From: Mucilaginibacter sp. SMC90
GTDB lineage: Bacteria; Bacteroidota; Bacteroidia; Sphingobacteriales; Sphingobacteriaceae
Reading direction: 5' to 3'
Length of the DNA: 64,000 bases
Assembly (NCBI RefSeq): GCF_022811725.1
Contig: NZ_CP094527.1
Span: forward strand, 6,634,001 to 6,698,000
Below are positions 1-64,000 of this stretch, one piece after another. The stretch's first letter is position 1. The number at the start of each line of letters is the position of its first letter. Made by a program: the position numbers and the translations under genes. The notes under the pieces were generated by a model, which worked only from the letters and a program-made list of their open reading frames with translations, ran no database searches and was not told the origin of the DNA.

Positions 1-358
1 CGCGCCTGTCGGCCTTGGTAGGGCGACCTGTACCGCGGTCGCGTTTAAGTATCGGGGCGTGAAACATTGATTTAAACGCCTGAGTTTGCTCAACCGGGGT
101 TATATCTTCATAAAAATTTACAGCAGTTTTAGCATCCACCCGATTTTCGAGCAAGCCGGTTACCTTTACCTCCTTACGTTCAATGCCTTTTGCAACCTGG
201 TAAACATCACCAATTTTCACCTCGTACGATGGTTTGATATTTTTGCCATCCAGCTTAATACGTCCTGCTTTGCAAGCATCAGAGGCCAATGTACGGGTTT
301 TAAAAACGCGGATGGCCCACAGGTATTTATCTATTCTCAGTTTCTCTTTTTCGGCCAT
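1..358 (-). CDS. S4-domain RNA-binding protein, Hsp15/HslR-like (3' end outside window)
   Basis: The reverse strand reads open from an ATG at 358 for 119 codons to the left edge. Residues about 6-65 form an S4 RNA-binding domain, with 'RIDKYLWAIRVFKTRT' and 'ACKAGRIKLDGK' as its hallmarks. A basic 'KRDRGTGRPTKADRR' stretch near the edge is typical of the end of Hsp15-type proteins, so probably little is missing. In E. coli, Hsp15 binds 50S subunits that carry stuck nascent chains; a related role here is inference from the family. No Shine-Dalgarno sequence precedes the ATG, as is usual in this phylum. Confidence 0.85.
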   Translation of the reverse strand, partial: MAEKEKLRIDKYLWAIRVFKTRTLASDACKAGRIKLDGKNIKPSYEVKIGDVYQVAKGIERKEVKVTGLLENRVDAKTAVNFYEDITPVEQTQAFKSMFHAPILKRDRGTGRPTKADRR

Positions 359-445
359 ATTATTAAATTTCCTTTATACCTTGCAGCCAATCTATTGACT
401 AATTATCTATCCTCTACGTATAAATATCAGAGCCAGTTTACGGCG

Positions 446-473
446 TAGGCGCTACACTAAAAAGCAAGCGCCT
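446..473. other. short intergenic hairpin
   Basis: The gap 359-594 holds an inverted repeat, AGGCGCT and AGCGCCT, around a 12-13 base loop. It lies downstream of the small membrane protein gene and upstream of the S4 gene on the - strand. No T-run follows on that strand, so it is not a clear terminator. I see nothing else supportable in this gap. Confidence 0.3.
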
Positions 474-594
474 CAATCCAGCTGTTATCGCGTAATAGCA
501 CAAGGTATCAAATTTCAAATCTACAGCTTTTAGTACAGCTTCGCCATAGCTTACTTTAACAATAAACATTCAGCTAACGATATAATCGTAAAAC

Positions 595-789
595 TTATTT
601 GGACAGATCTCTTTTTTTAAACTTACGATAAAGGTATTCGGCATAACCAACGCTAACGTAATCAGGAAATTTCCAGTTGGGATAATAGCGTTTTTTGATG
701 TATTTAAGCGTACCAAAAAACAAAACGCCTAAAATAAGCAGCAATGCCAGGCCAAGTAAAATAATGGCAGATAGTACAAATGGGGTCAT
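595..789 (-). CDS. small single-pass membrane protein, function unknown
   Basis: A 64-residue protein. Residues about 4-28 are a strongly hydrophobic helix (FVLSAIILLGLALLLILGVL), followed by a positively charged segment with several aromatic residues (KYIKKRYYPNWKFPDY) and a Lys/Arg-rich end. The charge pattern predicts the C-terminus in the cytoplasm. The start ATG at 789 is the first in frame. I do not recognise a family. It stands alone on the - strand, with gaps of more than 200 bases on both sides. A real gene is likely because the composition is protein-like and the hydrophobic helix is clean, but the short length limits certainty. Confidence 0.55.
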   Translation of the reverse strand: MTPFVLSAIILLGLALLLILGVLFFGTLKYIKKRYYPNWKFPDYVSVGYAEYLYRKFKKRDLSK

Positions 790-1346
790 ACTTTTGGGGG
801 AATGGGGGATTAAAGTGATAAATTAAAGGCAAAAATTCACTAAGTCAATATCTTATTACTTAAAGAAAACACTTATACGCTAAATAACACCGTGATGTTC
901 GCCGCGTCGATAATTTATCTGCCTTAAAATGAGGTACCGTTAAAAAAGTAAAGCCTCCCCGACACTCGCTGTCCGGAAGGCTTTTGACACCTAATTAGTT
1001 TAAACGTTGGTTTTCGTTTATATAAAATTAAAGCTTCCTTAACGTCTTTTTATATACTGTTAACTGATTGTCCGCATATTGTATACATGTGTGAAAATCA
1101 AGGCGCTGAAAATCAAAACACTATACGCAACATATCAATTATACTCACATATTTTCCCGGTGTGTTGCTAATGCAGTGTTAAAATCAAAACCACCCCAAA
1201 TCAAAATTGAATTTATAAACAGCAATTGCTTCGGGATCCGCGTTGAAAATCCCCGCGTTTATCGTCGGCCATCGTCAGATACATCTTTTAAAATCAACTA
1301 TATTTCCTTAAAAATCCTTTAATTTGCCAAAAGTTTAATTTTACCA
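790..1346. other. 557-base intergenic region with an orphan terminator
   Basis: The gap between the small membrane gene and dapD holds a terminator-like hairpin (listed separately at 940-985). To its right are about 360 AT-rich bases in which I find no convincing reading frame. I looked for core motifs of RNase P RNA, SRP RNA and tmRNA and found none. The dapD promoter must lie at the right end; TATATTTC at 1299-1306 is one mismatch from the Bacteroidota -7 element. Confidence 0.4.
940..985 (-). terminator. rho-independent terminator-like hairpin with no obvious gene
   Basis: A 15-bp stem with two mismatches (AAAGCCTCCCCGACA against TGTCCGGAAGGCTTT) closes a 5-base loop at 950-984. On the - strand it is followed by ACTTTTTT, so it would stop transcripts coming from the right. 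On the + strand only four Ts follow. The flanking genes are transcribed away from it, so the transcript it would serve is unidentified. Confidence 0.55.
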
Positions 1347-2162
1347 ATGCAAGATCTTAAAAAACTGATTGAAGAGGCCTGGGAAGACAGGAACCTGCTT
1401 AACTACAATGAATATACCAACGCCATTGAAACCGTTATTGATAGGTTAGACAAAGGCGAGATCCGTGTAGCTGAACCTATTGGTACACGCTGGCATGTAA
1501 ATGAGTGGATAAAAAAGGCGGTTGTTTTGTATTTCCCTACCAGGCATATGGAAGAAATTAAAACCGGTCCTTTTGTATTTCATGATAAAATGAAACTCAA
1601 AACCGATTACAAACAAACCGGCGTTCGTGTAGTACCTCATGGTATTGCCCGTTACGGTGCTCACCTTGCAAAAGGCGTTATCATGATGCCATCGTACGTA
1701 AACATTGGCGCTTATGTTGATGAAGGTACCATGGTTGATACCTGGGCTACTGTTGGTTCATGCGCGCAAATTGGCAAACACGTACACTTGAGTGGTGGTG
1801 TTGGTATTGGCGGTGTGTTAGAGCCTTTACAGGCTGCACCGGTTATTATTGAAGATAACTGCTTTATCGGTTCACGTGCTATTGTTGTTGAAGGCGTACA
1901 TGTTGAGCATGAGGCGGTATTAGGTGCAAATGTTGTATTAACAGCATCAACCAAAATTATCGACGTAACCCACAGCACACCGATTGAATATAAAGGCCGT
2001 GTACCCGCCCGTTCGGTAGTGATCCCGGGCTCATATACCAAAAAATTTGCTGCCGGCGAATACCAGGTGCCTTGTGCCCTGATCATCGGCACCCGTAAGG
2101 AATCGACAGATAAAAAAACATCATTGAATGATGCCCTGCGTGAAAATAACGTAGCGGTATAA
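1347..2162 (+). CDS. dapD: 2,3,4,5-tetrahydropyridine-2,6-dicarboxylate N-succinyltransferase (DapD)
   Basis: A 271-residue enzyme of lysine and meso-diaminopimelate synthesis. It transfers succinyl from succinyl-CoA to tetrahydrodipicolinate in the cytoplasm. The N-terminal third is helical. From about residue 105 onward the sequence shows left-handed beta-helix hexapeptide repeats (for example 'GVIMMPSYVNIGAYVDEGTM' and 'IGKHVHLSGGVGIGG'). These are the transferase core, and the family is trimeric. Full length for the family. The ATG is at 1347, preceded by an AT-rich leader. The downstream gap carries a heptamer inverted repeat before a glycosyltransferase gene, so the two may not share a transcript. 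Confidence 0.96.
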   Translation: MQDLKKLIEEAWEDRNLLNYNEYTNAIETVIDRLDKGEIRVAEPIGTRWHVNEWIKKAVVLYFPTRHMEEIKTGPFVFHDKMKLKTDYKQTGVRVVPHGIARYGAHLAKGVIMMPSYVNIGAYVDEGTMVDTWATVGSCAQIGKHVHLSGGVGIGGVLEPLQAAPVIIEDNCFIGSRAIVVEGVHVEHEAVLGANVVLTASTKIIDVTHSTPIEYKGRVPARSVVIPGSYTKKFAAGEYQVPCALIIGTRKESTDKKTSLNDALRENNVAV

Positions 2163-2255
2163 TTTAGATGTGAGACTTGAGATATGAGATTTGAGATAAT
2201 GCTTTATATGCATTTTTATAATCTCATATCTCATATCTAACATCTCATATCTAAA
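2163..2255. repeat. heptanucleotide-unit inverted repeat, TGAGATA family
   Basis: The left arm (2163-2197) is tandem 7-bp units close to TGAGATA/TGAGATT. The right arm (2221-2255) is the inverse, ATCTCAT units. The arms are about 35 bases each with a 23-base AT-rich spacer, and pair with only a few mismatches. A transcript would fold into a long hairpin ending just 3 bases before the next gene's ATG. The same unit recurs upstream of rpoB (50271-50383). Confidence 0.85.
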
Positions 2256-2258
2256 AAC

Positions 2259-3383
2259 ATGAAGATAGGATACGATGCTAAACGGGCTTTTTACAATAAT
2301 ACCGGCTTAGGTAATTACAGCCGCTGGTTAATTAAAGGCATAGCATCACTCAATCCGGTTAACGCTTTATATTTATATACGCCAAAGGCAAAAGCCAATC
2401 CCAGGCTTAATTTTATTGGCGATTATCCCAACATCCACACTGTTACCCCAAAAAGCAAATGGTTTACGTCATGGTGGCGCAGCCGGGGGATTGTTAACAA
2501 TTTAAAACGCGATGGTATTGAACTGTATCATGGTTTAAGTCACGAGCTTCCTTCAGGTATAGAACAAACCGGGATCAAGTCGGTAGTTACCGTGCATGAC
2601 CTTATCTTTATGCGCTCCCCCAAACAGTTTGGGCCGGTAAACTATCGCATCTATTTAGCCAAGATAAAGCACGCCTGCCGGGTTGCCGATAGCATCATCG
2701 CCATAAGCCAAAAAACAAAAGACGATCTGGTTGAGCTGCTTGGCATCGATCCTAATAAAATCGAAGTTATATACCAGGGATGTGATCCTTCGTTTGCAAT
2801 TGAACAAACTGCTCCGCAAAAATCGGCAGTAAAAGAAAAATACAGCCTGCCCAATAGCTTTATACTGAGCGTTGGCACTATTGAAGAACGTAAAAACCTG
2901 CTGCTAACCGTTAAAGCTTTAAAAAAGGCTGATGATATAAAACTTGTTGTGGTTGGTAAAGAAACCAAATACACAGAACAGGTTAAAGCTTATTTAACGG
3001 CCAATAATTTAAACCACCGGGTAATGTTTTTAAAAGACGTTACCTTTGCAGAGTTACCTGCTGTTTACCAGCTGGCATCGGTATTTGTTTATCCATCCCG
3101 ATACGAAGGCTTCGGCATCCCCGTATTGGAAGCCTTAAACTCCGGCACCCCGGTTATAGCGGCAACAGGCTCATGCCTTGAGGAAGCCGGCGGGCCCGGC
3201 AGTCTTTATGTTAACCCGGATGATGATGCCGGTCTTGCAGAAAAACTGAACAGGGTGCTTAGTGACGATGGCTTAAGGCAAACCATGATAACTAAAGGCC
3301 GCGCTTATGCAGCCAATTTTACTGATGATAAACTAAGCCGGCAGTTAATGCGGCATTACCAAAATATTTTGAACCATGCTTAG
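2259..3383 (+). CDS. GT4-family glycosyltransferase
   Basis: A 374-residue GT-B glycosyltransferase, group 1. The N-terminal domain opens with 'YDAKRAFYNNTGLGNYSRWL', the donor-side glycine loop of this family. The C-terminal domain has 'SVGTIEERKNL' and the E-x7-E signature in 'YEGFGIPVLEALNSGTPVI' (about residues 283-301), which contacts the sugar nucleotide. Donor and acceptor cannot be read from the sequence. The stop overlaps the next gene (sua5-like) by 8 bases, so the pair is translationally coupled. It is far from the polysaccharide locus and may serve another glycoconjugate. Confidence 0.9.
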   Translation: MKIGYDAKRAFYNNTGLGNYSRWLIKGIASLNPVNALYLYTPKAKANPRLNFIGDYPNIHTVTPKSKWFTSWWRSRGIVNNLKRDGIELYHGLSHELPSGIEQTGIKSVVTVHDLIFMRSPKQFGPVNYRIYLAKIKHACRVADSIIAISQKTKDDLVELLGIDPNKIEVIYQGCDPSFAIEQTAPQKSAVKEKYSLPNSFILSVGTIEERKNLLLTVKALKKADDIKLVVVGKETKYTEQVKAYLTANNLNHRVMFLKDVTFAELPAVYQLASVFVYPSRYEGFGIPVLEALNSGTPVIAATGSCLEEAGGPGSLYVNPDDDAGLAEKLNRVLSDDGLRQTMITKGRAYAANFTDDKLSRQLMRHYQNILNHA

Positions 3384-3945
3384 AGACGAAGTAGCCAAAG
3401 CTTTAAAAATTGTACAGGACGGCGGCATTATCCTTTACCCTACCGATACCATTTGGGGTATAGGCTGCGACGCCACCAATACCGAAGCCATTCAAAAGAT
3501 CTATCGCCTTAAACAGCGCGATGAGGCTAAAAGTATGATCATTTTGCTGGATACCGAAAACAAGCTGGAAAGCTATATTACCGAAGTAAACCCGCTTGCC
3601 TTTGAACTAATTGAATATGCCGAAAACCCGTTAACGCTGGTAATGCCCGGCGCTAAAAACATCTCGCCGGCTTTAATTGCAGCCGATGGCAGCGTAGGGA
3701 TCAGGGTTGTAAAAGACACCCCTTTTTGCCAACAATTAATCCAGCGTTTGCGCAAACCGCTGGTGTCAACTTCGGCCAATATCAGCGGCAAGCCATCGCC
3801 CCAGTATTTTTCGCAGATTGACCAGGAAATTATTGATGGCGTTGATTATGTGGTTGACTTGGAACAGCATAGCAAAGAGATCAAAACGCCCTCAACTATT
3901 ATGAAGCTGGCACCTGATGGCAGGTTTGAGTTTTTGAGGCGGTAA
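3376..3945 (+). CDS. threonylcarbamoyl-AMP synthase (Sua5/YciO/YrdC family)
   Basis: A 189-residue YrdC-domain protein. The family makes L-threonylcarbamoyl-AMP from threonine, bicarbonate and ATP, the first step of the t6A modification at tRNA position 37. Visible hallmarks are 'GGIILYPTDTIWGIGCDA' near the N-terminus, 'KQRDEAKSMIIL', and 'KPLVSTSANISGKPSP', the nucleotide-binding signature. It has the short single-domain length (TsaC/YciO type) without the extra Sua5 C-terminal domain, so a YciO-like paralogue remains possible. The ATG lies inside the preceding glycosyltransferase gene (ATGCTTAG overlap). Confidence 0.88.
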   Translation: MLRDEVAKALKIVQDGGIILYPTDTIWGIGCDATNTEAIQKIYRLKQRDEAKSMIILLDTENKLESYITEVNPLAFELIEYAENPLTLVMPGAKNISPALIAADGSVGIRVVKDTPFCQQLIQRLRKPLVSTSANISGKPSPQYFSQIDQEIIDGVDYVVDLEQHSKEIKTPSTIMKLAPDGRFEFLRR

Positions 3946-4154
3946 TTGGGGCGGTAGCATAAACTACAGTCATATTTATTCGAGACCACTGACCTCCAAT
4001 AACGGGTATTTCAGAGCATGGGCACGTAATTGAACCATTAGGAAATACTGGACTGGACTTGGGCATTTACCTCAAAATCATATACTTTCGGGAATGTTCC
4101 GGTTCTGTATCAAAAATTTCAGGATGGAATTCTTCATTCAAGGCCCTTAGGACA

Positions 4155-4583
4155 ATGATCAAAACTATATTAGAAGAAATAAAAAGTAATTATAAGAACT
4201 TTCATGACGGTTTGGTTCTTGAAGTTAATTACCATCCTTCTAATAATGGATTCAAGCAAGGCAGTATTGCTATAGCTACAGTATTGTTGCAGGCTAAAAA
4301 CCATCAAACAGATAAGATTGAGAGGGTGAAAATCATCTTTGAAGAAGTCGTAAAGTTTAACTTCTTTGAAAGCCCCCAATTTTGCAGCTCGGTTATATTT
4401 GAGGCTTTTATTGGCACGATCGAGAACCTAATTGTCTTTGACTTTTTCGCACTACAGGTAGACGGACGTGATAAATTAGCTGAGGACCCAAAATCCAGCT
4501 TTGTTATTCACTGTAAAAAAATAAAGTTTGAAAAACAGCCTTCTGAAGGCCCCACGTTGTTCCTTCCGCCGTCCGAAGTTTAA
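4155..4583 (+). CDS. hypothetical protein, about 142 residues
   Basis: I do not recognise this gene. I chose the ATG at 4155: the frame is open upstream to 4059, but only a TTG is available there and the upstream stretch reads unlike a folded domain. The protein begins 'MIKTILEEIKSNYKN' and alternates beta-like segments (DGLVLEVNYH, SIAIATVLLQA, ERVKIIFEEVVKFNFFE). It ends with a polar segment and 'LFLPPSEV'. There are no membrane segments or signal peptide. The organisation suggests a small alpha/beta immunity-like or accessory protein, but that is only an impression. It is AT-richer than its neighbours and stands alone between sua5 and cca, consistent with acquired DNA. Confidence 0.6.
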   Translation: MIKTILEEIKSNYKNFHDGLVLEVNYHPSNNGFKQGSIAIATVLLQAKNHQTDKIERVKIIFEEVVKFNFFESPQFCSSVIFEAFIGTIENLIVFDFFALQVDGRDKLAEDPKSSFVIHCKKIKFEKQPSEGPTLFLPPSEV

Positions 4584-4696
4584 ACTATGTCTGTAGTCTG
4601 TGATTAAAGGATTACGTTAGCACCATTTCACCGTCCATTTTTACTGCACACAATCCCACGATTTTCAATTTACAAGGCATAGTTTCTAATTAATCT

Positions 4697-4704
4697 TACC
4701 TTTG
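4697..4704 (+). promoter_or_regulatory. Bacteroidota -7 promoter element upstream of cca
   Basis: TACCTTTG matches the TAnnTTTG -7 element used by the Bacteroidota primary sigma factor. It lies 31 bases before the cca ATG, leaving a short leader of about 25 bases. A clear -33 TTG is not obvious. Confidence 0.5.
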
Positions 4705-4735
4705 TACCCTTATTAGCGTTTTCAGTACATAATTT

Positions 4736-6148
4736 ATGCATCAATACCTGCAGCACCCCGTATTTTCTGTTATATCCCGCCTTGCGGGCGAACAAAATGT
4801 ACAGGCTTATGCCATTGGTGGTTTTGTGCGTGATATTTTCCTGAACCGCCCGTCTAAGGATATCGACATTGTAATTATTGGCAATGGCATTGCCTTTGCC
4901 GAAACGGTAGCAGCTAATCTTAAAGTTAAACTGGCGGTTTATAAAAACTTCGGCACGGCATCACTTAAATACCGCGACCTGGAAGTTGAATTTGTTGGTG
5001 CCCGTAAAGAATCATACCGCCGCGATTCGCGCAAGCCTATTGTGGAGAACGGTACTTTAGAAGACGACCAGAAACGCCGCGATTTTACCATCAACGCACT
5101 GGCTATTTCGCTGCATCCGGATACTTTTGGTGAGTTGCTTGATCCTTTCAACGGCATCACAGATCTGGAAAATAAACTGATCCGCACGCCGCTTAATCCC
5201 AATGAAACATTTTCTGACGATCCGCTGCGCATGATGCGGGCCATCAGGTTTGCTACACAACTTAACTTCAGGATAGATGATATTGCCGTTGAGGCTATTA
5301 AAACCACTGCCGAAAGGATCAGTATTATATCGCAGGAGCGTATCACTGACGAGCTGAACAAGATCATCCTCTCGCCGGTCCCATCAATCGGGTTTAAATA
5401 CTTGTTTGATACCGGGCTGCTGCATAAGATCTTCCCGCAGATGGTAGCGCTTTACGGAGTTGACTATGTAGATGGCAAAGGCCATAAAGATAACTTTTAT
5501 CATACCTTGCAGGTGCTTGATAATATTTGTGAAACCACCGATGATCTTTGGCTGCGCTGGGCCGCTATATTACACGATATAGCCAAGCCGGCCACCAAGC
5601 GTTTCGAGCCAGGCCACGGCTGGACCTTTCACGGCCATGAAGACCGCGGGGCACGCATGGTGCCCAAGATCTTTGCACAGCTTAAACTGCCGCTTAATGA
5701 AAAAATGAAGCAGGTTCAAAAACTGGTGCAACTGCATTTAAGGCCTATAGTGCTTTCACAATCCATAGTTACCGACTCGGCAGTACGGCGTTTGCTTTTT
5801 GATGCAGGAGATGACATTGAGGCACTGATGCTGTTGTGTAAAGCAGACATCACCACCAAAAATGAATATAAGGTTAAAAAGTATCGTAACAATTTTGAAC
5901 TCGTTCAACAAAAATTAAAAGATGTTGAAGAGCGCGATAGCATCCGCAACTGGCAACCGCCGGTTACAGGCAACGATATCATGACTATGTTTGGTATAAA
6001 AGAAGGCCGCGAAGTAGGAATAATCAAAAATCAGATCCGTGAGGCTATCCTGGAAGGCGAGATTCCCAACAATCGCGATGCCGCATTAAACTTCACAATT
6101 AGCAAAGGGCTGGAAATTGGCTTAAAAGTTGTGACTAATCCAAATTAA
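4736..6148 (+). CDS. cca: CCA tRNA nucleotidyltransferase / poly(A) polymerase family with HD domain
   Basis: A 470-residue class II nucleotidyltransferase. The N-terminal catalytic domain shows 'AIGGFVRDIFL' and the metal-binding acidic pair in 'KDIDIVIIG' (about residues 41-50). Next come 'RRDFTINALA' and the neck region 'DDPLRMMRAIRFA', which read template-free CCA specificity in this family. A C-terminal HD phosphohydrolase domain carries 'AAILHDIAKP' (about 279-288) and 'HGHEDRGARM'. It adds or repairs the 3' CCA of tRNAs; some relatives are poly(A) polymerases, which sequence alone cannot rule out. The ATG at 4736 follows a good -7 element. Confidence 0.93.
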   Translation: MHQYLQHPVFSVISRLAGEQNVQAYAIGGFVRDIFLNRPSKDIDIVIIGNGIAFAETVAANLKVKLAVYKNFGTASLKYRDLEVEFVGARKESYRRDSRKPIVENGTLEDDQKRRDFTINALAISLHPDTFGELLDPFNGITDLENKLIRTPLNPNETFSDDPLRMMRAIRFATQLNFRIDDIAVEAIKTTAERISIISQERITDELNKIILSPVPSIGFKYLFDTGLLHKIFPQMVALYGVDYVDGKGHKDNFYHTLQVLDNICETTDDLWLRWAAILHDIAKPATKRFEPGHGWTFHGHEDRGARMVPKIFAQLKLPLNEKMKQVQKLVQLHLRPIVLSQSIVTDSAVRRLLFDAGDDIEALMLLCKADITTKNEYKVKKYRNNFELVQQKLKDVEERDSIRNWQPPVTGNDIMTMFGIKEGREVGIIKNQIREAILEGEIPNNRDAALNFTISKGLEIGLKVVTNPN

Positions 6149-6161
6149 ATTAAAACATTAT

Positions 6162-6169
6162 TATTTTTG
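6162..6169 (+). promoter_or_regulatory. candidate -7 promoter element upstream of the pRiA4b-ORF3-like gene
   Basis: TATTTTTG fits TAnnTTTG and lies 20 bases before the ATG at 6190, in the 41-base gap after cca. The region is T-rich, so a chance match is possible. Confidence 0.35.
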
Positions 6170-6189
6170 TCCAAAATCTACAATAAGCA

Positions 6190-6852
6190 ATGGCAGTATA
6201 CAGGTTCAGGGTTACTTTTGAAGACTACGATGACGTTACGAGAGAAATTGATGTAAAATCAAATCAAACTTTCGAAGATCTTCACCGCGCAATTCATCAG
6301 TCAACCGGTTATAATCCGGAATTTTCTTCATCATTTTATATCAGTAATGATCAGTGGACCAAAGGTGAAGAAATAACTTACCTGCCTAACCAAAGGCGTA
6401 TTGACCGCGGCGTTTCATTGATGAATAAAGTTAAGTTGTTAAGTTTCATTGATGATCCGCATCAAAAATTTTACTACACATTCAATTTCGACCGTCCGTT
6501 TGATTTTCATGTTGAACTGATGAAGATCATTTTAGATGAAACACCAGGTACCACCTATCCTTCGGTTGTAAAATCAGTGGGTGAGGCCCCAAAACAATTT
6601 GGCAACTCGTTTAATCCTACCGTTTTACCGCCAACTACCGAAGACTTTGACTTCCTGAACGAAATGGCCTTTAATCCAGAGGATGCAGAAGATTTTTCGG
6701 AAGTCACTGACACTGATGAACTACCGGAAGAAAAACACGCAGGTGGAGGAGATGAAGAAGAAGAGGAAGATGAATTCGGCAACGAATTTAGCGACGATGA
6801 AGGCTTTGACGATGACGAAAGGCCAAGTCGTGGCAGTAGCGACGATTATTAA
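6190..6852 (+). CDS. plasmid pRiA4b ORF-3-like protein with long acidic tail
   Basis: A 220-residue protein. Residues 1-130 match the pRiA4b ORF-3 (IS1096 TnpR-like) fold: 'VYRFRVTFEDYDDVTREIDV', 'TFEDLHRAIHQSTGY' and 'HQKFYYTFNF'. The biochemical role of this family is not established. The last roughly 60 residues are almost entirely acidic with Gly/Ser, including a run of Asp/Glu around residues 188-196, suggesting a disordered, highly charged tail. It follows cca by 41 bases and ends at a strong terminator. I see no mobile element attached to this gene despite the family name. Confidence 0.8.
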   Translation: MAVYRFRVTFEDYDDVTREIDVKSNQTFEDLHRAIHQSTGYNPEFSSSFYISNDQWTKGEEITYLPNQRRIDRGVSLMNKVKLLSFIDDPHQKFYYTFNFDRPFDFHVELMKIILDETPGTTYPSVVKSVGEAPKQFGNSFNPTVLPPTTEDFDFLNEMAFNPEDAEDFSEVTDTDELPEEKHAGGGDEEEEEDEFGNEFSDDEGFDDDERPSRGSSDDY

Positions 6853-6857
6853 AAATA

Positions 6858-6892
6858 AAAAACGAGTATATAAATAATATACTCGTTTTTTA
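6858..6892 (+). terminator. rho-independent terminator after the pRiA4b-ORF3-like gene
   Basis: ACGAGTATAT pairs with ATATACTCGT across a short AAATA-type loop and is followed by TTTTTT. It begins a few bases after the stop at 6852. The mirror A-tract upstream makes it potentially bidirectional. Confidence 0.9.
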
Positions 6893-6957
6893 TGTCAGAT
6901 CATATCGCCCGCATTTTGCACTTTAAACAATTCACATAAAACTTACCCCCATTGTTA

Positions 6958-8046
6958 ATGAAAAACAAAAATTACTATGCCATTATTATGGCCGGCGGAA
7001 TTGGAAGCCGCTTTTGGCCGATAAGCCGTACATCGCATCCTAAACAGTTTATTGATATACTTGGTACCGGTAAAACCTTAATACAAAACACATACGAACG
7101 TTTTCTGAAAGTATGCCCCAAAGAAAATATATACATTGTTACCAATGAAAATTACACCAAACTTGTAAAACAGCAGCTGCCGGATATGGAGGATCAGCAG
7201 ATCCTTACCGAACCGGTAATGCGTAACACGGCACCTTGTGTTGCTTACGGCTGTTTTAAAATTGAAAGCCTTAACCCTGATGCCGCCATTGTAGTAGCCC
7301 CTTCCGATCAGCAGATCCTGGACGAAGATGCTTTTGTTGCTGCCATTGAAAAATCATTGCAAACCGCTGCCGCTAACGATTACCTGATTACGCTGGGTAT
7401 TAAACCATCAAGGCCTGATACCGGTTATGGATATATCCAGTATACCGATAACATTATCAACGACGAGTTTCATAAAGTAAAAACTTTCACCGAAAAGCCC
7501 ACCCTTGAGATAGCAAAAACGTTTATTCAAAGCGGTGACTTTTTGTGGAACGCGGGCATTTTTGTTTGGTCGGCCAAAACTATTGTTAAGGCGTTTGGAC
7601 AGTACCTGCCCGAGATGCACGAGATTTTTGCCGATGCAAAGTCGGTTTATAACTCAGACAATGAAAAGCCCCACGTCCATAATGTGTACCAGCAATGCGT
7701 TAACATCTCGATAGATTATGGCATTATGGAAAAAGCTGATAACGTGTATGTTTTACCATCAGATTTTGGATGGAGCGATTTGGGCACCTGGGCATCAATA
7801 TATGACCTGGCCGAAAAAGATTATGTAGGTAATGCTGTGATCCCGGCCGAAAAGGTAATCATGTACGATTCATCAAACTGTATGGTAAACGTACCGGGCG
7901 AAAAACTGGTAATACTACAGGGCCTGCATGATTATATTGTAGTAGAATCAAATAACTCACTGCTTATTTGCCCACGAGATCAGGAGCAAAATATCAAACA
8001 GGTTGTGGCTGATGTGAAAAGTAAATTTGGAACGGTATATATATAA
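6958..8046 (+). CDS. mannose-1-phosphate guanylyltransferase
   Basis: A 362-residue nucleotidyltransferase making GDP-mannose from mannose-1-phosphate and GTP. The N-terminus carries the pyrophosphorylase signature 'MAGGIGSRFWPISR', with 'VAPSDQQI' and 'FTEKPTLEIA' further in. There is no C-terminal phosphomannose isomerase domain, unlike the long bifunctional ManC form. I chose the ATG at 6958, not the upstream TTG at 6952, because it places the signature at the usual distance from the N-terminus. GDP-mannose is the substrate of the gmd/fcl fucose pathway 10 kb away, so this gene plausibly feeds the polysaccharide locus although it lies outside it. Confidence 0.92.
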   Translation: MKNKNYYAIIMAGGIGSRFWPISRTSHPKQFIDILGTGKTLIQNTYERFLKVCPKENIYIVTNENYTKLVKQQLPDMEDQQILTEPVMRNTAPCVAYGCFKIESLNPDAAIVVAPSDQQILDEDAFVAAIEKSLQTAAANDYLITLGIKPSRPDTGYGYIQYTDNIINDEFHKVKTFTEKPTLEIAKTFIQSGDFLWNAGIFVWSAKTIVKAFGQYLPEMHEIFADAKSVYNSDNEKPHVHNVYQQCVNISIDYGIMEKADNVYVLPSDFGWSDLGTWASIYDLAEKDYVGNAVIPAEKVIMYDSSNCMVNVPGEKLVILQGLHDYIVVESNNSLLICPRDQEQNIKQVVADVKSKFGTVYI

Positions 8047-8085
8047 ACTGATACCTTTTAATATTAATATAAATAAGCTGGGCCA

Positions 8086-9009
8086 ATGAATATATCTCAT
8101 AATGGTAAAACCCTTATCGTAGTTGTCGGTCCTACCGCAGTTGGTAAAACAGTCGCGGCTATTAAATTGGCCCAGCATTTCGATACAGTAGTGGTTTCGG
8201 CCGATTCAAGGCAGTTTTTCAGGGAAATGAGTATTGGTACTGCCAAACCAGATGAAAGTGAATTAGCTGCTGCCAAACACTATTTTATCAACTCGCATTC
8301 CATCTCCGAAAGCTTTTCTGTCGGTGATTTTGAAAAACAAGGGCTGGCACTTTTAGATGAGCTTTTTAAAACACATGATCATGTGATCCTGGCAGGCGGA
8401 TCGGGCTTGTATATTAAAGCCATTTGTGAAGGCTTTGATGATTTGCCTGTCGCTGATATTTCTGTACGTGAACAACTAAACCTGCAACTGGAAAAAGAAG
8501 GGATTGCAACACTGCAGGAAAAACTACAACAGGTGGACCCGGATTATTATACCCAAGTCGATCTTAATAATCCACAGCGTATTATCAGGGCATTGGAAGT
8601 TTTTGAAACTTCAGGCAAACCGTTTTCCTCCTATCGTAAAGCCACTATCAATAAAAGGCCTTTCAATATTATCAAACTGGCACTTGATATGCCACGCGAA
8701 AAATTATATGAGCGCATAAACCTGCGTGTTGATACAATGGTTGAGCAAGGGCTGATTGAAGAAGTAAAAACGCTCCTGCCCCACCGCCAATTGAATGCAT
8801 TAAATACAGTGGGCTATGCAGAACTGTTTGATCACTTTGATGGCAAGACCAATCTTGATGAAGCACTTTTGCTCATAAAACAAAATACCAGGCGCTTTGC
8901 CAAAAGGCAGCTCACCTGGTTCAGAAAAGATAAAGATTTTATTTGGTTTGATGCCGGTGCTGATGATGTTATCAACCAAATGATCAAAACAATTGAAGCG
9001 CATGCTTAA
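8086..9009 (+). CDS. miaA: tRNA dimethylallyltransferase (MiaA)
   Basis: A 307-residue enzyme that transfers dimethylallyl from DMAPP to N6 of A37 in tRNAs reading UNN codons. The P-loop 'VVGPTAVGKT' is at residues about 13-22, followed by 'SADSRQFFREMSIGTAKP', which binds substrate tRNA and DMAPP, and 'ILAGGSGLYIKA'. The C-terminus has 'QNTRRFAKRQLTWFRKD', the conserved tRNA-contact segment. Full length. It lies 39 bases after the guanylyltransferase gene and could be cotranscribed. The ATG is at 8086. Confidence 0.96.
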   Translation: MNISHNGKTLIVVVGPTAVGKTVAAIKLAQHFDTVVVSADSRQFFREMSIGTAKPDESELAAAKHYFINSHSISESFSVGDFEKQGLALLDELFKTHDHVILAGGSGLYIKAICEGFDDLPVADISVREQLNLQLEKEGIATLQEKLQQVDPDYYTQVDLNNPQRIIRALEVFETSGKPFSSYRKATINKRPFNIIKLALDMPREKLYERINLRVDTMVEQGLIEEVKTLLPHRQLNALNTVGYAELFDHFDGKTNLDEALLLIKQNTRRFAKRQLTWFRKDKDFIWFDAGADDVINQMIKTIEAHA

Positions 9010-9175
9010 ATCTGTTAAATAGACAGCAGGCTTCAAATAAACCAAAGAATAAGCATTGCCCATCTGTGTTAAATTCCAAATAGATAGCACTAAAATTGGC
9101 ATAATTGCGTATAATTGCAGTTTAAATGCAAAACTCTACTACTTAGGTGGGGTTAGCAGGGTTTTTATTGTTAAA

Positions 9176-10081
9176 ATGCATAAATATTATCTTACTCATC
9201 TGCAGGAATTAGAATCAGAGGCCATTTACGTTATCAGGGAAGTGGTTGCACAATTTGATCGTCCTGCCATCCTGTTTTCGGGCGGGAAAGACTCTATTGT
9301 TGTAACACACCTGGCAAAAAAGGCATTCTGGCCGGCAAAAATCCCTATGCCTCTTATTCACATTGATACGGGCCACAATTTTCCCGAAACAATGGAGTTC
9401 AGGGATAAATTGGTTGATAACCTTGGCGTACAACTTATTGTTGGCTCGGTTCAGGAATCAATTAATAAAGGCCGTGCAGTTGAAGAAAGTGGCATTAATG
9501 CCAGCCGTAATGAACTGCAGATAGTAACCCTGCTTGATACCATTGAAAGCCATAAAATAGATGCTGCTATTGGCGGTGCACGCCGTGACGAGGAAAAGGC
9601 ACGCGCTAAAGAGCGCTTTTTTAGTCACCGTGACGAATTTGGACAGTGGGACCCTAAAAACCAGCGCCCTGAATTGTGGAATATATTTAATGGCCGCAAG
9701 CGCATGGGCGAACACTTCAGGGTATTCCCAATCAGCAACTGGACTGAAATGGACATCTGGAACTATATTTTGCAGGAAAACATAGCTATACCTTCACTAT
9801 ACTTTGCTCACCAGCGCGATGCCGTTTACCGTGATAATACCTGGCTGCCAGCTTCGGAGTTTTTACAGCTTCGGGACGGTGAAACTATCGAAAACAAGCT
9901 GATGCGTTTCCGTACCCTGGGCGATATTACCATTACTGGAGGTATCGAGTCGGACGCCGACACGCTGGAGAAAATAGTTGCCGAAGTATCTGCCACACGC
10001 AGCACCGAACGCGGCAACCGCAGTGATGATAAACGCTCGGATACTTCGATGGAAGACAGGAAAAAGCAGGGCTATTTTTAA
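9176..10081 (+). CDS. cysD: sulfate adenylyltransferase subunit 2 (CysD)
   Basis: A 301-residue PP-loop ATP pyrophosphatase subunit that adenylates sulfate to APS with CysN. The PP-loop 'FSGGKDSIVVTHLA' is near residue 31, followed by 'PLIHIDTGHNFPETMEFRD' and 'GGARRDEEKARAKERFFS'. The C-terminal 'ATRSTERGNRSDDKRSDTSM' is typical of the subunit. I use the ATG at 9176, which gives the standard length; the frame extends 40 codons upstream but that part does not resemble CysD. cysN follows 57 bases later. No APS kinase or APS reductase gene is adjacent, so the fate of APS is not shown here. Confidence 0.95.
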   Translation: MHKYYLTHLQELESEAIYVIREVVAQFDRPAILFSGGKDSIVVTHLAKKAFWPAKIPMPLIHIDTGHNFPETMEFRDKLVDNLGVQLIVGSVQESINKGRAVEESGINASRNELQIVTLLDTIESHKIDAAIGGARRDEEKARAKERFFSHRDEFGQWDPKNQRPELWNIFNGRKRMGEHFRVFPISNWTEMDIWNYILQENIAIPSLYFAHQRDAVYRDNTWLPASEFLQLRDGETIENKLMRFRTLGDITITGGIESDADTLEKIVAEVSATRSTERGNRSDDKRSDTSMEDRKKQGYF

Positions 10082-10138
10082 AATTTGATTCAATGAGGCT
10101 TTAGGCAGTCAAGCCTGAAGCACAATATACCACCACAA

Positions 10139-11380
10139 ATGGAATTATTACGTTTTACTACAGCAGGTAGTGTTGACGATGGAAAAAGCACACTCATAGG
10201 ACGCTTACTGTACGATTCAAAATCCATCTTTGAAGATCAGATGGAAGCTGTAAAACAATCGAGCGAACGAAAAGGACTTCAGCATGTTGATCTTTCATTA
10301 TTAACAGACGGCTTACGTTCAGAACGCGAACAGGGCATTACTATTGATGTAGCTTACCGCTATTTTGCCACGCCGAAACGCAAATTTATCATTGCCGATA
10401 CACCGGGGCACATCCAGTATACCCGTAACATGGTTACCGGTGCCTCAACTGCAAACCTGGCGCTGGTACTCATTGATGCCCGCAAAGGTGTAGTTGAGCA
10501 AACCTGCCGCCACTCGTTCATCGCATCGCTGTTAAAAATCCCACACATTATTGTTTGTGTAAATAAAATGGACCTGGTTGATTACAGCGAGGAAGCTTTT
10601 AACAAGGTTGTTGAACAGTATGAAGCGTTTGCAGCCAAAATAGATGTTAAAGACATTCGTTTTGTACCTATCAGCGCTTTAGCCGGCGATAACGTGGTAA
10701 ACGATTCGGAAAATATGCCATGGTATAAAGGCGAAAGCCTGTTACATACCCTGGAAACTATACATATTGCCAGTGATGAAAACCACTCCGACGCCCGTTT
10801 CCCGGTGCAAACGGTGATTCGCCCGCATGCTGATGAGTATCACGATTACCGTGGTTATGCAGGCCGGATAGCAGGCGGCATTTTCAGGCCAGGGGATAAG
10901 ATAACTGTATTACCATCAGGATTAACATCGGCCATCAAAACTATCGATACTTATTCCGGCCCTGTTGAGGAAGCTTTCTCACCAATGTCGGTATCCATTA
11001 CACTGGAAGACGATATCGACGTAAGCCGCGGCGATATGATTGTAAAAGACGACAGCGAACCGCAGGTAAGCCAGGACCTTGATGCTATGATTTGCTGGAT
11101 GGCAACCCGTAGCCCGCGCCCCGGTGCAAAATACCATCTCAAAACTACTACCCGTGAGGTGATGTCGATCATTAAGGAAGTATATTATAAGCTGGATATC
11201 AACACGCTTGAAAAACAGGAAGAAAATACAGATATCAGGATGAATGAAATGGTAAAGATCCGTTTACGCACCACCCAACCTGTAGTGTTTGATGAATACC
11301 GCAAAAACCGCATCACCGGCTCATTGATCCTGGTTGATGAATCGACCAATGAAACCGTAGCAGCGGGTACATTTTTATAG
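10139..11380 (+). CDS. cysN: sulfate adenylyltransferase subunit 1, GTPase (CysN)
   Basis: A 413-residue GTPase subunit of ATP sulfurylase, related to elongation factors. GTP hydrolysis drives sulfate adenylation by CysD. Motifs: G1 'GSVDDGKSTLIGRLLYD' (residues about 10-26), 'DTPGHIQYTRNM' (G3), 'NKMDLVD' (G4), then the EF-Tu-like beta-barrel domains. It lacks a fused APS kinase (CysC) domain, which some CysN proteins carry, and is somewhat shorter than the E. coli protein. The ATG is at 10139, and a terminator follows at once, so cysD-cysN ends the + strand block. Confidence 0.95.
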   Translation: MELLRFTTAGSVDDGKSTLIGRLLYDSKSIFEDQMEAVKQSSERKGLQHVDLSLLTDGLRSEREQGITIDVAYRYFATPKRKFIIADTPGHIQYTRNMVTGASTANLALVLIDARKGVVEQTCRHSFIASLLKIPHIIVCVNKMDLVDYSEEAFNKVVEQYEAFAAKIDVKDIRFVPISALAGDNVVNDSENMPWYKGESLLHTLETIHIASDENHSDARFPVQTVIRPHADEYHDYRGYAGRIAGGIFRPGDKITVLPSGLTSAIKTIDTYSGPVEEAFSPMSVSITLEDDIDVSRGDMIVKDDSEPQVSQDLDAMICWMATRSPRPGAKYHLKTTTREVMSIIKEVYYKLDINTLEKQEENTDIRMNEMVKIRLRTTQPVVFDEYRKNRITGSLILVDESTNETVAAGTFL

Positions 11381-11406
11381 AACACAATTAAAGTTTAAAA
11401 TAAACG

Positions 11407-11446
11407 AAACCGCCGCATAATTCAATTTATGGGGCGGTTTTTATTT
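11407..11446 (+). terminator. rho-independent terminator after cysN
   Basis: AAACCGCCGCATAA pairs with TTATGGGGCGGTTT (one mismatch) across a 5-base loop and is followed by TTATTT. It lies 27 bases after the cysN stop. Confidence 0.85.
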
Positions 11447-11651
11447 CAAGTGATTATCTGGTTGCTCGTCAACGAGGCCAAACCGTGTCAGTCCATTATC
11501 AGTAAATATTTGCCTTTTGGCGATATAATATCATCCTAATCTAACAGCTCAACAATCTGCAAAAAATTGCTTTTAAACTTTTCAATATGAAAACAATGAA
11601 TGACGTTATGATTGGAATTGCCGTCCCTATCACCAGTGAATTAGATACCGC

Positions 11652-11683
11652 AAAAAAATAGACTGCCCCTTTGAGACAGTCCA
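11652..11683 (-). terminator. rho-independent terminator of the polysaccharide operon (after ugd)
   Basis: On the - strand, GACTGTCTC pairs with GGGGCAGTC (two G-U pairs) around an AAA triloop, followed by TATTTTTTT. It lies 63 bases after the ugd stop, marking the end of the leftmost polysaccharide transcription unit. The remaining DNA between 11447 and 11745 holds only a 24-codon open frame that I do not trust. Confidence 0.8.
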
Positions 11684-11745
11684 TTTTAATTAGCCCTATT
11701 GCTATCTTTTCTAAAGCCGATCTTTAGATTGTGCATTTGCAGGCA

Positions 11746-13146
11746 CTATGCTTTAGTGCCGATAGTCTGTACTAAGAATCCAATAGATCTTAATTCGTCT
11801 GCATTAAGCAGGTTTCTGCCGTCAAATATTTTAGCTGGCTTCAACATACTATCATATATCTTTTTCCAATCGTAGGTTTTAAACTCATCCCATTCTGTCA
11901 GTACAGCTATAGCATGAGCGCCTTTACATGCCTCATAGGGATCACTAATAATTTTCACCCCTTTTTTATTTTCTTCAGAAGATCTTGTGGCAAGATAATC
12001 AAGATCAAAATAAATCTGATCAGCCGATACCTTAGGATCATAAACCGCTATATTTGCCTGTTCATGTAACAAATGATCGGCAACATAAATTGCAGCTGAC
12101 TCACGTGTATCATTAGTATCTTTCTTAAATGCCCAGCCCAGGAAGCTGATTTTTTTACCGTTTACAGTATTATACAGCTCTTTAATCATCTGGTTAGCAA
12201 ACCGCTTCTTTTGATGATCATTCATAATAATAACCTGTTCCCAATAATCAGCTACTTCTTGTAAACCGTAACTTCTTGCTATGTAAACAAGGTTTAAAAT
12301 ATCTTTCTGGAAACAAGAACCACCAAAGCCAACTGAAGCTTTTAAGAACTTAGGGCCAATACGGCTATCGGTACCTATAGCCTTGGCCACTTCGTTTATA
12401 TCCGCCTCTGTTTTTTCACAAAGCTCTGTCAATGAATTAATTGAAGATACACGCTGTGCAAGAAATGCGTTTGCGGTAAGTTTTGATAATTCCGATGACC
12501 AAACATTTGTAGTTAAAATTCGCTCACGCGGAATCCAATTAGCATATACGTCAACCAAAGCCTGAATAGCAGCCTGTCCTTCCACTGTGCTATCTCCCCC
12601 TATAAGCACACGATCCGGAGCATCCAAATCTTCTACTGCTGTTCCTTCTGCAAGGAATTCAGGGTTTGAAAGTATTTGAAACTGTGATCCATTACCGGTA
12701 TGAATTAAGATATCTTTTATAGCGCTGGCGGTGCGTACGGGTAATGTAGATTTTTCTACAATTATTTTGTTATCCTTTGCAACCCGAGCAATTTGTCTTG
12801 CACAAAGCTCAATCCATTTTAAATCAGCAGCCTGCCCTTTACCAGCACCATAAGTTTTGGTTGGGGTATTTACTGATATGAAAATCATCTGAGCATCATC
12901 AATTGCTGATTCCACATCAGTAGAAAAGAAAAGATTACGCCCTCGCGCTTCGGCAACAACGTCACTTAAGCCAGGTTCATAAACCGGAATATTTTCAACA
13001 TCGGGATCATTCCACGCAGCTATACGCTGCTCGTTCAAATCAACAACTGTTACTTTGATATGAGGGCATTTCTTTGCTATCATAGCCATAGTTGGACCAC
13101 CAACGTAACCAGCACCTATACAACAAATTTTTGTAATTTGAATCAT
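11746..13146 (-). CDS. ugd: UDP-glucose 6-dehydrogenase
   Basis: A 466-residue NAD-dependent four-electron dehydrogenase converting UDP-glucose to UDP-glucuronate. The Rossmann loop is '[13 protein letters not shown]' (about residues 9-21), with '[10 protein letters not shown]' and the catalytic cysteine in '[10 protein letters not shown]' at residue 278. The C-terminal domain has '[18 protein letters not shown]'. The length and 'GGPTMA' loop resemble the longer, animal-type enzymes more than the short E. coli Ugd. It is the last gene of the - strand sugar-nucleotide block. UDP-GlcA production fits the presence of a GH79-like glucuronidase in the same locus. Confidence 0.95.
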
Positions 13147-13196
13147 ATAATTAAAAAGTTTATATTATTTGCTTTAATAACTTCCTGGCAAATGAA

Positions 13197-14057
13197 TTAC
13201 GGTTGTATTCTCCTTATATACATTCCATAACCGCTTTTGATATATTTTTCGGCTAAAGTCTGGAGTGCTCCATGGTCAATAAATCCCATTCTGTAAGCTA
13301 TTTCTTCAATACATCCAATTTTAGTATCCTGACGCTTTTCAATAACTCTCACAAACTCGGAGGCATCGCTTAATGAATCAAAGGTGCCTGTATCAAGCCA
13401 TGCGGTCCCCCTATCCATTACTCCAACTTGTAATTGTCCTTTTTCAAGGTATACTTTATTTACATCAGTAATTTCAAATTCGCCCCGCGGAGAGGCAGGT
13501 ATCTCGCGGGCTATCTTAACAACCTGATTATCATAAAAATAAAGACCAGGTACCGCGTAATTAGATTTGGGTGTTACAGGTTTTTCCTCAATAGAAAGCG
13601 CCTTGAAATTTTTATCAAATTCTACTACGCCATAGCGTTCAGGATCAGCAACCGGGTAAGCAAATATCGCAGCGCCATTTACATCATTAAAGCTTTGAAT
13701 AAGCTTGCTGAAGCCCGAACCGTAAAAGATATTATCGCCCAATACCAAAGCCACTTTATCCTGCCCTATAAAATCAGCTCCTATTACAAAAGCTTGTGCA
13801 AGCCCATTAGGCACTTCCTGAGTAGCAAATTCAAATTTACAGCCCAGTTCACTACCATCACCTAGCAAACGTTTAAAACCTGCCTGATCATCCGGAGTAG
13901 TAATGATCAATATCTCGTTTATCCCGGCCAACATCAATACTGATAATGGATAATAGATCATGGGTTTATCGTAAATAGGCATTAACTGTTTACTTATAGC
14001 CTTTGTTATAGGATAAAGACGGGTTCCCGAACCGCCGGCAAGAATAATTCCTTTCAT
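13197..14057 (-). CDS. rfbA: glucose-1-phosphate thymidylyltransferase (RmlA/RfbA)
   Basis: A 286-residue enzyme making dTDP-glucose, the first step to dTDP-L-rhamnose. The nucleotide-binding signature '[11 protein letters not shown]' is at residues 8-18, '[15 protein letters not shown]' and 'LGDNIFYG' (metal site) follow, and '[12 protein letters not shown]' lies near the C-terminus. Full length. Order of transcription in this block is rfbB, rfbC, rfbD, rfbA with short gaps (21-41 bases), so all four rhamnose genes are together. Confidence 0.96.
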
Positions 14058-14078
14058 AAGAGATGTTTTTTATTTAGA

Positions 14079-14942
14079 TTATTGTGCAGATTCAAGTGCT
14101 TTAAGACAAACCTCAAGGCTATCCCGCCAATACGGGATTTCCAGGCTAAAAGTTTTTTTAATTTTCGCCTTATCCATTACCGAAAAAGCCGGCCTTGTTG
14201 CCTTTGTTGGATATTCGCTTGTGCGGATAGGAAAAGTTTTTACCTGGGTACCTGACAGATCAAATATCCCTTTAGCAAAATCATACCATGAGGTTACTCC
14301 CTCATTGCTATAATGATAAATACCGTAGCTTCCACCTCCTGATATTATGATATCCAAAATGGCGGCAGCCAGATCAATTGCATAAGTTGGCGTACCAATT
14401 TGATCAGCAATGATCTTTAATTCATCCCGCTCGCTTCCTAACTTCAGCATGGTTTTCACAAAGTTATTGCCATATTCAGAATACAGCCAACTTGTGCGGA
14501 TAATGTAGTGTTGCTCAAGCACATCTACAACATCCTGCTCACCCTCGAGCTTTGTTAGGCCATATATACTTATAGGCTCGGCTATATCATTTTCAACAAG
14601 CGGAATAGGGATATCACCTTTAAAAACAAAATCAGTTGAAATTTGCACCAACGAAGCATTGTGCGCTTTACATTGCACAGCCAGGTTACGGGCACCGGTT
14701 TTATTTATTTTGCGGGCAAGCTCAATATCGTCTTCGGCTTTATCAACAGCGGTATATGCAGCGCAATTGATTGCGAAAGACGGTTTATATTTTTCAAAAA
14801 CTTCATTCAGCAAAGTTTCATCCAGGATATTTGCTTCGGCTTCAGGAGGAAAAACAATTGAAGTTATGCCTTTTATTTCGGCGACTTTTTTTAAACACTG
14901 ACCAAGTTGGCCAGAAGCACCGAAAACTACGATGTTTTCCAT
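14079..14942 (-). CDS. rfbD: dTDP-4-dehydrorhamnose reductase (RmlD/RfbD)
   Basis: A 287-residue short-chain dehydrogenase that performs the last step to dTDP-L-rhamnose. It has the NAD(P) loop 'FGASGQLGQCLK' (residues 7-18), 'NCAAYTAVDKAEDD', the catalytic 'YGLTKLEGE' Tyr/Lys pair and 'IIRTSWLYSEYGNNFV', which is characteristic of RmlD. Full length. It lies 21 bases upstream of rfbA and 41 bases downstream of rfbC. Confidence 0.95.
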   Translation of the reverse strand: MENIVVFGASGQLGQCLKKVAEIKGITSIVFPPEAEANILDETLLNEVFEKYKPSFAINCAAYTAVDKAEDDIELARKINKTGARNLAVQCKAHNASLVQISTDFVFKGDIPIPLVENDIAEPISIYGLTKLEGEQDVVDVLEQHYIIRTSWLYSEYGNNFVKTMLKLGSERDELKIIADQIGTPTYAIDLAAAILDIIISGGGSYGIYHYSNEGVTSWYDFAKGIFDLSGTQVKTFPIRTSEYPTKATRPAFSVMDKAKIKKTFSLEIPYWRDSLEVCLKALESAQ

Positions 14943-14983
14943 ATTGAATTTTATAATTTATTACGGGGGTTAAAATAAATATA

Positions 14984-15538
14984 TCAAAAACCAAAATCGC
15001 CTACGTTCTTCAAAAACGGTAGCACCTTATCTTTATCGGATACCAGGATATCAGCATTGGGCATACCCCAATCAATATTTAATTCAGGATCTGCATAGTG
15101 CAGGCCCCCCTCCGATTCCTTATTGTAAAAATTATCGCATTTATATTGAAACATCGCTGTATCGCTTAAAACGATAAAACCGTGTGCAAAGCCGCGGGGA
15201 ACAAAAAATTGTTTATTGTTTTCTTCCGTAAGTAAAACCGAATAATATTGCCCTTTAGTAGGCGATCCACTCCTTAAATCGACCGCGACATCTAAAACCT
15301 GGCCTTTAGTTACTCTTACAAGCTTTGCCTGCGCGTGCTCACCTTTTTGCAAATGCAATCCCCTGAACACCCCGCGAGATGAATAAGATTGATTGTCCTG
15401 AACAAAATTAACCTCATACCCAACAGCCTCATTGAAACGTTGCGCATTGTATGATTCAAAGAAATATCCCCTGTCGTCGTTAAAAACGCGGGGAGTTATT
15501 ACTATACATCCTTCAAGCGGAGTAGTTGCAATTGTCAT
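14984..15538 (-). CDS. rfbC: dTDP-4-dehydrorhamnose 3,5-epimerase (RmlC/RfbC)
   Basis: A 184-residue cupin epimerase. Motifs are 'DDRGYFFESYNAQRF', 'QDNQSYSSRGVFRGLHLQ' with the catalytic His, 'KLVRVTKGQVLDVAVDLR' and 'FVPRGFAHGFIVLSD', with the aromatic/His pair used in proton transfer. It inverts C3 and C5 of the 4-keto-6-deoxyglucose intermediate. It lies 21 bases after rfbB and 41 before rfbD. Confidence 0.96.
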   Translation of the reverse strand: MTIATTPLEGCIVITPRVFNDDRGYFFESYNAQRFNEAVGYEVNFVQDNQSYSSRGVFRGLHLQKGEHAQAKLVRVTKGQVLDVAVDLRSGSPTKGQYYSVLLTEENNKQFFVPRGFAHGFIVLSDTAMFQYKCDNFYNKESEGGLHYADPELNIDWGMPNADILVSDKDKVLPFLKNVGDFGF

Positions 15539-15559
15539 GCTATCTGTAGTATTATTAAG

Positions 15560-16615
15560 TTAACGATTTTCGTATTGATGATCGTAGTAGCTCGCGTAAG
15601 CCCCTGAAGTAACATTGTTTAACCAAGTCGTATTCTGTAAAAACCAATCGATGGTGTCCGAAAGGCCCTGTTCAAAAGTTACCGATGGTTTCCAACCAAG
15701 CTCTTTATTAATTTTGGTGGCATCAATGGCGTATCGCCTGTCATGTCCTGGACGATCTTTCACATAAGTGATCAATTGCTCACTTATTCCTGATTCACGT
15801 CCAAGTTTTTCGTCCATTTGTTTGCATAATAAATGTACCAAGTCGACATTTTTCCATTCATTAAAACCACCAATATTATAAGTATCGCCTATTTTACCTT
15901 CATGAAAAATTAAATCAATAGCTACAGCATGATCTTTTACAAAAAGCCAGTCTCTTGTATATTTTCCGTCGCCGTAAACAGGTAACGGTTTATTATTGAT
16001 GATGTTGTTAATCATCAAAGGGATTAATTTTTCTGGAAAATGGTTAGGGCCATAATTGTTTGAACAATTTGAAACTACCACTTTTATCCCATAGGTATCA
16101 TGATAAGCACGTACAAAATGATCTGAAGATGCCTTGCTTGCGCTGTATGGCGAATGCGGATCATACCTTGTTTCTTCGGTAAACAAACCTTCTTCACCTA
16201 AAGCGCCATATACTTCATCAGTTGATACATGATAAAAAAGGCTATTTTCATAATTACCTGCCCATTTCTGTTTAGCAACTTCCAACAAATTCACAGTGCC
16301 AATAACGTTGGTATAAACAAAATCTAAAGGACTCAGTATTGACCTGTCTACATGTGATTCTGCTGCAAGATGAACAACATCGGTTACCCCATATTTTTCA
16401 AAAACGGCAGCAACCTGATCCCTGTTTGTTATATCTGCCTTTTCAAATACATAATTGGCAGCATCTTCAATATCGGTTAGGTTTTCAAGATTGCCCGCAT
16501 AAGTAAGTGCATCAAGATTTATAATGAGATAATCAGGATATTTGGTTACAAATCTACGCACAACGTGCGAACCAATGAAGCCTGCCCCGCCGGTGATAAT
16601 AATTTTTTTTAACAT
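15560..16615 (-). CDS. rfbB: dTDP-glucose 4,6-dehydratase (RmlB/RfbB)
   Basis: A 351-residue extended short-chain dehydrogenase. The Rossmann loop 'ITGGAGFIGSHVVR' is at residues 7-20, followed by 'AAESHVDRSI', 'HVSTDEVYG' (Thr/Asp/Glu active-site triad) and 'YSASKASSDHFVRA' (Tyr/Lys). 'NCSNNYGPNHFPEKLIPL' and 'DWLFVKDHAVAI' complete the RmlB pattern. It makes dTDP-4-keto-6-deoxyglucose. It lies 33 bases downstream of fcl in the same orientation. Confidence 0.96.
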   Translation of the reverse strand: MLKKIIITGGAGFIGSHVVRRFVTKYPDYLIINLDALTYAGNLENLTDIEDAANYVFEKADITNRDQVAAVFEKYGVTDVVHLAAESHVDRSILSPLDFVYTNVIGTVNLLEVAKQKWAGNYENSLFYHVSTDEVYGALGEEGLFTEETRYDPHSPYSASKASSDHFVRAYHDTYGIKVVVSNCSNNYGPNHFPEKLIPLMINNIINNKPLPVYGDGKYTRDWLFVKDHAVAIDLIFHEGKIGDTYNIGGFNEWKNVDLVHLLCKQMDEKLGRESGISEQLITYVKDRPGHDRRYAIDATKINKELGWKPSVTFEQGLSDTIDWFLQNTTWLNNVTSGAYASYYDHQYENR

Positions 16616-16648
16616 ATAATAAAACAGGTTAAAGCCTTAATATTTTAT

Positions 16649-17593
16649 TTAAGCAACAGTATTGCTTTCAAGTTTATTCAAAAAATCGCTGTATGCTAAC
16701 TTAATTCCCTCTTCCAATTCAATTGTATGTTTCCAGCCTTTGTTATGAAGCTTACTTACATCCATTAACTTACGGGGAGTACCATCGGGTTTAGTGGCAT
16801 CAAAATTTATTCCGCCTTCATAGCCAATTATCTCTTTCACCAATAAAGCTAAATCCTTGATAGAAATGTCCTCACCAGTACCGATGTTAACCAAACCTTC
16901 TTCATCATAATTCTGCATCAGGTAATAGCAAGCATCGGCAAGATCATCGGCAAACAAAAACTCACGTTTTGGTGTTCCTGTTCCCCAAATGGTTACCTCT
17001 TTCAAGTCCTGGGCTTTTGCCTCATGAAAACGACGGATCAATGCTGGCAATACATGTGAGTTTTGAGGATGATAGTTATCGTTATAACCGTATAAGTTTG
17101 TGGGCATAACCGATATATAGTTACAACCATACTGCGAGCGGTAGGCGTCACACATTTTGATACCGGCTATTTTAGCAATGGCATAAGGTTCATTGGTTTG
17201 TTCCAATGGACCTGTTAACAAATAATCCTCATTTAATGGCTGAGGAGCCAATTTAGGATATATACAACTTGATCCAAGAAACATGAGTTTCTTTACATTG
17301 TTAAGATAACTGACATGGATTACGTTATTCTGGATCTGTAAATTTTCGTACAAAAAGTCGGCCCTGTAGGTATTATTGGCAACAATGCCACCAACCTTTG
17401 CAGCGGCTAAAAAAACATAGTCTGGTTTTTCTTCTTTAAAAAATTCCACCACCTGTTGTTGATCGCGTAAATCTAAATCCGATGAGGTCCGGGTTATGAT
17501 ATTATCAAACCCTTCCTTTAGAAGTTTACGCTGAATGGCCGATCCAACCATTCCGCGATGCCCTGCTATATATATTTTAGCTGATTTATCCAT
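16649..17593 (-). CDS. fcl: GDP-L-fucose synthase (Fcl/WcaG)
   Basis: A 314-residue bifunctional 3,5-epimerase/4-reductase producing GDP-L-fucose from GDP-4-keto-6-deoxymannose. The loop '[14 protein letters not shown]' (residues 9-22) is diagnostic, with '[17 protein letters not shown]', '[10 protein letters not shown]' (catalytic Ser/Cys region) and '[16 protein letters not shown]' (Tyr/Lys). It starts 2 bases after the gmd stop, so the two are certainly cotranscribed and probably translationally coupled. Confidence 0.96.
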
Positions 17594-17595
17594 GG

Positions 17596-18714
17596 TTATT
17601 CAAACTGATTTTTGATGGTATAACCAGAATTCTTTAAAAGTTTTTCGCGTCTGAAGTTTTCAACGTCAGATGCAACCATTTCGCTGACCAATCCTTGTAA
17701 GTCATATTTTGGCTCCCATCCTAACTTCGTTTTTGATTTTGTTGGATCGCCGATCAGCAAATCAACTTCTGTTGGCCTGAAATAAGCTTTATCAACAGCT
17801 ACAACTTCTTTGCCCGCCTCAATCTGGAAATCAGGATTGCTACAGCTAACAACATAGCCTACTTCTTCTACGCCCTCACCTCTAAATTCGATGGTGATGC
17901 CAACTTCGGCGAATGCCATTCTTACAAATTCTCTTACCCTCGTAGTAACACCGGTAGCAATTACAAAATCTTCAGCAACTTCCTGCTGCAATATTAAATA
18001 CATTGCTTCTACATAATCTTTAGCATGTCCCCAATCGCGTTGCGCATCAAGATTACCCAAATATAATTTATCCTGGAGGCCCATGGCAATTTTGGCCGTT
18101 GCACGGGTAATTTTACGGGTTACGAAGGTTTCGCCACGTAAAGGGCTTTCATGGTTAAACAGGATACCGTTACAAGCATATATACCATAAGCTTCACGGT
18201 AATTAACTGTTATCCAGTAAGCATACATTTTTGCTACCGCGTACGGCGAACGCGGATAAAACGGAGTAGTTTCTGACTGAGGCACTGCTTGTACCAAGCC
18301 ATACAATTCAGATGTAGACGCCTGGTAAATTTTAGTTTTTTTCTCTAATCCTAAAATCCTGATAGCTTCCAATAATCTTAGGGTTCCTATACCATCGGCA
18401 TTAGCTGTATATTCAGGCGTGTCGAAGCTTACCTTTACATGCGACATAGCACCAAGGTTGTATATTTCGTCAGGTTGTACCTGCTGAATGATACGGATAA
18501 GATTGGTACTGTCACTTAAATCGCCATAGTGTAAGATAAGGCTTTTGTTTGTATCATGAGGATCCTGATACAAATGGTCGATCCTGTCTGTATTGAATAA
18601 TGAGCTACGTCTTTTTATACCGTGAACCTCATAATCTTTAGACAACAATAATTCTGTCAGATATGCGCCGTCTTGACCTGTTATCCCGGTTATTAGAGCT
18701 ACTTTTTTTTTCAT
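17596..18714 (-). CDS. gmd: GDP-mannose 4,6-dehydratase (Gmd)
   Basis: A 372-residue short-chain dehydratase making GDP-4-keto-6-deoxy-D-mannose. Motifs are '[13 protein letters not shown]' (residues 7-19), '[17 protein letters not shown]', '[10 protein letters not shown]' (active site) and '[13 protein letters not shown]' (Tyr/Lys). '[17 protein letters not shown]' is a Gmd signature. Full length. Its substrate GDP-mannose would come from the guanylyltransferase encoded at 6958-8046. Confidence 0.97.
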
Positions 18715-18772
18715 AAATTAAGGATAGATTAAAATGTAAAATGGGGGCATTGTATGTATTAACAACTTTGTA

Positions 18773-19876
18773 TTAGGACTTCATTATATCGTTAAAATGT
18801 TCGGCATACTGATCAACTATTCTATCCCAGTTATAAACATTCGAAATTTCCAGACGATTATTGTTAATAAACGCTTGGTAGTCTATTTTTTTTTTATCTC
18901 TGGCATTAGTTAAAACCCGGGCCACATCTTTATCGTCAGAAAAATAAAGTGCGTTTTCGCCAAGGATATACCTGTTGAAATCGTTGTCGTTTGCGCAAAT
19001 CAAACTATTAGACGCCATTGCTTCAAGCAATGACGGATTAGTTCCGCCAACTGTATGACCATGAAAATAAATGTTCGAAAAATATCTGATGTTGTTTAAG
19101 GCATTCAAATCGTAAACGCCACCAACAAATCTGATATTAGGCCTAGCACTAAATTTCTGCTTCAAAAAATTGCCAAATGGTGTATCATGTTTACCAATAA
19201 CTAAAAAGGGCTCTTCATTTCCTGATAATACAACGCCATCTAAAATAGTTTCGATACTATTCTCTGGTTCAAGCCTGGCAATCAATAGGTTATACTCATG
19301 TGGAAGGATATTGTAAGCCGTTAAAACTGATTCATCAGGATTGTTGAACACTTCCGCGCCGTAAGGAATAAATACGGAATCTTTTTGATACTTAGCCTTA
19401 AGGTATTTTTGGATGCCTATAGAATCAGATATCAGGTGATCGCTATATTTAACGCCAAGTTTTTCGGCATAAAGGAGGAAGCTCCGTACCCGTCCGGTGT
19501 ATTTGGTTCTCTTCCATTCCAGGCCATCCATATTGGTGGTTACAATAGAATGCTTACGCGGAAACAACCAGCCCCAAATCGAGCTGCTTGTGTAACCTAA
19601 TTGTAGAATGATATCACATTTTCTATGTCGTAAATCTCTAATGCAATTAAGATCGTATATAAACTGTCCGACAGTACCTAACTTGAATTCAGGATCGTAA
19701 CAGTGAACTATTTGAACGTTAGACCAGTTGTTATCCTGATAGGGGTGATTATGCGAATTATAAACTAAAACTTCGTAGCCACGCTTAACTAACCCTAACG
19801 CTAAAAATTCCGCGCATTGTTCAAATCCACCATAATTATTGGGTATTCCTCGAGTTCCCAGAATTGCAATACGCAT
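18773..19876 (-). CDS. glycosyltransferase with DUF1972 domain, rhamnosyltransferase-like (WchF/Cps2T type)
   Basis: A 367-residue GT-B transferase. The opening 'LGTRGIPNNYGGFEQCAEFL' (residues 7-26) is the DUF1972 hallmark found in beta-1,4-rhamnosyltransferases such as pneumococcal Cps2T/WchF. 'TTNMDGLEWKRTKY' and 'GGTNPSLLEAMASNSL' (donor-site acidic residue) support the fold. Rhamnose transfer is inference from the family and from the adjacent dTDP-rhamnose genes. It is the first gene of the leftward block that ends with ugd, preceded by a -7 promoter element at 19898-19905. Confidence 0.85.
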   Translation of the reverse strand: MRIAILGTRGIPNNYGGFEQCAEFLALGLVKRGYEVLVYNSHNHPYQDNNWSNVQIVHCYDPEFKLGTVGQFIYDLNCIRDLRHRKCDIILQLGYTSSSIWGWLFPRKHSIVTTNMDGLEWKRTKYTGRVRSFLLYAEKLGVKYSDHLISDSIGIQKYLKAKYQKDSVFIPYGAEVFNNPDESVLTAYNILPHEYNLLIARLEPENSIETILDGVVLSGNEEPFLVIGKHDTPFGNFLKQKFSARPNIRFVGGVYDLNALNNIRYFSNIYFHGHTVGGTNPSLLEAMASNSLICANDNDFNRYILGENALYFSDDKDVARVLTNARDKKKIDYQAFINNNRLEISNVYNWDRIVDQYAEHFNDIMKS

Positions 19877-19897
19877 AATTAATGTTAACTATTTCAA

Positions 19898-19905
19898 CAA
19901 AAGTA
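19898..19905 (-). promoter_or_regulatory. Bacteroidota -7 promoter element of the DUF1972 GT-gmd-fcl-rfbBCDA-ugd operon
   Basis: On the - strand TACTTTTG matches TAnnTTTG and ends 22 bases before the ATG at 19876. The DNA upstream is AT-rich. The divergent beta-helix gene begins 240 bases to the right of this operon's first gene, so the region 19877-20116 should hold both promoters; I could not identify the rightward one. Confidence 0.55.
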
Positions 19906-20116
19906 TATATTTTTTACGAATTCAGAAGTTTTCATATTTTTTTTTTTAAAAAATCTCATTCTTAGGTGCATTAAAATTAAAACGTTACAATTTATCTCAA
20001 AACCGCTTAATTGACCCGGAATTAAAAACAAACAAACAATAATTTTGATTGTAAATAGTTTTTACAAGTAACACTTGACATAATTTTTAAGAAATCTCCA
20101 ATCAAATTTTATAACT

Positions 20117-22534
20117 ATGAAATCATCGCCGCTTCTGATCTATTATTTGGTTTTAATATTTTGCCTTCCGCAAGTGGCCTCGTCAAAAACAATCTACTAC
20201 GTATCCAATGACGGTAGTGACTCAAACGTTGGAACATCGGCTGTAAAGCCCTTCAAAACGATAGACAAAGTAAATAGCTTAACGCTAAACCCTGGCGATG
20301 TTATTTACTTTAAAAAGGGAGATATTTTTGAAGGGCAGTTAGAGATAAGACAATCGGGCACTTCAACAATGCCTATTATCATCGACTCATACGGGACAGG
20401 TAAAAATGCCGTTTTGGAGGCTGCTATTGACGTAAAAAAATGGACTAATCTTAAAGGTAACATTTGGCAGGCAGATTTTAGCAGCAGTGCCGATTCTGTA
20501 ACTACTCTGTTTATTAATTCAGGCAGTATGCCCCTGGGCAGATATCCTAACCTATCTGCAGTAAACCATGGCTATCTTACCATAAAATCACATAACGGGA
20601 AGGTATCAATAGAAAGTGGGTCGCCTATTAACAACAACTGGGAAGGTGCACAATTAGTTGACAGGGCAGCACAATGGTTATTTGACAAATCAACAATTGT
20701 ATCTCAAACCGGCAACACCTTCACAGTTACAGGTAAAACAGCCGACATTAAAGACAACTGGGGGTTTTTTATTCAAAATCACCTATCAGCATTAGATCAG
20801 AATGGAGAATGGTGTTTTGATAGGGGGAGTCATAAAATTTCGGTTTTTTATACTAACGGCAATATTAATAACCAGAATATTAAGGCATCTTTTTATCAAC
20901 ATAATATTTTGTTAGGAAAAAGCAATTATATTACAATACAAAACCTAACATTCAGAGGATCATTAACATCTGCAGTCTACTTAAATTCCTGTACAAACAT
21001 ACAAATACAAAAATCCAATTTCCTTTATTCAGGCGTGGATGCTATTGACGCAATTGGAGGATCGCAGGTAACTATTGACAATAACAATATCAGTGATAGT
21101 TACGGCAACGCCATAAATGTTAATGGCACCGAAAACCTGGTATTAACCAATAATGTAATTAAAAATACAGGTTTGATACCAGGCCGGGGACGACGTGGAA
21201 ACGGCCAGAATATTGCTATAACGTATTCATCTATAAATGGTCCCGCTTTAATTAAACAAAATATTATTGACAGCACAGGCTATAACGGGATAGATTTCAG
21301 ATCGAGCAATGTAACCATTCAAAATAACGTAATATCAAATTTTAACCTCGTTAAGGGCGATGGCGGCGGCATATATACTTGGAACAGGTTAAAAAACTTC
21401 AACTACGTTAATCAAAAGATAATTTCAAATATAATTTTAAAAGCCAGTGGGTCAGACTACGGCACTTACAACATCCCAACAGGGGCATGTGGCATTTATT
21501 TAGATGACTGTTCTCAAAACATTGAGGTTACAGGTAATACTATAGCACACTGTAAAAGTGCCGGTATATATCTGCACGGCACTAATAATGTTGTCGTGCA
21601 GGGAAATACGTCATTTGACAATGGCGAGCAGGTTTTGATTTTTTATAGCAATTGTGACGATATGCACGATAACTCAATATCAAACAATATCTTTTTCAGT
21701 AACAATGTAACCCAGCCGGTTGCAAGATATGAGACAAGAAAAACCGACCTTGCAAATTATGGCACCTTCTCAAACAATTATTATTATCGTAAAAGGGATA
21801 GTTTATCGTCGATAATAATTGGTTACGATTTGAACAGAAGAAGCGGTAAACATTTTGTTTCATTAAATGAATGGAAACAGCTCTTTAATAAAGATGTCAA
21901 TTCACATTCGGGCGATCGAAGAACCATCAAAGCTCAAGGTAGTAAAACACAACAGTTTGCTGCCAATTTATCATCCAGTTTAGTTAAAATCAACGCGATA
22001 AATCTCTCATCCTCAAATATAACCCCAGGCGATAAATTCTCGTATCAAAATCAATCTTATCCATTTAATCCCACTAAAAACAAAACCTATCTCTTATCCT
22101 TTGATGCAGTTAGTTCAGGCAACAACAAAGTTGTTTTTTGCTATTTTGCTGATAACGGAGACACTGATAACCCGGATATGCGTTTAGGAAAGAACAAAGT
22201 ATCAGTGTCTTTATCAAAAGATATACAGCATTTTAGCTTGCCAATATCAAGTGGTAACAAAACGTATAATAAAGTAATATTTTCAACATTAAATGACGGA
22301 GAAAAAATCACAATAACAAACCTTGATATTAAAGAAGATAATGCCGCTCAGGATGATAGCAGTCAGCAGGATGATAGCAAGGCCCGATTTGAATATAATT
22401 CAACTGCTGCCAACAAGACCATTAATTTAGGAAATAGCCAATATAAAGATTTAAAGAATAATGTTTACCGAGGAAGCCTGATTTTAAAACCATTTGAATC
22501 GGTTGTGTTATTACCTGCAGACAATGGTAATTGA
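20117..22534 (+). CDS. secreted right-handed parallel beta-helix protein, possible polysaccharide lyase or hydrolase
   Basis: An 805-residue exported protein. A signal peptide covers about residues 1-23 (hydrophobic core LIYYLVLIFCLPQVA). 'YYVSNDGSDSNVGTSAVKPF' is the usual opening of DUF1565/pectate-lyase-like beta-helix proteins. Between about 265 and 530 many short Asn-rich repeats ('VTIDNNNISDS', 'NVTIQNNVISNF') mark helix coils. The C-terminal third looks like beta-sandwich domains. No catalytic site can be assigned from sequence alone. It is the only + strand gene in the polysaccharide locus, which suggests a polymer-modifying role with separate control. Confidence 0.82.
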   Translation: MKSSPLLIYYLVLIFCLPQVASSKTIYYVSNDGSDSNVGTSAVKPFKTIDKVNSLTLNPGDVIYFKKGDIFEGQLEIRQSGTSTMPIIIDSYGTGKNAVLEAAIDVKKWTNLKGNIWQADFSSSADSVTTLFINSGSMPLGRYPNLSAVNHGYLTIKSHNGKVSIESGSPINNNWEGAQLVDRAAQWLFDKSTIVSQTGNTFTVTGKTADIKDNWGFFIQNHLSALDQNGEWCFDRGSHKISVFYTNGNINNQNIKASFYQHNILLGKSNYITIQNLTFRGSLTSAVYLNSCTNIQIQKSNFLYSGVDAIDAIGGSQVTIDNNNISDSYGNAINVNGTENLVLTNNVIKNTGLIPGRGRRGNGQNIAITYSSINGPALIKQNIIDSTGYNGIDFRSSNVTIQNNVISNFNLVKGDGGGIYTWNRLKNFNYVNQKIISNIILKASGSDYGTYNIPTGACGIYLDDCSQNIEVTGNTIAHCKSAGIYLHGTNNVVVQGNTSFDNGEQVLIFYSNCDDMHDNSISNNIFFSNNVTQPVARYETRKTDLANYGTFSNNYYYRKRDSLSSIIIGYDLNRRSGKHFVSLNEWKQLFNKDVNSHSGDRRTIKAQGSKTQQFAANLSSSLVKINAINLSSSNITPGDKFSYQNQSYPFNPTKNKTYLLSFDAVSSGNNKVVFCYFADNGDTDNPDMRLGKNKVSVSLSKDIQHFSLPISSGNKTYNKVIFSTLNDGEKITITNLDIKEDNAAQDDSSQQDDSKARFEYNSTAANKTINLGNSQYKDLKNNVYRGSLILKPFESVVLLPADNGN

Positions 22535-22542
22535 GTTTCTGC

Positions 22543-22594
22543 ATATCTTATAAAAAAACCGGTTAAGTACTTAACCGGTTTTTTTATAAGATAT
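22543..22594. terminator. perfect 52-bp palindrome, bidirectional terminator
   Basis: Two exact 26-base arms meet with no spacer. The core AACCGGTT half-sites are flanked by seven As on one side and seven Ts on the other. It therefore reads as stem plus T-run on both strands. It lies 9 bases after the beta-helix stop and 131 bases downstream of the - strand glycosyltransferase end, so it would insulate these convergent transcripts. Confidence 0.92.
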
Positions 22595-22724
22595 AGCGAC
22601 CCAACCTTATTTGGCTCGCTTACCTGATCATTAATTTAGGGCCTTCTATGCCCTATGTTTTATCTTAATAAAGTAGTTTACTTATAGCCTGTTATGGATA
22701 TTTACGACATTTTTGGTGTAAATA

Positions 22725-23552
22725 TTAAATGGTCAAACGTCTTATGGTGAAGTATATTTTATAGTACACAAACGACCAAATGTTTACTTTGAAGCTTAAA
22801 TTATTTATAAGGTCATTATAAATTTTAAATTGCTTTGATGGTACCAACAACTTCTTATAAAAGTATTTAAACCCTACCCTATTGGCACCTACTGTATTAG
22901 AACCATGTTGCCTGTATAATATTGTTGGGATAGGAAGGTATTTTATCAGGCCGTAGTGAGCAATATTAATAGCGATCCATTGATCATGTACAACATTTGA
23001 AGAATGAAATGGCAGAATAACAGCCTTCGATTCTTGGTTTATCATCATTGTACAACCGGCAACAACGTTCAGCGACAGGATTTTTATTGGATTACTTGCT
23101 ACCTCCGGAAAAAGCTTCTGGCTGTCAATAAACGATTGATTGATGATATTTAAATCAGTATCAACCTCCTTAAGATCTGTAAAAACCATTAACGGGATGT
23201 TTCCCGAAACGGCCTCAAGTTCTTTCATAGTTTCAATACAGATCTCAATTTTATTAGGCAACCACACATCGTCCTGATCACACAACATGAAATATTTAGC
23301 GGTTGCTTTCTGAATAAGGAACTCAAACGAGAAAGTTGCACCCCGGTGTGCTACCTCGTCTTCTACGATACTTATTTGCTGCGGATACTTTAAGATATAC
23401 TCTTTCAAAATATCTAACGTATCGTCGGTTGACCCGTCGTCTCTGACAAGCAAGGCAAAATTCTTATAACTTTGCCTGAAAATAGAGTCCAGCTGTTCGC
23501 GAAGGAAACGGCCCCCATTATACGTTGCTAATAATATTTCAATTTTATCCAT
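22725..23552 (-). CDS. GT2-family glycosyltransferase, rhamnosyltransferase-like
   Basis: A 275-residue GT-A enzyme. It opens 'ILLATYNGGRFLREQLDSI', followed by 'RDDGSTDDT' and the metal-binding 'LCDQDDVWLPNKI' (about residues 92-104), as in bacterial rhamnosyltransferases and dTDP-sugar transferases. 'GCTMMINQES' and 'HDQWIAI' (catalytic-base region) follow. The C-terminus is basic and may contact the membrane. It is the last gene of the long leftward Wza-to-GT block; its start lies 6 bases after the preceding gene's stop. Confidence 0.88.
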   Translation of the reverse strand: MDKIEILLATYNGGRFLREQLDSIFRQSYKNFALLVRDDGSTDDTLDILKEYILKYPQQISIVEDEVAHRGATFSFEFLIQKATAKYFMLCDQDDVWLPNKIEICIETMKELEAVSGNIPLMVFTDLKEVDTDLNIINQSFIDSQKLFPEVASNPIKILSLNVVAGCTMMINQESKAVILPFHSSNVVHDQWIAINIAHYGLIKYLPIPTILYRQHGSNTVGANRVGFKYFYKKLLVPSKQFKIYNDLINNLSFKVNIWSFVYYKIYFTIRRLTI

Positions 23553-23558
23553 TTTATC

Positions 23559-24308
23559 TTATTTATAAATAATCCCTTTAAGGAAGATTATTACCTGGTA
23601 ATAAACGTTAAAATATATTCTTTCGATTTTATGACTAAAGCTTATTCCCCAATATTTGTTTTTTATATCGTAGCTTTCTTTCATCGATTTTGATATTAAC
23701 CGATTACTAACTCCTCCATATCGCATTGAAGCTATCGTATGATTGGTAAATTTAAATTTAACACCCCCCATAAAGCATCTTACAACAAAATCGTAATCCA
23801 TTAAAACTTTATACTCCAAAGCATACACGCCAATTTTGTCATAAATGGCTTTTGGAACAAACGTACCCGGGTGCCAGATGGTCATCTGTTTTCTTAAACC
23901 ATCCAGGCTGCTTGCTTTAATGTTATACTTTGTTTCGCTGTTATATAACTTGACATTACCACTAATGATGGTATTGTCATCAGTATACAAATTTACAATC
24001 TTTTCTATAGCATCAGGTTCATACCAATCATCTGCATTGATAATACCTACTAATTGGCCGGTAGCAAGAGCAATCCCTTTATTAAAGGCATCAGAAATCC
24101 CCTTATCTTTCTCGGATATGAACTTTGCTATTTTGTTACCAAATTTCTTAACTATACTACATGTATTATCTGTAGAGCCCCCATCTACAATTATATATTC
24201 AATAAACTCGTAAGATTGAGCTAAGACACTATTAATTGTGTCTTCTATATACTTTTCTCCATTATATACAATCGTTATAATAGAAACTAATGGTGTTTTA
24301 GTATGCAT
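23559..24308 (-). CDS. GT2-family glycosyltransferase (WcaA-like)
   Basis: A 249-residue GT-A transferase. It begins 'VSIITIVYNGEKYIEDTINS', then 'VDGGSTDNT', 'KDKGISDAFNKGIALATG' and 'INADDWYEPDAI' with the DxD-type acidic pair (about residues 96-97). 'HPGTFVPKAIYDKIG' is usual in this subgroup. It is 6 bases upstream of the next GT2 gene. A 177-base gap separates it from the polymerase gene on its other side. Specificity is not predictable from sequence. Confidence 0.88.
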   Translation of the reverse strand: MHTKTPLVSIITIVYNGEKYIEDTINSVLAQSYEFIEYIIVDGGSTDNTCSIVKKFGNKIAKFISEKDKGISDAFNKGIALATGQLVGIINADDWYEPDAIEKIVNLYTDDNTIISGNVKLYNSETKYNIKASSLDGLRKQMTIWHPGTFVPKAIYDKIGVYALEYKVLMDYDFVVRCFMGGVKFKFTNHTIASMRYGGVSNRLISKSMKESYDIKNKYWGISFSHKIERIYFNVYYQVIIFLKGIIYK

Positions 24309-24485
24309 TTAATAAACCGATTTTTTGCGAACAAATAGATAGATATAGTTAATGACCGTTAAACCCCTGTTAAAATGTGCCTGAACAGATTTTAGCTCTT
24401 TTTTTGCGAAGTTATTTTAATCTTATACCTGTATCCGTTTAACTATTATATTTAATACCTATTAACCAAAATCTAAGCTATTATT

Positions 24486-25826
24486 TTAAACGTTCACTCC
24501 TTGTAAAGCAACTTTAGGAGCATTGTCGAAGGATAATTTGTATGACTCGTTTAGCCCCAAGCCAATTATCATCCACCAATAATATAAATAAGTTGTGCCA
24601 AAGATATTTATAGACACAAAGCCAGCGAAAATAGAGGCTATAGTTACGGCCACGGTGAAATGCGAAAATAAATTACTTTTCATTTTCACTTTATCGTGGC
24701 GAATTAGCTTGGAAGACGTTGAAGCCAATGCTATCAGTAAAGCGACACCAAATAGCCCTAACTCATACCCTGTGTTAAGCCAAGCGCTTTCCACAAAAAA
24801 CTCAAACTTATAACGGTTATCTGTTGTGCCTACTCCATGACCAAATGGTTCGCTCAAATCTTTAGTTATACCTCGGCTAAAACTACCACTTCGGGCTGCA
24901 GCGCTGGCTTCCTTTCCACTAAATGAATTGGCAATAATTTCCGATGCTTTTGGAACCACCGCAATTACAACAAATACCGTTACGAAAAAGGCAAATACAG
25001 TTAAAAAAAGATATGATGGTTTTATTTTGGTTTTGTTAGATATCAAAAGAGAGATAACCCCAACCATAACAATAGCCCAGCCGGTTCTGGAAAAGGATAG
25101 CAAAATGCAAAATAGTGCTAAAATCAAATTGGTAACAGCAAAAACCCTCGACTTTTTTGTAAAGGTGATTAAATTATCTTTCGACAAAAATGCTGAAGCG
25201 ATAAGCAAAATCACGTAGGCGCAGTACACCCCTAAATCGTTAGGGCCTGTAAATAAACCTGCCATCCTCTCGAAACCCATGATCCTGAAAGATTCTGTAC
25301 TATATTGGATGTAACCGTTTTCGTCAATAAAATCAATACTTCCCTTTAACGTAGAGATAGCTACGTTAAAGAAGAATTGCTGCAGTATGCAGCCGAAAAA
25401 CGACAAAAGTGCCCCGGCCAAAAAACAATAAAATAAGTTTTTATAAAACTTAGGTTCAAAAACTGAGATAGACGCCCCGATAAAAAGTAAAATAGGGAAT
25501 ATATAATTCCTTAAAGCAGGTAATGCTGAGGATAAGCTTGGGTTTATAAAAAAGTAAAATAATACTACAAAAAAAAACGGTATCAGCCACAAAATGAGCT
25601 TCTTTTTAAGATTTAAGCGCTTTCCGATTATAAGCTTGAAAATTAAGCTCAAAATAACCATCTCCTTCCAGGAAGAAAACAGATCGCCGCCACCGGCCAA
25701 ATGATCCAACGCTCCTTTTATAAAACTATGAAAAGGTAAAAGAATGGCCAGCAGATAAAAAATATATTCCTTTCTGCTAATTAGCGCAATGCCTACTATT
25801 AATGCTAATAATACTACCTGACCCAT
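24486..25826 (-). CDS. O-antigen polymerase/ligase family membrane protein (Wzy-like)
   Basis: A 446-residue protein with about ten to twelve hydrophobic helices, for example near residues 2-30, 55-80 and 210-300. 'ILLSFSRTGWAIVMVGVISL' (about residues 235-254) is the cytoplasmic-membrane motif of the O-antigen ligase/Wzy superfamily. The soluble loop 'EPFGHGVGTTDNRYKFEFF' is where the catalytic periplasmic loop lies in relatives. Beside a Wzx flippase and five transferases, polymerase (Wzy) is more likely than ligase, but the superfamily does not separate the two by sequence. Confidence 0.8.
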   Translation of the reverse strand: MGQVVLLALIVGIALISRKEYIFYLLAILLPFHSFIKGALDHLAGGGDLFSSWKEMVILSLIFKLIIGKRLNLKKKLILWLIPFFFVVLFYFFINPSLSSALPALRNYIFPILLFIGASISVFEPKFYKNLFYCFLAGALLSFFGCILQQFFFNVAISTLKGSIDFIDENGYIQYSTESFRIMGFERMAGLFTGPNDLGVYCAYVILLIASAFLSKDNLITFTKKSRVFAVTNLILALFCILLSFSRTGWAIVMVGVISLLISNKTKIKPSYLFLTVFAFFVTVFVVIAVVPKASEIIANSFSGKEASAAARSGSFSRGITKDLSEPFGHGVGTTDNRYKFEFFVESAWLNTGYELGLFGVALLIALASTSSKLIRHDKVKMKSNLFSHFTVAVTIASIFAGFVSINIFGTTYLYYWWMIIGLGLNESYKLSFDNAPKVALQGVNV

Positions 25827-25884
25827 TCGTTCAATAATCTGCTATCCATTTTATAAAATAATCATCATTTACCGATGTTTATTA

Positions 25885-26868
25885 TCATTTAGATAACTTT
25901 CTGTAAATATCTCTTAATTTGTAAAAAATACCGGCTTTTTTCAAAAATACGATAATTTTAATTTTGAAATTAAACAAAGCTGTTTTTACCAAAGGATTAT
26001 TCTCATGATAAAACGTGTCAATCGCTTTTCGTGCCACAAAATTCTCAACAATAGGCTGCTTTTTTACCTCAATATAATCTGCAATTTCATTCACATAAAT
26101 ATCCTTACCTGCACTATGAACCCCAGAATTATCATATCCGATATTTAAAACCAACGACTTTCTCGGGAATAATGAAAAGCCATTTTGAAACAACCATGAC
26201 GCATACCACTTAACAGCCCATGTATATATGGTTTTCTTTTTATTTAAAACCAACTGGTTATAATAGTCGGCATGTCCTTCTATATTAAATTTTTTAATAG
26301 CCGCTCTATAGTTTAGTTTACTTAAATGATCATCAACATTAGGATTATAAAACTTCCAAGCCCTTGCCCAGGTAGCCCAACCCCAGCAAGAAAATGTATT
26401 TATAAAAAAAGTATCGCCCTTTTGTTCGTCATTTATTTTGGCTGGATATAGATAGCCGCTTATGTGCATCACCTTTTCCTCCTGTTCATATACAGTGAGC
26501 GCATCGTTCATGTATTTTAAAAACCCTTTGGTAGTTACTATATCATCTTCCAGAACGATAACTTTCCCATGCTCATTAACAACTCTCGAAACGCCTTCTA
26601 CAATTGAATCAGCAAGCCCTTTATTAACTTCCGCTTCGATGATCACAACCTCCTTACACCATTGTTTTTGCTTAATAACCTTCCTGGTTTCTTCGATCGC
26701 TTTTACAGTTTCAGGGGTGCTTTGAGCCTTTGGCCCATCGGCGTAAATATAAAGCTTGCTATCGGCGGCATAATCGTTCAGATTTAGTGCTTCAAGAGTT
26801 TTTAAACTATGCGCCGGCCTGTTGTAAACAAACAATACTATAGGTGCAAATGACTTTATCTCTTCCAT
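25885..26868 (-). CDS. GT-A glycosyltransferase (sugar transferase with LEDD motif, GNT-I-like)
   Basis: A 327-residue transferase. 'APIVLFVYNRPAHSLKTLEA' opens the fold, 'IYADGPKAQ' and 'VNKGLADSIVEGVSRV' follow, and 'IVLEDDIVTTKGFLKYMN' (LEDD at about residues 105-108) is the metal-binding site. 'SCWGWATWARAWKF' is a strong marker of this bacterial subgroup, which is distantly related to N-acetylglucosaminyltransferase I. Donor unknown. Its start overlaps the end of the flippase gene by 13 bases, so they are coupled. Confidence 0.85.
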   Translation of the reverse strand: MEEIKSFAPIVLFVYNRPAHSLKTLEALNLNDYAADSKLYIYADGPKAQSTPETVKAIEETRKVIKQKQWCKEVVIIEAEVNKGLADSIVEGVSRVVNEHGKVIVLEDDIVTTKGFLKYMNDALTVYEQEEKVMHISGYLYPAKINDEQKGDTFFINTFSCWGWATWARAWKFYNPNVDDHLSKLNYRAAIKKFNIEGHADYYNQLVLNKKKTIYTWAVKWYASWLFQNGFSLFPRKSLVLNIGYDNSGVHSAGKDIYVNEIADYIEVKKQPIVENFVARKAIDTFYHENNPLVKTALFNFKIKIIVFLKKAGIFYKLRDIYRKLSK

Positions 26869-28301
26869 ATCTTTTTTGAAGCTATTTGATATAATTTTGA
26901 AAGTTCTGCAGAGGCATCAAATCCAATATATATTGTCAATATGGCTAAAAACACAACTTTGAAGATTTGAAGTTCAAAGTAAATTGAAAACCATAGCGCC
27001 AAGGATATCAAAATTTTGGGGATCCAAAATTTATATACCCTAAGTTTATTAAAATTCAAAGCCTTGATGTAACTGTAGTACAACTGAAACGTTAAAACGA
27101 ATAAGATAAAAGAAAATGAATAGTAAGCGGCAATTGCCTTTAACGATATCAATCCTCCCAAAATAATTGCGCCAACTAAAAAAACAGCCGAAACCCATCC
27201 CGATACCATAAACTCGCGTTCTTTTTCTTTAAGTACAAGTAACGACCCAACAGTAGAAAGCAAAGTTTGTGTGTAGATAAGCAAGCCGAAATATGGCAGA
27301 AGTGTTGCAACTTGCAACCAGGCCTTTCCCCATAAAACATTAACTAAATTTTCAGGGAATAAAATGAATGTTACAACCAATAAGTAACTTAAAAAAGTTA
27401 TTACAGTTAATACAAAGTAATATTCTTTTTCAATATCCCCCCCCTCAGATTTAAGTTTCTTTAAGCTGGGAAACAGAATACTATTGAAAATTCCGCTAAT
27501 AAGATTTAAAGGTAAAGTTAATAAAGAGTAAGCCCTGTTGTATATACCTAACTCCTGAGCACCATACCACTTTCCAACAACCATATTATCGGCGTTTCGC
27601 GACCAATAATTAACCGAATTAAATCCAATAACGCTGCCTATTAACTTTCTTGTATGCTTAAAAACAACAATGAAATAGCTATAAGGATAAATTTTGAAGC
27701 CGAGTTTTACTTCCCTTTCGTAAAGTACGGCTGTAATTAATGCGGTGGTAACTTGTGGGACAATCAGCGACCAATAACTAAATTTTAGCCAAGCCATGAT
27801 AATTGTTATTATCACCGATTGAACCATACATATCAACGTTACTTTTCCGATAAAACCAAACTTCAGTTGCTTTGACAAAACAGCGCCTTGTGCTAGGCTT
27901 AAACTTCTTAGGATAAAAGTAAATCCAAGTACGATTGTTGGTTTAGTTAAAAGCGGATTATGATAGAATACAGCTATCGGATAGGCTAAAAGCAGGGTAA
28001 TTATAAATAATATCCCGCCTAAAACCCAGGCTAAATTGGTAAGCACCCGTTGGTAAGTACGCCCAAAATCGCTCCGAATTAGAGCGTAAGACAATCCACC
28101 ATCAGAAAAGACTAATATGAAGCCCGTAAACACAGTAATAAGCCCAACTAAACCATAACTTGATGGCGTCAACAGTCTCGACACGATTGTTGACGCAGCA
28201 AAATTTATGATTTGGGATGCATAAATGTAACCTCCTGAAATTAAAATATTCTTTAATAATCCTTTTTTAAAATTCGCCACTGCTATTTTGTTGTTGGGCA
28301 A
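26856..28301 (-). CDS. lipid-linked oligosaccharide flippase (Wzx, PST/MOP family)
   Basis: A 481-residue polytopic membrane protein with about 12-14 helices. Near the N-terminus 'SGGYIYASQIINFAASTIVS' and 'RLLTPSSYGLVGLITVFTGF' match the polysaccharide transporter family. 'NYWSRNADNMVVGKWYGAQ' and 'LGIYNRAYSL' are WzxC-type hallmarks. It would flip undecaprenyl-linked repeat units to the periplasm for Wzy. There is no usable ATG: the frame begins at a TTG at 28301, right after an in-frame stop, with a GTG (codon 8) as the alternative. Confidence 0.9.
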   Translation of the reverse strand: MPNNKIAVANFKKGLLKNILISGGYIYASQIINFAASTIVSRLLTPSSYGLVGLITVFTGFILVFSDGGLSYALIRSDFGRTYQRVLTNLAWVLGGILFIITLLLAYPIAVFYHNPLLTKPTIVLGFTFILRSLSLAQGAVLSKQLKFGFIGKVTLICMVQSVIITIIMAWLKFSYWSLIVPQVTTALITAVLYEREVKLGFKIYPYSYFIVVFKHTRKLIGSVIGFNSVNYWSRNADNMVVGKWYGAQELGIYNRAYSLLTLPLNLISGIFNSILFPSLKKLKSEGGDIEKEYYFVLTVITFLSYLLVVTFILFPENLVNVLWGKAWLQVATLLPYFGLLIYTQTLLSTVGSLLVLKEKEREFMVSGWVSAVFLVGAIILGGLISLKAIAAYYSFSFILFVLTFQLYYSYIKALNFNKLRVYKFWIPKILISLALWFSIYFELQIFKVVFLAILTIYIGFDASAELSKLYQIASKKIWKR

Positions 28302-28336
28302 CCACCTTTTTACTTGTCATTAATATCACCCTGTTA

Positions 28337-29260
28337 TTACTTAAAAACATTCCTTGCCCGGTTTAAGGCTACATACAAAGGGAAAAAAACGGAGAATAAT
28401 ACGGTTGCATTTTTCGCAAAAGTTATATTACGCAGCGCCTTCCACCAAACTTTAACCCCATGCGCTTTATACATTGATAACCTTGTTGGCGATCTGTGCA
28501 TAAACTTTATTTCCATCGCAAATCTCTGGAAGTAGTTGAGGTGCAGTCGCTTATAGTTATCAAAAACCTCATTAATAAGCCCATCACCTCCATAACTCCA
28601 ATCCTTCTTCTTAATAGGTTGAGTTACTCTTACAGGGAGGTGGCTAACATGATAAACATTTCCCTTTAAACACCACGCGCTCGCGAAATAAATGAATAAA
28701 TAAATATTATGAACTTTATTACGTTGATAACTATCTAATAAGCCCTCGCGCCGCAAAACTAAACCGCTCAATTGATGTCCCCGATAAGAATTAATTAAAA
28801 GAGCCTTAAATCCAGGTGGATACTTCGTTGTACCACCAATTAGGTCCCTGGGCAAGCCCAACTCTTCGTCATTAACAGAAACCGGCACAAAATTAGGAAT
28901 GATAACATATAGGTCAGGATCTGCTTTTATTATCCGTACACATTCTACTAAATAGTCATAACTTATATAATCGTCATCACCAAGAAACATTACATACTGC
29001 TCAGTGCCCTTCTCTAAAACAAATAAAGCGTTAGCTTCTAAGCCAATATTTCTTTCCTGTTTAAATAACTTAATTTTTAGTTGGTGATCCTTAGCAAAAT
29101 TTGTTACTACCTCACTTGTGTCGTCGATTGAACAATTATCTGATACGATGATCTCAATATTGTCAACCAATCCAGCTTGTTTTATGATAACAGAAAGAGC
29201 AATTAGATTCTTTAATAAAAACTCGCTTCTGTTATATGTGGGTATTAGTATGCTAATCAT
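28337..29260 (-). CDS. GT2-family glycosyltransferase (possible abequosyl/dideoxyhexosyl transferase type)
   Basis: A 307-residue GT-A protein. 'ISILIPTYNRSEFLLKNL' opens it, with 'VSDNCSIDDTSEVV' and 'YVMFLGDDDYISYDYLVE' (DDD around residues 94-96) as nucleotide and metal sites. The 'LGDDD' form and length are similar to transferases annotated as abequosyltransferases (WbaV/RfbV-like). With a CDP-dideoxyhexose cassette directly upstream, it is the best candidate for adding that sugar. This assignment is inference; only the GT2 fold is secure. Confidence 0.82.
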   Translation of the reverse strand: MISILIPTYNRSEFLLKNLIALSVIIKQAGLVDNIEIIVSDNCSIDDTSEVVTNFAKDHQLKIKLFKQERNIGLEANALFVLEKGTEQYVMFLGDDDYISYDYLVECVRIIKADPDLYVIIPNFVPVSVNDEELGLPRDLIGGTTKYPPGFKALLINSYRGHQLSGLVLRREGLLDSYQRNKVHNIYLFIYFASAWCLKGNVYHVSHLPVRVTQPIKKKDWSYGGDGLINEVFDNYKRLHLNYFQRFAMEIKFMHRSPTRLSMYKAHGVKVWWKALRNITFAKNATVLFSVFFPLYVALNRARNVFK

Positions 29261-29357
29261 TATAAAGTTTTCATATTTATTATATGCGACTCCCTCATCC
29301 TATTTTCTGCTGTAACAACACGAAAAAACGACAATAAATCTTAGTAACAGATATTAC

Positions 29358-30623
29358 CTAACTGTTAATATACCCTCTTATAACATCCGCGATGTAATCA
29401 TAATGACTTTCGTCAAGTCCTGGCCAAACTCCAAGCCAGAAAGAGCGGTTCATGATAATATCAGTATTGGTCAAATCACCTACTACACGATGCTGTACGC
29501 CTGCGTAGGCTGGTTGCCTTAATAAGTTACCTGCAAATAACAATCTGGTTCCAATTTTATTTTCTTCAAGGTGCTGTACCAGCATATGACGGTCGGCTGC
29601 ATCTCCATCCCTGAGAGTCATTAAAAATCCAAACCATGATGGGTTGCTATTAGCGGTAGGCTCTGGAAGGATAAAAATATCTTCAAATTCTTTCATCCTT
29701 TCGTAAAGCGCTTTATAATTCTGGCGGCGCTTTTCAACAAACCTGTCTACTTTAGCAAGTTGAGACACGCCTATTGCAGCCTGCATATCGGTAACTTTTA
29801 AATTAAAACCGATATGAGAGTAGGTATATTTGTGATCATAACCATATGGTAATGAACCTAATTGCTGAGAAAACCTGCAACCACATGTATTATCTTTTCC
29901 AGGCTCACAATAGCAATCCCTACCCCAATCGCGGAAACTTTCGGCTAATTTGGCAAGTTCGGGGTTATTGATCAGCACAGCGCCACCTTCACCCATGGTA
30001 ATGTGATGCGCCGGGTAAAAAGAAAACGTAGAAATATCACCGTAGGTACCGGTTTTTTTATCGCGGTAAGTTGCACCCAATGAATCACAATCATCTTCAA
30101 CCACCCACAAGTTGTATTTTTTAGCTACACGCATCACTTCGTCCAAATCAAAAGGATTACCTAAAGAGTGAGCTATCATAATTGCCTTGGTTTTCGGAGA
30201 TACCGCGGCCTCAATCATTGATGACATTACGTTATGTGTTGCTATATCAACGTCAATAAAAACAGGAATAGCACCAAATTGAACAATTGGATTTACAGTG
30301 GTTGGGAAACCAGCGGCAACTGTAATTACTTCATCACCTGGTTTAATAGCCCTATCACCAAGTTTTGGTGATGTTAATGCATAAAAAGCCACAAGGTTGG
30401 CTGATGAACCGGAATTTACAAGTAATGATTTTGTTGCACCAAAATACTTTGCGAAATCATGCTCAAACTGATTTGCAAACCGGCCAGCTGTAAGCCATCC
30501 ATCGGCAACAGACTCCATGCAAAGTAACAAATCATCTTCTTCAATAATTTTTCCGGTTACTGGAATATAATTCACACCCGGAACTGCTGGCTTAAAAACC
30601 TTTAAATCAAATTTATTTTCCAT
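29358..30623 (-). CDS. rfbH: CDP-4-dehydro-6-deoxyglucose 3-dehydratase (E1; RfbH/DdhC)
   Basis: A 421-residue PMP-dependent, Fe-S enzyme of the DegT/AHBA fold that removes the C3 hydroxyl of CDP-4-keto-6-deoxyglucose. Two diagnostic features are present. The PLP lysine is replaced by histidine (H206 in '[13 protein letters not shown]'). Cysteines C179, C237, C239 and C247 have the spacing C-x57-C-x-C-x7-C known for the [2Fe-2S] ligands of Yersinia E1. Both separate it from ordinary sugar aminotransferases. It works with a reductase, here probably the product of 33440-34474. It overlaps the preceding gene by 11 bases. Confidence 0.95.
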
Positions 30624-31512
30624 CTATAAATCTTTTACGTTCTTTTTGAATCATGTTATATAGCGCTTCGTTAACGCTATATTTAGGCGTCCAGCCTAAT
30701 TTTAACAAATCTTTATTATTAGCAAATGAATCCTCAATTTCTCCTTCATGCCTTTTTACAGCGCCAAACAGTAATTGTGATTTAGTACCCGATATATCAC
30801 CCATAATGTTTATAAACTCCTTAACAGTTATAGATTCTCCTATGCCTGCTTCGAACTCATTATAGCCTGTTAGATTTTCCCGGGTACTGAGTAAAGTGAT
30901 AAAAGCCGATGCCACATCCTTTACGTATATAAAATCCCGTTTTTGAGTTCCTTCACTCAAAAACACCTCTTGTTTGTTTTGCAGTACTTGCTTGAGAATT
31001 GCCGTTACAAATTTAGTTTCTGAATCGCTTTCTCCGAAAACATGTTCAAGTCTAACATTCGCAATGGGTAGCTGCCCTGCAACACCCTCCAATGTGACAG
31101 CCAAAATTTTTTTTGAAGTTGTATAGTTACTTAAGTACTTTTGATTAAACTGCTCTTTTGCAAAGAATGAATCGGTATTTATAAATAACTTCACCCCATT
31201 TTTTACTCCTTCTTCTATCAACCTCAATGGCAACAAAAGATTTGTGTTCAATATTGTTGAAAGAGATCTTTCTCTTCCATAATCAGTAGCAGTATTTACA
31301 ATCGAATCAACATTATACTTCTCAAAAATTAACGGGACATCTGTTAATTCATCTAAGAAAAAAATCTCGCATTTACTTTTTAAATGCTCAATTCTCCAGG
31401 TATCCGAGCTCGATCTTAATAAAATTATCGGAGCATAACCATGTTCAATAAGAGATTCAAGAATATGGCTGCCTAAAAAGCCGGTAGCTCCGGTTAGCAA
31501 TACATTTTTCAT
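30613..31512 (-). CDS. NAD-dependent epimerase/dehydratase, candidate terminal CDP-3,6-dideoxyhexose reductase or epimerase
   Basis: A 299-residue extended short-chain dehydrogenase. '[19 protein letters not shown]' forms the Rossmann loop, '[20 protein letters not shown]' resembles paratose/abequose synthases, and 'YTTSKKILA' gives the catalytic Tyr/Lys. Lying between rfbG and rfbH, it most likely performs the last step, setting C4 or C5 configuration (paratose, abequose, tyvelose or ascarylose type). Which sugar results cannot be told from sequence. I use the ATG at 31512, whose ATGA overlaps the rfbG stop; an ATG four codons upstream is the alternative. Confidence 0.82.
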
Positions 31513-32609
31513 GCTAATGCCCATGAAATGTCTTTATCGGCAGCTTTAGCCGTATACTCATTAATTTGATCAATACGGCTTTGAAGAAGAACACTTGCAT
31601 CGTTAATCGCCAGATCGTCTTGGTAACCTTTTACAGTAAATTCAACTGTTTGATCAAATGTTAAAGTTGGGCGCCAGCTAAGCTGATTAACTGCCTTTGA
31701 GATATCGAGCTTCAAAAATGTTGCCTCGTGAGGCTTTTGAAGGTTTTCTGGTGTAATGTATCCACCGGAGTTATCAAGGGTTAACATTTTATCAATAAGG
31801 TGCTGTACCGAATAGTTAGCCGTATCTTCAGGTCCAAAATTCCATCCCCCGCTGTATTTACCCCCTTCTGTATAAAGCAGCGCACCCAATTGCAGATACC
31901 CGCTTAATGGCTCAAGAACATGCTGCCATGGGCGTGTAGCAAACGGATTACGAACCATCAGTTTTTCATTCACCTTAACGGCCCTGAAATAATCCGGTAC
32001 GATCCTGTCTTTAGCCCAATCGCCGCCACCTATAACATTACCTGCCCTTGCCGAAGCAACCGCACATGAATCAGCTTTATTAAAAAATGAGCTTAAATAA
32101 GATGAAGTTATCAGTTCGGCACAACCTTTACTTGCACTGTATGGGTCTTTACCACCCATTGGGTCATTTTCGCGGTAGCCCCAAACCCATTCATTATTAT
32201 GGTAGCACTTATCGCTTGTTACATTAACGGCAACTTTAACAGATGCCGTTGCTCTTACAGCTTCAAAAAAGTTTACTACCCCCATCAGGTTTGTTTCAAA
32301 TGTATTAACCGGATCCTCGTATGAAAGTAATACCAATGGTTGAGCCGCCAAGTGGAATGCTATGTCAGGTTGCACATCTGCAAAATATTTTTTCAGTTTA
32401 GCCCCATCGCGCACGTCACCTTCCAAATGATGAATTTCATTACCCAAATCACATGTTACAAAATTGTCCTGATCAGAAAGAGGTGCGAGAGCGTACCCAT
32501 AAACATCAGCACCAAGTTGCTTTAGCCATATAGCCAGCCAGGACCCTTTGAAGCCTGTATGGCCGGTCAATAAAACTTTTTTTCCTTTATAAATATCCCA
32601 AAATTGCAT
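31509..32609 (-). CDS. rfbG: CDP-glucose 4,6-dehydratase (RfbG/DdhB)
   Basis: A 366-residue short-chain dehydratase that makes CDP-4-keto-6-deoxyglucose. 'VLLTGHTGFKGSWLAIWLKQ' is the RfbG-type Rossmann loop, 'HLAAQPLVLLSYEDPVNTFE' and 'NVTSDKCYHN' form the active site, and 'GGKDPYSASKGCAELI' provides the Tyr/Lys pair. 'RAGNVIGGGDWAKDRIVPD' is specific to the subgroup. I chose the ATG at 32609 ('MQFWDIYKGKK'), leaving 40 bases to rfbF; the frame continues 29 codons further but that part is not family-like and overlaps rfbF. Confidence 0.94.
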   Translation of the reverse strand: MQFWDIYKGKKVLLTGHTGFKGSWLAIWLKQLGADVYGYALAPLSDQDNFVTCDLGNEIHHLEGDVRDGAKLKKYFADVQPDIAFHLAAQPLVLLSYEDPVNTFETNLMGVVNFFEAVRATASVKVAVNVTSDKCYHNNEWVWGYRENDPMGGKDPYSASKGCAELITSSYLSSFFNKADSCAVASARAGNVIGGGDWAKDRIVPDYFRAVKVNEKLMVRNPFATRPWQHVLEPLSGYLQLGALLYTEGGKYSGGWNFGPEDTANYSVQHLIDKMLTLDNSGGYITPENLQKPHEATFLKLDISKAVNQLSWRPTLTFDQTVEFTVKGYQDDLAINDASVLLQSRIDQINEYTAKAADKDISWALA

Positions 32610-32649
32610 AACAGCTCGCTTGATAAATTTTAGATTAAGTTGATGCCTG

Positions 32650-33420
32650 TTACCAGGTTTTCCATTGGGCTTTATTTTGCTGCCAATCCGCTTCAAGCTC
32701 CTGCTTATCTCTCAAAGTATCCATTGGTTTCCAGAAACCGTCATGTTTAAATGCAACCATTTCGCCATCAGCCGCAATTTTCTCCATTGGCTCACGTTCC
32801 CAAATAGTTGAATCTCCTTCAATATAATTAAATACAGAAGGTTCGCAAACAAAAAAGCCTCCGTTTATCCAGGCACCGTCACCTTTCGGTTTTTCCATAA
32901 ATGAATGAACGGTATCTTCTTCGGTGATATTTAATGCACCGAACCTTCCAGACGGCTGAACTGAAGTAACAGTACAATGCTTACCTTTTTGCTTATGGAA
33001 TTCAACAAGTTTTGTAATATTCACATCACTAACGCCATCGCCATAAGTTAACATAAAAGGTTCGTCACCAACATGTCGCTGAATACGTTTGATACGACCA
33101 CCAGTCATTGACTCGTTGCCAGTATCAACAAGTGTGATAGTCCAGGGCTCAGCCTGAGAATCATGCACCTTTATAGAATTGTCTTTCATGTTGATAGTAA
33201 CATCAGACTTGTGAAGAAAATAATTGGCAAAATACTCCTTTATCACATAGCCTTTATAGCCAAGGCAAACGATAAAATCGTTATACCCATGAGAAGAATA
33301 AATTTTCATGATATGCCATAAAATAGGCATTCCACCTATTTCAACCATAGGTTTTGGGCGCAATACGGTTTCTTCGGACAGTCTCGTGCCTAATCCGCCG
33401 GCTAATAGTACAACTTTCAT
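32650..33420 (-). CDS. rfbF: glucose-1-phosphate cytidylyltransferase (RfbF/DdhA)
   Basis: A 256-residue nucleotidyltransferase making CDP-glucose, the entry to CDP-3,6-dideoxyhexoses. It has the signature 'LLAGGLGTRLSEET' (residues 5-18), 'RPKPMVEIGGMPILWHIMK', 'MLTYGDGVSD' (metal aspartate) and 'FWKPMDTLRDKQELE' at the C-terminus. All are RfbF hallmarks. Full length. It lies 19 bases downstream of the reductase gene. Confidence 0.96.
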   Translation of the reverse strand: MKVVLLAGGLGTRLSEETVLRPKPMVEIGGMPILWHIMKIYSSHGYNDFIVCLGYKGYVIKEYFANYFLHKSDVTINMKDNSIKVHDSQAEPWTITLVDTGNESMTGGRIKRIQRHVGDEPFMLTYGDGVSDVNITKLVEFHKQKGKHCTVTSVQPSGRFGALNITEEDTVHSFMEKPKGDGAWINGGFFVCEPSVFNYIEGDSTIWEREPMEKIAADGEMVAFKHDGFWKPMDTLRDKQELEADWQQNKAQWKTW

Positions 33421-33439
33421 GTTTTCTAAGGTGTCTTAA

Positions 33440-34474
33440 TTAATTTTCTGTCAATACTTTTACATCATTAGTTAGCGGATAGCTGCAACAAAGCAAGCAC
33501 TCGTTGTCAGCAAGCTCAACAACATGGCTATTGATCATTTTCACTTTTCCCGACAGCACTTTCGCTTTGCATATTAAGCAACTCCCCGTTTGGCAAGAAT
33601 ATGACAAGTCAAGATCAGCATCTAATCCCGCTTCCAATATGCTTTTACCTTTAACAACCTCAATTTTTGAGCTTTCGGTTGGGGACTGGACTTCAACAAA
33701 CTGACTTATTATATTTTCAAACTCTTTTGGATCAATTATTTTTTCAAAATCCTCACTAAAAATTTTGTCGTATCCGATATTATTTTGAGCTAATGCATCC
33801 TTAACCGACTGTTTTAAACCAACAGGTCCACATATAAAATGCAGAGTCTCTGCACCGATATTACCATCGGCCATCATTACCTGTAAAACTTTATGGGGGT
33901 TTATCCGTCCTTCAATTACATTAGCATTGGTATGACTTATTGATTGACGGGTATGAAAATGCCATGTTGAAAAGTTACTAAACTCCTTTTTCAACTGGCC
34001 GATGGTATCGCCGAAAATAACATTTTCCGAGTTTCTATTACCGTAAACTAATGTCAGTTGAGAAACTTTGTTACCGTACAACAAATATTTGGCTATGGAT
34101 ATCAAAGGTGTTATTCCGCTGCCGGCACCCCAGAGTATAACATGGTCGGCATTTTTATCATCAGGTAGCGTGAAGTCGCCCATTGGCGCCATTACCTCAA
34201 TGAGGTCGCCAACTGCTACCTGATCGTTAATATGATTTGAGACAACACCTCCTATTACACGTTTAATTGTAACTTCAAGATTTTGATCAATATTAGGCGC
34301 AGATGACAAAGAATATGGCCTTATGTAGCGCCGCCCGTTAATGCGGACAATTAAGGTAAGATATTGCCCGGCTAAATACTTTATCTTCTTTAAACCCGGC
34401 TGTTTAAAGCATATGGTTACTGTATCGGCGGTTTCCCTTTTTACCTCAATTATCTTAAGTGTATAAGTAACCAT
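33440..34474 (-). CDS. FAD/[2Fe-2S] oxidoreductase, presumed CDP-6-deoxy-glucoseen reductase (E3 role), domain order reversed
   Basis: A 344-residue flavin reductase. Residues 1-100 form the FAD domain ('RPYSLSSAP', 52-60), 101-245 the NAD(P) domain ('WGAGSGITPL', 115-124; 'CGPVGL', 215-220), and 265-344 a plant-type ferredoxin with C294, C299, C302 and C329 or C330. As in PaaE/Hmp-type enzymes the ferredoxin is C-terminal, whereas classical E3 (RfbI/AscD) has it at the N-terminus. Position next to rfbF, rfbG and rfbH argues that it is the electron donor of RfbH; this is inference. Full length. Confidence 0.85.
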   Translation of the reverse strand: MVTYTLKIIEVKRETADTVTICFKQPGLKKIKYLAGQYLTLIVRINGRRYIRPYSLSSAPNIDQNLEVTIKRVIGGVVSNHINDQVAVGDLIEVMAPMGDFTLPDDKNADHVILWGAGSGITPLISIAKYLLYGNKVSQLTLVYGNRNSENVIFGDTIGQLKKEFSNFSTWHFHTRQSISHTNANVIEGRINPHKVLQVMMADGNIGAETLHFICGPVGLKQSVKDALAQNNIGYDKIFSEDFEKIIDPKEFENIISQFVEVQSPTESSKIEVVKGKSILEAGLDADLDLSYSCQTGSCLICKAKVLSGKVKMINSHVVELADNECLLCCSYPLTNDVKVLTEN

Positions 34475-34916
34475 AGGAAGGCTATGAATTTAACTATTTG
34501 TAATTTATTTTACAATTATATGAAAAAATGCTAACATAACAACAAAAAAGCAGCAAAAAATTCAATAAATATTTAAATATAATAAAAGTTTCTATAAATA
34601 TTTCAAATCAGGAAGCCTTAACTTAAGGCTTTAAACTGTTTGGTTGATGTAAAAATTATTTCGGCCAAATCCTCTTTCGATCTCTTCCGCCGCGCTTTAA
34701 TTATTAGAACCGAAAGTACCTTTCCGAAAAGTATTTGGTTATCATCTACTTTGCTAATTGCATTCCAAACTCTCCGCACAAAAGCGTCAGCACATCCGCC
34801 GGGACATTTGTCGCAGTATTAGCAAAAGCTAATCATTTATAAATATTTAAAATACAAGAGTAACAACGGCGTTTCGCCCCCCTTTTTAAGGTTGCCCGAA
34901 GCCATCAGTCAGTTGC
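34475..34916. other. 442-base gap between wzc and the dideoxysugar cassette
   Basis: On the - strand a frame of 66 codons (34618-34818) is open between two stops and reads protein-like. It contains 'YCDKCPGGCADAFVRRVW' with a Cys-x2-Cys-x3-Cys pattern and ends 'FTSTKQFKALS'. It has no ATG; a GTG lies at codon 13. A 19-base palindrome (AAGCCTTAA/TTAAGGCTT) sits on its stop at 34613-34631. On the + strand a TTG-started frame covers the same DNA and I discount it. The rest is AT-rich. Confidence 0.35.
34513..34520 (-). promoter_or_regulatory. possible -7 element for the dideoxysugar cassette
   Basis: On the - strand TATAATTG differs from TAnnTTTG at one position and lies 38 bases before the reductase ATG at 34474. 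The long gap after wzc makes a promoter here reasonable, but the match is imperfect. Confidence 0.3.
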
Positions 34917-37304
34917 TTAACTTCTCTTAAAAAGCCTGGAGAAGAAACTGCCACGGCCTTTTTCTTCCGCATATCCGCCGTAGCCATATCCGTAGCCGTA
35001 GCCATAACCATATCCATATCCATGATAACCAGATTTACCGGTTTTGATATCGTTTACAACATAGTATAAACGGTCGATCTTATTTTCTGCCTTTAAATTA
35101 TTGACAATGTTTAATTGAGCTTTGTACGTATAGTTTTGACGAAGTATATATAAGGTTAGATCGACATGCTTACTTATTATCATCGCATCTGACACTAAAC
35201 CAACTGGTGCACAGTCAATAATAATATAGTCATAATTTTTCCTTAGATAAGCCAGCAAGGCTTCTAGTTTTTTGTTCAATAAAATTTCTGAGGGGTTAGG
35301 CGGTATTGAACCAGATGGAATTACAAATAGATTTTCATTAAAGAGCGAAGGTTTAATTATCGAATTCGGGTCCATGCTGCCTGAAATAACGTAGTTTGTA
35401 AAACCAAAATTATTATCAAGACCAAGGTTTTGTGATAATTTCGGTTTTCTCAAATCGAGCTCCATAAGCACAACTTTTCTGTCGCTTAACGCTAAAGCCA
35501 TACCTATATTTGCAGAAATAAACGATTTCCCTTCACCGCTCATGCTGGAAGTGAGCATGATCACCTGCGAATTATTACTTTGTTGCAAATATTGAAGATT
35601 AGTTCGTAAACTTCTGAACTCTTCGGAAATGATAGACCTCGAACCCGGTATAACCACAATAGAGTCTTTTGCCTCATTATTACCTATCTCACCAACAACC
35701 GGAATATCCGAAAGTGATTCAACATCTTTTTTAGTAGATATCTTCAGGTTAAAAATATCTTTTAAGAAGATGTAGCTGGCTGGCAAAAGCAGTCCGGCTA
35801 AAAGTCCCAGTGTATAAATTAAAGGTTTTAAGGGTTTAAACGGTAAGTATTCGCTTTTTGCAGGGTCAATGATCCGAGCCGAAGATATATTTGATGTCTT
35901 CGAGATAGACGTCTCTTCTTTTTTCTGCAATAGATATAAATACAATTGTTCTTTCAGATTTTGTTGCCTGGTATAATCAAGATATACCCGCTCTTTTTCC
36001 GGCAAACCCTTTATTTTCTTTGTAAAATCACCATTTAGGTCATTCAATTTTTTTCCGGTAACCTGCAACCCGCTTTTATAAGCCGTAAAGCTTTTTAAAA
36101 GATTAGCTTTATTAATAGCTATTTGCTCATCATAATTTACCAATACAGGGTTGTCATCTTTATAGGAAAGGGCCGCTTTTCCGCGTTCAATAATTAACTC
36201 ATTATATTTTTCAATAGCTCCTGTGAAAACAGGATCCTGTACCGTAAGACTGCTTGGAATAACGGTCTTGTTTTTCGGATCCTGCAGAAAGGTTTCTAAA
36301 GAATTAATAACAGACAGCTGTATTTCCTGCATGTTGAATTGGTTATAATAAGTACTGGCATCTTTCACCAGAGCCTCCGACTGAGCATCTACATTACCAA
36401 TACTATTTTGACTTTTAAATTGCTGAAGGTTGCTTTCTATACCGGCCAACTCTTTTTCAACAATGGCAATTCGCTTATTTATAAAAACCAAAGTGCTATC
36501 AGATATCTGTACCTTGTTTTCAAGGTTTGATAACAAATAGAATTCCATCATATTCTGAAGGATAGCTTCACCTTTCTTTGAGTTTGGATAAATTAAATTT
36601 AAATCCAGAGTGGTACTCTGCTTATCGGAGAGCTGAACGTCAAAATTTTTAGATATCTCTTCTATTTTGCTATCCTTAGATTGTATTAACAGCGCATAAT
36701 CGCCCGCAATGGAATCTGCTGATGCACCAACCTTTTTCCTGAATCGCATGTTATAGCTATCAAACCGGGCCCAGTTATCAAAAGAAATTGTTTGATCGAT
36801 ATTATCCTTGCCGTTTTGAATATGAATTTTATCACCCTTCAAAAAAGATAAATCATATGTTCTTGACTGGATAGAATCTACTTTATAAATAACGTCAACT
36901 ACAAAAGTTGGCTCATCAAAAACCTCTACCTTATTAAACAGGCCTTTTCTGAAAAGAGTGACATTTAAATCGAGTTTATCAACAACCTTCTTTGCCAGCG
37001 TACGAGATTTCAGAATTTCAATCTCATTTTGAGCATTGCTTGGCAAATCAAATAAACTTGAAAAGCTCAAAGGCACGTTTGACCCACCAAATGATGAATT
37101 ATCTTTAGAGTCTTCTACTACAATTTTGCTATCAACATTATAAGACGGAGTCGCGTATCTAACATAGGAGACTGCTAAAAACAAGCATATTGTAACAGAG
37201 ATTACAAACAAATACCAATAGCTAATGAACTTTGAAAAAAATAGCTTGATATCAAAACCTTCGTCAATATTGATAAAATTACTTTTCTTGATGTTGTTTT
37301 CCAT
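34917..37304 (-). CDS. wzc: polysaccharide biosynthesis tyrosine autokinase / chain-length protein (Wzc-like)
   Basis: A 795-residue inner-membrane protein. Near the N-terminus is a helix (about residues 32-50, 'YLFVISVTICLFLAVSYV') and a Wzz-type periplasmic domain, then coiled-coil segments (270-450) and a second helix (about 500-520). The cytoplasmic BY-kinase domain has 'MLTSSMSGEGKSFISANIG' (Walker A), 'VVLMELDLRKPKL' (Walker A') and 'YDYIIIDCAPVGL' (Walker B). The C-terminal tail alternates Gly and Tyr (nine tyrosines, residues 760-778) as autophosphorylation cluster. No separate phosphatase gene is visible nearby. It lies 19 bases after wza. Confidence 0.95.
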   Translation of the reverse strand: MENNIKKSNFINIDEGFDIKLFFSKFISYWYLFVISVTICLFLAVSYVRYATPSYNVDSKIVVEDSKDNSSFGGSNVPLSFSSLFDLPSNAQNEIEILKSRTLAKKVVDKLDLNVTLFRKGLFNKVEVFDEPTFVVDVIYKVDSIQSRTYDLSFLKGDKIHIQNGKDNIDQTISFDNWARFDSYNMRFRKKVGASADSIAGDYALLIQSKDSKIEEISKNFDVQLSDKQSTTLDLNLIYPNSKKGEAILQNMMEFYLLSNLENKVQISDSTLVFINKRIAIVEKELAGIESNLQQFKSQNSIGNVDAQSEALVKDASTYYNQFNMQEIQLSVINSLETFLQDPKNKTVIPSSLTVQDPVFTGAIEKYNELIIERGKAALSYKDDNPVLVNYDEQIAINKANLLKSFTAYKSGLQVTGKKLNDLNGDFTKKIKGLPEKERVYLDYTRQQNLKEQLYLYLLQKKEETSISKTSNISSARIIDPAKSEYLPFKPLKPLIYTLGLLAGLLLPASYIFLKDIFNLKISTKKDVESLSDIPVVGEIGNNEAKDSIVVIPGSRSIISEEFRSLRTNLQYLQQSNNSQVIMLTSSMSGEGKSFISANIGMALALSDRKVVLMELDLRKPKLSQNLGLDNNFGFTNYVISGSMDPNSIIKPSLFNENLFVIPSGSIPPNPSEILLNKKLEALLAYLRKNYDYIIIDCAPVGLVSDAMIISKHVDLTLYILRQNYTYKAQLNIVNNLKAENKIDRLYYVVNDIKTGKSGYHGYGYGYGYGYGYGYGGYAEEKGRGSFFSRLFKRS

Positions 37305-37323
37305 AAAAGAGGCTGATATCTTC

Positions 37324-38130
37324 CTAATTAATCCTGCTTGCTAATACAATCAATAGGGATAATACTGAACTGAGAATTGCAATTGTTCTGGTTTGAGCCA
37401 AATCGTTAGCAGCAATTTTTGATTTGGCAGGCTCCACATATATGATATCGTTTTGCCTTAAATAAAATACAGGAGAACTAAAAATATCACTTTTATTTAA
37501 ATTAATCCTATAGGGCATTTTTGTACCATCATCGCTTTGCCTAATTAAAAGAATATTATCTCTTTTGGCATAGATAGTTAAATCTCCAGCCATTGATAAT
37601 GCATCCATAACTGTTGATTTCTCATTAGGCATAATATAAACCGAGGGACGATTTACCTCGCCTGTAACGCTAATTTTAAAATTGGCATAGCGCACAATTA
37701 TTGTAGGGTCTTTATAATATTTTAAAGCAATTTGCAGGATCGCATTTTTAGCTTCGGTCGTTGAAAGACCTTCTACTTTAATTTTTCCAAGAATGGGAAT
37801 TTCAATTTCGCCCTGTTTATTAACAAGATAACCGGACACGGGCTGAGGAGAAAACCCCGTATTAGTAACACCTACTCCCGTTGCAGTACTCAAAACCTGT
37901 ACATTTCCGACGTTAACATTCTGCGCTGCCAAGGGATCAACTGTTTGTAATATTACAGATAAAATATCGTCAACCTGAATTTTAGGTTCAAAATATACCG
38001 CGCTGGTTATTGGTTTTAATTGTCCAGAATCAGGAATATTCTGAAAATACTTGATTTTTTTTGTTGATGAACAAGACAAAAAGGTAAACATCCACAAAAT
38101 AATTAATAGGCCGAAGATTGATTTGTACAC
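37324..38130 (-). CDS. outer-membrane polysaccharide export lipoprotein (Wza-like)
   Basis: A 268-residue lipoprotein. The signal peptide ends in the lipobox 'TFLSC' with Cys20 as lipid attachment site. Residues about 45-140 contain the Poly_export domain ('KIQVDDILSVILQT', 'GYLVNKQGEIEIPILGKI'), and 'VTGEVNRPSVYIMPNEKSTV' begins an SLBB domain. A final hydrophobic stretch (about 245-265) could be the outer-membrane helix. It would form the export channel with Wzc. The start is a GTG at 38130. A good -7 element lies about 37 bases upstream. Confidence 0.9.
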   Translation of the reverse strand: MYKSIFGLLIILWMFTFLSCSSTKKIKYFQNIPDSGQLKPITSAVYFEPKIQVDDILSVILQTVDPLAAQNVNVGNVQVLSTATGVGVTNTGFSPQPVSGYLVNKQGEIEIPILGKIKVEGLSTTEAKNAILQIALKYYKDPTIIVRYANFKISVTGEVNRPSVYIMPNEKSTVMDALSMAGDLTIYAKRDNILLIRQSDDGTKMPYRINLNKSDIFSSPVFYLRQNDIIYVEPAKSKIAANDLAQTRTIAILSSVLSLLIVLASRIN

Positions 38131-38166
38131 GTTGGTTTTTTAATTAAAGCTTGGTTTCTGATGAGA

Positions 38167-38174
38167 CAAATATA
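38167..38174 (-). promoter_or_regulatory. Bacteroidota -7 promoter element upstream of wza
   Basis: On the - strand TATATTTG is an exact TAnnTTTG match, 36 bases before the wza start. It would head the wza-wzc unit and possibly the whole leftward polysaccharide block. Confidence 0.55.
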
Positions 38175-38311
38175 AAAACTCTTCAATGATATTTCATTAA
38201 TTTTAAAAATAATTTAATTTTATTAAAATTAACATAAAAAAAAGGTCTTCATATAATGTCAAATGTAATTTTACGGCTTTTTTTTAAATTCCAAATTCTT
38301 TTAAAATACCA

Positions 38312-39781
38312 TTAATTTAGCACAATTAACAACGCACTATGCGCTTTCACCAACACAGTAGTGGCTTCATTTTTAGAGTCATCGGCTATTAAATCTGTTA
38401 CCAGTGGCTCTGTAACAAAATTCCCGTTTGCGGAAACAAACGAATTATTTATGTTGGTTGTTGTTTTACTGGCAAAAGTATCTCCGTTAAGGGTATAACT
38501 GCTTATACTCTTAATTAAATTATCTTGTTTTAATAAAAAAGAAACGTCCGCTTTATCATCCTTGTTTACGAAAACAAATCCTATTCTGCCATCTGTCCGT
38601 TCAAAAGAGAAAATGCTCAACTTGTCAGAGCCTTTTGTAACATCACATTTCAAAAATCTTTTTATGGAAGCCTCATGAAAAAAGAGCATAGCATAATATA
38701 AAGGTTCAGCAAAATAAGCATTATCCTTTTGGCTTATAGGAGTATAAACATACACTGCTCCGTTCCCGGTATGAAAATTCACACCTGCAACTCCCATTTT
38801 TGCCATTAGGCACAAGAAATCAACGCCCCATACAGCGGACGCATGAGCATCGCTAATCCCCCTTTGCCCGCCATTAAACACAGAATTGGTCTCTGTTAAA
38901 CGATACGGCATATTAACAGTATTTGCAAGTGTCAATGAACCCTTAACCATTGAAATCAGATCCTTATCGGGAGTAAATAATTTTTTGATTGTAATTGAAG
39001 TATCGCCGGCCGGTCCCATTCGGTAGTAGTGACCTGATAATAAAGATATATTTGAAGAAAAATCATTGAAAAATTGGGTTTGATATACACTGCCAACGGT
39101 TTCCGGACCCGAAAATATAGCTTTTGGCAAAACTGATTTTATACTGTCAGAGTAAGTTTTAAAATCCTTACTATAACTAAATTGATCATAATTAGGAGTC
39201 CGATATTTATTTCTGTAATAAAAATCAGGCTCATTTCCCAAAGCAAAACTGCCAACCAGATCCTGCAGATTGTCTGATACAGCAGTAGTTTCATCTCCCA
39301 TGGCTTGTACGTTTGCTTTGCCAAGGTTTATTCCCCAAATGGTTTTCCAGCTTACAAGTTTGTCGAAAGCTGCAAACCGTACAATGTCACTTTTGAACAC
39401 AGAGTCTTTAATGTTATTTGACTTTCTTAAACTGTTGGACCAATAGGTATAATCAACGGTATTGCCTCCAATACGGATAGATCCCACACCTAAATTCTTG
39501 TAGAGATTTATCAGTGTAACATTATTTTTGTTAAAGAGACTGGTATCCGTTAATGACACTTTCTCGTAACTGAAACCCAAAAAATCGGACCCGACAAACT
39601 TATCGTTAGCAGGTTCGTTGTACAAATTGGCTTCAATCAAGTTATCTGAGGAAGTTAATGAGATAAGCAGGGTGCCGGTTGGCTTAGGATCTTGTGTTGC
39701 ATAGGAGCCCTTCTTGCAAGAGAGCACAAAAAAGCACATAACTCCAACAAATGGAATCAGTGAGTAGTTAGTAGTTTTCAT
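38312..39781 (-). CDS. GH79-like glycoside hydrolase lipoprotein (candidate beta-glucuronidase)
   Basis: A 489-residue secreted lipoprotein: signal peptide with lipobox 'FVLSC' (Cys22). The fold reads as a TIM barrel plus C-terminal beta-sandwich, as in GH79: 'SIRIGGNTVDYTYW', 'FALGNEPDFYY' (acid/base Glu184) and 'YRLTETNSVFNGGQRGISD' (nucleophile Glu297), then 'GVAGVNFHTGNG'. GH79 members cleave beta-glucuronides, consistent with ugd in this locus. The ATG at 39781 is chosen over the TTG one codon upstream. It sits just upstream of wza in the same orientation. Substrate is inference. Confidence 0.75.
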   Translation of the reverse strand: MKTTNYSLIPFVGVMCFFVLSCKKGSYATQDPKPTGTLLISLTSSDNLIEANLYNEPANDKFVGSDFLGFSYEKVSLTDTSLFNKNNVTLINLYKNLGVGSIRIGGNTVDYTYWSNSLRKSNNIKDSVFKSDIVRFAAFDKLVSWKTIWGINLGKANVQAMGDETTAVSDNLQDLVGSFALGNEPDFYYRNKYRTPNYDQFSYSKDFKTYSDSIKSVLPKAIFSGPETVGSVYQTQFFNDFSSNISLLSGHYYRMGPAGDTSITIKKLFTPDKDLISMVKGSLTLANTVNMPYRLTETNSVFNGGQRGISDAHASAVWGVDFLCLMAKMGVAGVNFHTGNGAVYVYTPISQKDNAYFAEPLYYAMLFFHEASIKRFLKCDVTKGSDKLSIFSFERTDGRIGFVFVNKDDKADVSFLLKQDNLIKSISSYTLNGDTFASKTTTNINNSFVSANGNFVTEPLVTDLIADDSKNEATTVLVKAHSALLIVLN

Positions 39782-40177
39782 CAATAATTTAAATTGGCAT
39801 GATATTACGCCAAATAATCAAGAAATCAGCTATAATATTTTATAAAACAGCATGATATTTAATCAATTATAGATAACTGAAGTTATTGTTACCTTCCGGT
39901 TAAATAATCAATAACTTTAAGGAAAGTTAAGGTAAAGTATCACCAATATTTGCTTTCACGTCGAAAAAGATAGGATAATAAAAACAGGTTGAGCTTAAGC
40001 TATCAACAAAACAATCGCCTGTCACTTGAGTTCTTAATGCTGCCAATAAATAATCCGTATAGCAAAAATTAAGTTACAATTTGCTTTTTACTTACGGATT
40101 GAGAAGACAATAAAAGAAAGGTTCTATACTTAAATTTTATAAAATTCCACGATCATCCCTTGAAATTAAGGCGCTAT
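39782..40177. other. 396-base AT-rich intergenic region
   Basis: Lies between the DUF3467 gene's stop and the GH79 gene's start, both on the - strand. I found no credible gene, no clear terminator for DUF3467 and no exact TAnnTTTG element close to the GH79 start. It must contain the GH79 promoter. Confidence 0.4.
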
Positions 40178-40489
40178 TTATGCCTGTCCCATTGTGCCAC
40201 CAAAATTCATCGGAAAACCTGGATGATCGGGCTGTACTTTAATTCGCCCGTTATTAGTTTCATACTTTTCAATGTTATCTTCCAACGCCGAAAGGAGACG
40301 TTTTGCGTGTTCAGGAGTTAATATGATCCGTGATTTTACCCGGGCTTTTGGAACACCTGGCATAACCCGGATAAAGTCTAATACAAATTCAGAATTTGAG
40401 TGGGTAATGATAGCGAGATTTGAGTAAACACCTTCTGCAATTTCTTCTGATAGCTCTATATTGAGCTGATTTTCATTTTGTTCTTCCAT
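40178..40489 (-). CDS. DUF3467 domain protein
   Basis: A 103-residue protein. 'GVYSNLAIITHSNSEFVLDF', 'IRVMPGVPKARVKSRIILTP' and 'EHAKRLLSALEDNIEKYE' are the DUF3467 pattern. The function is not established. I use the ATG at 40489 ('MEEQNENQL'); an upstream alternative start adds eight residues. In related genomes this gene commonly lies just downstream of rpoC; here an IS3 element separates the two (knowledge of relatives, not shown by this sequence). A TATATTTG element lies upstream at 40550-40557. Confidence 0.88.
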   Translation of the reverse strand: MEEQNENQLNIELSEEIAEGVYSNLAIITHSNSEFVLDFIRVMPGVPKARVKSRIILTPEHAKRLLSALEDNIEKYETNNGRIKVQPDHPGFPMNFGGTMGQA

Positions 40490-40502
40490 AGTACTAAAGT
40501 AA

Positions 40503-40534
40503 CAAAAAGACATTTTTTATAAACTGTCTTTTTG
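40503..40534. other. hairpin in the leader of the DUF3467 gene
   Basis: CAAAAAGACA and TGTCTTTTTG form a perfect 10-bp inverted repeat around a 12-base AT-rich loop. It lies between the candidate promoter and the ATG on the - strand, so the leader RNA could fold. It may also act as a weak terminator because T-runs are inside the arms. Confidence 0.4.
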
Positions 40535-40549
40535 AGGGGTAAATGCCGG

Positions 40550-40557
40550 GCAAATAT
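40550..40557 (-). promoter_or_regulatory. Bacteroidota -7 promoter element upstream of the DUF3467 gene
   Basis: On the - strand TATATTTG is an exact TAnnTTTG match, about 60 bases before the ATG. It lies between the gene and the IS3 element, so DUF3467 expression can be independent of rpoC and of the insertion. Confidence 0.5.
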
Positions 40558-40637
40558 AGCGTTTAAGAATATAAATCCATCTTATATTCTATCCGCACAA
40601 GGCCGAACGTAGAACAGAGATGTTTCGGCTTTGTTTT

Positions 40638-40640
40638 AAC
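40638..40640. repeat. 3-bp target site duplication (AAC), left copy
   Basis: AAC directly abuts the left IS end; the matching AAC is at 41963-41965. Confidence 0.7.
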
Positions 40641-40665
40641 TGAGTCGTCCTAAAATAGGTTGACA
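40641..40665. repeat. IS3 element left terminal inverted repeat
   Basis: Begins TGAGTCGTCC and ends GGTTGACA. It matches the reverse complement of 41938-41962 at 20 of 25 positions. Confidence 0.85.
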
Positions 40666-40669
40666 GAAA

Positions 40670-41530
40670 TTAATGATTTAAAGATAGTCCTTGTTGGTCG
40701 ATACCAGCAAGGATTTTTTGTTGATGTACAAATTGTGGTGTTTGATAATTTAAAGCCAAATGAGGCCTTCGACAGTTATAAAGTTTAATAGCTTCTGCAA
40801 TCATTACCCTTGCCTGCTGTATATCTGCTGGTTTAACCACCAGGAACTCGTTTTTAATAATGCCGTTGATGCGTTCTGCCAAAGCATTCTGATAGCAATC
40901 ATATCCATCCGTCATAGATGGGGTAATCTGATGTTTGGCCAACAACTGCTGATATTGTGCTGAGCAATATTGCAAACCTCTATCCGAATGATGTATCAAT
41001 GGCGCTTTGATCTGCTCATGTCTGACAGCCATTTGCATGGCAGCAGCCACACCATCTGTGTGCAAGCTATGATGCAGATGATATCCTACGATCTTTCTTG
41101 AATAAGCATCAGTGATCAAGCTAAGATATGCGGTCTCTGCTTTAGTGTCGATATAAGTAATATCGCTTACCCATACTTCGTTAGGCCTCGTTGCCGCTTT
41201 CCTGTGTTTAAGTAAGTTAGGATACTTATGTAACCAGTGCTTGGAGTTCGTCGTTTTATGATAAGAGTGCTTTGGTTTGATCAGCATATGTTCCGAACGC
41301 AGAAAATCGAATAAAGCATCTCTGCCTATCTTTATTCCCTTGCTTCTGATCTGTTTACCTAAACGATGATAAAGCTTACGCGTACCCAACCTGGGCAAAT
41401 GGATTCGTTCTTTAATCACATCCGCTTTTACCTGGCTAAGTTCTTTTAAACGCTTTTCTATGCGCTGCTGCTTTTGATAATAGCCCTGACGGCTGATCCC
41501 AAACAACCTGCAAGCCTTTGACAGGCTCAC
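40670..41530 (-). CDS. IS3-family transposase OrfB (DDE catalytic domain)
   Basis: A 286-residue integrase-core protein. An N-terminal HTH_21-like region ('RLPRLGTRKLYHRL'-type) precedes the catalytic domain with 'NEVWVSDITYI' (first Asp), 'LIHHSDRGLQY' (second Asp) and 'NALAERINGIIKNEF' (Glu): a full DDE triad. Read alone, it would start at a GTG (41530) overlapping the orfA stop as TAGTG. More likely it is made as an OrfAB fusion by -1 frameshifting upstream, because the -1 frame after the slip runs into orfB with no stop. Confidence 0.93.
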   Translation of the reverse strand: MSLSKACRLFGISRQGYYQKQQRIEKRLKELSQVKADVIKERIHLPRLGTRKLYHRLGKQIRSKGIKIGRDALFDFLRSEHMLIKPKHSYHKTTNSKHWLHKYPNLLKHRKAATRPNEVWVSDITYIDTKAETAYLSLITDAYSRKIVGYHLHHSLHTDGVAAAMQMAVRHEQIKAPLIHHSDRGLQYCSAQYQQLLAKHQITPSMTDGYDCYQNALAERINGIIKNEFLVVKPADIQQARVMIAEAIKLYNCRRPHLALNYQTPQFVHQQKILAGIDQQGLSLNH

Positions 41531-41922
41531 TATTCCTTTGGCTTTGAGCCTTTGGATTGCTTGGGCAAAGACTTTTTTGGCAATGCAACACCGTGCTCTT
41601 GCTGCAGGATATCGAACATGGTCTTGTAGATCAGGTTCTTGTCCTGTTCATCTTTTAATGCTGCTTCTAATTGTTTGATCCGCTGTTCCGGACTAAGTTC
41701 CCGATCGTTTTCCAAGGTGTACTGTTTGGGTAATGTCCAATCTAAGGTACCATGTTTCCTTAACCAAACCAATACCGTACTCCTTCCCTGGATCCCGTAA
41801 TGTTTTTGAGCCTTTTTATAGGTCAGTTCGCCTTTTTCAACCTGCTGCACGACCTGCAACTTAAAGGCAAGGCTGTAATCGCGCTGACTGCGCCTACTTA
41901 CATTCTTTGTTCGTTTTTCCAT
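41530..41922 (-). CDS. IS3-family transposase OrfA (helix-turn-helix protein)
   Basis: A 130-residue DNA-binding subunit. 'YSLAFKLQVVQQVEKGELTY' and 'KKAQKHYGIQGRSTVLVWLR' form the helix-turn-helix, followed by a leucine-zipper-like helix (about residues 80-108). The ATG at 41922 is preferred to an upstream TTG. The tail contains the slippery codons and a Lys/Gln/Ser-rich end before TAG. In IS3 elements OrfA alone regulates transposition and OrfAB catalyses it. Confidence 0.9.
   Translation of the reverse strand: MEKRTKNVSRRSQRDYSLAFKLQVVQQVEKGELTYKKAQKHYGIQGRSTVLVWLRKHGTLDWTLPKQYTLENDRELSPEQRIKQLEAALKDEQDKNLIYKTMFDILQQEHGVALPKKSLPKQSKGSKPKE
41572..41578 (-). other. -1 programmed ribosomal frameshift site (A-AAA-AAG)
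   Basis: On the - strand, AAAAAAG sits in register (..A AAA AAG) near the end of orfA. After a -1 slip the new frame reads 'VFAQAIQRLKAKGIVSLSKA' and continues directly into OrfB. The heptamer is the classic IS3 slip signal. Confidence 0.8.
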
Positions 41923-41937
41923 ATAAGTCAACTTGAG

Positions 41938-41962
41938 TGTCAACTTATTTCAGGACGCGACA
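41938..41962. repeat. IS3 element right terminal inverted repeat
   Basis: Read on the - strand it begins TGTCGCGTCC and ends AGTTGACA, pairing with the left end. It is followed by the AAC target duplication at 41963-41965. Confidence 0.85.
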
Positions 41963-41981
41963 AACTATTTAAAAAAAGCAT

Positions 41982-42011
41982 AAAAAAAGCCTCCCGGAAA
42001 ACCGGGAGGCT
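41982..42011 (-). terminator. rho-independent terminator of the rpoBC operon
   Basis: AGCCTCCCGG pairs perfectly with CCGGGAGGCT across a 4-base loop; on the - strand seven Ts follow. It lies 24 bases after the rpoC stop codon. Confidence 0.95.
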
Positions 42012-42034
42012 AAATAATATTCAAACAGTTGATA

Positions 42035-45000
42035 TTAAGCTTCTAACTCTTCTGCTTTTGAAGCCATCAGGCGGTCAAACTCTTCCTGTGAGCCTACACG
42101 GATATTTTCATACTCGCGTAAACCAGTACCTGAAGGTATTAAGTGACCTACGATAACGTTCTCTTTCAGACCAAGCATGTTGTCTTTTTTACCTGCGATA
42201 GCTGCTTCGTTCAGTACTTTAGTAGTTTCCTGGAACGACGCTGCCGAGATAAACGACTTAGTGCCTAATGATGCCCTGGTGATACCTTGCAGTATCGGGC
42301 TTGATGTTGCAGGGATAGCGTCACGCACTTCAACCAGTTTAAGGTCGCGGCGTTTCAATACCGAGTTTTCATCGCGTAAGCGACGTAATGAAACTATCTG
42401 ACCAGATTTCAGTGTAGTTGAATCACCTGGATTGGTAACAACTTTCTTGTCATAAATTTCATCGTTCTCAGTCATAAAGTCCCATCCGTCTACAGCTTCG
42501 CGCTCTAAGAAACGGGTATCTCCCGCGTCCTCGATAGATACCTTCTGCATCATCTGGTGAACAATAACCTCAAAGTGTTTATCGTTGATCTTCACACCCT
42601 GTAAGCGGTAAACTTCCTGGATACCATTAACAAGGTATTCCTGTACTGCTGCAGGGCCTTTGATAGCAAGGATATCTGCCGGAGATATTGAACCGTCTGA
42701 CAGTGGCATACCGGCTTTAACAAAGTCATTATCCTGTACAAGGATGTGTTTTGAAAGTGGTACAAGATATTTCTTAACCTGTCCGTCTTTTGATTCGATA
42801 GTGATTTCGCGGTTACCACGTTTTACACCACCTAAAGTTACCACACCATCAATTTCGGTTACTACAGCAGGGTTTGATGGGTTACGTGCTTCAAATAGCT
42901 CGGTTACACGTGGTAAACCACCTGTAATATCTCGCGTTTTACCGGTTGAACGAGGAATTTTAGCGATAACCTGACCTGTTTGTAGTTTGTCGCCTTCATC
43001 AACAGCGATGTGAGCGCCTACCGGAATGTTATAACCTTTAATAATGTTACCTTTTGTATCAACGATCTGGATGGCAGGGTTTTTAGTTTTATCCCTGGTA
43101 TCGATGATCACTTTTTCGCGGTGACCGGTTTGCTCGTCAGACTCCTCACGGAAAGTAATACCTTCCAATACGGCATCAAACTGGGTAATACCCGCAAACT
43201 CAGATATAATTACCGCGTTATACGGATCCCATGAACAAATACGATCGCCTTTAGTGATCTTGCTGCCATCTTTCACATACAGGTATGAACCATATGGAAT
43301 GTTGTTGGTAACAATTACTTTATTGCTTCCGGCCTCGATAATACGGAACTCGCCAGAACGACCCAACACCACGTCAACAGCACCATCTTCAGCAGTTTCG
43401 TAAGTAACGGTACGTACGTTCTCAAATTCAATGATACCATCAAACTTAGCGTTGATCTGTGATTCAGCCGCGATGTTTGATGCGGTACCACCCACGTGGA
43501 ATGTACGAAGTGTTAACTGTGTACCCGGCTCACCGATTGACTGTGCAGCAATTACACCAACAGCCTCGCCTTTTTGCACGCGTTTACCGCTTGCAAGGTT
43601 ACGGCCATAGCACAATGCACACACACCACGTTTGCTTTCGCAGGTTAATACCGAACGGATCTCGATACCTTCCAATGGTGAATTTTCGATCTTTTTAGCT
43701 ACTTCTTCGGTAATGTCCTGACCTGCTACAGCTAACAATTCGTTAGTGATAGGGTCGTGAACATCATGAAGCGTAGTACGACCTAAAATACGATCATATA
43801 ACGGCTCAACAATATCCTCGTTATCTTTCAGTGCAGTTGTATAAATACCTCTTAAGGTACCGCAATCAACCTCACCAACAATCATATCCTGGGCAACGTC
43901 ATGCAGCCTACGTGTTAAGTAACCAGCATCCGCCGTTTTTAACGCCGTATCCGCCAAACCTTTACGGGCACCGTGGGTAGAGATGAAGTACTCCAATACC
44001 GACAAACCTTCTTTAAAGTTTGAAAGGATCGGGTTTTCGATGATCTCACCACCTGAACCTGATTTTTGAGGCTTAGCCATCAAACCACGCATACCTGCAA
44101 GCTGACGGATCTGCTCTTTTGAACCACGGGCACCTGAGTCAAGCATCATATAAACAGAGTTGAAACCCTGGTTATCGTTGCTCAGGATGTCCATCACGTT
44201 AGCAGTTAAGCGGTTGTTGATACGTGTCCAGATATCGATGATCTGGTTGTAACGCTCATTGTTAGTGATGAAACCCATGTTGTAGTTACCCATAACCTCA
44301 TCAACCTGTTTAGAAGCTGTTTCGATCAAAGTAACTTTTTCAGCAGGGATATTGATATCCTTCAGGTTAAATGATAAACCACCCTGGAATGCCATTTTGA
44401 AACCTAATTCCTTAATATCGTCAAGGAACTGGGCAGCACGTGCCATACCGGTAATTTTCACTACCTCGCCAATGATATCACGAAGTGATTTCTTGGTTAA
44501 TAACTCATTAATATAACCTACTTCAACCGGTACGTGTTGGTTAAACAATACACGGCCTACAGTGGTATCAATAATTTTGCTTACAATTTTACCATCGCGC
44601 TCTTTAACTAAAGCTTTAACCTTAATGAAAGCATGCAGGTCAAGTTTCTTTTCGTTATAAGCGATGATTACTTCTTCGGCAGAGTAAAAAGTTAAACCTT
44701 GTCCTTTAACCACGCGTGTTTCGTCAGTTTTACGGCCTTTGGTTATGTAGTACAAACCAAGCACCATGTCCTGAGATGGTACAGTGATTGGCGTACCGTT
44801 GGCAGGGTTAAGGATGTTGTGTGAAGCAAGCATCAGGATCTGGGCTTCCAAAATTGCCGCGTTACCAAGTGGTACGTGAACGGCCATCTGGTCACCGTCA
44901 AAATCCGCGTTGAATGCCGTACAGGTTAATGGGTGCAATTGGATCGCTTTACCTTCAACCAGTTTTGGCTGGAACGACTGGATACCTAACCTGTGCAGCG

Positions 45001-46324
45001 TAGGCGCACGGTTTAGTAATACAGGGTGTCCTTTCAATACGTTTTCCAAAATATCCCAAACCAATGGGTCTTTACGGTCAACTATCTTTTTGGCAGATTT
45101 TACTGTTTTAACCACACCACGCTCAATCATTTTGCGGATGATAAATGGTTTAAACAACTCGGCAGCCATATCTTTTGGTAAACCGCACTCGTGTAATTTA
45201 AGGTTAGGACCTACAACAATTACCGAACGGGCAGAATAATCCACACGTTTACCTAATAAGTTTTGACGGAAACGGCCTTGTTTACCTTTCAGGATATCCG
45301 AAAGTGATTTCAATGCACGGTTACCTTCAGTTTTTACCGCGTTAACTTTACGTGAGTTATCGAACAACGAATCCACAGCTTCCTGTAACATACGTTTTTC
45401 GTTACGTAAAATCACCTCTGGTGCTTTAATCTCGATCAAACGTTTTAAACGGTTGTTACGGATAATAACACGACGGTAAAGGTCATTCAAATCTGAAGTA
45501 GCGAAACGGCCACCTTCCAGTGGTACTAACGGACGCAGCTCAGGCGGGATAACCGGAACAATCTTAACAATCATCCACTCAGGGTTGTTCTCGATCCTGG
45601 TTTTTGCATCGCGGAAAGCCTCAACAACTTGTAAACGCTTTAAAGCTTCGTTTTTACGTTGTTGTGAAGTTTCGTTTGCTGCCTGGTGACGCAGGCTGAA
45701 TGATAATTCATCAAGGTCAAGGCGTTTTAACAGTTCTTCCAAAGCCTCGGCACCCATTTTGGCAACAAATTTCTGTGGATCTTTGTCGTCAAGGTACTGG
45801 TTTTCTTTTGGAAGGGTATCCAATACGTCAAGGTATTCTTCTTCAGTAAGGAAATCCATTTTGTTGATTCCGTCACCTTCTTTAATACCCGGTTGGATAA
45901 CCACGTAACGCTCGTAGTATATAATAAGGTCTAACCTTTTTGTAGGCAGGCCTAATAAATAACCAATTTTGTTTGGTAATGAACGGAAGTACCAGATATG
46001 CGCAACAGGCACCACCAGGTTGATGTGGCCCATACGCTCACGACGTACTTTCTTTTCGGTTACTTCAACACCGCAACGGTCGCACACGATACCTTTGTAA
46101 CGGATACGTTTGTATTTACCGCAATGGCATTCATAATCCTTAACCGGACCAAAAATACGCTCGCAAAACAAACCATCACGCTCAGGTTTGTAGGTACGGT
46201 AGTTAATGGTTTCAGGCTTTAAAACTTCACCGCTTGAACGCTCAAGGATAGACTCAGGAGAGGCTAAACTGATAGTAATGGTGGTAAAGTTACTTTTGAT
46301 TTTATTATCCTTTTTGTAAGACAT
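42035..46324 (-). CDS. rpoC: DNA-directed RNA polymerase subunit beta'
   Basis: 1429 residues. The N-terminal zinc finger has four cysteines in '[20 protein letters not shown]' (about residues 64-83). '[12 protein letters not shown]' carries the three aspartates holding the active-site magnesium. The second zinc site includes '[17 protein letters not shown]'. The bridge helix/trigger loop region ('[13 protein letters not shown]') and the C-terminal '[10 protein letters not shown]' are normal. It follows rpoB across a 110-base gap with a heptamer inverted repeat. Confidence 0.99.
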
Positions 46325-46355
46325 AGTCTACTTTGATTTTTTAAAGGTAATTTTT

Positions 46356-46436
46356 AGGCGAAAGGTAAAAGGCGAAAGGTAAAAGGTTTCGGAACCTGTC
46401 CTAACCTTTCACCTTTAGCCTTTAAGCTTTAACCTT
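46356..46436. repeat. heptanucleotide-unit inverted repeat, GAAAGGT/AAAAGGC family, between rpoB and rpoC
   Basis: The left arm (46356-46387) reads as 7-bp units GGCGAAA/GGTAAAA; the right arm (about 46404-46436) as CCTTTCA/CCTTTAG/CCTTTAA units. The arms are about 32 bases each and pair imperfectly around a spacer of roughly 16 bases. The right edge overlaps the last bases of rpoB. Confidence 0.85.
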
Positions 46437-49400
46437 ATTCTAATGTGATATCTAAACCTAAGCCGCGTAACTCGTGAACCAATACGTTGAATGATTCAGG
46501 AACTGATGGCGTTGGCAAGTTTTCACCTTTAACAATAGCCTCATATGTTTTGGCACGGCCGATAACATCATCCGATTTAACGGTCAATATCTCCTGCAGT
46601 ATGTTTGATGCACCAAATGCTTCCAGTGCCCAAACCTCCATCTCACCAAAACGCTGACCACCAAATTGTGCTTTACCACCCAATGGCTGTTGTGTGATCA
46701 ATGAGTACGGTCCTATTGAACGGGCGTGCATCTTATCATCAACCATGTGACCTAATTTCAGCATGTAGATAATACCTACAGTAGTTTGCTGATCAAAACG
46801 ATCACCTGTTAAACCATTGTATAAATAGGTACGGCCCGATTCAGGTAAGTTGGCTTTCTTAACCCACTCTTCCACTTCTTCGTGGCTTGCACCGTCAAAA
46901 ATAGGAGTAGCGAATTTTATACCAAGCTCTTTACCGGCCCAGCCCAATACGGTTTCGTAGATCTGGCCCAGGTTCATACGTGAAGGTACACCCAGCGGGT
47001 TCAACACAATATCAACCGGTGTTCCGTCTTCAAGGAAAGGCATGTCCTCATCACGTACAATACGTGCAACAATACCTTTGTTACCGTGACGGCCTGCCAT
47101 TTTATCACCTACTTTAAGCTTACGCTTTTTAGCGATATAAACTTTAGCCATTTGTACGATACCTGATGGAAGCTCATCACCCACACTGATAGCGAATTTA
47201 TCGCGACGGTAAGCACCCAACTCTTCATTGTACTTAATGTTGAAGTTATGAAGAAGGATCTTGATCTGATCGTTTTTATCGTCATCAGTAGTCCATTTAG
47301 TTGGGTTAATGTTATCGTAATTAAGCTCAACTAATATTTTCTGGGTGAATTTAACACCTTTAGGAACCTGCAACTCTTTGTAAACGTTGTAAACGCCTTG
47401 CGAAGTTTTACCGTTAACGATCTCAAATAACTTTTCGATCAAAGTATTTTTAAGATCTTTTACAGCTTTATCATGCTTGTTATCCAATTTTTCCAACTGT
47501 GCTTTTTCTTCAGCTTTTGAAGTTTTCTTAGCACGCGAGAATAATTTGGTATCGATAACAACACCGGCAATTGACGGCGGAGTTTTCAATGAAGCATCTT
47601 TAACGTCGCCTGCTTTATCACCGAAGATAGCGCGTAACAGTTTTTCTTCCGGTGATGGGTCTGATTCGCCTTTAGGGGTGATCTTACCAATCAGGATGTC
47701 GCCTTCTTTAACCTCAGCACCTACCCGGATGATACCGTCTTCGTCAAGGTCTTTAGTAGCTTCTTCTGATACGTTAGGGATATCTGGTGTTAACTCTTCC
47801 TCACCACGTTTAGTGTCACGAACTTCAAGCTCAAACTCTTCAACGTGGATTGAAGTAAAGATATCTTGTGAAACAACACGCTCAGAAATTACAATCGCAT
47901 CCTCAAAGTTATATCCCTGCCAAGGCATGAACGCCACTTTAAGGTTACGGCCTAATGCAAGCTCGCCATTTTGGGTAGCGTAACCTTCGCAAAGTACTTC
48001 ACCTTTTTCAACCCTCTGGCCTTTTTTAACAATAGGCTTAAGGTTCATGGTGGTGCTTTGGTTGGTTTTCTTAAACTTGGTTAAGCGGTAGCTTTTGCTA
48101 TCTCCTTCAAACGAGATCAAACGATCAAGTTCGTTACGGTCATATTTAATACGGATCTCGTTAGCATCAACATACTCAACCACACCATCGCCTTCGGCGT
48201 TGATCAGGGTACGAGAGTCTTTTGCAACACGACCTTCCAAACCGGTACCAACAATTGGCGCTTCAGGGCGTAACAATGGTACGGCCTGGCGTTGCATGTT
48301 TGAACCCATCAATGCACGGTTAGCATCATCATGTTCCAGGAACGGAATAAGCGAAGCCGCAATTGAAGTAATCTGGTTTGGAGCAATGTCCATTAAATCC
48401 AAACGCTCTGGCTCAATAACCGGGAAGTCACCTTCGAAACGTGCTTTTACACGTGGCAATGCAAACTCACCTTTGTCATCATAAACCGCATTTGCCTGAC
48501 CAATGGTTTTACCGTCTTCATCTTCAGCAGATAAATAGATAACCGGCTCATCAACCATTACTTTACCTTCAACCACACGCTTGTACGGTGTTTCGATAAA
48601 GCCTAAGTTGTTGATCTTGGCATGTACGCAAAGTGACGAGATCAAACCAATGTTCGGACCTTCGGGAGTTTCGATAGTACACAACCTACCGTAGTGGGTG
48701 TAGTGAACGTCACGAACCTCGAAACCTGCACGCTCACGCGACAGACCGCCGGGGCCTAAGGCTGACAGACGACGCTTGTGCGTGATCTCTGCCAGTGGAT
48801 TGGTTTGGTCCATGAACTGTGACAACTGGTTTGTTCCGAAGAACGAGTTGATCACAGATGATAATGTACGCGCGTTGATCAGGTCGGTTGGTGTGAACAC
48901 CTCGTTGTCACGAATGTTCATACGCTCACGGATGGTACGGGCCATACGTGCTAAACCTACGCCAAACTGAGCGTAAAGCTGCTCACCAACGGTACGCACA
49001 CGACGGTTTGACAAGTGATCAATATCATCCACCTCGGCTTTTGAGTTGATTAATTTGATCAGGTATTTAACAATCGCGATGATATCCTGCTTGGTTAAAA
49101 CTTTAGTTTCTTCCGAAGTGCTCAGTTTTAATTTACGGTTGATGCGGTAGCGGCCCACATCGCCCAGGTCATATCTTTTATCTGAAAAGAATAAACGATC
49201 GATGATACCACGAGCTGTTTCTTCATCAGGTGGTTCAGCGTTACGCAACTGGCGATAGATGTGTTCAACCGCTTCTTTCTCAGAGTTGGAAGTATCTTTT
49301 TGTAAGGTATTGTATATAATAGTGTAATCACCGCTGGTTGAAGCGTCTTCCTTGTTCAGGATGATGGTTTTAACACCAGAGTCGATGATCATATCAATAT

Positions 49401-50238
49401 GGTCGTCTTCCAGTAAGGTTTCACGCTCAAGGATGATCTCATTACGAGGGATAGAAACTACCTCACCGGTATCTTCATCCACAAAGTCTTCGATCCATGT
49501 TTTAAGTACCCTTGCAGCAAGCTTACGGCCAATATATTTTTTAAGGCCTGATTTGCTTACTTTAACCTCGTCGGCCAGTTCAAACAACTCTAATATATCT
49601 TTATCAGAGTCATAACCGATGGCGCGAAGCAGCGTAGTAACCGGGAATTTCTTTTTACGGTCAATGTAAGCATACATCACGTTGTTAACGTCTGTAGCAA
49701 ACTCAATCCATGAACCTTTGAAAGGAATAACACGGGCCGAGTATAATTTTGTACCGTTGGTATGGCGGCTCTGACCAAAGAACACACCTGGCGAACGGTG
49801 TAACTGTGATACAATTACGCGCTCGGCACCATTAATAACAAATGTACCTTTAGGGGTCATGTATGGGATAGTACCCAAATACACGTCCTGAACAATTGTT
49901 TCAAAATCTTCGTGCTCCTCATCATTACATGACAGGCGAAGCTTGGCTTTTAATGGTACGCTGTAAGTTAATCCGCGTTCAATACACTCTTGTATATCAT
50001 AACGTGGCGGATCAATAAAGTAGTCAAGAAACTCCAGGACAAAGATGTTTCTTGAATCTGAAATAGGAAAGTTTTCGGCAAACACTTTGAACAGCCCTTC
50101 TTTGTAACGGTTGTCGGAAGTGGTTTCCAATTGAAAAAATTCCTGGAAAGATTGCAACTGAACATCCAGAAAATCAGGGTACTCAAGCACCTTTCTGCTG
50201 GTTGCAAAGTTTACTCTTTGATTATTATTGTTTGCCAA
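46435..50238 (-). CDS. rpoB: DNA-directed RNA polymerase subunit beta
   Basis: 1267 residues, full length for Bacteroidota. The rifampicin pocket reads '[20 protein letters not shown]' then '[16 protein letters not shown]'; the positions usually altered in resistant strains (Asp, His, Ser) are wild type. '[16 protein letters not shown]' (C-terminal catalytic region) and '[20 protein letters not shown]' are typical. The start is TTG (50238): an in-frame TAA lies four codons upstream and no ATG or GTG lies between, while the N-terminus '[15 protein letters not shown]' is family-like. Confidence 0.98.
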
Positions 50239-50270
50239 GGTATTTAAATTTTAGTTTATTAATAAACTTG

Positions 50271-50383
50271 ATAGATGTGAGATCTGAGATGTGAGATTTG
50301 AGACTAAAAAATATGTTTTGAAGATCTGTGTTCCTGTTAAACCTGCAGGAAGAAGATCTCATATCTCATATCTCATATCTATT
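50271..50383. repeat. heptanucleotide-unit inverted repeat, TGAGATN family, upstream of rpoB
   Basis: The left arm (50271-50305) carries TGAGATC/TGAGATG/TGAGATT units; the right arm (50354-50383) three ATCTCAT units. The spacer of about 49 bases is unrelated to that of the copy at 2163-2255, although the unit is the same. It lies in the rplL-rpoB gap. Confidence 0.85.
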
Positions 50384-50417
50384 ATCTTCTTCATCCAAAC
50401 CTTTATAAACAGCAATA

Positions 50418-50442
50418 GACCCCGACCGTTATGGTCGGAGTC
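50418..50442 (-). promoter_or_regulatory. hairpin downstream of rplL, possible attenuator or RNA processing site
   Basis: GACTCCGACC pairs with GGTCGGGGTC (one mismatch) around a 5-base loop on the - strand. No T-run follows, so partial termination or RNase cleavage is more likely than full termination. Proteobacteria have an attenuator/processing site in the same rplL-rpoB interval, but homology is not claimed. Confidence 0.5.
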
Positions 50443-50468
50443 TTGATGCTATATTTCAGTAGGTTAAA

Positions 50469-50852
50469 TTACTTAACCTCAACTACTGCTCCGGCTTCTT
50501 CTAATTGTTTTTTCAAAGATTCAGCTTCTTCTTTAGTTACACCAGTTTTAAGTTCTTTTGGTGCACCGTCAACAAGATCTTTAGCTTCTTTCAAACCAAG
50601 GCCAGTTAAGTCTTTTACTAATTTAACAACTGCTAATTTAGCGCCACCTGCTTCTTTCAGGATAACGTCAAATGCAGTTTGCTCAGCAGCAGCTGGAGCA
50701 GCATCGCCACCGTCAGCAGCAGGAGCAGCAACTGCTACAGCAGCAGCAGCAGGCTCAATACCATACTCGTCTTTTAATATTTGAGCTAATTCGTTTACTT
50801 CTTTTACTGTTAAGTTTACCAACTGTTCAGCAAACGCTTTTAAATCCGCCAT
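50469..50852 (-). CDS. rplL: 50S ribosomal protein L7/L12
   Basis: 127 residues. An N-terminal dimerisation helix, an Ala/Gly/Pro-rich hinge (about residues 35-55) and the C-terminal factor-binding domain ('EKTAFDVIL'-like, '[20 protein letters not shown]') are all present. L7/L12 forms the stalk that recruits translation GTPases. It lies 64 bases downstream of rplJ. Confidence 0.98.
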
Positions 50853-50916
50853 TTTATTTAAATTTTTACTTTTAATGCTTTTTGTTTGTTATTATCGAAC
50901 TTTAAGGAGGCGTTCG

Positions 50917-51435
50917 TTAACCTCTTTCCTGTAATGTTTTTACAAGGCCTGCAATTGTAGTTCCGCCTGACTGAAGAGCCGAAAGAACGTTTTTGGCAGG
51001 TGATTGTAGTAAGCCAACTATCTCGCCGATCAGTTGTTCTTTTGATTTCAGTTTCGTTAAAGTATCTAACTGGTTATCACCGATAAATACTGCCGAATCA
51101 ATATATGCTGCTTTTAAAATTGGTTTTTCACCTGTTTTCCTTAATTGTTTGATCAACTTTGCTGGTGCAGTTGCTGATTTTGAGAAAAGGATTGATGATG
51201 AACCTTTTAATACATCATATATAGGGCTGAAATCGCCGCCTGCAGCTTCCATAGCTTTTTTGATCAAGCTATTTTTGGTTACCTGCATCGTAATGTCGTT
51301 TTCGAAACATTTACGGCGGATGTTGTTGATCTTGGCTACAGTTAAATCAGAGGTATCAGTGATATAAAAATTACCATACTCTTTGATTTGCTCAGTTAGG
51401 GCTACAACAAGGTCGTATTTTTCTTCTTTATTCAT
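50917..51435 (-). CDS. rplJ: 50S ribosomal protein L10
   Basis: 172 residues. L10 anchors L7/L12 dimers to the ribosome. 'VVALTEQIKEYGNFYITDTS' opens the globular rRNA-binding domain; 'NSLIKKAMEAAGGDFSPI' and 'LKGSSSILFSK' follow; the C-terminal helix binds L7/L12. Its ATG is 3 bases after the rplA stop, so the genes are cotranscribed. Confidence 0.98.
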   Translation of the reverse strand: MNKEEKYDLVVALTEQIKEYGNFYITDTSDLTVAKINNIRRKCFENDITMQVTKNSLIKKAMEAAGGDFSPIYDVLKGSSSILFSKSATAPAKLIKQLRKTGEKPILKAAYIDSAVFIGDNQLDTLTKLKSKEQLIGEIVGLLQSPAKNVLSALQSGGTTIAGLVKTLQERG

Positions 51436-51437
51436 GA

Positions 51438-52136
51438 TTAGATCCCCGCTACTGATTTAGTTTCAACTGTAATTCCAGGCGACATAGTTGAAGAGATATG
51501 AATACTCTTGAAATATGTTCCTTTTGCTGCAGAAGGTTTTAATTTTGAGATTGTTTGCAATACTTCTAATGCATTCTCATAAATTTTATCTGCAGAGAAA
51601 GATGCTTTTCCTATTGAAGTGTGGATGATACCGGTTTTGTCAACCTTGAAATCGATTTTACCACCTTTTACCTCAGTTACAGCTTTACCAACTTCTGGGG
51701 TAACTGTACCTGATTTAGGGTTTGGCATAAGGTTACGCGGGCCCAAAATACGACCTAAGCGACCTACCTTTGCCATAACACTTGGCATAGTGATGATAAT
51801 ATCAACATCAGTCCATCCGCCTTCAATCTTGGCAATATAATCATCCAAACCTACGTAATCTGCACCTGCATCTTTTGCTTCTTGTTCCTTATCTGGAGTA
51901 CAAAGCACTAATACACGCACAGTTTTACCGGTTCCATGAGGTAATGTTGCAATACCACGCACCATTTGATTGGCTTTACGCGGGTCAACACCTAAACGAA
52001 CGTCTATATCAACTGATGAATCAAATTTAGTAAGGGTTAATTCCTTTACCAAAGCTGATGCAGCTTCTAATGTGTACGATTTGTTTGCCTCAATTTTGGA
52101 GAGTGCCACTTTTTGATTTTTTGTTAATCTTGCCAC
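51438..52136 (-). CDS. rplA: 50S ribosomal protein L1
   Basis: 232 residues. L1 forms the mobile stalk at the E site. '[20 protein letters not shown]', '[20 protein letters not shown]' and '[20 protein letters not shown]' (rRNA contact) are conserved hallmarks. The start codon is GTG at 52136. It lies 28 bases after rplK and 2 bases before rplJ. Confidence 0.98.
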
Positions 52137-52164
52137 TGTCTTTAAACTGATTTGTATAAATTAA

Positions 52165-52605
52165 TTAATTCCAGGGAGCTGTACCTGATACGGTAATTCC
52201 CATGCTGCGGGCAGTACCTGCCACCATTTTCATGGCCGATTCAACTGTGAATGCATTCAAGTCAACCATTTTATCTTTTGCTATAGTCTCAACCTGCTCC
52301 CAGTTAACACTGGCAACTTTTTTACGGTTAGGCTCAGCAGAACCACTCTTTAAACCGGTAGCTTCCAATAACTGGATAGCAACGGGAGGGGTTTTGATGA
52401 TAAATTCAAATGATTTGTCAACATAAACAGTAATCAAAACAGGCAATACTTTTCCAGCTTTGTCCTGGGTACGTGCATTAAATTGTTTGCAAAACTCCAT
52501 GATATTCACACCTTTTGCACCCAATGCAGGGCCAATTGGTGGTGATGGGTTTGCAGCGCCGCCTTTAACTTGCAGCTTAACCATTGCACCGATCTCTTTT
52601 GCCAT
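52165..52605 (-). CDS. rplK: 50S ribosomal protein L11
   Basis: 146 residues. L11 binds the GTPase-associated centre of 23S rRNA. The proline-rich '[20 protein letters not shown]' loop and the C-terminal '[12 protein letters not shown]' segment are diagnostic. It is separated from nusG by 178 bases that contain a heptamer inverted repeat. Confidence 0.98.
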
Positions 52606-52671
52606 TTTAATTTACTTTAATTATAAACTCAATGTTAGTAAGTGGAAGCTAAGTAACATTTAAGGTTGTTT

Positions 52672-52777
52672 TGATTTCGGATTTGGGATTTTCCATTTCG
52701 GATTTACTTCCCTCCTCTTTCATCTTATATTTTAAAATCAATAATTTCGAAATCGAAAGTCCGATATCCGAAATCAT
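52672..52777. repeat. heptanucleotide-unit inverted repeat, GATTTCG family, between nusG and rplK
   Basis: The left arm (52672-52705) is GATTTCG/GATTTGG/GATTTTC/CATTTCG units; the right arm (52743-52777) the approximate inverse. About 26 of 33 positions pair. The spacer contains CCTCCTCTTTCATCTTAT, which resembles the spacer of the other GATTTCG copy at 55034-55146, suggesting common origin. Confidence 0.75.
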
Positions 52778-52783
52778 TGAAAA

Positions 52784-53326
52784 CTATTCTTTCTCTACCT
52801 GCATGTAATTCAATTCAAGCGGCGTACGGCGCCCGAATATCTTTACCATTACTTTCAGTTTCTTTTTCTCTTCGTTAACTTCTTCGATAACGCCGCTGAA
52901 ACCGTTAAAAGGTCCATCCATAACTTTAACGGCCTCGCCAACATAGTAAGGCACGTTCATGGTTTCGCCTTGTGCACTCATTTCATCAACCTTACCTAAA
53001 ATACGGTTAACTTCTGATTGGCGAAGCGGAATAGCATTTCCGGCTTTATCACCCAAGAAACCTATAACGCTGTTTATGTTTTTTATGATGTGCTCAGTTT
53101 CACCGTCTAAAACAGCTTCCATAAGCACATAACCAGGAAAGTAATTACGCTCTTTAGCTATTTTCTTTCCATCACGCATCTGGTAATACTTTTCGGTAGG
53201 TATTAATACCTGTGGTACCAAATGACTAATGCCCAAACGGCTAATTTCGGCATCTATGTATTGTTTAACTTTCTTTTCCTTACCACTAATAGCCCTAACT
53301 ACATACCATTTCAATTGATCACTCAT
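52784..53326 (-). CDS. nusG: transcription termination/antitermination protein NusG
   Basis: 180 residues. The N-terminal NGN domain starts '[20 protein letters not shown]' and the C-terminal KOW domain is '[20 protein letters not shown]'. It binds RNA polymerase and ribosome or Rho. This is the general NusG, not an UpxY-type capsule antiterminator, as judged by its place 16 bases after secE and next to rplK. Confidence 0.97.
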
Positions 53327-53342
53327 CTCCTTCTCCCTGATA

Positions 53343-53537
53343 TTATGTTAGTGATGTGTAAAACAACTTAAGCAAATAAGCAATGATTTGGTCCATACCT
53401 AAAATCACCAATGCAATTATTGTAGCGGCTACCAATACCAAAACAGCGCTGCTTTGCAGCTCGCGCCATGTAGGCCAGGTAACCTTCTCGGTTAACTCGA
53501 TGTATGACTCTTTAATATATTCAGCTACGCCTGCCAT
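53343..53537 (-). CDS. secE: preprotein translocase subunit SecE
   Basis: 64 residues, the short single-helix form. An amphipathic N-terminal helix ('[20 protein letters not shown]', with the conserved Val-Thr-Trp-Pro) precedes a membrane helix (about residues 31-55). The ATG at 53537 is chosen; longer readings would run into tRNA-Trp. It sits between tRNA-Trp and nusG as in many bacteria. Confidence 0.96.
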
Positions 53538-53555
53538 TTTTATATTGTGCTTAAG

Positions 53556-53626
53556 CACGGGAACAAGGATTCGAACCCTGATCAAAGGTTTTGGAGACCT
53601 CTATTCTACCGTTGAACTATTCCCGT
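53556..53626 (-). tRNA. tRNA-Trp (CCA anticodon)
   Basis: The cloverleaf folds: acceptor ACGGGAA/TTCCCGT with discriminator G, anticodon loop CTCCAAA and T-loop GGTTCGAATCC. CCA is not encoded at the 3' end. It lies between tuf and secE. Confidence 0.95.
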
Positions 53627-53708
53627 GTATATTTTATAATAAGAAAACATAAGTTTGCTGTTGAAGGCTAAACTTATGTTTTCAAATTAACCTTTTATTG
53701 AAATATTA

Positions 53709-54896
53709 TTATTTCAAGATTTCAGTTACCTGACCAGCACCTACGGTACGACCACCTTCACGGATAGCGAAACGTAAGCCTTTTTCCATTGCGATAGCGT
53801 TGATCAGCTTTACAGTGATTGTAACGTTATCACCTGGCATAACCATTTCTACACCTGGTTCTAATGAAATCTCACCAGTAACGTCAGTGGTACGGAAATA
53901 GAATTGTGGACGGTATTTGTTGAAGAATGGAGTGTGACGACCACCTTCTGCTTTTGATAATACGTAAACTTCTGCTTTGAAATCGGTGTGAGGAGTTACT
54001 GAACCTGGTTTGCAGATAACCATACCACGACGGATATCAGTTTTCTCAATACCACGTAACAATAAACCTACGTTGTCACCAGCTTCACCGCGATCAAGGA
54101 TCTTACGGAACATCTCAACACCAGTTACAGTTGATTTCAAGTTTTCAGCACCCATACCCAGGATGTCAACTTGCTCACCTGAGTTGATTACACCACGCTC
54201 AATACGACCAGTAGCAACAGTACCACGACCAGTAATTGAGAATACGTCTTCAACAGGCATTAAGAAAGGAAGATCTGTCAAACGTGGAGGGATTGGAATG
54301 TAGCTATCTACAGCATCCATCAACTCCATGATTTTACCAACCCAGGTAGGATCGCCGTTAAGGCCACCTAATGCAGAACCCTGGATAACTGGAATATCAT
54401 CACCTGGGAATTCGTAGAATGATAATAATTCACGAACTTCCATTTCTACTAACTCTAATAATTCCGGATCATCAACCATGTCAACTTTGTTCATGAAAAC
54501 AACAAGTGCAGGTACACCTACCTGACGAGCTAACAGGATGTGCTCACGTGTTTGTGGCATCGGACCATCAGTTGCAGCAACTACAATGATTGCACCGTCC
54601 ATTTGAGCAGCACCAGTAACCATGTTTTTCACATAATCCGCGTGACCTGGACAGTCAACGTGTGCATAGTGACGGTTAGCTGTTGAATATTCAACGTGGG
54701 CAGTGTTGATGGTAATACCACGTTCTTTTTCTTCAGGAGCTGAGTCAATTGAATCAAATGAACGAGCTTCTGATAAACCTGCATCAGCCAAAACTTTAGT
54801 GATAGCTGCGGTAAGGGTTGTTTTACCGTGGTCAACGTGACCGATTGTACCGATGTTTAAGTGCGGCTTACTGCGGTCAAACTTTTCTTTTGCCAT
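53709..54896 (-). CDS. tuf: elongation factor Tu
   Basis: 395 residues. G1 '[14 protein letters not shown]' (residues 19-32), effector '[16 protein letters not shown]', G3 'DCPGHADY' and G4 'NKVDMVD' are intact, followed by beta-barrel domains 2 and 3 ending '[17 protein letters not shown]'. It delivers aminoacyl-tRNA to the ribosome. It is the only tuf copy in the window, located between tRNA-Thr(GGU) and tRNA-Trp. Confidence 0.99.
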
Positions 54897-54953
54897 GATC
54901 TATAAATTATTTTTGTAGGTTAATTTTAACTTTAAGTATGTTTTATAACACTG

Positions 54954-55025
<72 letters not shown>

Positions 55026-55033
55026 TTATTTTT

Positions 55034-55146
55034 GATTTCGGATTTCGGAAATTCGATTTCGGATTTTTTTCCTCCCTCTACTTACCTGCCCGGCATCTTA
55101 TTTTGCTTAGTTCAAATCCGAAATCGAAAATTCGAAATCCGATATT
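55034..55146. repeat. heptanucleotide-unit inverted repeat, GATTTCG family, inside the tRNA cluster
   Basis: The left arm (55034-55066) is GATTTCG/GATTTCG/GAAATTC/GATTTCG/GATTT; the right arm (about 55112-55146) its inverse. About 27 of 31 aligned positions pair. It fills the gap between tRNA-Gly and tRNA-Thr(GGT), so it would be part of the precursor transcript. Confidence 0.85.
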
Positions 55147-55150
55147 ACCG

Positions 55151-55223
55151 AGCGGAAGACGAGGTTCGAACTCGCGACCTATAGCTTGGAAGGCTATCGC
55201 TCTACCAACTGAGCTACTTCCGC
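55151..55223 (-). tRNA. tRNA-Gly (TCC anticodon)
   Basis: Starts GCGGAAGTAGCTCAG with acceptor GCGGAAG/CTTCCGC; anticodon loop CTTCCAA; T-loop AGTTCGAACCT. No encoded CCA. Confidence 0.95.
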
Positions 55224-55282
55224 TTGTTTAGCTTTTGGTTTGTTGTTTTCAATTAAGAAACCTCATTCCTCAAACCTCTTTA

Positions 55283-55345
55283 ATCAAGTCAGCAGTTTAC
55301 AATCCCGTTAACTTATTGCTAACTGCGAACTATAAACTGCCTACT
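55283..55345. repeat. weak heptanucleotide-type inverted repeat between tRNA-Tyr and tRNA-Gly
   Basis: GCAGTTTACA on the left pairs with the inverse of TATAAACTGC on the right, and the right side reads in 7-bp units AACTGCG/AACTATA/AACTGCC. The arms are shorter and more decayed than in the other copies. Confidence 0.5.
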
Positions 55346-55352
55346 CAATATG

Positions 55353-55433
55353 TGGGGGGAGAAGGATTCGAACCTTCGTAGCCGAAGCAACGGATTTACA
55401 GTCCGTCCCATTTGACCGCTCTGGTATCCCCCC
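55353..55433 (-). tRNA. tRNA-Tyr (GTA anticodon)
   Basis: Acceptor GGGGGGA/TCCCCCC with discriminator A, anticodon loop CTGTAAA, and a long variable arm typical of bacterial tRNA-Tyr. No encoded CCA. Confidence 0.95.
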
Positions 55434-55498
55434 AGTAGTTGTTTCCGGATTTGCGATGTCCAAAATTGAAGCTAAACACCTCAATCCGAAAAAAACTG

Positions 55499-55571
<73 letters not shown>

Positions 55572-55629
55572 TTATATTTGTTTTGCCTTTACATTATCTA
55601 AACCTTAAGTGGCTTTCGATAACGGAGCG

Positions 55630-55637
55630 CAAAAGTA
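55630..55637 (-). promoter_or_regulatory. Bacteroidota -7 promoter element of the tRNA-tuf cluster
   Basis: On the - strand TACTTTTG is an exact TAnnTTTG match, 58 bases before tRNA-Thr(TGT). The upstream DNA is A/T-tract rich, as in strong stable-RNA promoters of the phylum. Confidence 0.6.
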
Positions 55638-55751
55638 ATAAGCTTTTTGATATTTTAAAGAACTATTTTAACTTTTTTTTGAGGCGTTAAATACCTCCCC
55701 GAAAGGGACTGCAAATCTACAAAAAATAACACCACGTCAAAATTTTTTATC

Positions 55752-55785
55752 AAAAAAAATCGGCAGGCTAAAAACCTGCCGATTT
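55752..55785 (-). terminator. rho-independent terminator after hpf
   Basis: AAATCGGCAGG pairs with CCTGCCGATTT around a 7-base loop, followed on the - strand by eight Ts. It lies 26 bases after the hpf stop and ends that unit before the tRNA cluster promoter. Confidence 0.93.
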
Positions 55786-55811
55786 GAGCTCAAAATAAGC
55801 CTTTTTTATTT

Positions 55812-56159
55812 TTAAAAACCTTCCTCTGCTGCCGTTAAAACAGCTTTTTTGGCTGTAGCATCAGCAATGGCTTTCTTTTGTTTATGCTTTTCAATCTGCT
55901 TCCTAAGGCTTTCAACTGCCAAATCGGTTGCTTCCTCAAAACTCTTACACTTCTCTTTTGCGAATATCTGATTTCCGGGCAATAATAATTTGATCTCCGC
56001 TATCTTATTACATTCATCTTCCACATTCTCAAGCTTTAAGTAAACTTCACCGCTAATAATATGGTCATAAAACGTATCAAGCTTGTCCGTTTTCTTCTGA
56101 ATAAAATCTAAAAGTTTCTTGTCTGCGGTGAAATGAATTGACTGCACTGTAATTTTCAT
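55812..56159 (-). CDS. hpf: ribosome hibernation-promoting factor, short HPF/RaiA family
   Basis: 115 residues, a single S30AE domain with no C-terminal dimerisation domain. 'KITVQSIHFTADKKLLDFIQ' opens the beta-alpha-beta fold, and the helix 'KCKSFEEATDLAVESLRKQI' plus a Lys-rich segment follow. The family blocks the decoding site of idle ribosomes. It is 12 bases after the xerC stop. Unlike most genes here it has a strong Shine-Dalgarno sequence. Confidence 0.9.
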   Translation of the reverse strand: MKITVQSIHFTADKKLLDFIQKKTDKLDTFYDHIISGEVYLKLENVEDECNKIAEIKLLLPGNQIFAKEKCKSFEEATDLAVESLRKQIEKHKQKKAIADATAKKAVLTAAEEGF

Positions 56160-56162
56160 GTT

Positions 56163-56170
56163 TCCTCCTT
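56163..56170 (-). promoter_or_regulatory. Shine-Dalgarno sequence of hpf
   Basis: On the - strand AAGGAGGA lies a few bases before the ATG at 56159. Nearly all other starts in the window lack any such sequence. Confidence 0.75.
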
Positions 56171-56171
56171 T

Positions 56172-57083
56172 TTAAGCCTTTGGATGGGCGAGTTTATAAA
56201 TAGATTTTAATCGTTCAACTGAATTATGCGTGTAAATTTGGGTTGCGCTCAGGTTAGCGTGCCCCAAAAGTTCTTTAATTGAATTTAAGTCGGCCCCGTT
56301 ATTTAGCATGGTGGTTGCAAACGTGTGCCTGAGCACATGGGGGCTACGTTTATTTTGAGTTGATATGTTGGAAAGGTATTTCTGCACTGTTAGGTAAATC
56401 AATTTCGGATAAGCATCGGCTCCTTTATTTGTAACGATTAATGTAAAGGAATTGTTATCAAAATTTTGATTTTTCTTTAACTCCAAATATTCGGGCAGCA
56501 GGATTTTTAGCTCATTATTAACAGGAATGATGCGTTCTTTGTTGCGCTTGCCTAATACCTTCACCACTCCTCCATCAAGGTTAAGATCCTGTTCCTTAAT
56601 ACCTAACAGTTCGGCAAGGCGTATGCCGGTACCAAACAACAGTTCAATAACAAGCTTATCGCGCAGGCCCGGAAAATCGTTTGTAAAAATGTCATCACTA
56701 TCTAACATTTTTGTTAGGCGGGCATCTTCAACTACAACAGGCAACGTTTTAGCAACCTTTTGCGACCGCACCCTGGATACAGGGTTAGTTTCAACAACAC
56801 CCTCCTGCAATAAAAATTTAAAGTATTTGCGCAGCGTGGCCATTTTACGGTTAACCGAACGGCCCGTAAGTTTTTGATCAATAAGCTCAACCATCCAGTT
56901 ACGGATATCATGATAACTTACCTGCGACGGATGGGTAATAACCGGCTCGGGTGCGGGATCGGCACCGCCGGGATTGTTTAAAAAGCGCATGAACTGATCC
57001 AGATCAGACTGATATGCGGAAACAGTATGCACTGAATACCGCTTTTCATACTTGATGTATTGGATAAAACGCGCTAAAAACAT
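56172..57083 (-). CDS. tyrosine recombinase XerC/XerD-like
   Basis: 303 residues, the normal Xer length. The N-terminal SAM-like core-binding domain opens 'FIQYIKYEKRYSVHTVSAYQ'. The catalytic set is complete: Arg155 ('GTGIRLAEL'), Lys179 region ('LGKRNKERIIP'), His249 and Arg252 ('HVLRHTFATT'), His275 ('LLGHANLSA') and Tyr284 ('TQIYTHN'). Such proteins resolve chromosome dimers at dif. I see no att sites or integrase context, so a housekeeping Xer is the best call. Confidence 0.88.
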   Translation of the reverse strand: MFLARFIQYIKYEKRYSVHTVSAYQSDLDQFMRFLNNPGGADPAPEPVITHPSQVSYHDIRNWMVELIDQKLTGRSVNRKMATLRKYFKFLLQEGVVETNPVSRVRSQKVAKTLPVVVEDARLTKMLDSDDIFTNDFPGLRDKLVIELLFGTGIRLAELLGIKEQDLNLDGGVVKVLGKRNKERIIPVNNELKILLPEYLELKKNQNFDNNSFTLIVTNKGADAYPKLIYLTVQKYLSNISTQNKRSPHVLRHTFATTMLNNGADLNSIKELLGHANLSATQIYTHNSVERLKSIYKLAHPKA

Positions 57084-57174
57084 AAAAAACTATTTATACA
57101 TCCGGGATGATGAATGTACAAATAGTTTTAATATAGTGTCAAGAAATTAATTAATTCTTTTCAACAAAAAAGAA

Positions 57175-57366
57175 TTAAACAGTTTCCTGGTTTAAACCTT
57201 GTTTATATATAGCATGTTTAACAACATGACGACGGGTTACAGATTTCTTTTCGAAAGCCTGACGACTGCGTAGTTCTCTTAAAACACCTGTTTTTTCGAA
57301 TTTCTTCTTGAAGCGTTTCAATGCTTTGTCTAATGATTCGCCGTCTTTTACGTTAATAATGATCAT
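57175..57366 (-). CDS. rpsU: 30S ribosomal protein S21
   Basis: 63 residues. 'VKDGESLDKALKRFKKKFEK' and 'LRSRQAFEKKSVTRRH' are diagnostic. S21 sits next to the anti-Shine-Dalgarno end of 16S rRNA. The ATG at 57366 ('MIIINVKDGE') is chosen over an upstream TTG. The mRNA carries an extended Shine-Dalgarno sequence, GAAAGGAGGT, unlike neighbouring genes. Confidence 0.97.
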   Translation of the reverse strand: MIIINVKDGESLDKALKRFKKKFEKTGVLRELRSRQAFEKKSVTRRHVVKHAIYKQGLNQETV

Positions 57367-57378
57367 AATTCCTAAAAT

Positions 57379-57388
57379 ACCTCCTTTC
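57379..57388 (-). promoter_or_regulatory. extended Shine-Dalgarno sequence of rpsU
   Basis: On the - strand GAAAGGAGGT is nearly fully complementary to the 16S anti-SD. It ends 12 bases before the ATG. In Flavobacterium johnsoniae, ribosomes sequester the anti-SD with help from bS21, and an SD on rpsU permits feedback; the same logic is likely here (inference). Confidence 0.8.
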
Positions 57389-57669
57389 AAGGGAGGGCAA
57401 AGATAATCACAAAGTTTTGAATATCAAATAGAGAGCAGGAATTATTTTTGATTACTAAATATATAACACACTCAACAAAACTAAAAGACAAGAAAAGTTA
57501 AATTTTGTTAAGCCGATTTCGCAAGGCTATTTAGTAAACAAACTGTCGAGTTAAATTGCGGCTTAACTTGGTTTAGGTCGAAGTTACTATAGTTAACTTC
57601 GACCTAAACCTGACAAGTAACTGCAGGCAATTTAGTCCTTTACCCGATAAGTCCAATCATATCACTCAC
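57389..57669. other. intergenic region between rpsU and the acyl-CoA dehydrogenase gene
   Basis: About 280 AT-rich bases containing the rpsU promoter region and a perfect inverted repeat (listed separately). No gene detected. Confidence 0.4.
57570..57610. repeat. perfect 17-bp inverted repeat with 7-base loop
   Basis: GGTTTAGGTCGAAGTTA and its exact inverse flank CTATAGT. It lies 59 bases downstream of the acyl-CoA dehydrogenase stop and 204 bases upstream of the rpsU SD. No T-run follows on either strand, so it may be an operator or a remnant of a mobile repeat rather than a terminator. Confidence 0.7.
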
Positions 57670-58851
57670 CTACCCTCTCAACACTTCCCTGCTGATCACT
57701 ATTTTCTGAATCTCGCTTGTGCCCTCACCTATAGTGCAAAGTTTGGCATCACGATAAAATTTCTCTACCGGGAAATCCTTGGTATAGCCATATCCGCCAA
57801 AGATCTGTACTGCTTCCGTTGCAGTACGTACTGCTGTTTCGGAGGCAAAATATTTAGCCATGGCCGATTGTTTCGTCACCGGCAGATGGCGGTTCTTCAA
57901 ATCGGCAGCCTGCATCACCAGCAGTTCAGCCGCTTCTATTTCAGTAGCCATATTGGCCAGTTTAAACGCTATCCCCTGGAAATTACCGATAGGCTGTCCA
58001 AACTGATGCCGCTCCTTAGCATATGCAACAGCTGCTTCAAAGGCGCCTTTGGCAATCCCTAATGAAAGGGCCGCTATCGAGATCCTGCCGCCATCCAGCA
58101 CCTTCATGGCCTGTTTAAAACCCTCGCCTTCAATGCCCAGTAAGTTTTCTTTAGGTACACGACAGTTATCAAAAATAAGCTCAGTGGTTTCGGAGGCGCG
58201 CATGCCCAGCTTATTTTCCTTTTTGCCGTGGGTAAAACCGGGCGTACCTTTTTCAATTACAAGGGCAGAAATTCCGTGCGAATCGCCTTTGTTGCCTGTA
58301 CGCACCATTACCACTGCCACATTGCCCGATTTACCATGAGTTATCCAGTTTTTGGAACCGTTAACAATATAATGGTCGCCATCCAGTATTGCAGTTGTGT
58401 TCATGCCCAGCGCGTCCGATCCGGTATTGGCTTCGGTCAATCCCCAGGCACCAAGCCATTCGGCAGTAGCGAGTTTGGGTAGCCATTTCAATTTTTGTTC
58501 TTCATTGCCAAAAGCCAGGATATGCCCCGTACAAAGCGAATTATGGGCAGCAACCGATAAACCTATAGCGCCGCAAACTTTGGCTATTTCACTGATCACC
58601 GTTACATATTCAAAATAGCCGAAACCTGAGCCGCCATACTGCTCGGGTACAAACACGCCCATCATGCCAAGCTCGCCCAGTTGCTTAAATAAGTCGATAG
58701 GGAAATGCTGGGCCTCGTCCCATTCCATTACGTGAGGTTTAATATAGCGTTCGGCAAAGTCTTTGGCCATCTGACCAACCATTTGCTGATTTTCGTTTAT
58801 AGCAAAATCATACCCACCGGTTGATTGGGTATCGGTTAACAAAGCATCCAT
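57670..58851 (-). CDS. acyl-CoA dehydrogenase (short/branched-chain type)
   Basis: 393 residues. A FAD flavoprotein oxidising acyl-CoA to 2-enoyl-CoA. 'WGLTEANTGSDALGMNT' and 'NGSKNWITHGKSG' are FAD-binding segments; 'ERHQFGQPIGNFQGIAFKLA' and 'QIFGGYGYTKDFPVEKFYRD' are family signatures. The catalytic base is Glu376 in 'TIGEGTSEIQ', as in short-chain/butyryl-CoA dehydrogenases. It is a lone gene on the - strand; no ETF or thiolase genes are adjacent, so the substrate is unknown. Confidence 0.95.
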   Translation of the reverse strand: MDALLTDTQSTGGYDFAINENQQMVGQMAKDFAERYIKPHVMEWDEAQHFPIDLFKQLGELGMMGVFVPEQYGGSGFGYFEYVTVISEIAKVCGAIGLSVAAHNSLCTGHILAFGNEEQKLKWLPKLATAEWLGAWGLTEANTGSDALGMNTTAILDGDHYIVNGSKNWITHGKSGNVAVVMVRTGNKGDSHGISALVIEKGTPGFTHGKKENKLGMRASETTELIFDNCRVPKENLLGIEGEGFKQAMKVLDGGRISIAALSLGIAKGAFEAAVAYAKERHQFGQPIGNFQGIAFKLANMATEIEAAELLVMQAADLKNRHLPVTKQSAMAKYFASETAVRTATEAVQIFGGYGYTKDFPVEKFYRDAKLCTIGEGTSEIQKIVISREVLRG

Positions 58852-59010
58852 ACATTTTATAATTGGTTACTAACAAAATAACGTATAAAAAATGAGATTG
58901 GTTTGCCTGTAAAAGCCTGCAAATCAAGAACGATTTAGTATCTGGTATGAATTATAGGTTTAGTTGAAATAGGGTGGTTTTGGGGAGGAAATATTTGCAG
59001 AAAATATTTT

Positions 59011-59334
59011 TCAGGATTTATCATTACCGGGAGTCCTGACAGCACTTTTCCAAAGACCGGGGTTACGGCTGGTGTGCAATACAGCGTAAATAATAATCAG
59101 ACGTTGAGATTCAACTACACCAAAGTGGATCATAAAAGGAAAAACATCCTAAACAGAAACCCTTATATCATCGTACCTTATGGCGTAAATAAATGGATCT
59201 CTTTTAATTAAACTAACCTTTAAGCGTACCTCTTTGATGAATTTTTTTCCAAGATCCGATTGTTTTGAATTATACCAATCAGCGGCTTCCTTAATATCTC
59301 ATTTTGCTATCGGTAGTATAACGATGTTAAACAT
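59011..59334 (-). pseudogene. RelE/ParE-family toxin, inactivated by two in-frame stops
   Basis: From an ATG at 59334 the - strand gives a full 107-residue ParE-like frame broken by TGA at codon 12 and TAG at codon 64. Between and after the stops it aligns well with ParE: 'DIKEAADWYNSKQSDLGKKF', 'IRYDDIRVSV', 'DVFPFMIHFGV' and 'LIIIYAVLHTSRNPGLWK'. The ATG shares a base with the antitoxin stop (TAATG), as in intact operons. The frame is otherwise preserved with no indel, so inactivation looks recent. Unless the stops are read through or are assembly errors, no toxin is made. Confidence 0.85.
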
Positions 59335-59573
59335 TACAAGTTGTCTTCAATGTCGTCTATCGCTTCATTAAAATCAAGAGCTTGATTTGGATTACTTTTA
59401 TAACTCCTAACACGTTCTCTTACTATCTCTGCCTGCCATTCAGGTACACCAATCTCTTCCTGTTCAATTCCCTTAAATTTATTTTTAAGATCGTTCCATT
59501 CATTAATTGGTATAAACACACCTGTTGTTTGCCCTGTACTGTCCGAAATATATTGTAAGCTCATAATCCTCAT
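59334..59573 (-). CDS. antitoxin-like protein of a ParE-type toxin-antitoxin pair
   Basis: 79 residues (76 if the ATG at 59564 is used). The N-terminal part 'MSLQYISDSTGQTTGVFIPI' resembles small beta-strand-containing antitoxins of Bacteroidota RelE/ParE systems. The C-terminal part is acidic ('EWQAEIVRERVRSYKSNPNQ' then 'ALDFNEAIDDIEDNL'), a pattern that usually wraps the toxin. Identification rests mostly on the toxin remnant that follows in TAATG overlap. Without a partner toxin it may be neutral or be acting on a related toxin elsewhere. Confidence 0.75.
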   Translation of the reverse strand: MRIMSLQYISDSTGQTTGVFIPINEWNDLKNKFKGIEQEEIGVPEWQAEIVRERVRSYKSNPNQALDFNEAIDDIEDNL

Positions 59574-59808
59574 TTTATAACATCATACTTACCTGCACCT
59601 ATCAAAAATAAACATAAAATTTAAAATTGATTGTATCTAACCTTTATGACTACGTATTAGGGAAAATTCAAAACTGAATTATGGCGTTAACTCCGGTCCG
59701 GGCTGTATGTTGCAATTCCTCGCTTTGCCACAGCACAGCCCCTTACACGCTGCGGGCTTTACACTTCCATCCCTAACATGGACATTTTCAATAATAACAA
59801 TACAATGA
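59574..59808. other. gap between the antitoxin and apt genes
   Basis: The right two thirds (about 59690-59780) is GC-richer than its surroundings and reads like a degenerate non-coding repeat, with GCACAGCCCC and GCTGCGGGCT as its most structured part. I cannot name it. A reading frame overlaps the end of apt here but looks like chance. Confidence 0.3.
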
Positions 59809-60336
59809 TTAATAATCGGCCAGTACCACCAGCTTATCACAAATAGGCGTAATACGCTCCCTGCCATTCAAAAAGCCAAGCCCAACCACAAACGAAAAAC
59901 CGGCAACTATGCCGCCCATTTCTTTAATTAGCTCGCTGGCTGCGGTTACTGTACCGCCGGTAGCCAGCAAGTCGTCATGCAGTAATATATGCTGACCGGG
60001 TTCAAAGGCATCGGTATGCAGTTCGATGGTTGCGGTGCCGTACTCCAGTTTATAAGCTTTTTGTTTTATAGTGAAAGGCAATTTTCCGGCTTTACGTACG
60101 GGTACAAACGGAACCCCCAATTTAGTAGCCAGTGTAAGCCCGAACAGGAAGCCCCGGCTTTCGATACCGGCCACTGCATCAATCCGTGTGCCTTGCAATT
60201 GCTCAACAAAAGCATCAATGATGTTTTCGCACAATGCGGGATCTTTAAGTATCGGCGTAATATCTTTAAAAACAATCCCTGGTTTTGGAAAATCAGGAAT
60301 ATCCCTTATGGCTGCTTTTATTTGCTGGGCTATCAT
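59809..60336 (-). CDS. apt: adenine phosphoribosyltransferase
   Basis: 175 residues. It salvages adenine to AMP using PRPP. 'IRDIPDFPKPGIVFKDITPI' is a clear Apt N-terminus, 'AGIESRGFLFG' and 'RKAGKLP' line the active site, and 'LHDDLLATGGT' (about residues 119-129) is the PRPP-binding motif. Full length. The start overlaps the ComEA-like gene's end by 4 bases (ATGA). Confidence 0.96.
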   Translation of the reverse strand: MIAQQIKAAIRDIPDFPKPGIVFKDITPILKDPALCENIIDAFVEQLQGTRIDAVAGIESRGFLFGLTLATKLGVPFVPVRKAGKLPFTIKQKAYKLEYGTATIELHTDAFEPGQHILLHDDLLATGGTVTAASELIKEMGGIVAGFSFVVGLGFLNGRERITPICDKLVVLADY

Positions 60337-61202
60337 TTGAAAATTAAATAAGGCCCAATTTTACGCAAAATTCCATCATTAAGTATGGCAATATTTTTCA
60401 GGTCGGTCAAAGTATTGTAATTACCGTGCTCGTCGCGATAGGCTACAATTGCATCCATTTGCTTATAGCTCAGATACGGAAAGCGCTTAAGTTCATTAAA
60501 TGTAGCCTTATTGATATTCACTTTAACAATTTGTTTGCCATCAACTGCAACGCCTTCTTTTATCTGATTATATTTTTCTTCGTCAATACCATAAACCTCC
60601 TTCAATTGTTCCTTGCTATAAAAACCGCCTACACGCTGGCGGTAATGAACAATGCGGCGGGCGAATGCGGGGCCTATCCCCCTGATCATAGTAAGCCTTG
60701 CCGAATCGGCTGTGTTAATTTCTACCACTTCGCCTGGTTTAACTTTATTGGTGTGATAAGCGGGCCCATCGGGCAGGTTAATGTAAGGTTCAAGAACTTT
60801 GTATTGTGCCGGGCTGATACTGTACATTTTTTGCACATCAGCTTTGGTGAAAAATCGCCCACCTTTTTCTTCGTAATGCTTAACTACCTGTGCCTGATGT
60901 TCAGTGAGACCAAGTTTTATCCAGCTGTTAAGCGATAAATTATTGGGGTTAAATTTAAATAGTGCGGGTGGTGTGGTTTTACGGTTTCCGGCAAAAATAT
61001 TCTCATCGGCTATAAGATCATCTGTTTTATCAGCATCCGCTATCGGTTTATCAAAAGCCTTAAAATTTATTGTATTATCTTTGCGGTTTGCCCGGAACAC
61101 ATACGGGGCCAGCAAAACCATTGCAATTAAAATAATCAACACTACCATTCCGTTCCACTCTTTTTTAGTGACAGACAGGTAGTTTCTAATTTGCGGCCTC
61201 AT
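60333..61202 (-). CDS. ComEA-like helix-hairpin-helix protein with N-terminal membrane anchor
   Basis: 289 residues. A short cytoplasmic segment is followed by a membrane helix (about residues 19-35, 'MVVLIILIAMVLLAPYVF'). Three or four helix-hairpin-helix repeats follow in the exported part: 'WIKLGLTEHQAQVVKHYEEK', 'VEINTADSARLTMIRGIGPA', 'VNINKATFNELKRFPYLSY'. ComEA proteins bind DNA at the cell surface in natural uptake; in Bacteroidota such multi-HhH proteins are common and their role is unproven. It is coupled to apt by a 4-base overlap. Confidence 0.88.
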   Translation of the reverse strand: MRPQIRNYLSVTKKEWNGMVVLIILIAMVLLAPYVFRANRKDNTINFKAFDKPIADADKTDDLIADENIFAGNRKTTPPALFKFNPNNLSLNSWIKLGLTEHQAQVVKHYEEKGGRFFTKADVQKMYSISPAQYKVLEPYINLPDGPAYHTNKVKPGEVVEINTADSARLTMIRGIGPAFARRIVHYRQRVGGFYSKEQLKEVYGIDEEKYNQIKEGVAVDGKQIVKVNINKATFNELKRFPYLSYKQMDAIVAYRDEHGNYNTLTDLKNIAILNDGILRKIGPYLIFK

Positions 61203-61278
61203 TTATATATGTTCCTGGCGTTAAATTAAATAAAAATTTAGGATATTTATTTGTTAAAACATACTGCTATTTAAAACA

Positions 61279-63033
61279 ATGAAAGTTATAACCACCGAAG
61301 AGTTTGCCAAAGCCACCAAACTGGATAAGTTGAAAATGCCGGGCCTGGCCGCTTTATTGATGGAGTTAATGAAAATAAACCAGGTTAACGATCTGTTTGC
61401 CCAGGCACAGCCCAAGCAAGGCCCCGAGTTTGTTGATGCCATATTAGAGGGTTGCGGCATTGATATTGAATTTGATGAAAGGGAACTGCGCAACATACCT
61501 AAAGAAGGTAGTTTTGTAGCCATAGCCAATCATCCTTACGGAGGTATTGAGGGCATGGTACTGTTAAAAATCCTGTGTATGGCGCGTCCCGACTCAAAAT
61601 TGATGGCCAATTTTCTGCTCAAAAAAATCCCCAACCTCGCCGATTATTTCATTGCTGTAAACCCATTTGAAAATGTTGAACATTCATCAAGCATAAGCGG
61701 TTTAAAAAACACACTTGAATTATTAAACCAGGGTACACCGATAGGAATTTTCCCGGCCGGTGAGGTTTCAACCTTTAAAGTTGAACAAAAACAGGTAACC
61801 GATCGTATGTGGCACCCGGTTGTAGGCAAGATCATTGCCAAAGCAAAAGTACCCGTAGTTCCCATTTATTTTCATGGCAATAATGGCCTGCTGTTTAATT
61901 TTCTTAGTTTACTGCATCCAACACTGCGTACAGCAAAACTACCATCAGAATTATTTAATAAACACGGGCACACTATAAAACTGCGCATAGGCAAGCCAAT
62001 TAATGTTACCGAAATTCCGGATTATACAAACAGTACAAAGCTCCTTAACTTTTTGCGCGCGCGTACCTATGCATTAGGTACCGGGCTTGAAGAAGAAAAA
62101 AAGATCTTTAGCCCGCGCAACTTGTTTAAAATAAAACGCGATGCCGAAGAAATTGCCCCGGAAATTGACAGTTCAATTCTTGATAAAGAAATAGAGCCGC
62201 TAAGAGAAAACTATAAAGTTTGGACGGAAAAAAATTACGAGGTATTTATTGTACCAACTTCAAGCATCCCCAATGTTATCCGTGAAATTGGACGTTTAAG
62301 GGAGATCACCTTCAGGCAGGTGGGCGAGGGAACCAATAAAAGCATTGACCTGGACGAATATGATATTTATTATCACCACCTGTTCATCTGGGATTTTGAA
62401 GCCAAGATGATTGTTGGTGCCTATCGCATTGGCCTGGGCGATGAGATATTTTACAGCGTAGGTAAAAAAGGTTTTTACGTAAACGAACTGTTTAAGCTTA
62501 AAACCCAGTTTATACCGGTATTAAGACGCAGCCTTGAATTAGGCCGCTCATGGATCCGTAAGGAATATCAAACCAAACCTTTACCACTATTCCTGTTATG
62601 GAAAGGAATCCTGAAATTTCTGATAGATAATCCCCGGTACCGTTACCTGATAGGGCCGGTGAGTATCAGTAACTCGTTCTCTAAATTTTCTAAATCGCTT
62701 ATTGTCGATTATATCAACCGCAACCACTTTGATCATGAAATGGCGCAGTATGTTAAACCGCGTAAAAAATTCAAGGTTGATTTTGCCAAGATCGATACCG
62801 ACCTGCTTATGGCGGGCGAAGACAGCTTTAAGGGCCTTGACAACCTGATATCAGAAGTGGAAACCCGCAACATGAAAGTTCCGGTGTTACTTCGCCAGTA
62901 TATCGCCCTGAATGCCAAGATCATCAGTTTCAACATCGACCCTAAATTTGCCGACTGCCTTGATGGCTTCCTGGTGCTTGACCTTGAAAAGGTACCGCAG
63001 GATATATTGGATAAGCTGGGAAAAAACTTATAG
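61279..63033 (+). CDS. bifunctional acyltransferase: PlsC-like domain plus GNAT/hemolysin-like N-acyltransferase (OlsF-type aminolipid synthase candidate)
   Basis: 584 residues in two parts. Residues about 60-265 form a PlsC-type acyltransferase ('AIANHPYGGIEG', 84-92, and 'GIFPAGEVST', 156-165). Residues about 320-510 resemble the OlsB/hemolysin GNAT-like domain ('REIGRLREITFRQVGEG', 'LFIWDFEAKMIVGAYRIGLG', 'SRSFSKFSKSLIVDY'-type). OlsF, known from Serratia and Flavobacterium, fuses the same two activities for ornithine lipid synthesis; Bacteroides make related glycine lipids. Product lipid is inference. The gene is divergent from comEA, 76 bases apart. Confidence 0.8.
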   Translation: MKVITTEEFAKATKLDKLKMPGLAALLMELMKINQVNDLFAQAQPKQGPEFVDAILEGCGIDIEFDERELRNIPKEGSFVAIANHPYGGIEGMVLLKILCMARPDSKLMANFLLKKIPNLADYFIAVNPFENVEHSSSISGLKNTLELLNQGTPIGIFPAGEVSTFKVEQKQVTDRMWHPVVGKIIAKAKVPVVPIYFHGNNGLLFNFLSLLHPTLRTAKLPSELFNKHGHTIKLRIGKPINVTEIPDYTNSTKLLNFLRARTYALGTGLEEEKKIFSPRNLFKIKRDAEEIAPEIDSSILDKEIEPLRENYKVWTEKNYEVFIVPTSSIPNVIREIGRLREITFRQVGEGTNKSIDLDEYDIYYHHLFIWDFEAKMIVGAYRIGLGDEIFYSVGKKGFYVNELFKLKTQFIPVLRRSLELGRSWIRKEYQTKPLPLFLLWKGILKFLIDNPRYRYLIGPVSISNSFSKFSKSLIVDYINRNHFDHEMAQYVKPRKKFKVDFAKIDTDLLMAGEDSFKGLDNLISEVETRNMKVPVLLRQYIALNAKIISFNIDPKFADCLDGFLVLDLEKVPQDILDKLGKNL

Positions 63034-63059
63034 TAAATTATTTTATAATCAAACTTATC

Positions 63060-63094
63060 AATGCCATTTCATACTTTGAGGCGGCATTTTTTGT
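63060..63094 (+). terminator. weak rho-independent terminator after the acyltransferase gene
   Basis: AATGCC pairs with GGCATT across a 17-base loop, followed by six Ts. The short stem and long loop make it tentative, but the position 27 bases after the stop fits. Confidence 0.5.
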
Positions 63095-63192
63095 ATCTCA
63101 ATATTAACACCTGTTATTTAATGTTAAGCAATGTTAACAAAACACTATGCCTGCTCATGATGAACCTACATTTATCATAAGCAAATAACTAT

Positions 63193-64000
63193 ATGAAAAA
63201 GAAACTTAAAATTGTATTAATACTAATAGCCTTATCGTTAAGCGGTATTATTGTTTTCCAAACCTACTGGAGCATAAATGCTTACCAGGTAAATAAAAAA
63301 AACTTTGACGCAAACATCGATATCGCCATGCAGCATGCACTTGACAGTTGCAAGAAAAATTACTTTGATTCGATAAGGGTGGTTTTAGTGAGGAGACTTT
63401 CTGATCCTAATGTTGTTATAAAAATGGATACCGTTCCTCTTCAAGATGCTCAGAGAAACTTTTTCCAAACTAAAATTACAGATACTGTTTATGCTCAAAA
63501 CAAGAAACGGTCTAAGAAAAAATCTTCAGATACGATAATTACAAAAAAGACATCACCAAGTAAAGAAACAGTCGACTATTCTTTGCTCAATGTCTGGATC
63601 TCTAATCGTCATTCGGAATCAAGTAATCCGCTTCCGTTAAGCATATCGATATACAACTATTATAAACATAAAGTTGGGAATACAGCTACTGTTCCGCAAG
63701 TATTAACTGAAATGGCTTTTTATTCTCCCGAAATGGCATCTTACATCATCAGCATACTAAGTATTGGTGATATTCCGGTATTTCCCTCCCATCTACCATC
63801 ATCATCAAAAAATCAGGGCACCAAACCATTGCCTTATGATTCTATTTTCAAGAACGCCACCTTTTCAATGCCACCTAATTATCGGCAGGCTACCGTTTTG
63901 AAGATCAAAAAATATTATACAGCCGAACTTAAGAAAATGCACATTTATAGTCCATTCAATATATCGGTAACAAAAGCTCCTACTGAGCCACAAAGCCCTA
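63193..64000 (+). CDS. N-terminal part of a membrane sensor protein, probably a histidine kinase (3' end outside window)
   Basis: From the ATG at 63193 the frame stays open for 269 codons to the right edge. The start 'MKKKLKIVLILIALSLSGII' gives a membrane helix (about residues 6-24) followed by 'VFQTYWSINAYQVNKKNFDA' and a large periplasmic segment rich in Lys, Ser and Thr. This combination is a frequent opening of sensor histidine kinases in Sphingobacteriaceae. No kinase motif is inside the window, so the class is inferred from N-terminal resemblance only. Confidence 0.6.
   Translation, partial: MKKKLKIVLILIALSLSGIIVFQTYWSINAYQVNKKNFDANIDIAMQHALDSCKKNYFDSIRVVLVRRLSDPNVVIKMDTVPLQDAQRNFFQTKITDTVYAQNKKRSKKKSSDTIITKKTSPSKETVDYSLLNVWISNRHSESSNPLPLSISIYNYYKHKVGNTATVPQVLTEMAFYSPEMASYIISILSIGDIPVFPSHLPSSSKNQGTKPLPYDSIFKNATFSMPPNYRQATVLKIKKYYTAELKKMHIYSPFNISVTKAPTEPQSP

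Follow-up and report, generated by a model that had tools for sequence, protein, structure and literature searches.

The rpsU gene of Mucilaginibacter sp. SMC90 is preceded by an extended Shine-Dalgarno (SD) sequence that is perfectly complementary to the tail of 16S rRNA, and this SD very probably serves a feedback in which it is poorly used by ordinary ribosomes and preferred by 30S subunits without bS21. The original prediction had placed an extended SD before the S21 ATG, which was confirmed and proved stronger than claimed, at 12 perfectly complementary base pairs and -18.7 kcal/mol. The motif that it gave, GAAAGGAGGT, does mark an SD, but the true stretch is GAAAGGAGGTAT, 12 contiguous bases long. 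The window (the whole 64,000-nucleotide stretch of DNA that was analysed) lies in a single-contig genome of 8.13 Mb, where rpsU is the sole S21 match; its closest named S21 matches, among the best 80 of 553, are from Mucilaginibacter, family Sphingobacteriaceae. The features of the locus are the following.

57175 to 57366, minus strand: rpsU, encoding bS21 of 63 aa (ATG at 57366, stop at 57175; PF01165, 65 bits; Tyr54 present).
57377 to 57388, minus strand: extended SD GAAAGGAGGTAT, which pairs without mismatch with the 16S 3' tail over 12 bp (-18.7 kcal/mol).
57398 to 57405, minus strand: likely -7 promoter element TATCTTTG, read from the sequence.
57084 to 57129, minus strand: long AT-rich hairpin with a T-run, terminator-like, lying between rpsU and xerC and abutting the xerC start.
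56172 to 57083, minus strand: xerC-like tyrosine recombinase (best NCBIfam match TIGR02224, under its cut-off), with no SD.

The rpsU leader reads TTGAAAGGAGGTATTTTAGGAATT-ATG, with 13 nt from the end of GGAGG to the ATG. The likely -7 element, 31 nt from the ATG, is so named after the Bacteroidota consensus, TAnnTTTG, and elements like it are visible by eye in relatives. A short rpsU leader transcribed from its own promoter looks likely here too, as in Flavobacterium johnsoniae, whose native rpsU leader is 25 nt (PMC9976891). On the other side of the gene, a 103-nt stretch that takes in the terminator-like hairpin and a second one gave a z of -7.0, and similar hairpins passed a crude test in 42 of 70 relatives.

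The 16S tail of the SMC90 genome, GGAAUACCUCCUUUCUGG, is identical in all four copies, and GAAAGGAGGTAT pairs with its segment AUACCUCCUUUC over 12 contiguous bases. The original prediction had proposed that the 16S 3' end and the S21 residues be inspected; the anti-SD is intact, ACCUCCUUUC being present in all four 16S copies, and position 54 of S21 is Tyr. The 8.13 Mb contain five exact copies of the 12-mer, at the four 16S 3' ends and at rpsU, against a chance expectation at the base composition of the window of ~1.1 genome-wide and ~8e-7 for any given leader. When the rpsU leader was shuffled, -18.7 kcal/mol was attained once in 5000 shuffles. This energy is below the -13 kcal/mol criterion of the F. 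johnsoniae type, although our pairing energies were computed with ViennaRNA duplexfold, whereas PMC9976891 used free_scan.

To set the rpsU SD against the genome background, pairing was scored for 339 ATG open reading frames of at least 100 aa, taken longest first from the window and from 20 stretches of 20 kb, a sample for which rpsU itself is too short; mock windows were placed further upstream than the SD windows. Mean pairing was weaker in the SD window (-1.5 kcal/mol) than in the mock window (-2.2 kcal/mol), and fewer starts reached -5 kcal/mol (32 versus 54) or -6 kcal/mol (19 versus 37), which agrees with SD avoidance in this genome. The strong tails of the two distributions were approximately equal (SD versus mock: 11 and 10 at -8 kcal/mol, 8 and 5 at -9, 5 and 3 at -10, 0 and 1 at -13). 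The strongest start in the sample gave -12.2 kcal/mol, compared with -18.7 kcal/mol for rpsU. The claim that nearly all other starts are SD-less thus holds on these averages. The rpsU SD is also stronger than those of rpsF, rpsR (-12.6 kcal/mol) and rplI, and stronger than that of every open reading frame called in the 20-kb S10/spc/alpha stretch, among them rplX (-12.6), rplE (-11.4), rplW (-9.3), rplN (-9.0) and rpsS (-8.7 kcal/mol), gene names in the ribosomal operons being assigned by reading N-termini. It is the strongest among the ribosomal protein genes scored, which outside the operon stretches comprised those inside the window or the sampled 20-kb stretches.

Across the genome, the pattern AAGGAGG-N3-14-ATG, which misses SDs as weak as the one before rpsR, gave 137 + 19 matches, and 124 distinct contexts were examined. 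Twenty-five rows passed the filter and 15 starts (14 plus L275, two rows) were judged to lie outside another long frame; the AAGGAGG starts outside long frames comprise rpsU, hpf and about a dozen others. The nearest rivals to rpsU among these contexts were L332 (-15.9 kcal/mol, a doubtful start), L310 (-14.8 kcal/mol) and L016 (-14.4 kcal/mol). Besides these three, such starts are found at L037, L301, L309, L343, L350, L286, L330, L044, L306 and L275. Pfam identified L310 as a DsbD_2 protein and gave no match for seven of the eight N-terminal pieces searched from AAGGAGG-start genes; L037 is Hsp20-like by eye, its 50-residue piece being without a Pfam match, and L301, L309 and L343 are three near-copies of one short protein. 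Thus rpsU ranks first among the starts examined, yet the genome is not SD-free. That the genome otherwise avoids SDs is correct in that it is SD-poor on average, but slightly overstated, as moderate SDs precede rpsR, rplX, rplE, hpf and about a dozen more of the starts examined.

The proposed function draws on the system described in F. johnsoniae by McNutt et al. 2023 (PMC9976891), where bS21, bS18 and bS6 form a pocket for the 16S tail. In that organism, reporters carrying the rpsU leader rose 3- to >4-fold upon truncation or depletion of bS21 or mutation of its Tyr54. Ribosomes without bS21 initiated faster on rpsU mRNA, although one assay showed no rate advantage of the mutant ribosomes at 37 C (PMC9976891). 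Bacteroidia ribosomes are reported in the same paper not to recognise SDs in vivo or in vitro, and nearly all Sphingobacteriales are stated to have rpsU as the gene with the strongest SD and to have that SD below -13 kcal/mol. With the latter already reported in PMC9976891, the rpsU part of our analysis is not new. The SMC90 genome resembles F. johnsoniae in the rpsU SD below -13 kcal/mol, the intact anti-SD, the scarcity of SDs and Tyr54 of bS21, and 9i5v and 7jil supply the closest solved chains for its bS21, bS18 and bS6, 7jil being the F. johnsoniae structure (PMC9976891). It differs in detail: the SMC90 helix ends in GGUAU where that of many Flavobacteriaceae has GGUG, a difference that follows U1533 of the 16S tail, and the spacing to the ATG is 13 nt rather than the 10 nt seen in the Flavobacterium-like loci L221, L223 and L224. 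The moderate SDs before rpsR, rplX, rplE and hpf are a further difference.

The rpsU SD is conserved throughout the family. The motif GGNGGTA[TC] lies upstream of rpsU in all 80 named Sphingobacteriaceae loci, which are the best 80 of 553. A second set of 30 Sphingobacteriaceae loci yielded 28 with an rpsU start, and all 28 carry the motif. The distance from GGNGG to the ATG ranges from 9 to 14 nt across the 80 loci. The spacing optimum in E. coli is shorter than this range. Where the 16S tail has U1533, an A stands opposite in all five Sphingobacteriaceae loci compared, in two of family f2 and in one of f5; where an SD is present in f2 and f5, it reads GGTA. Among 12 Flavobacteriaceae loci with C1533 and an extended SD, G stands opposite (GGTG) in seven and T or A in five (L206, L208, L209, L215 and L435), and where the 16S core is UCUCA, TGAGATG precedes rpsU at two loci, with G opposite C1533 in both. 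The covariation of SD and 16S tail therefore appears clear but imperfect. Covariation of rpsU with the anti-SD core in Chryseobacterium-type genomes has already been reported (Jha et al. 2021, via PMC8710568); like those genomes, two of ours again have an SD that shifts with the anti-SD, but unlike that core covariation, the base compared here, 16S 1533, is outside the core. The Bacteroidia genome G307 has an altered anti-SD core, CCUCU, and a matching AAAGAGGT at its rpsU locus (L225). An extended SD was absent at three loci of the class Bacteroidia: L227, which is a second copy, and L207 and L232, for which no other copy was found in the genome. The five genomes outside the class, in which rpsU start codons are uncertain, gave a wide range of energies: -14.2 and -14.9 kcal/mol for the two copies of G285, -9.9 for G256, -4.3 for G312, 0.0 for G324 and 0.2 for G277.

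Genomes with several rpsU genes, and phages that carry their own bS21 gene, may act as natural controls for the feedback. Several rpsU matches were found in four of 29 genomes (G265, G250, G236 and G285). The first three, of the class Bacteroidia, have two or three copies each (L433 to L439) and bear an extended SD on exactly one; the other four copies have none, one showing a weak pairing of -9.8 kcal/mol. In G285, outside the class, both copies (L205 and L234) have an SD. The phage set (L353 to L432) comes from viral contigs, where bS21 had 242 matches; the best 80 were taken and contain 37 distinct leaders, none of which has an extended SD to canonical tails. The strongest were L406 (-9.7 kcal/mol) and L356 (-8.0 kcal/mol), and 32 of the 37 were weaker than -5 kcal/mol; L353 resembles Chryseobacterium host DNA and bears the alternative SD of that group. 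Residue 54 of the phage bS21 is Tyr in 31 of 37 and His in one.

Other readings of the rpsU SD have to be weighed against these data. It might be an ordinary strong ribosome-binding site that supplies more S21 on all ribosomes without any feedback. S21 is required in large amounts, the 12-bp SD is very strong, and in G285, outside the class, neither rpsU copy is without an SD. Such a site would nevertheless sit oddly with the finding that most ribosomal-operon genes are without a strong SD and that the extra rpsU copies of three genomes and the phage bS21 genes, which also need to be expressed, have no extended SD. Taken with the report that Bacteroidia ribosomes do not recognise SDs (PMC9976891), this makes the ordinary site improbable.

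A bS21-independent switch, in which an upstream CCUCC pairs with the SD and hides it, is less probable still, and we regard it as very unlikely. The segment CCCUCCCUUGAAAGGAGG can fold, at -8.2 kcal/mol if the transcript begins at the first C, right after the -7 box. The CCUCC, however, sits where the transcription start is expected, and a 25-nt leader would omit it and leave GGAGG in a loop (-4.2 kcal/mol). As a conserved feature the SD-hiding hairpin was rejected, CCCTCCC being found upstream in 7 of 80 named relatives and probably preceding the transcript start. That the SD is a relic or a chance match with no function can hardly be credited: about one copy of the 12-mer is expected genome-wide, but in all 80 named relatives the SD is found immediately upstream of the start, and it tracks changes in the 16S tail, if imperfectly, so that position and conservation lead us to reject a chance 12-mer.

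The bS21 feedback is therefore the explanation that we prefer. In ordinary ribosomes the anti-SD tail would be pocketed by bS21, bS18 and bS6, and the rpsU SD would be poorly used; in 30S subunits without bS21 the tail would be free for 12-bp pairing with the rpsU leader, and bS21 would be made preferentially until the ribosomes were complete again. In favour of the feedback is the distance between rpsU, at -18.7 kcal/mol, and the next strongest starts (-12.2 kcal/mol in the sample, -12.6 for both rpsR and rplX); against it, the starts of L332, L310 and L016 come within 3-4 kcal/mol of rpsU. Also against it are the long spacing to the ATG, the five Flavobacteriaceae loci with T or A opposite C1533, the three Bacteroidia loci with no extended SD, the SD on both copies of G285, the possible folding of CCUCC onto the SD and the lost rate advantage at 37 C in F. 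johnsoniae. Taken together, the intact anti-SD, the SD-poor genome, an SD stronger than at any other start examined, Tyr54, the conservation and the imperfect covariation support the feedback interpretation of the original prediction, and from these sequence features we infer that the same loop, and hence autoregulation of rpsU, runs in the SMC90 species.

A second SD in the cluster belongs to hpf, two genes downstream of rpsU and after xerC.

55812 to 56159, minus strand: hpf/raiA, ribosome hibernation-promoting factor of 115 aa (PF02482, 72.5 bits; TIGR00741, 45.5 against a cut-off of 40.9).
56164 to 56171, minus strand: hpf SD AAAGGAGG, directly after the xerC stop and separated by 4 nt from the ATG of hpf (-12.2 kcal/mol).

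An hpf start was found in 66 of the 80 named Sphingobacteriaceae loci, and GGAGG is present in 64 of these, 4 nt from the ATG in 59 and 5 nt in five. Measured from the xerC stop, GGAGG lies 3 to 6 nt away in the named family loci; as the spacing is tighter to the start codon than to the xerC stop, we regard GGAGG as a start signal. The motif occurred in none of 70 xerC leaders (four had a weaker purine motif) and in none of 66 mock windows. A wider set of 140 loci, from which 44 without an HPF match and two without a start were left out, gave GGAGG in 76 of 79 loci within the family and in 0 of 15 outside it (f2, f3, f4 and f7). In a second set of 29 genomes, where G190 had no match and seven weaker second matches, two of them in the family, were left out, GGAGG was present at all 17 hpf starts of the family and at none of 13 from elsewhere (f2, f5, f8, f9 and f10). 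Both sets together thus gave no GGAGG at 28 hpf starts outside Sphingobacteriaceae. The in-family counts are not independent, since the sets share species and common ancestry, and a Fisher value computed from them is no true probability. The exceptions within the family are L109, with no motif, L142, with a partial one, and L066, with the variant GGGGG. In G001, hpf lies far from rpsU, still follows an xerC-like end and still has its SD.

We considered whether the hpf SD is a by-product of xerC coding sequence, but it follows the xerC stop, and four named loci with no xerC end before hpf retain GGAGG. The third base of the last xerC codon varies (n = 60: GCA 25, GCG 17, GCT 14, GCC 1, GGT 2 and GGA 1); GGAGG is fixed in 64 hpf loci, a set chosen for having it, with 2 of 66 lacking it. 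A plain A-rich leader was likewise rejected as an explanation, although shuffles of the leader reached -12.2 kcal/mol in 83 of 5000, so that the single sequence is moderately unusual and the case for the hpf SD rests on its conservation. With its GGAGG core and -12.2 kcal/mol, it falls in the same strength class as the moderate SDs reported for rpsR and other Bacteroidia ribosomal protein genes (Jha et al. 2021 and McNutt et al. 2023, via PMC9976891). Unlike those genes, hpf encodes a hibernation factor rather than a ribosomal protein, and the spacing is 4-5 nt. Searches of the literature on hibernation factors and SDs in Bacteroidota brought up one paper, on Borrelia, and no title that reports the hpf SD, and a mention in Jha et al. 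2021 is possible; HPF, raiA and yfiA are absent from the main text of PMC9976891, and "hibernat" from PMC8710568. What our analysis appears to add to the known rpsU case is this conserved, weaker SD of hpf.

As to its function, one tentative and rather doubtful possibility is that Sphingobacteriaceae ribosomes without bS21 serve a small regulon, of rpsU and hpf, by way of the conserved SDs. Moderate SDs can respond, since a tuf reporter given AGGAGGU rose >2-fold with truncated bS21 (PMC9976891). Against a response of hpf, PMC9976891 holds an extended SD to be necessary, and hpf, at -12.2 kcal/mol, falls short of the -13 kcal/mol threshold used for rpsU control. The hpf SD may instead aid the restart, 12-16 nt further on, of a ribosome that has just finished xerC; this would not be the whole story, because loci without the xerC stop keep the SD. 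It is also conceivable that hpf is one of several translation genes with moderate SDs in this family.

Autoregulation of rpsU offers a clear example of specialised ribosomes in bacteria, and the window would be a textbook Sphingobacteriaceae member of it. What appears to be new is that the cluster contains another gene, whose product inactivates ribosomes, with an SD kept in nearly all loci examined of an SD-avoiding family. If bS21-lacking ribosomes do act on both genes, shortage of bS21 would lead the cell both to replenish its ribosomes with bS21 and to park those still incomplete, hibernation would come under the control of bS21 supply, and phages whose own bS21 gene is SD-less would not be subject to the feedback. 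It is thus testable whether ribosomes that lack bS21 control hibernation in addition to their own repair.
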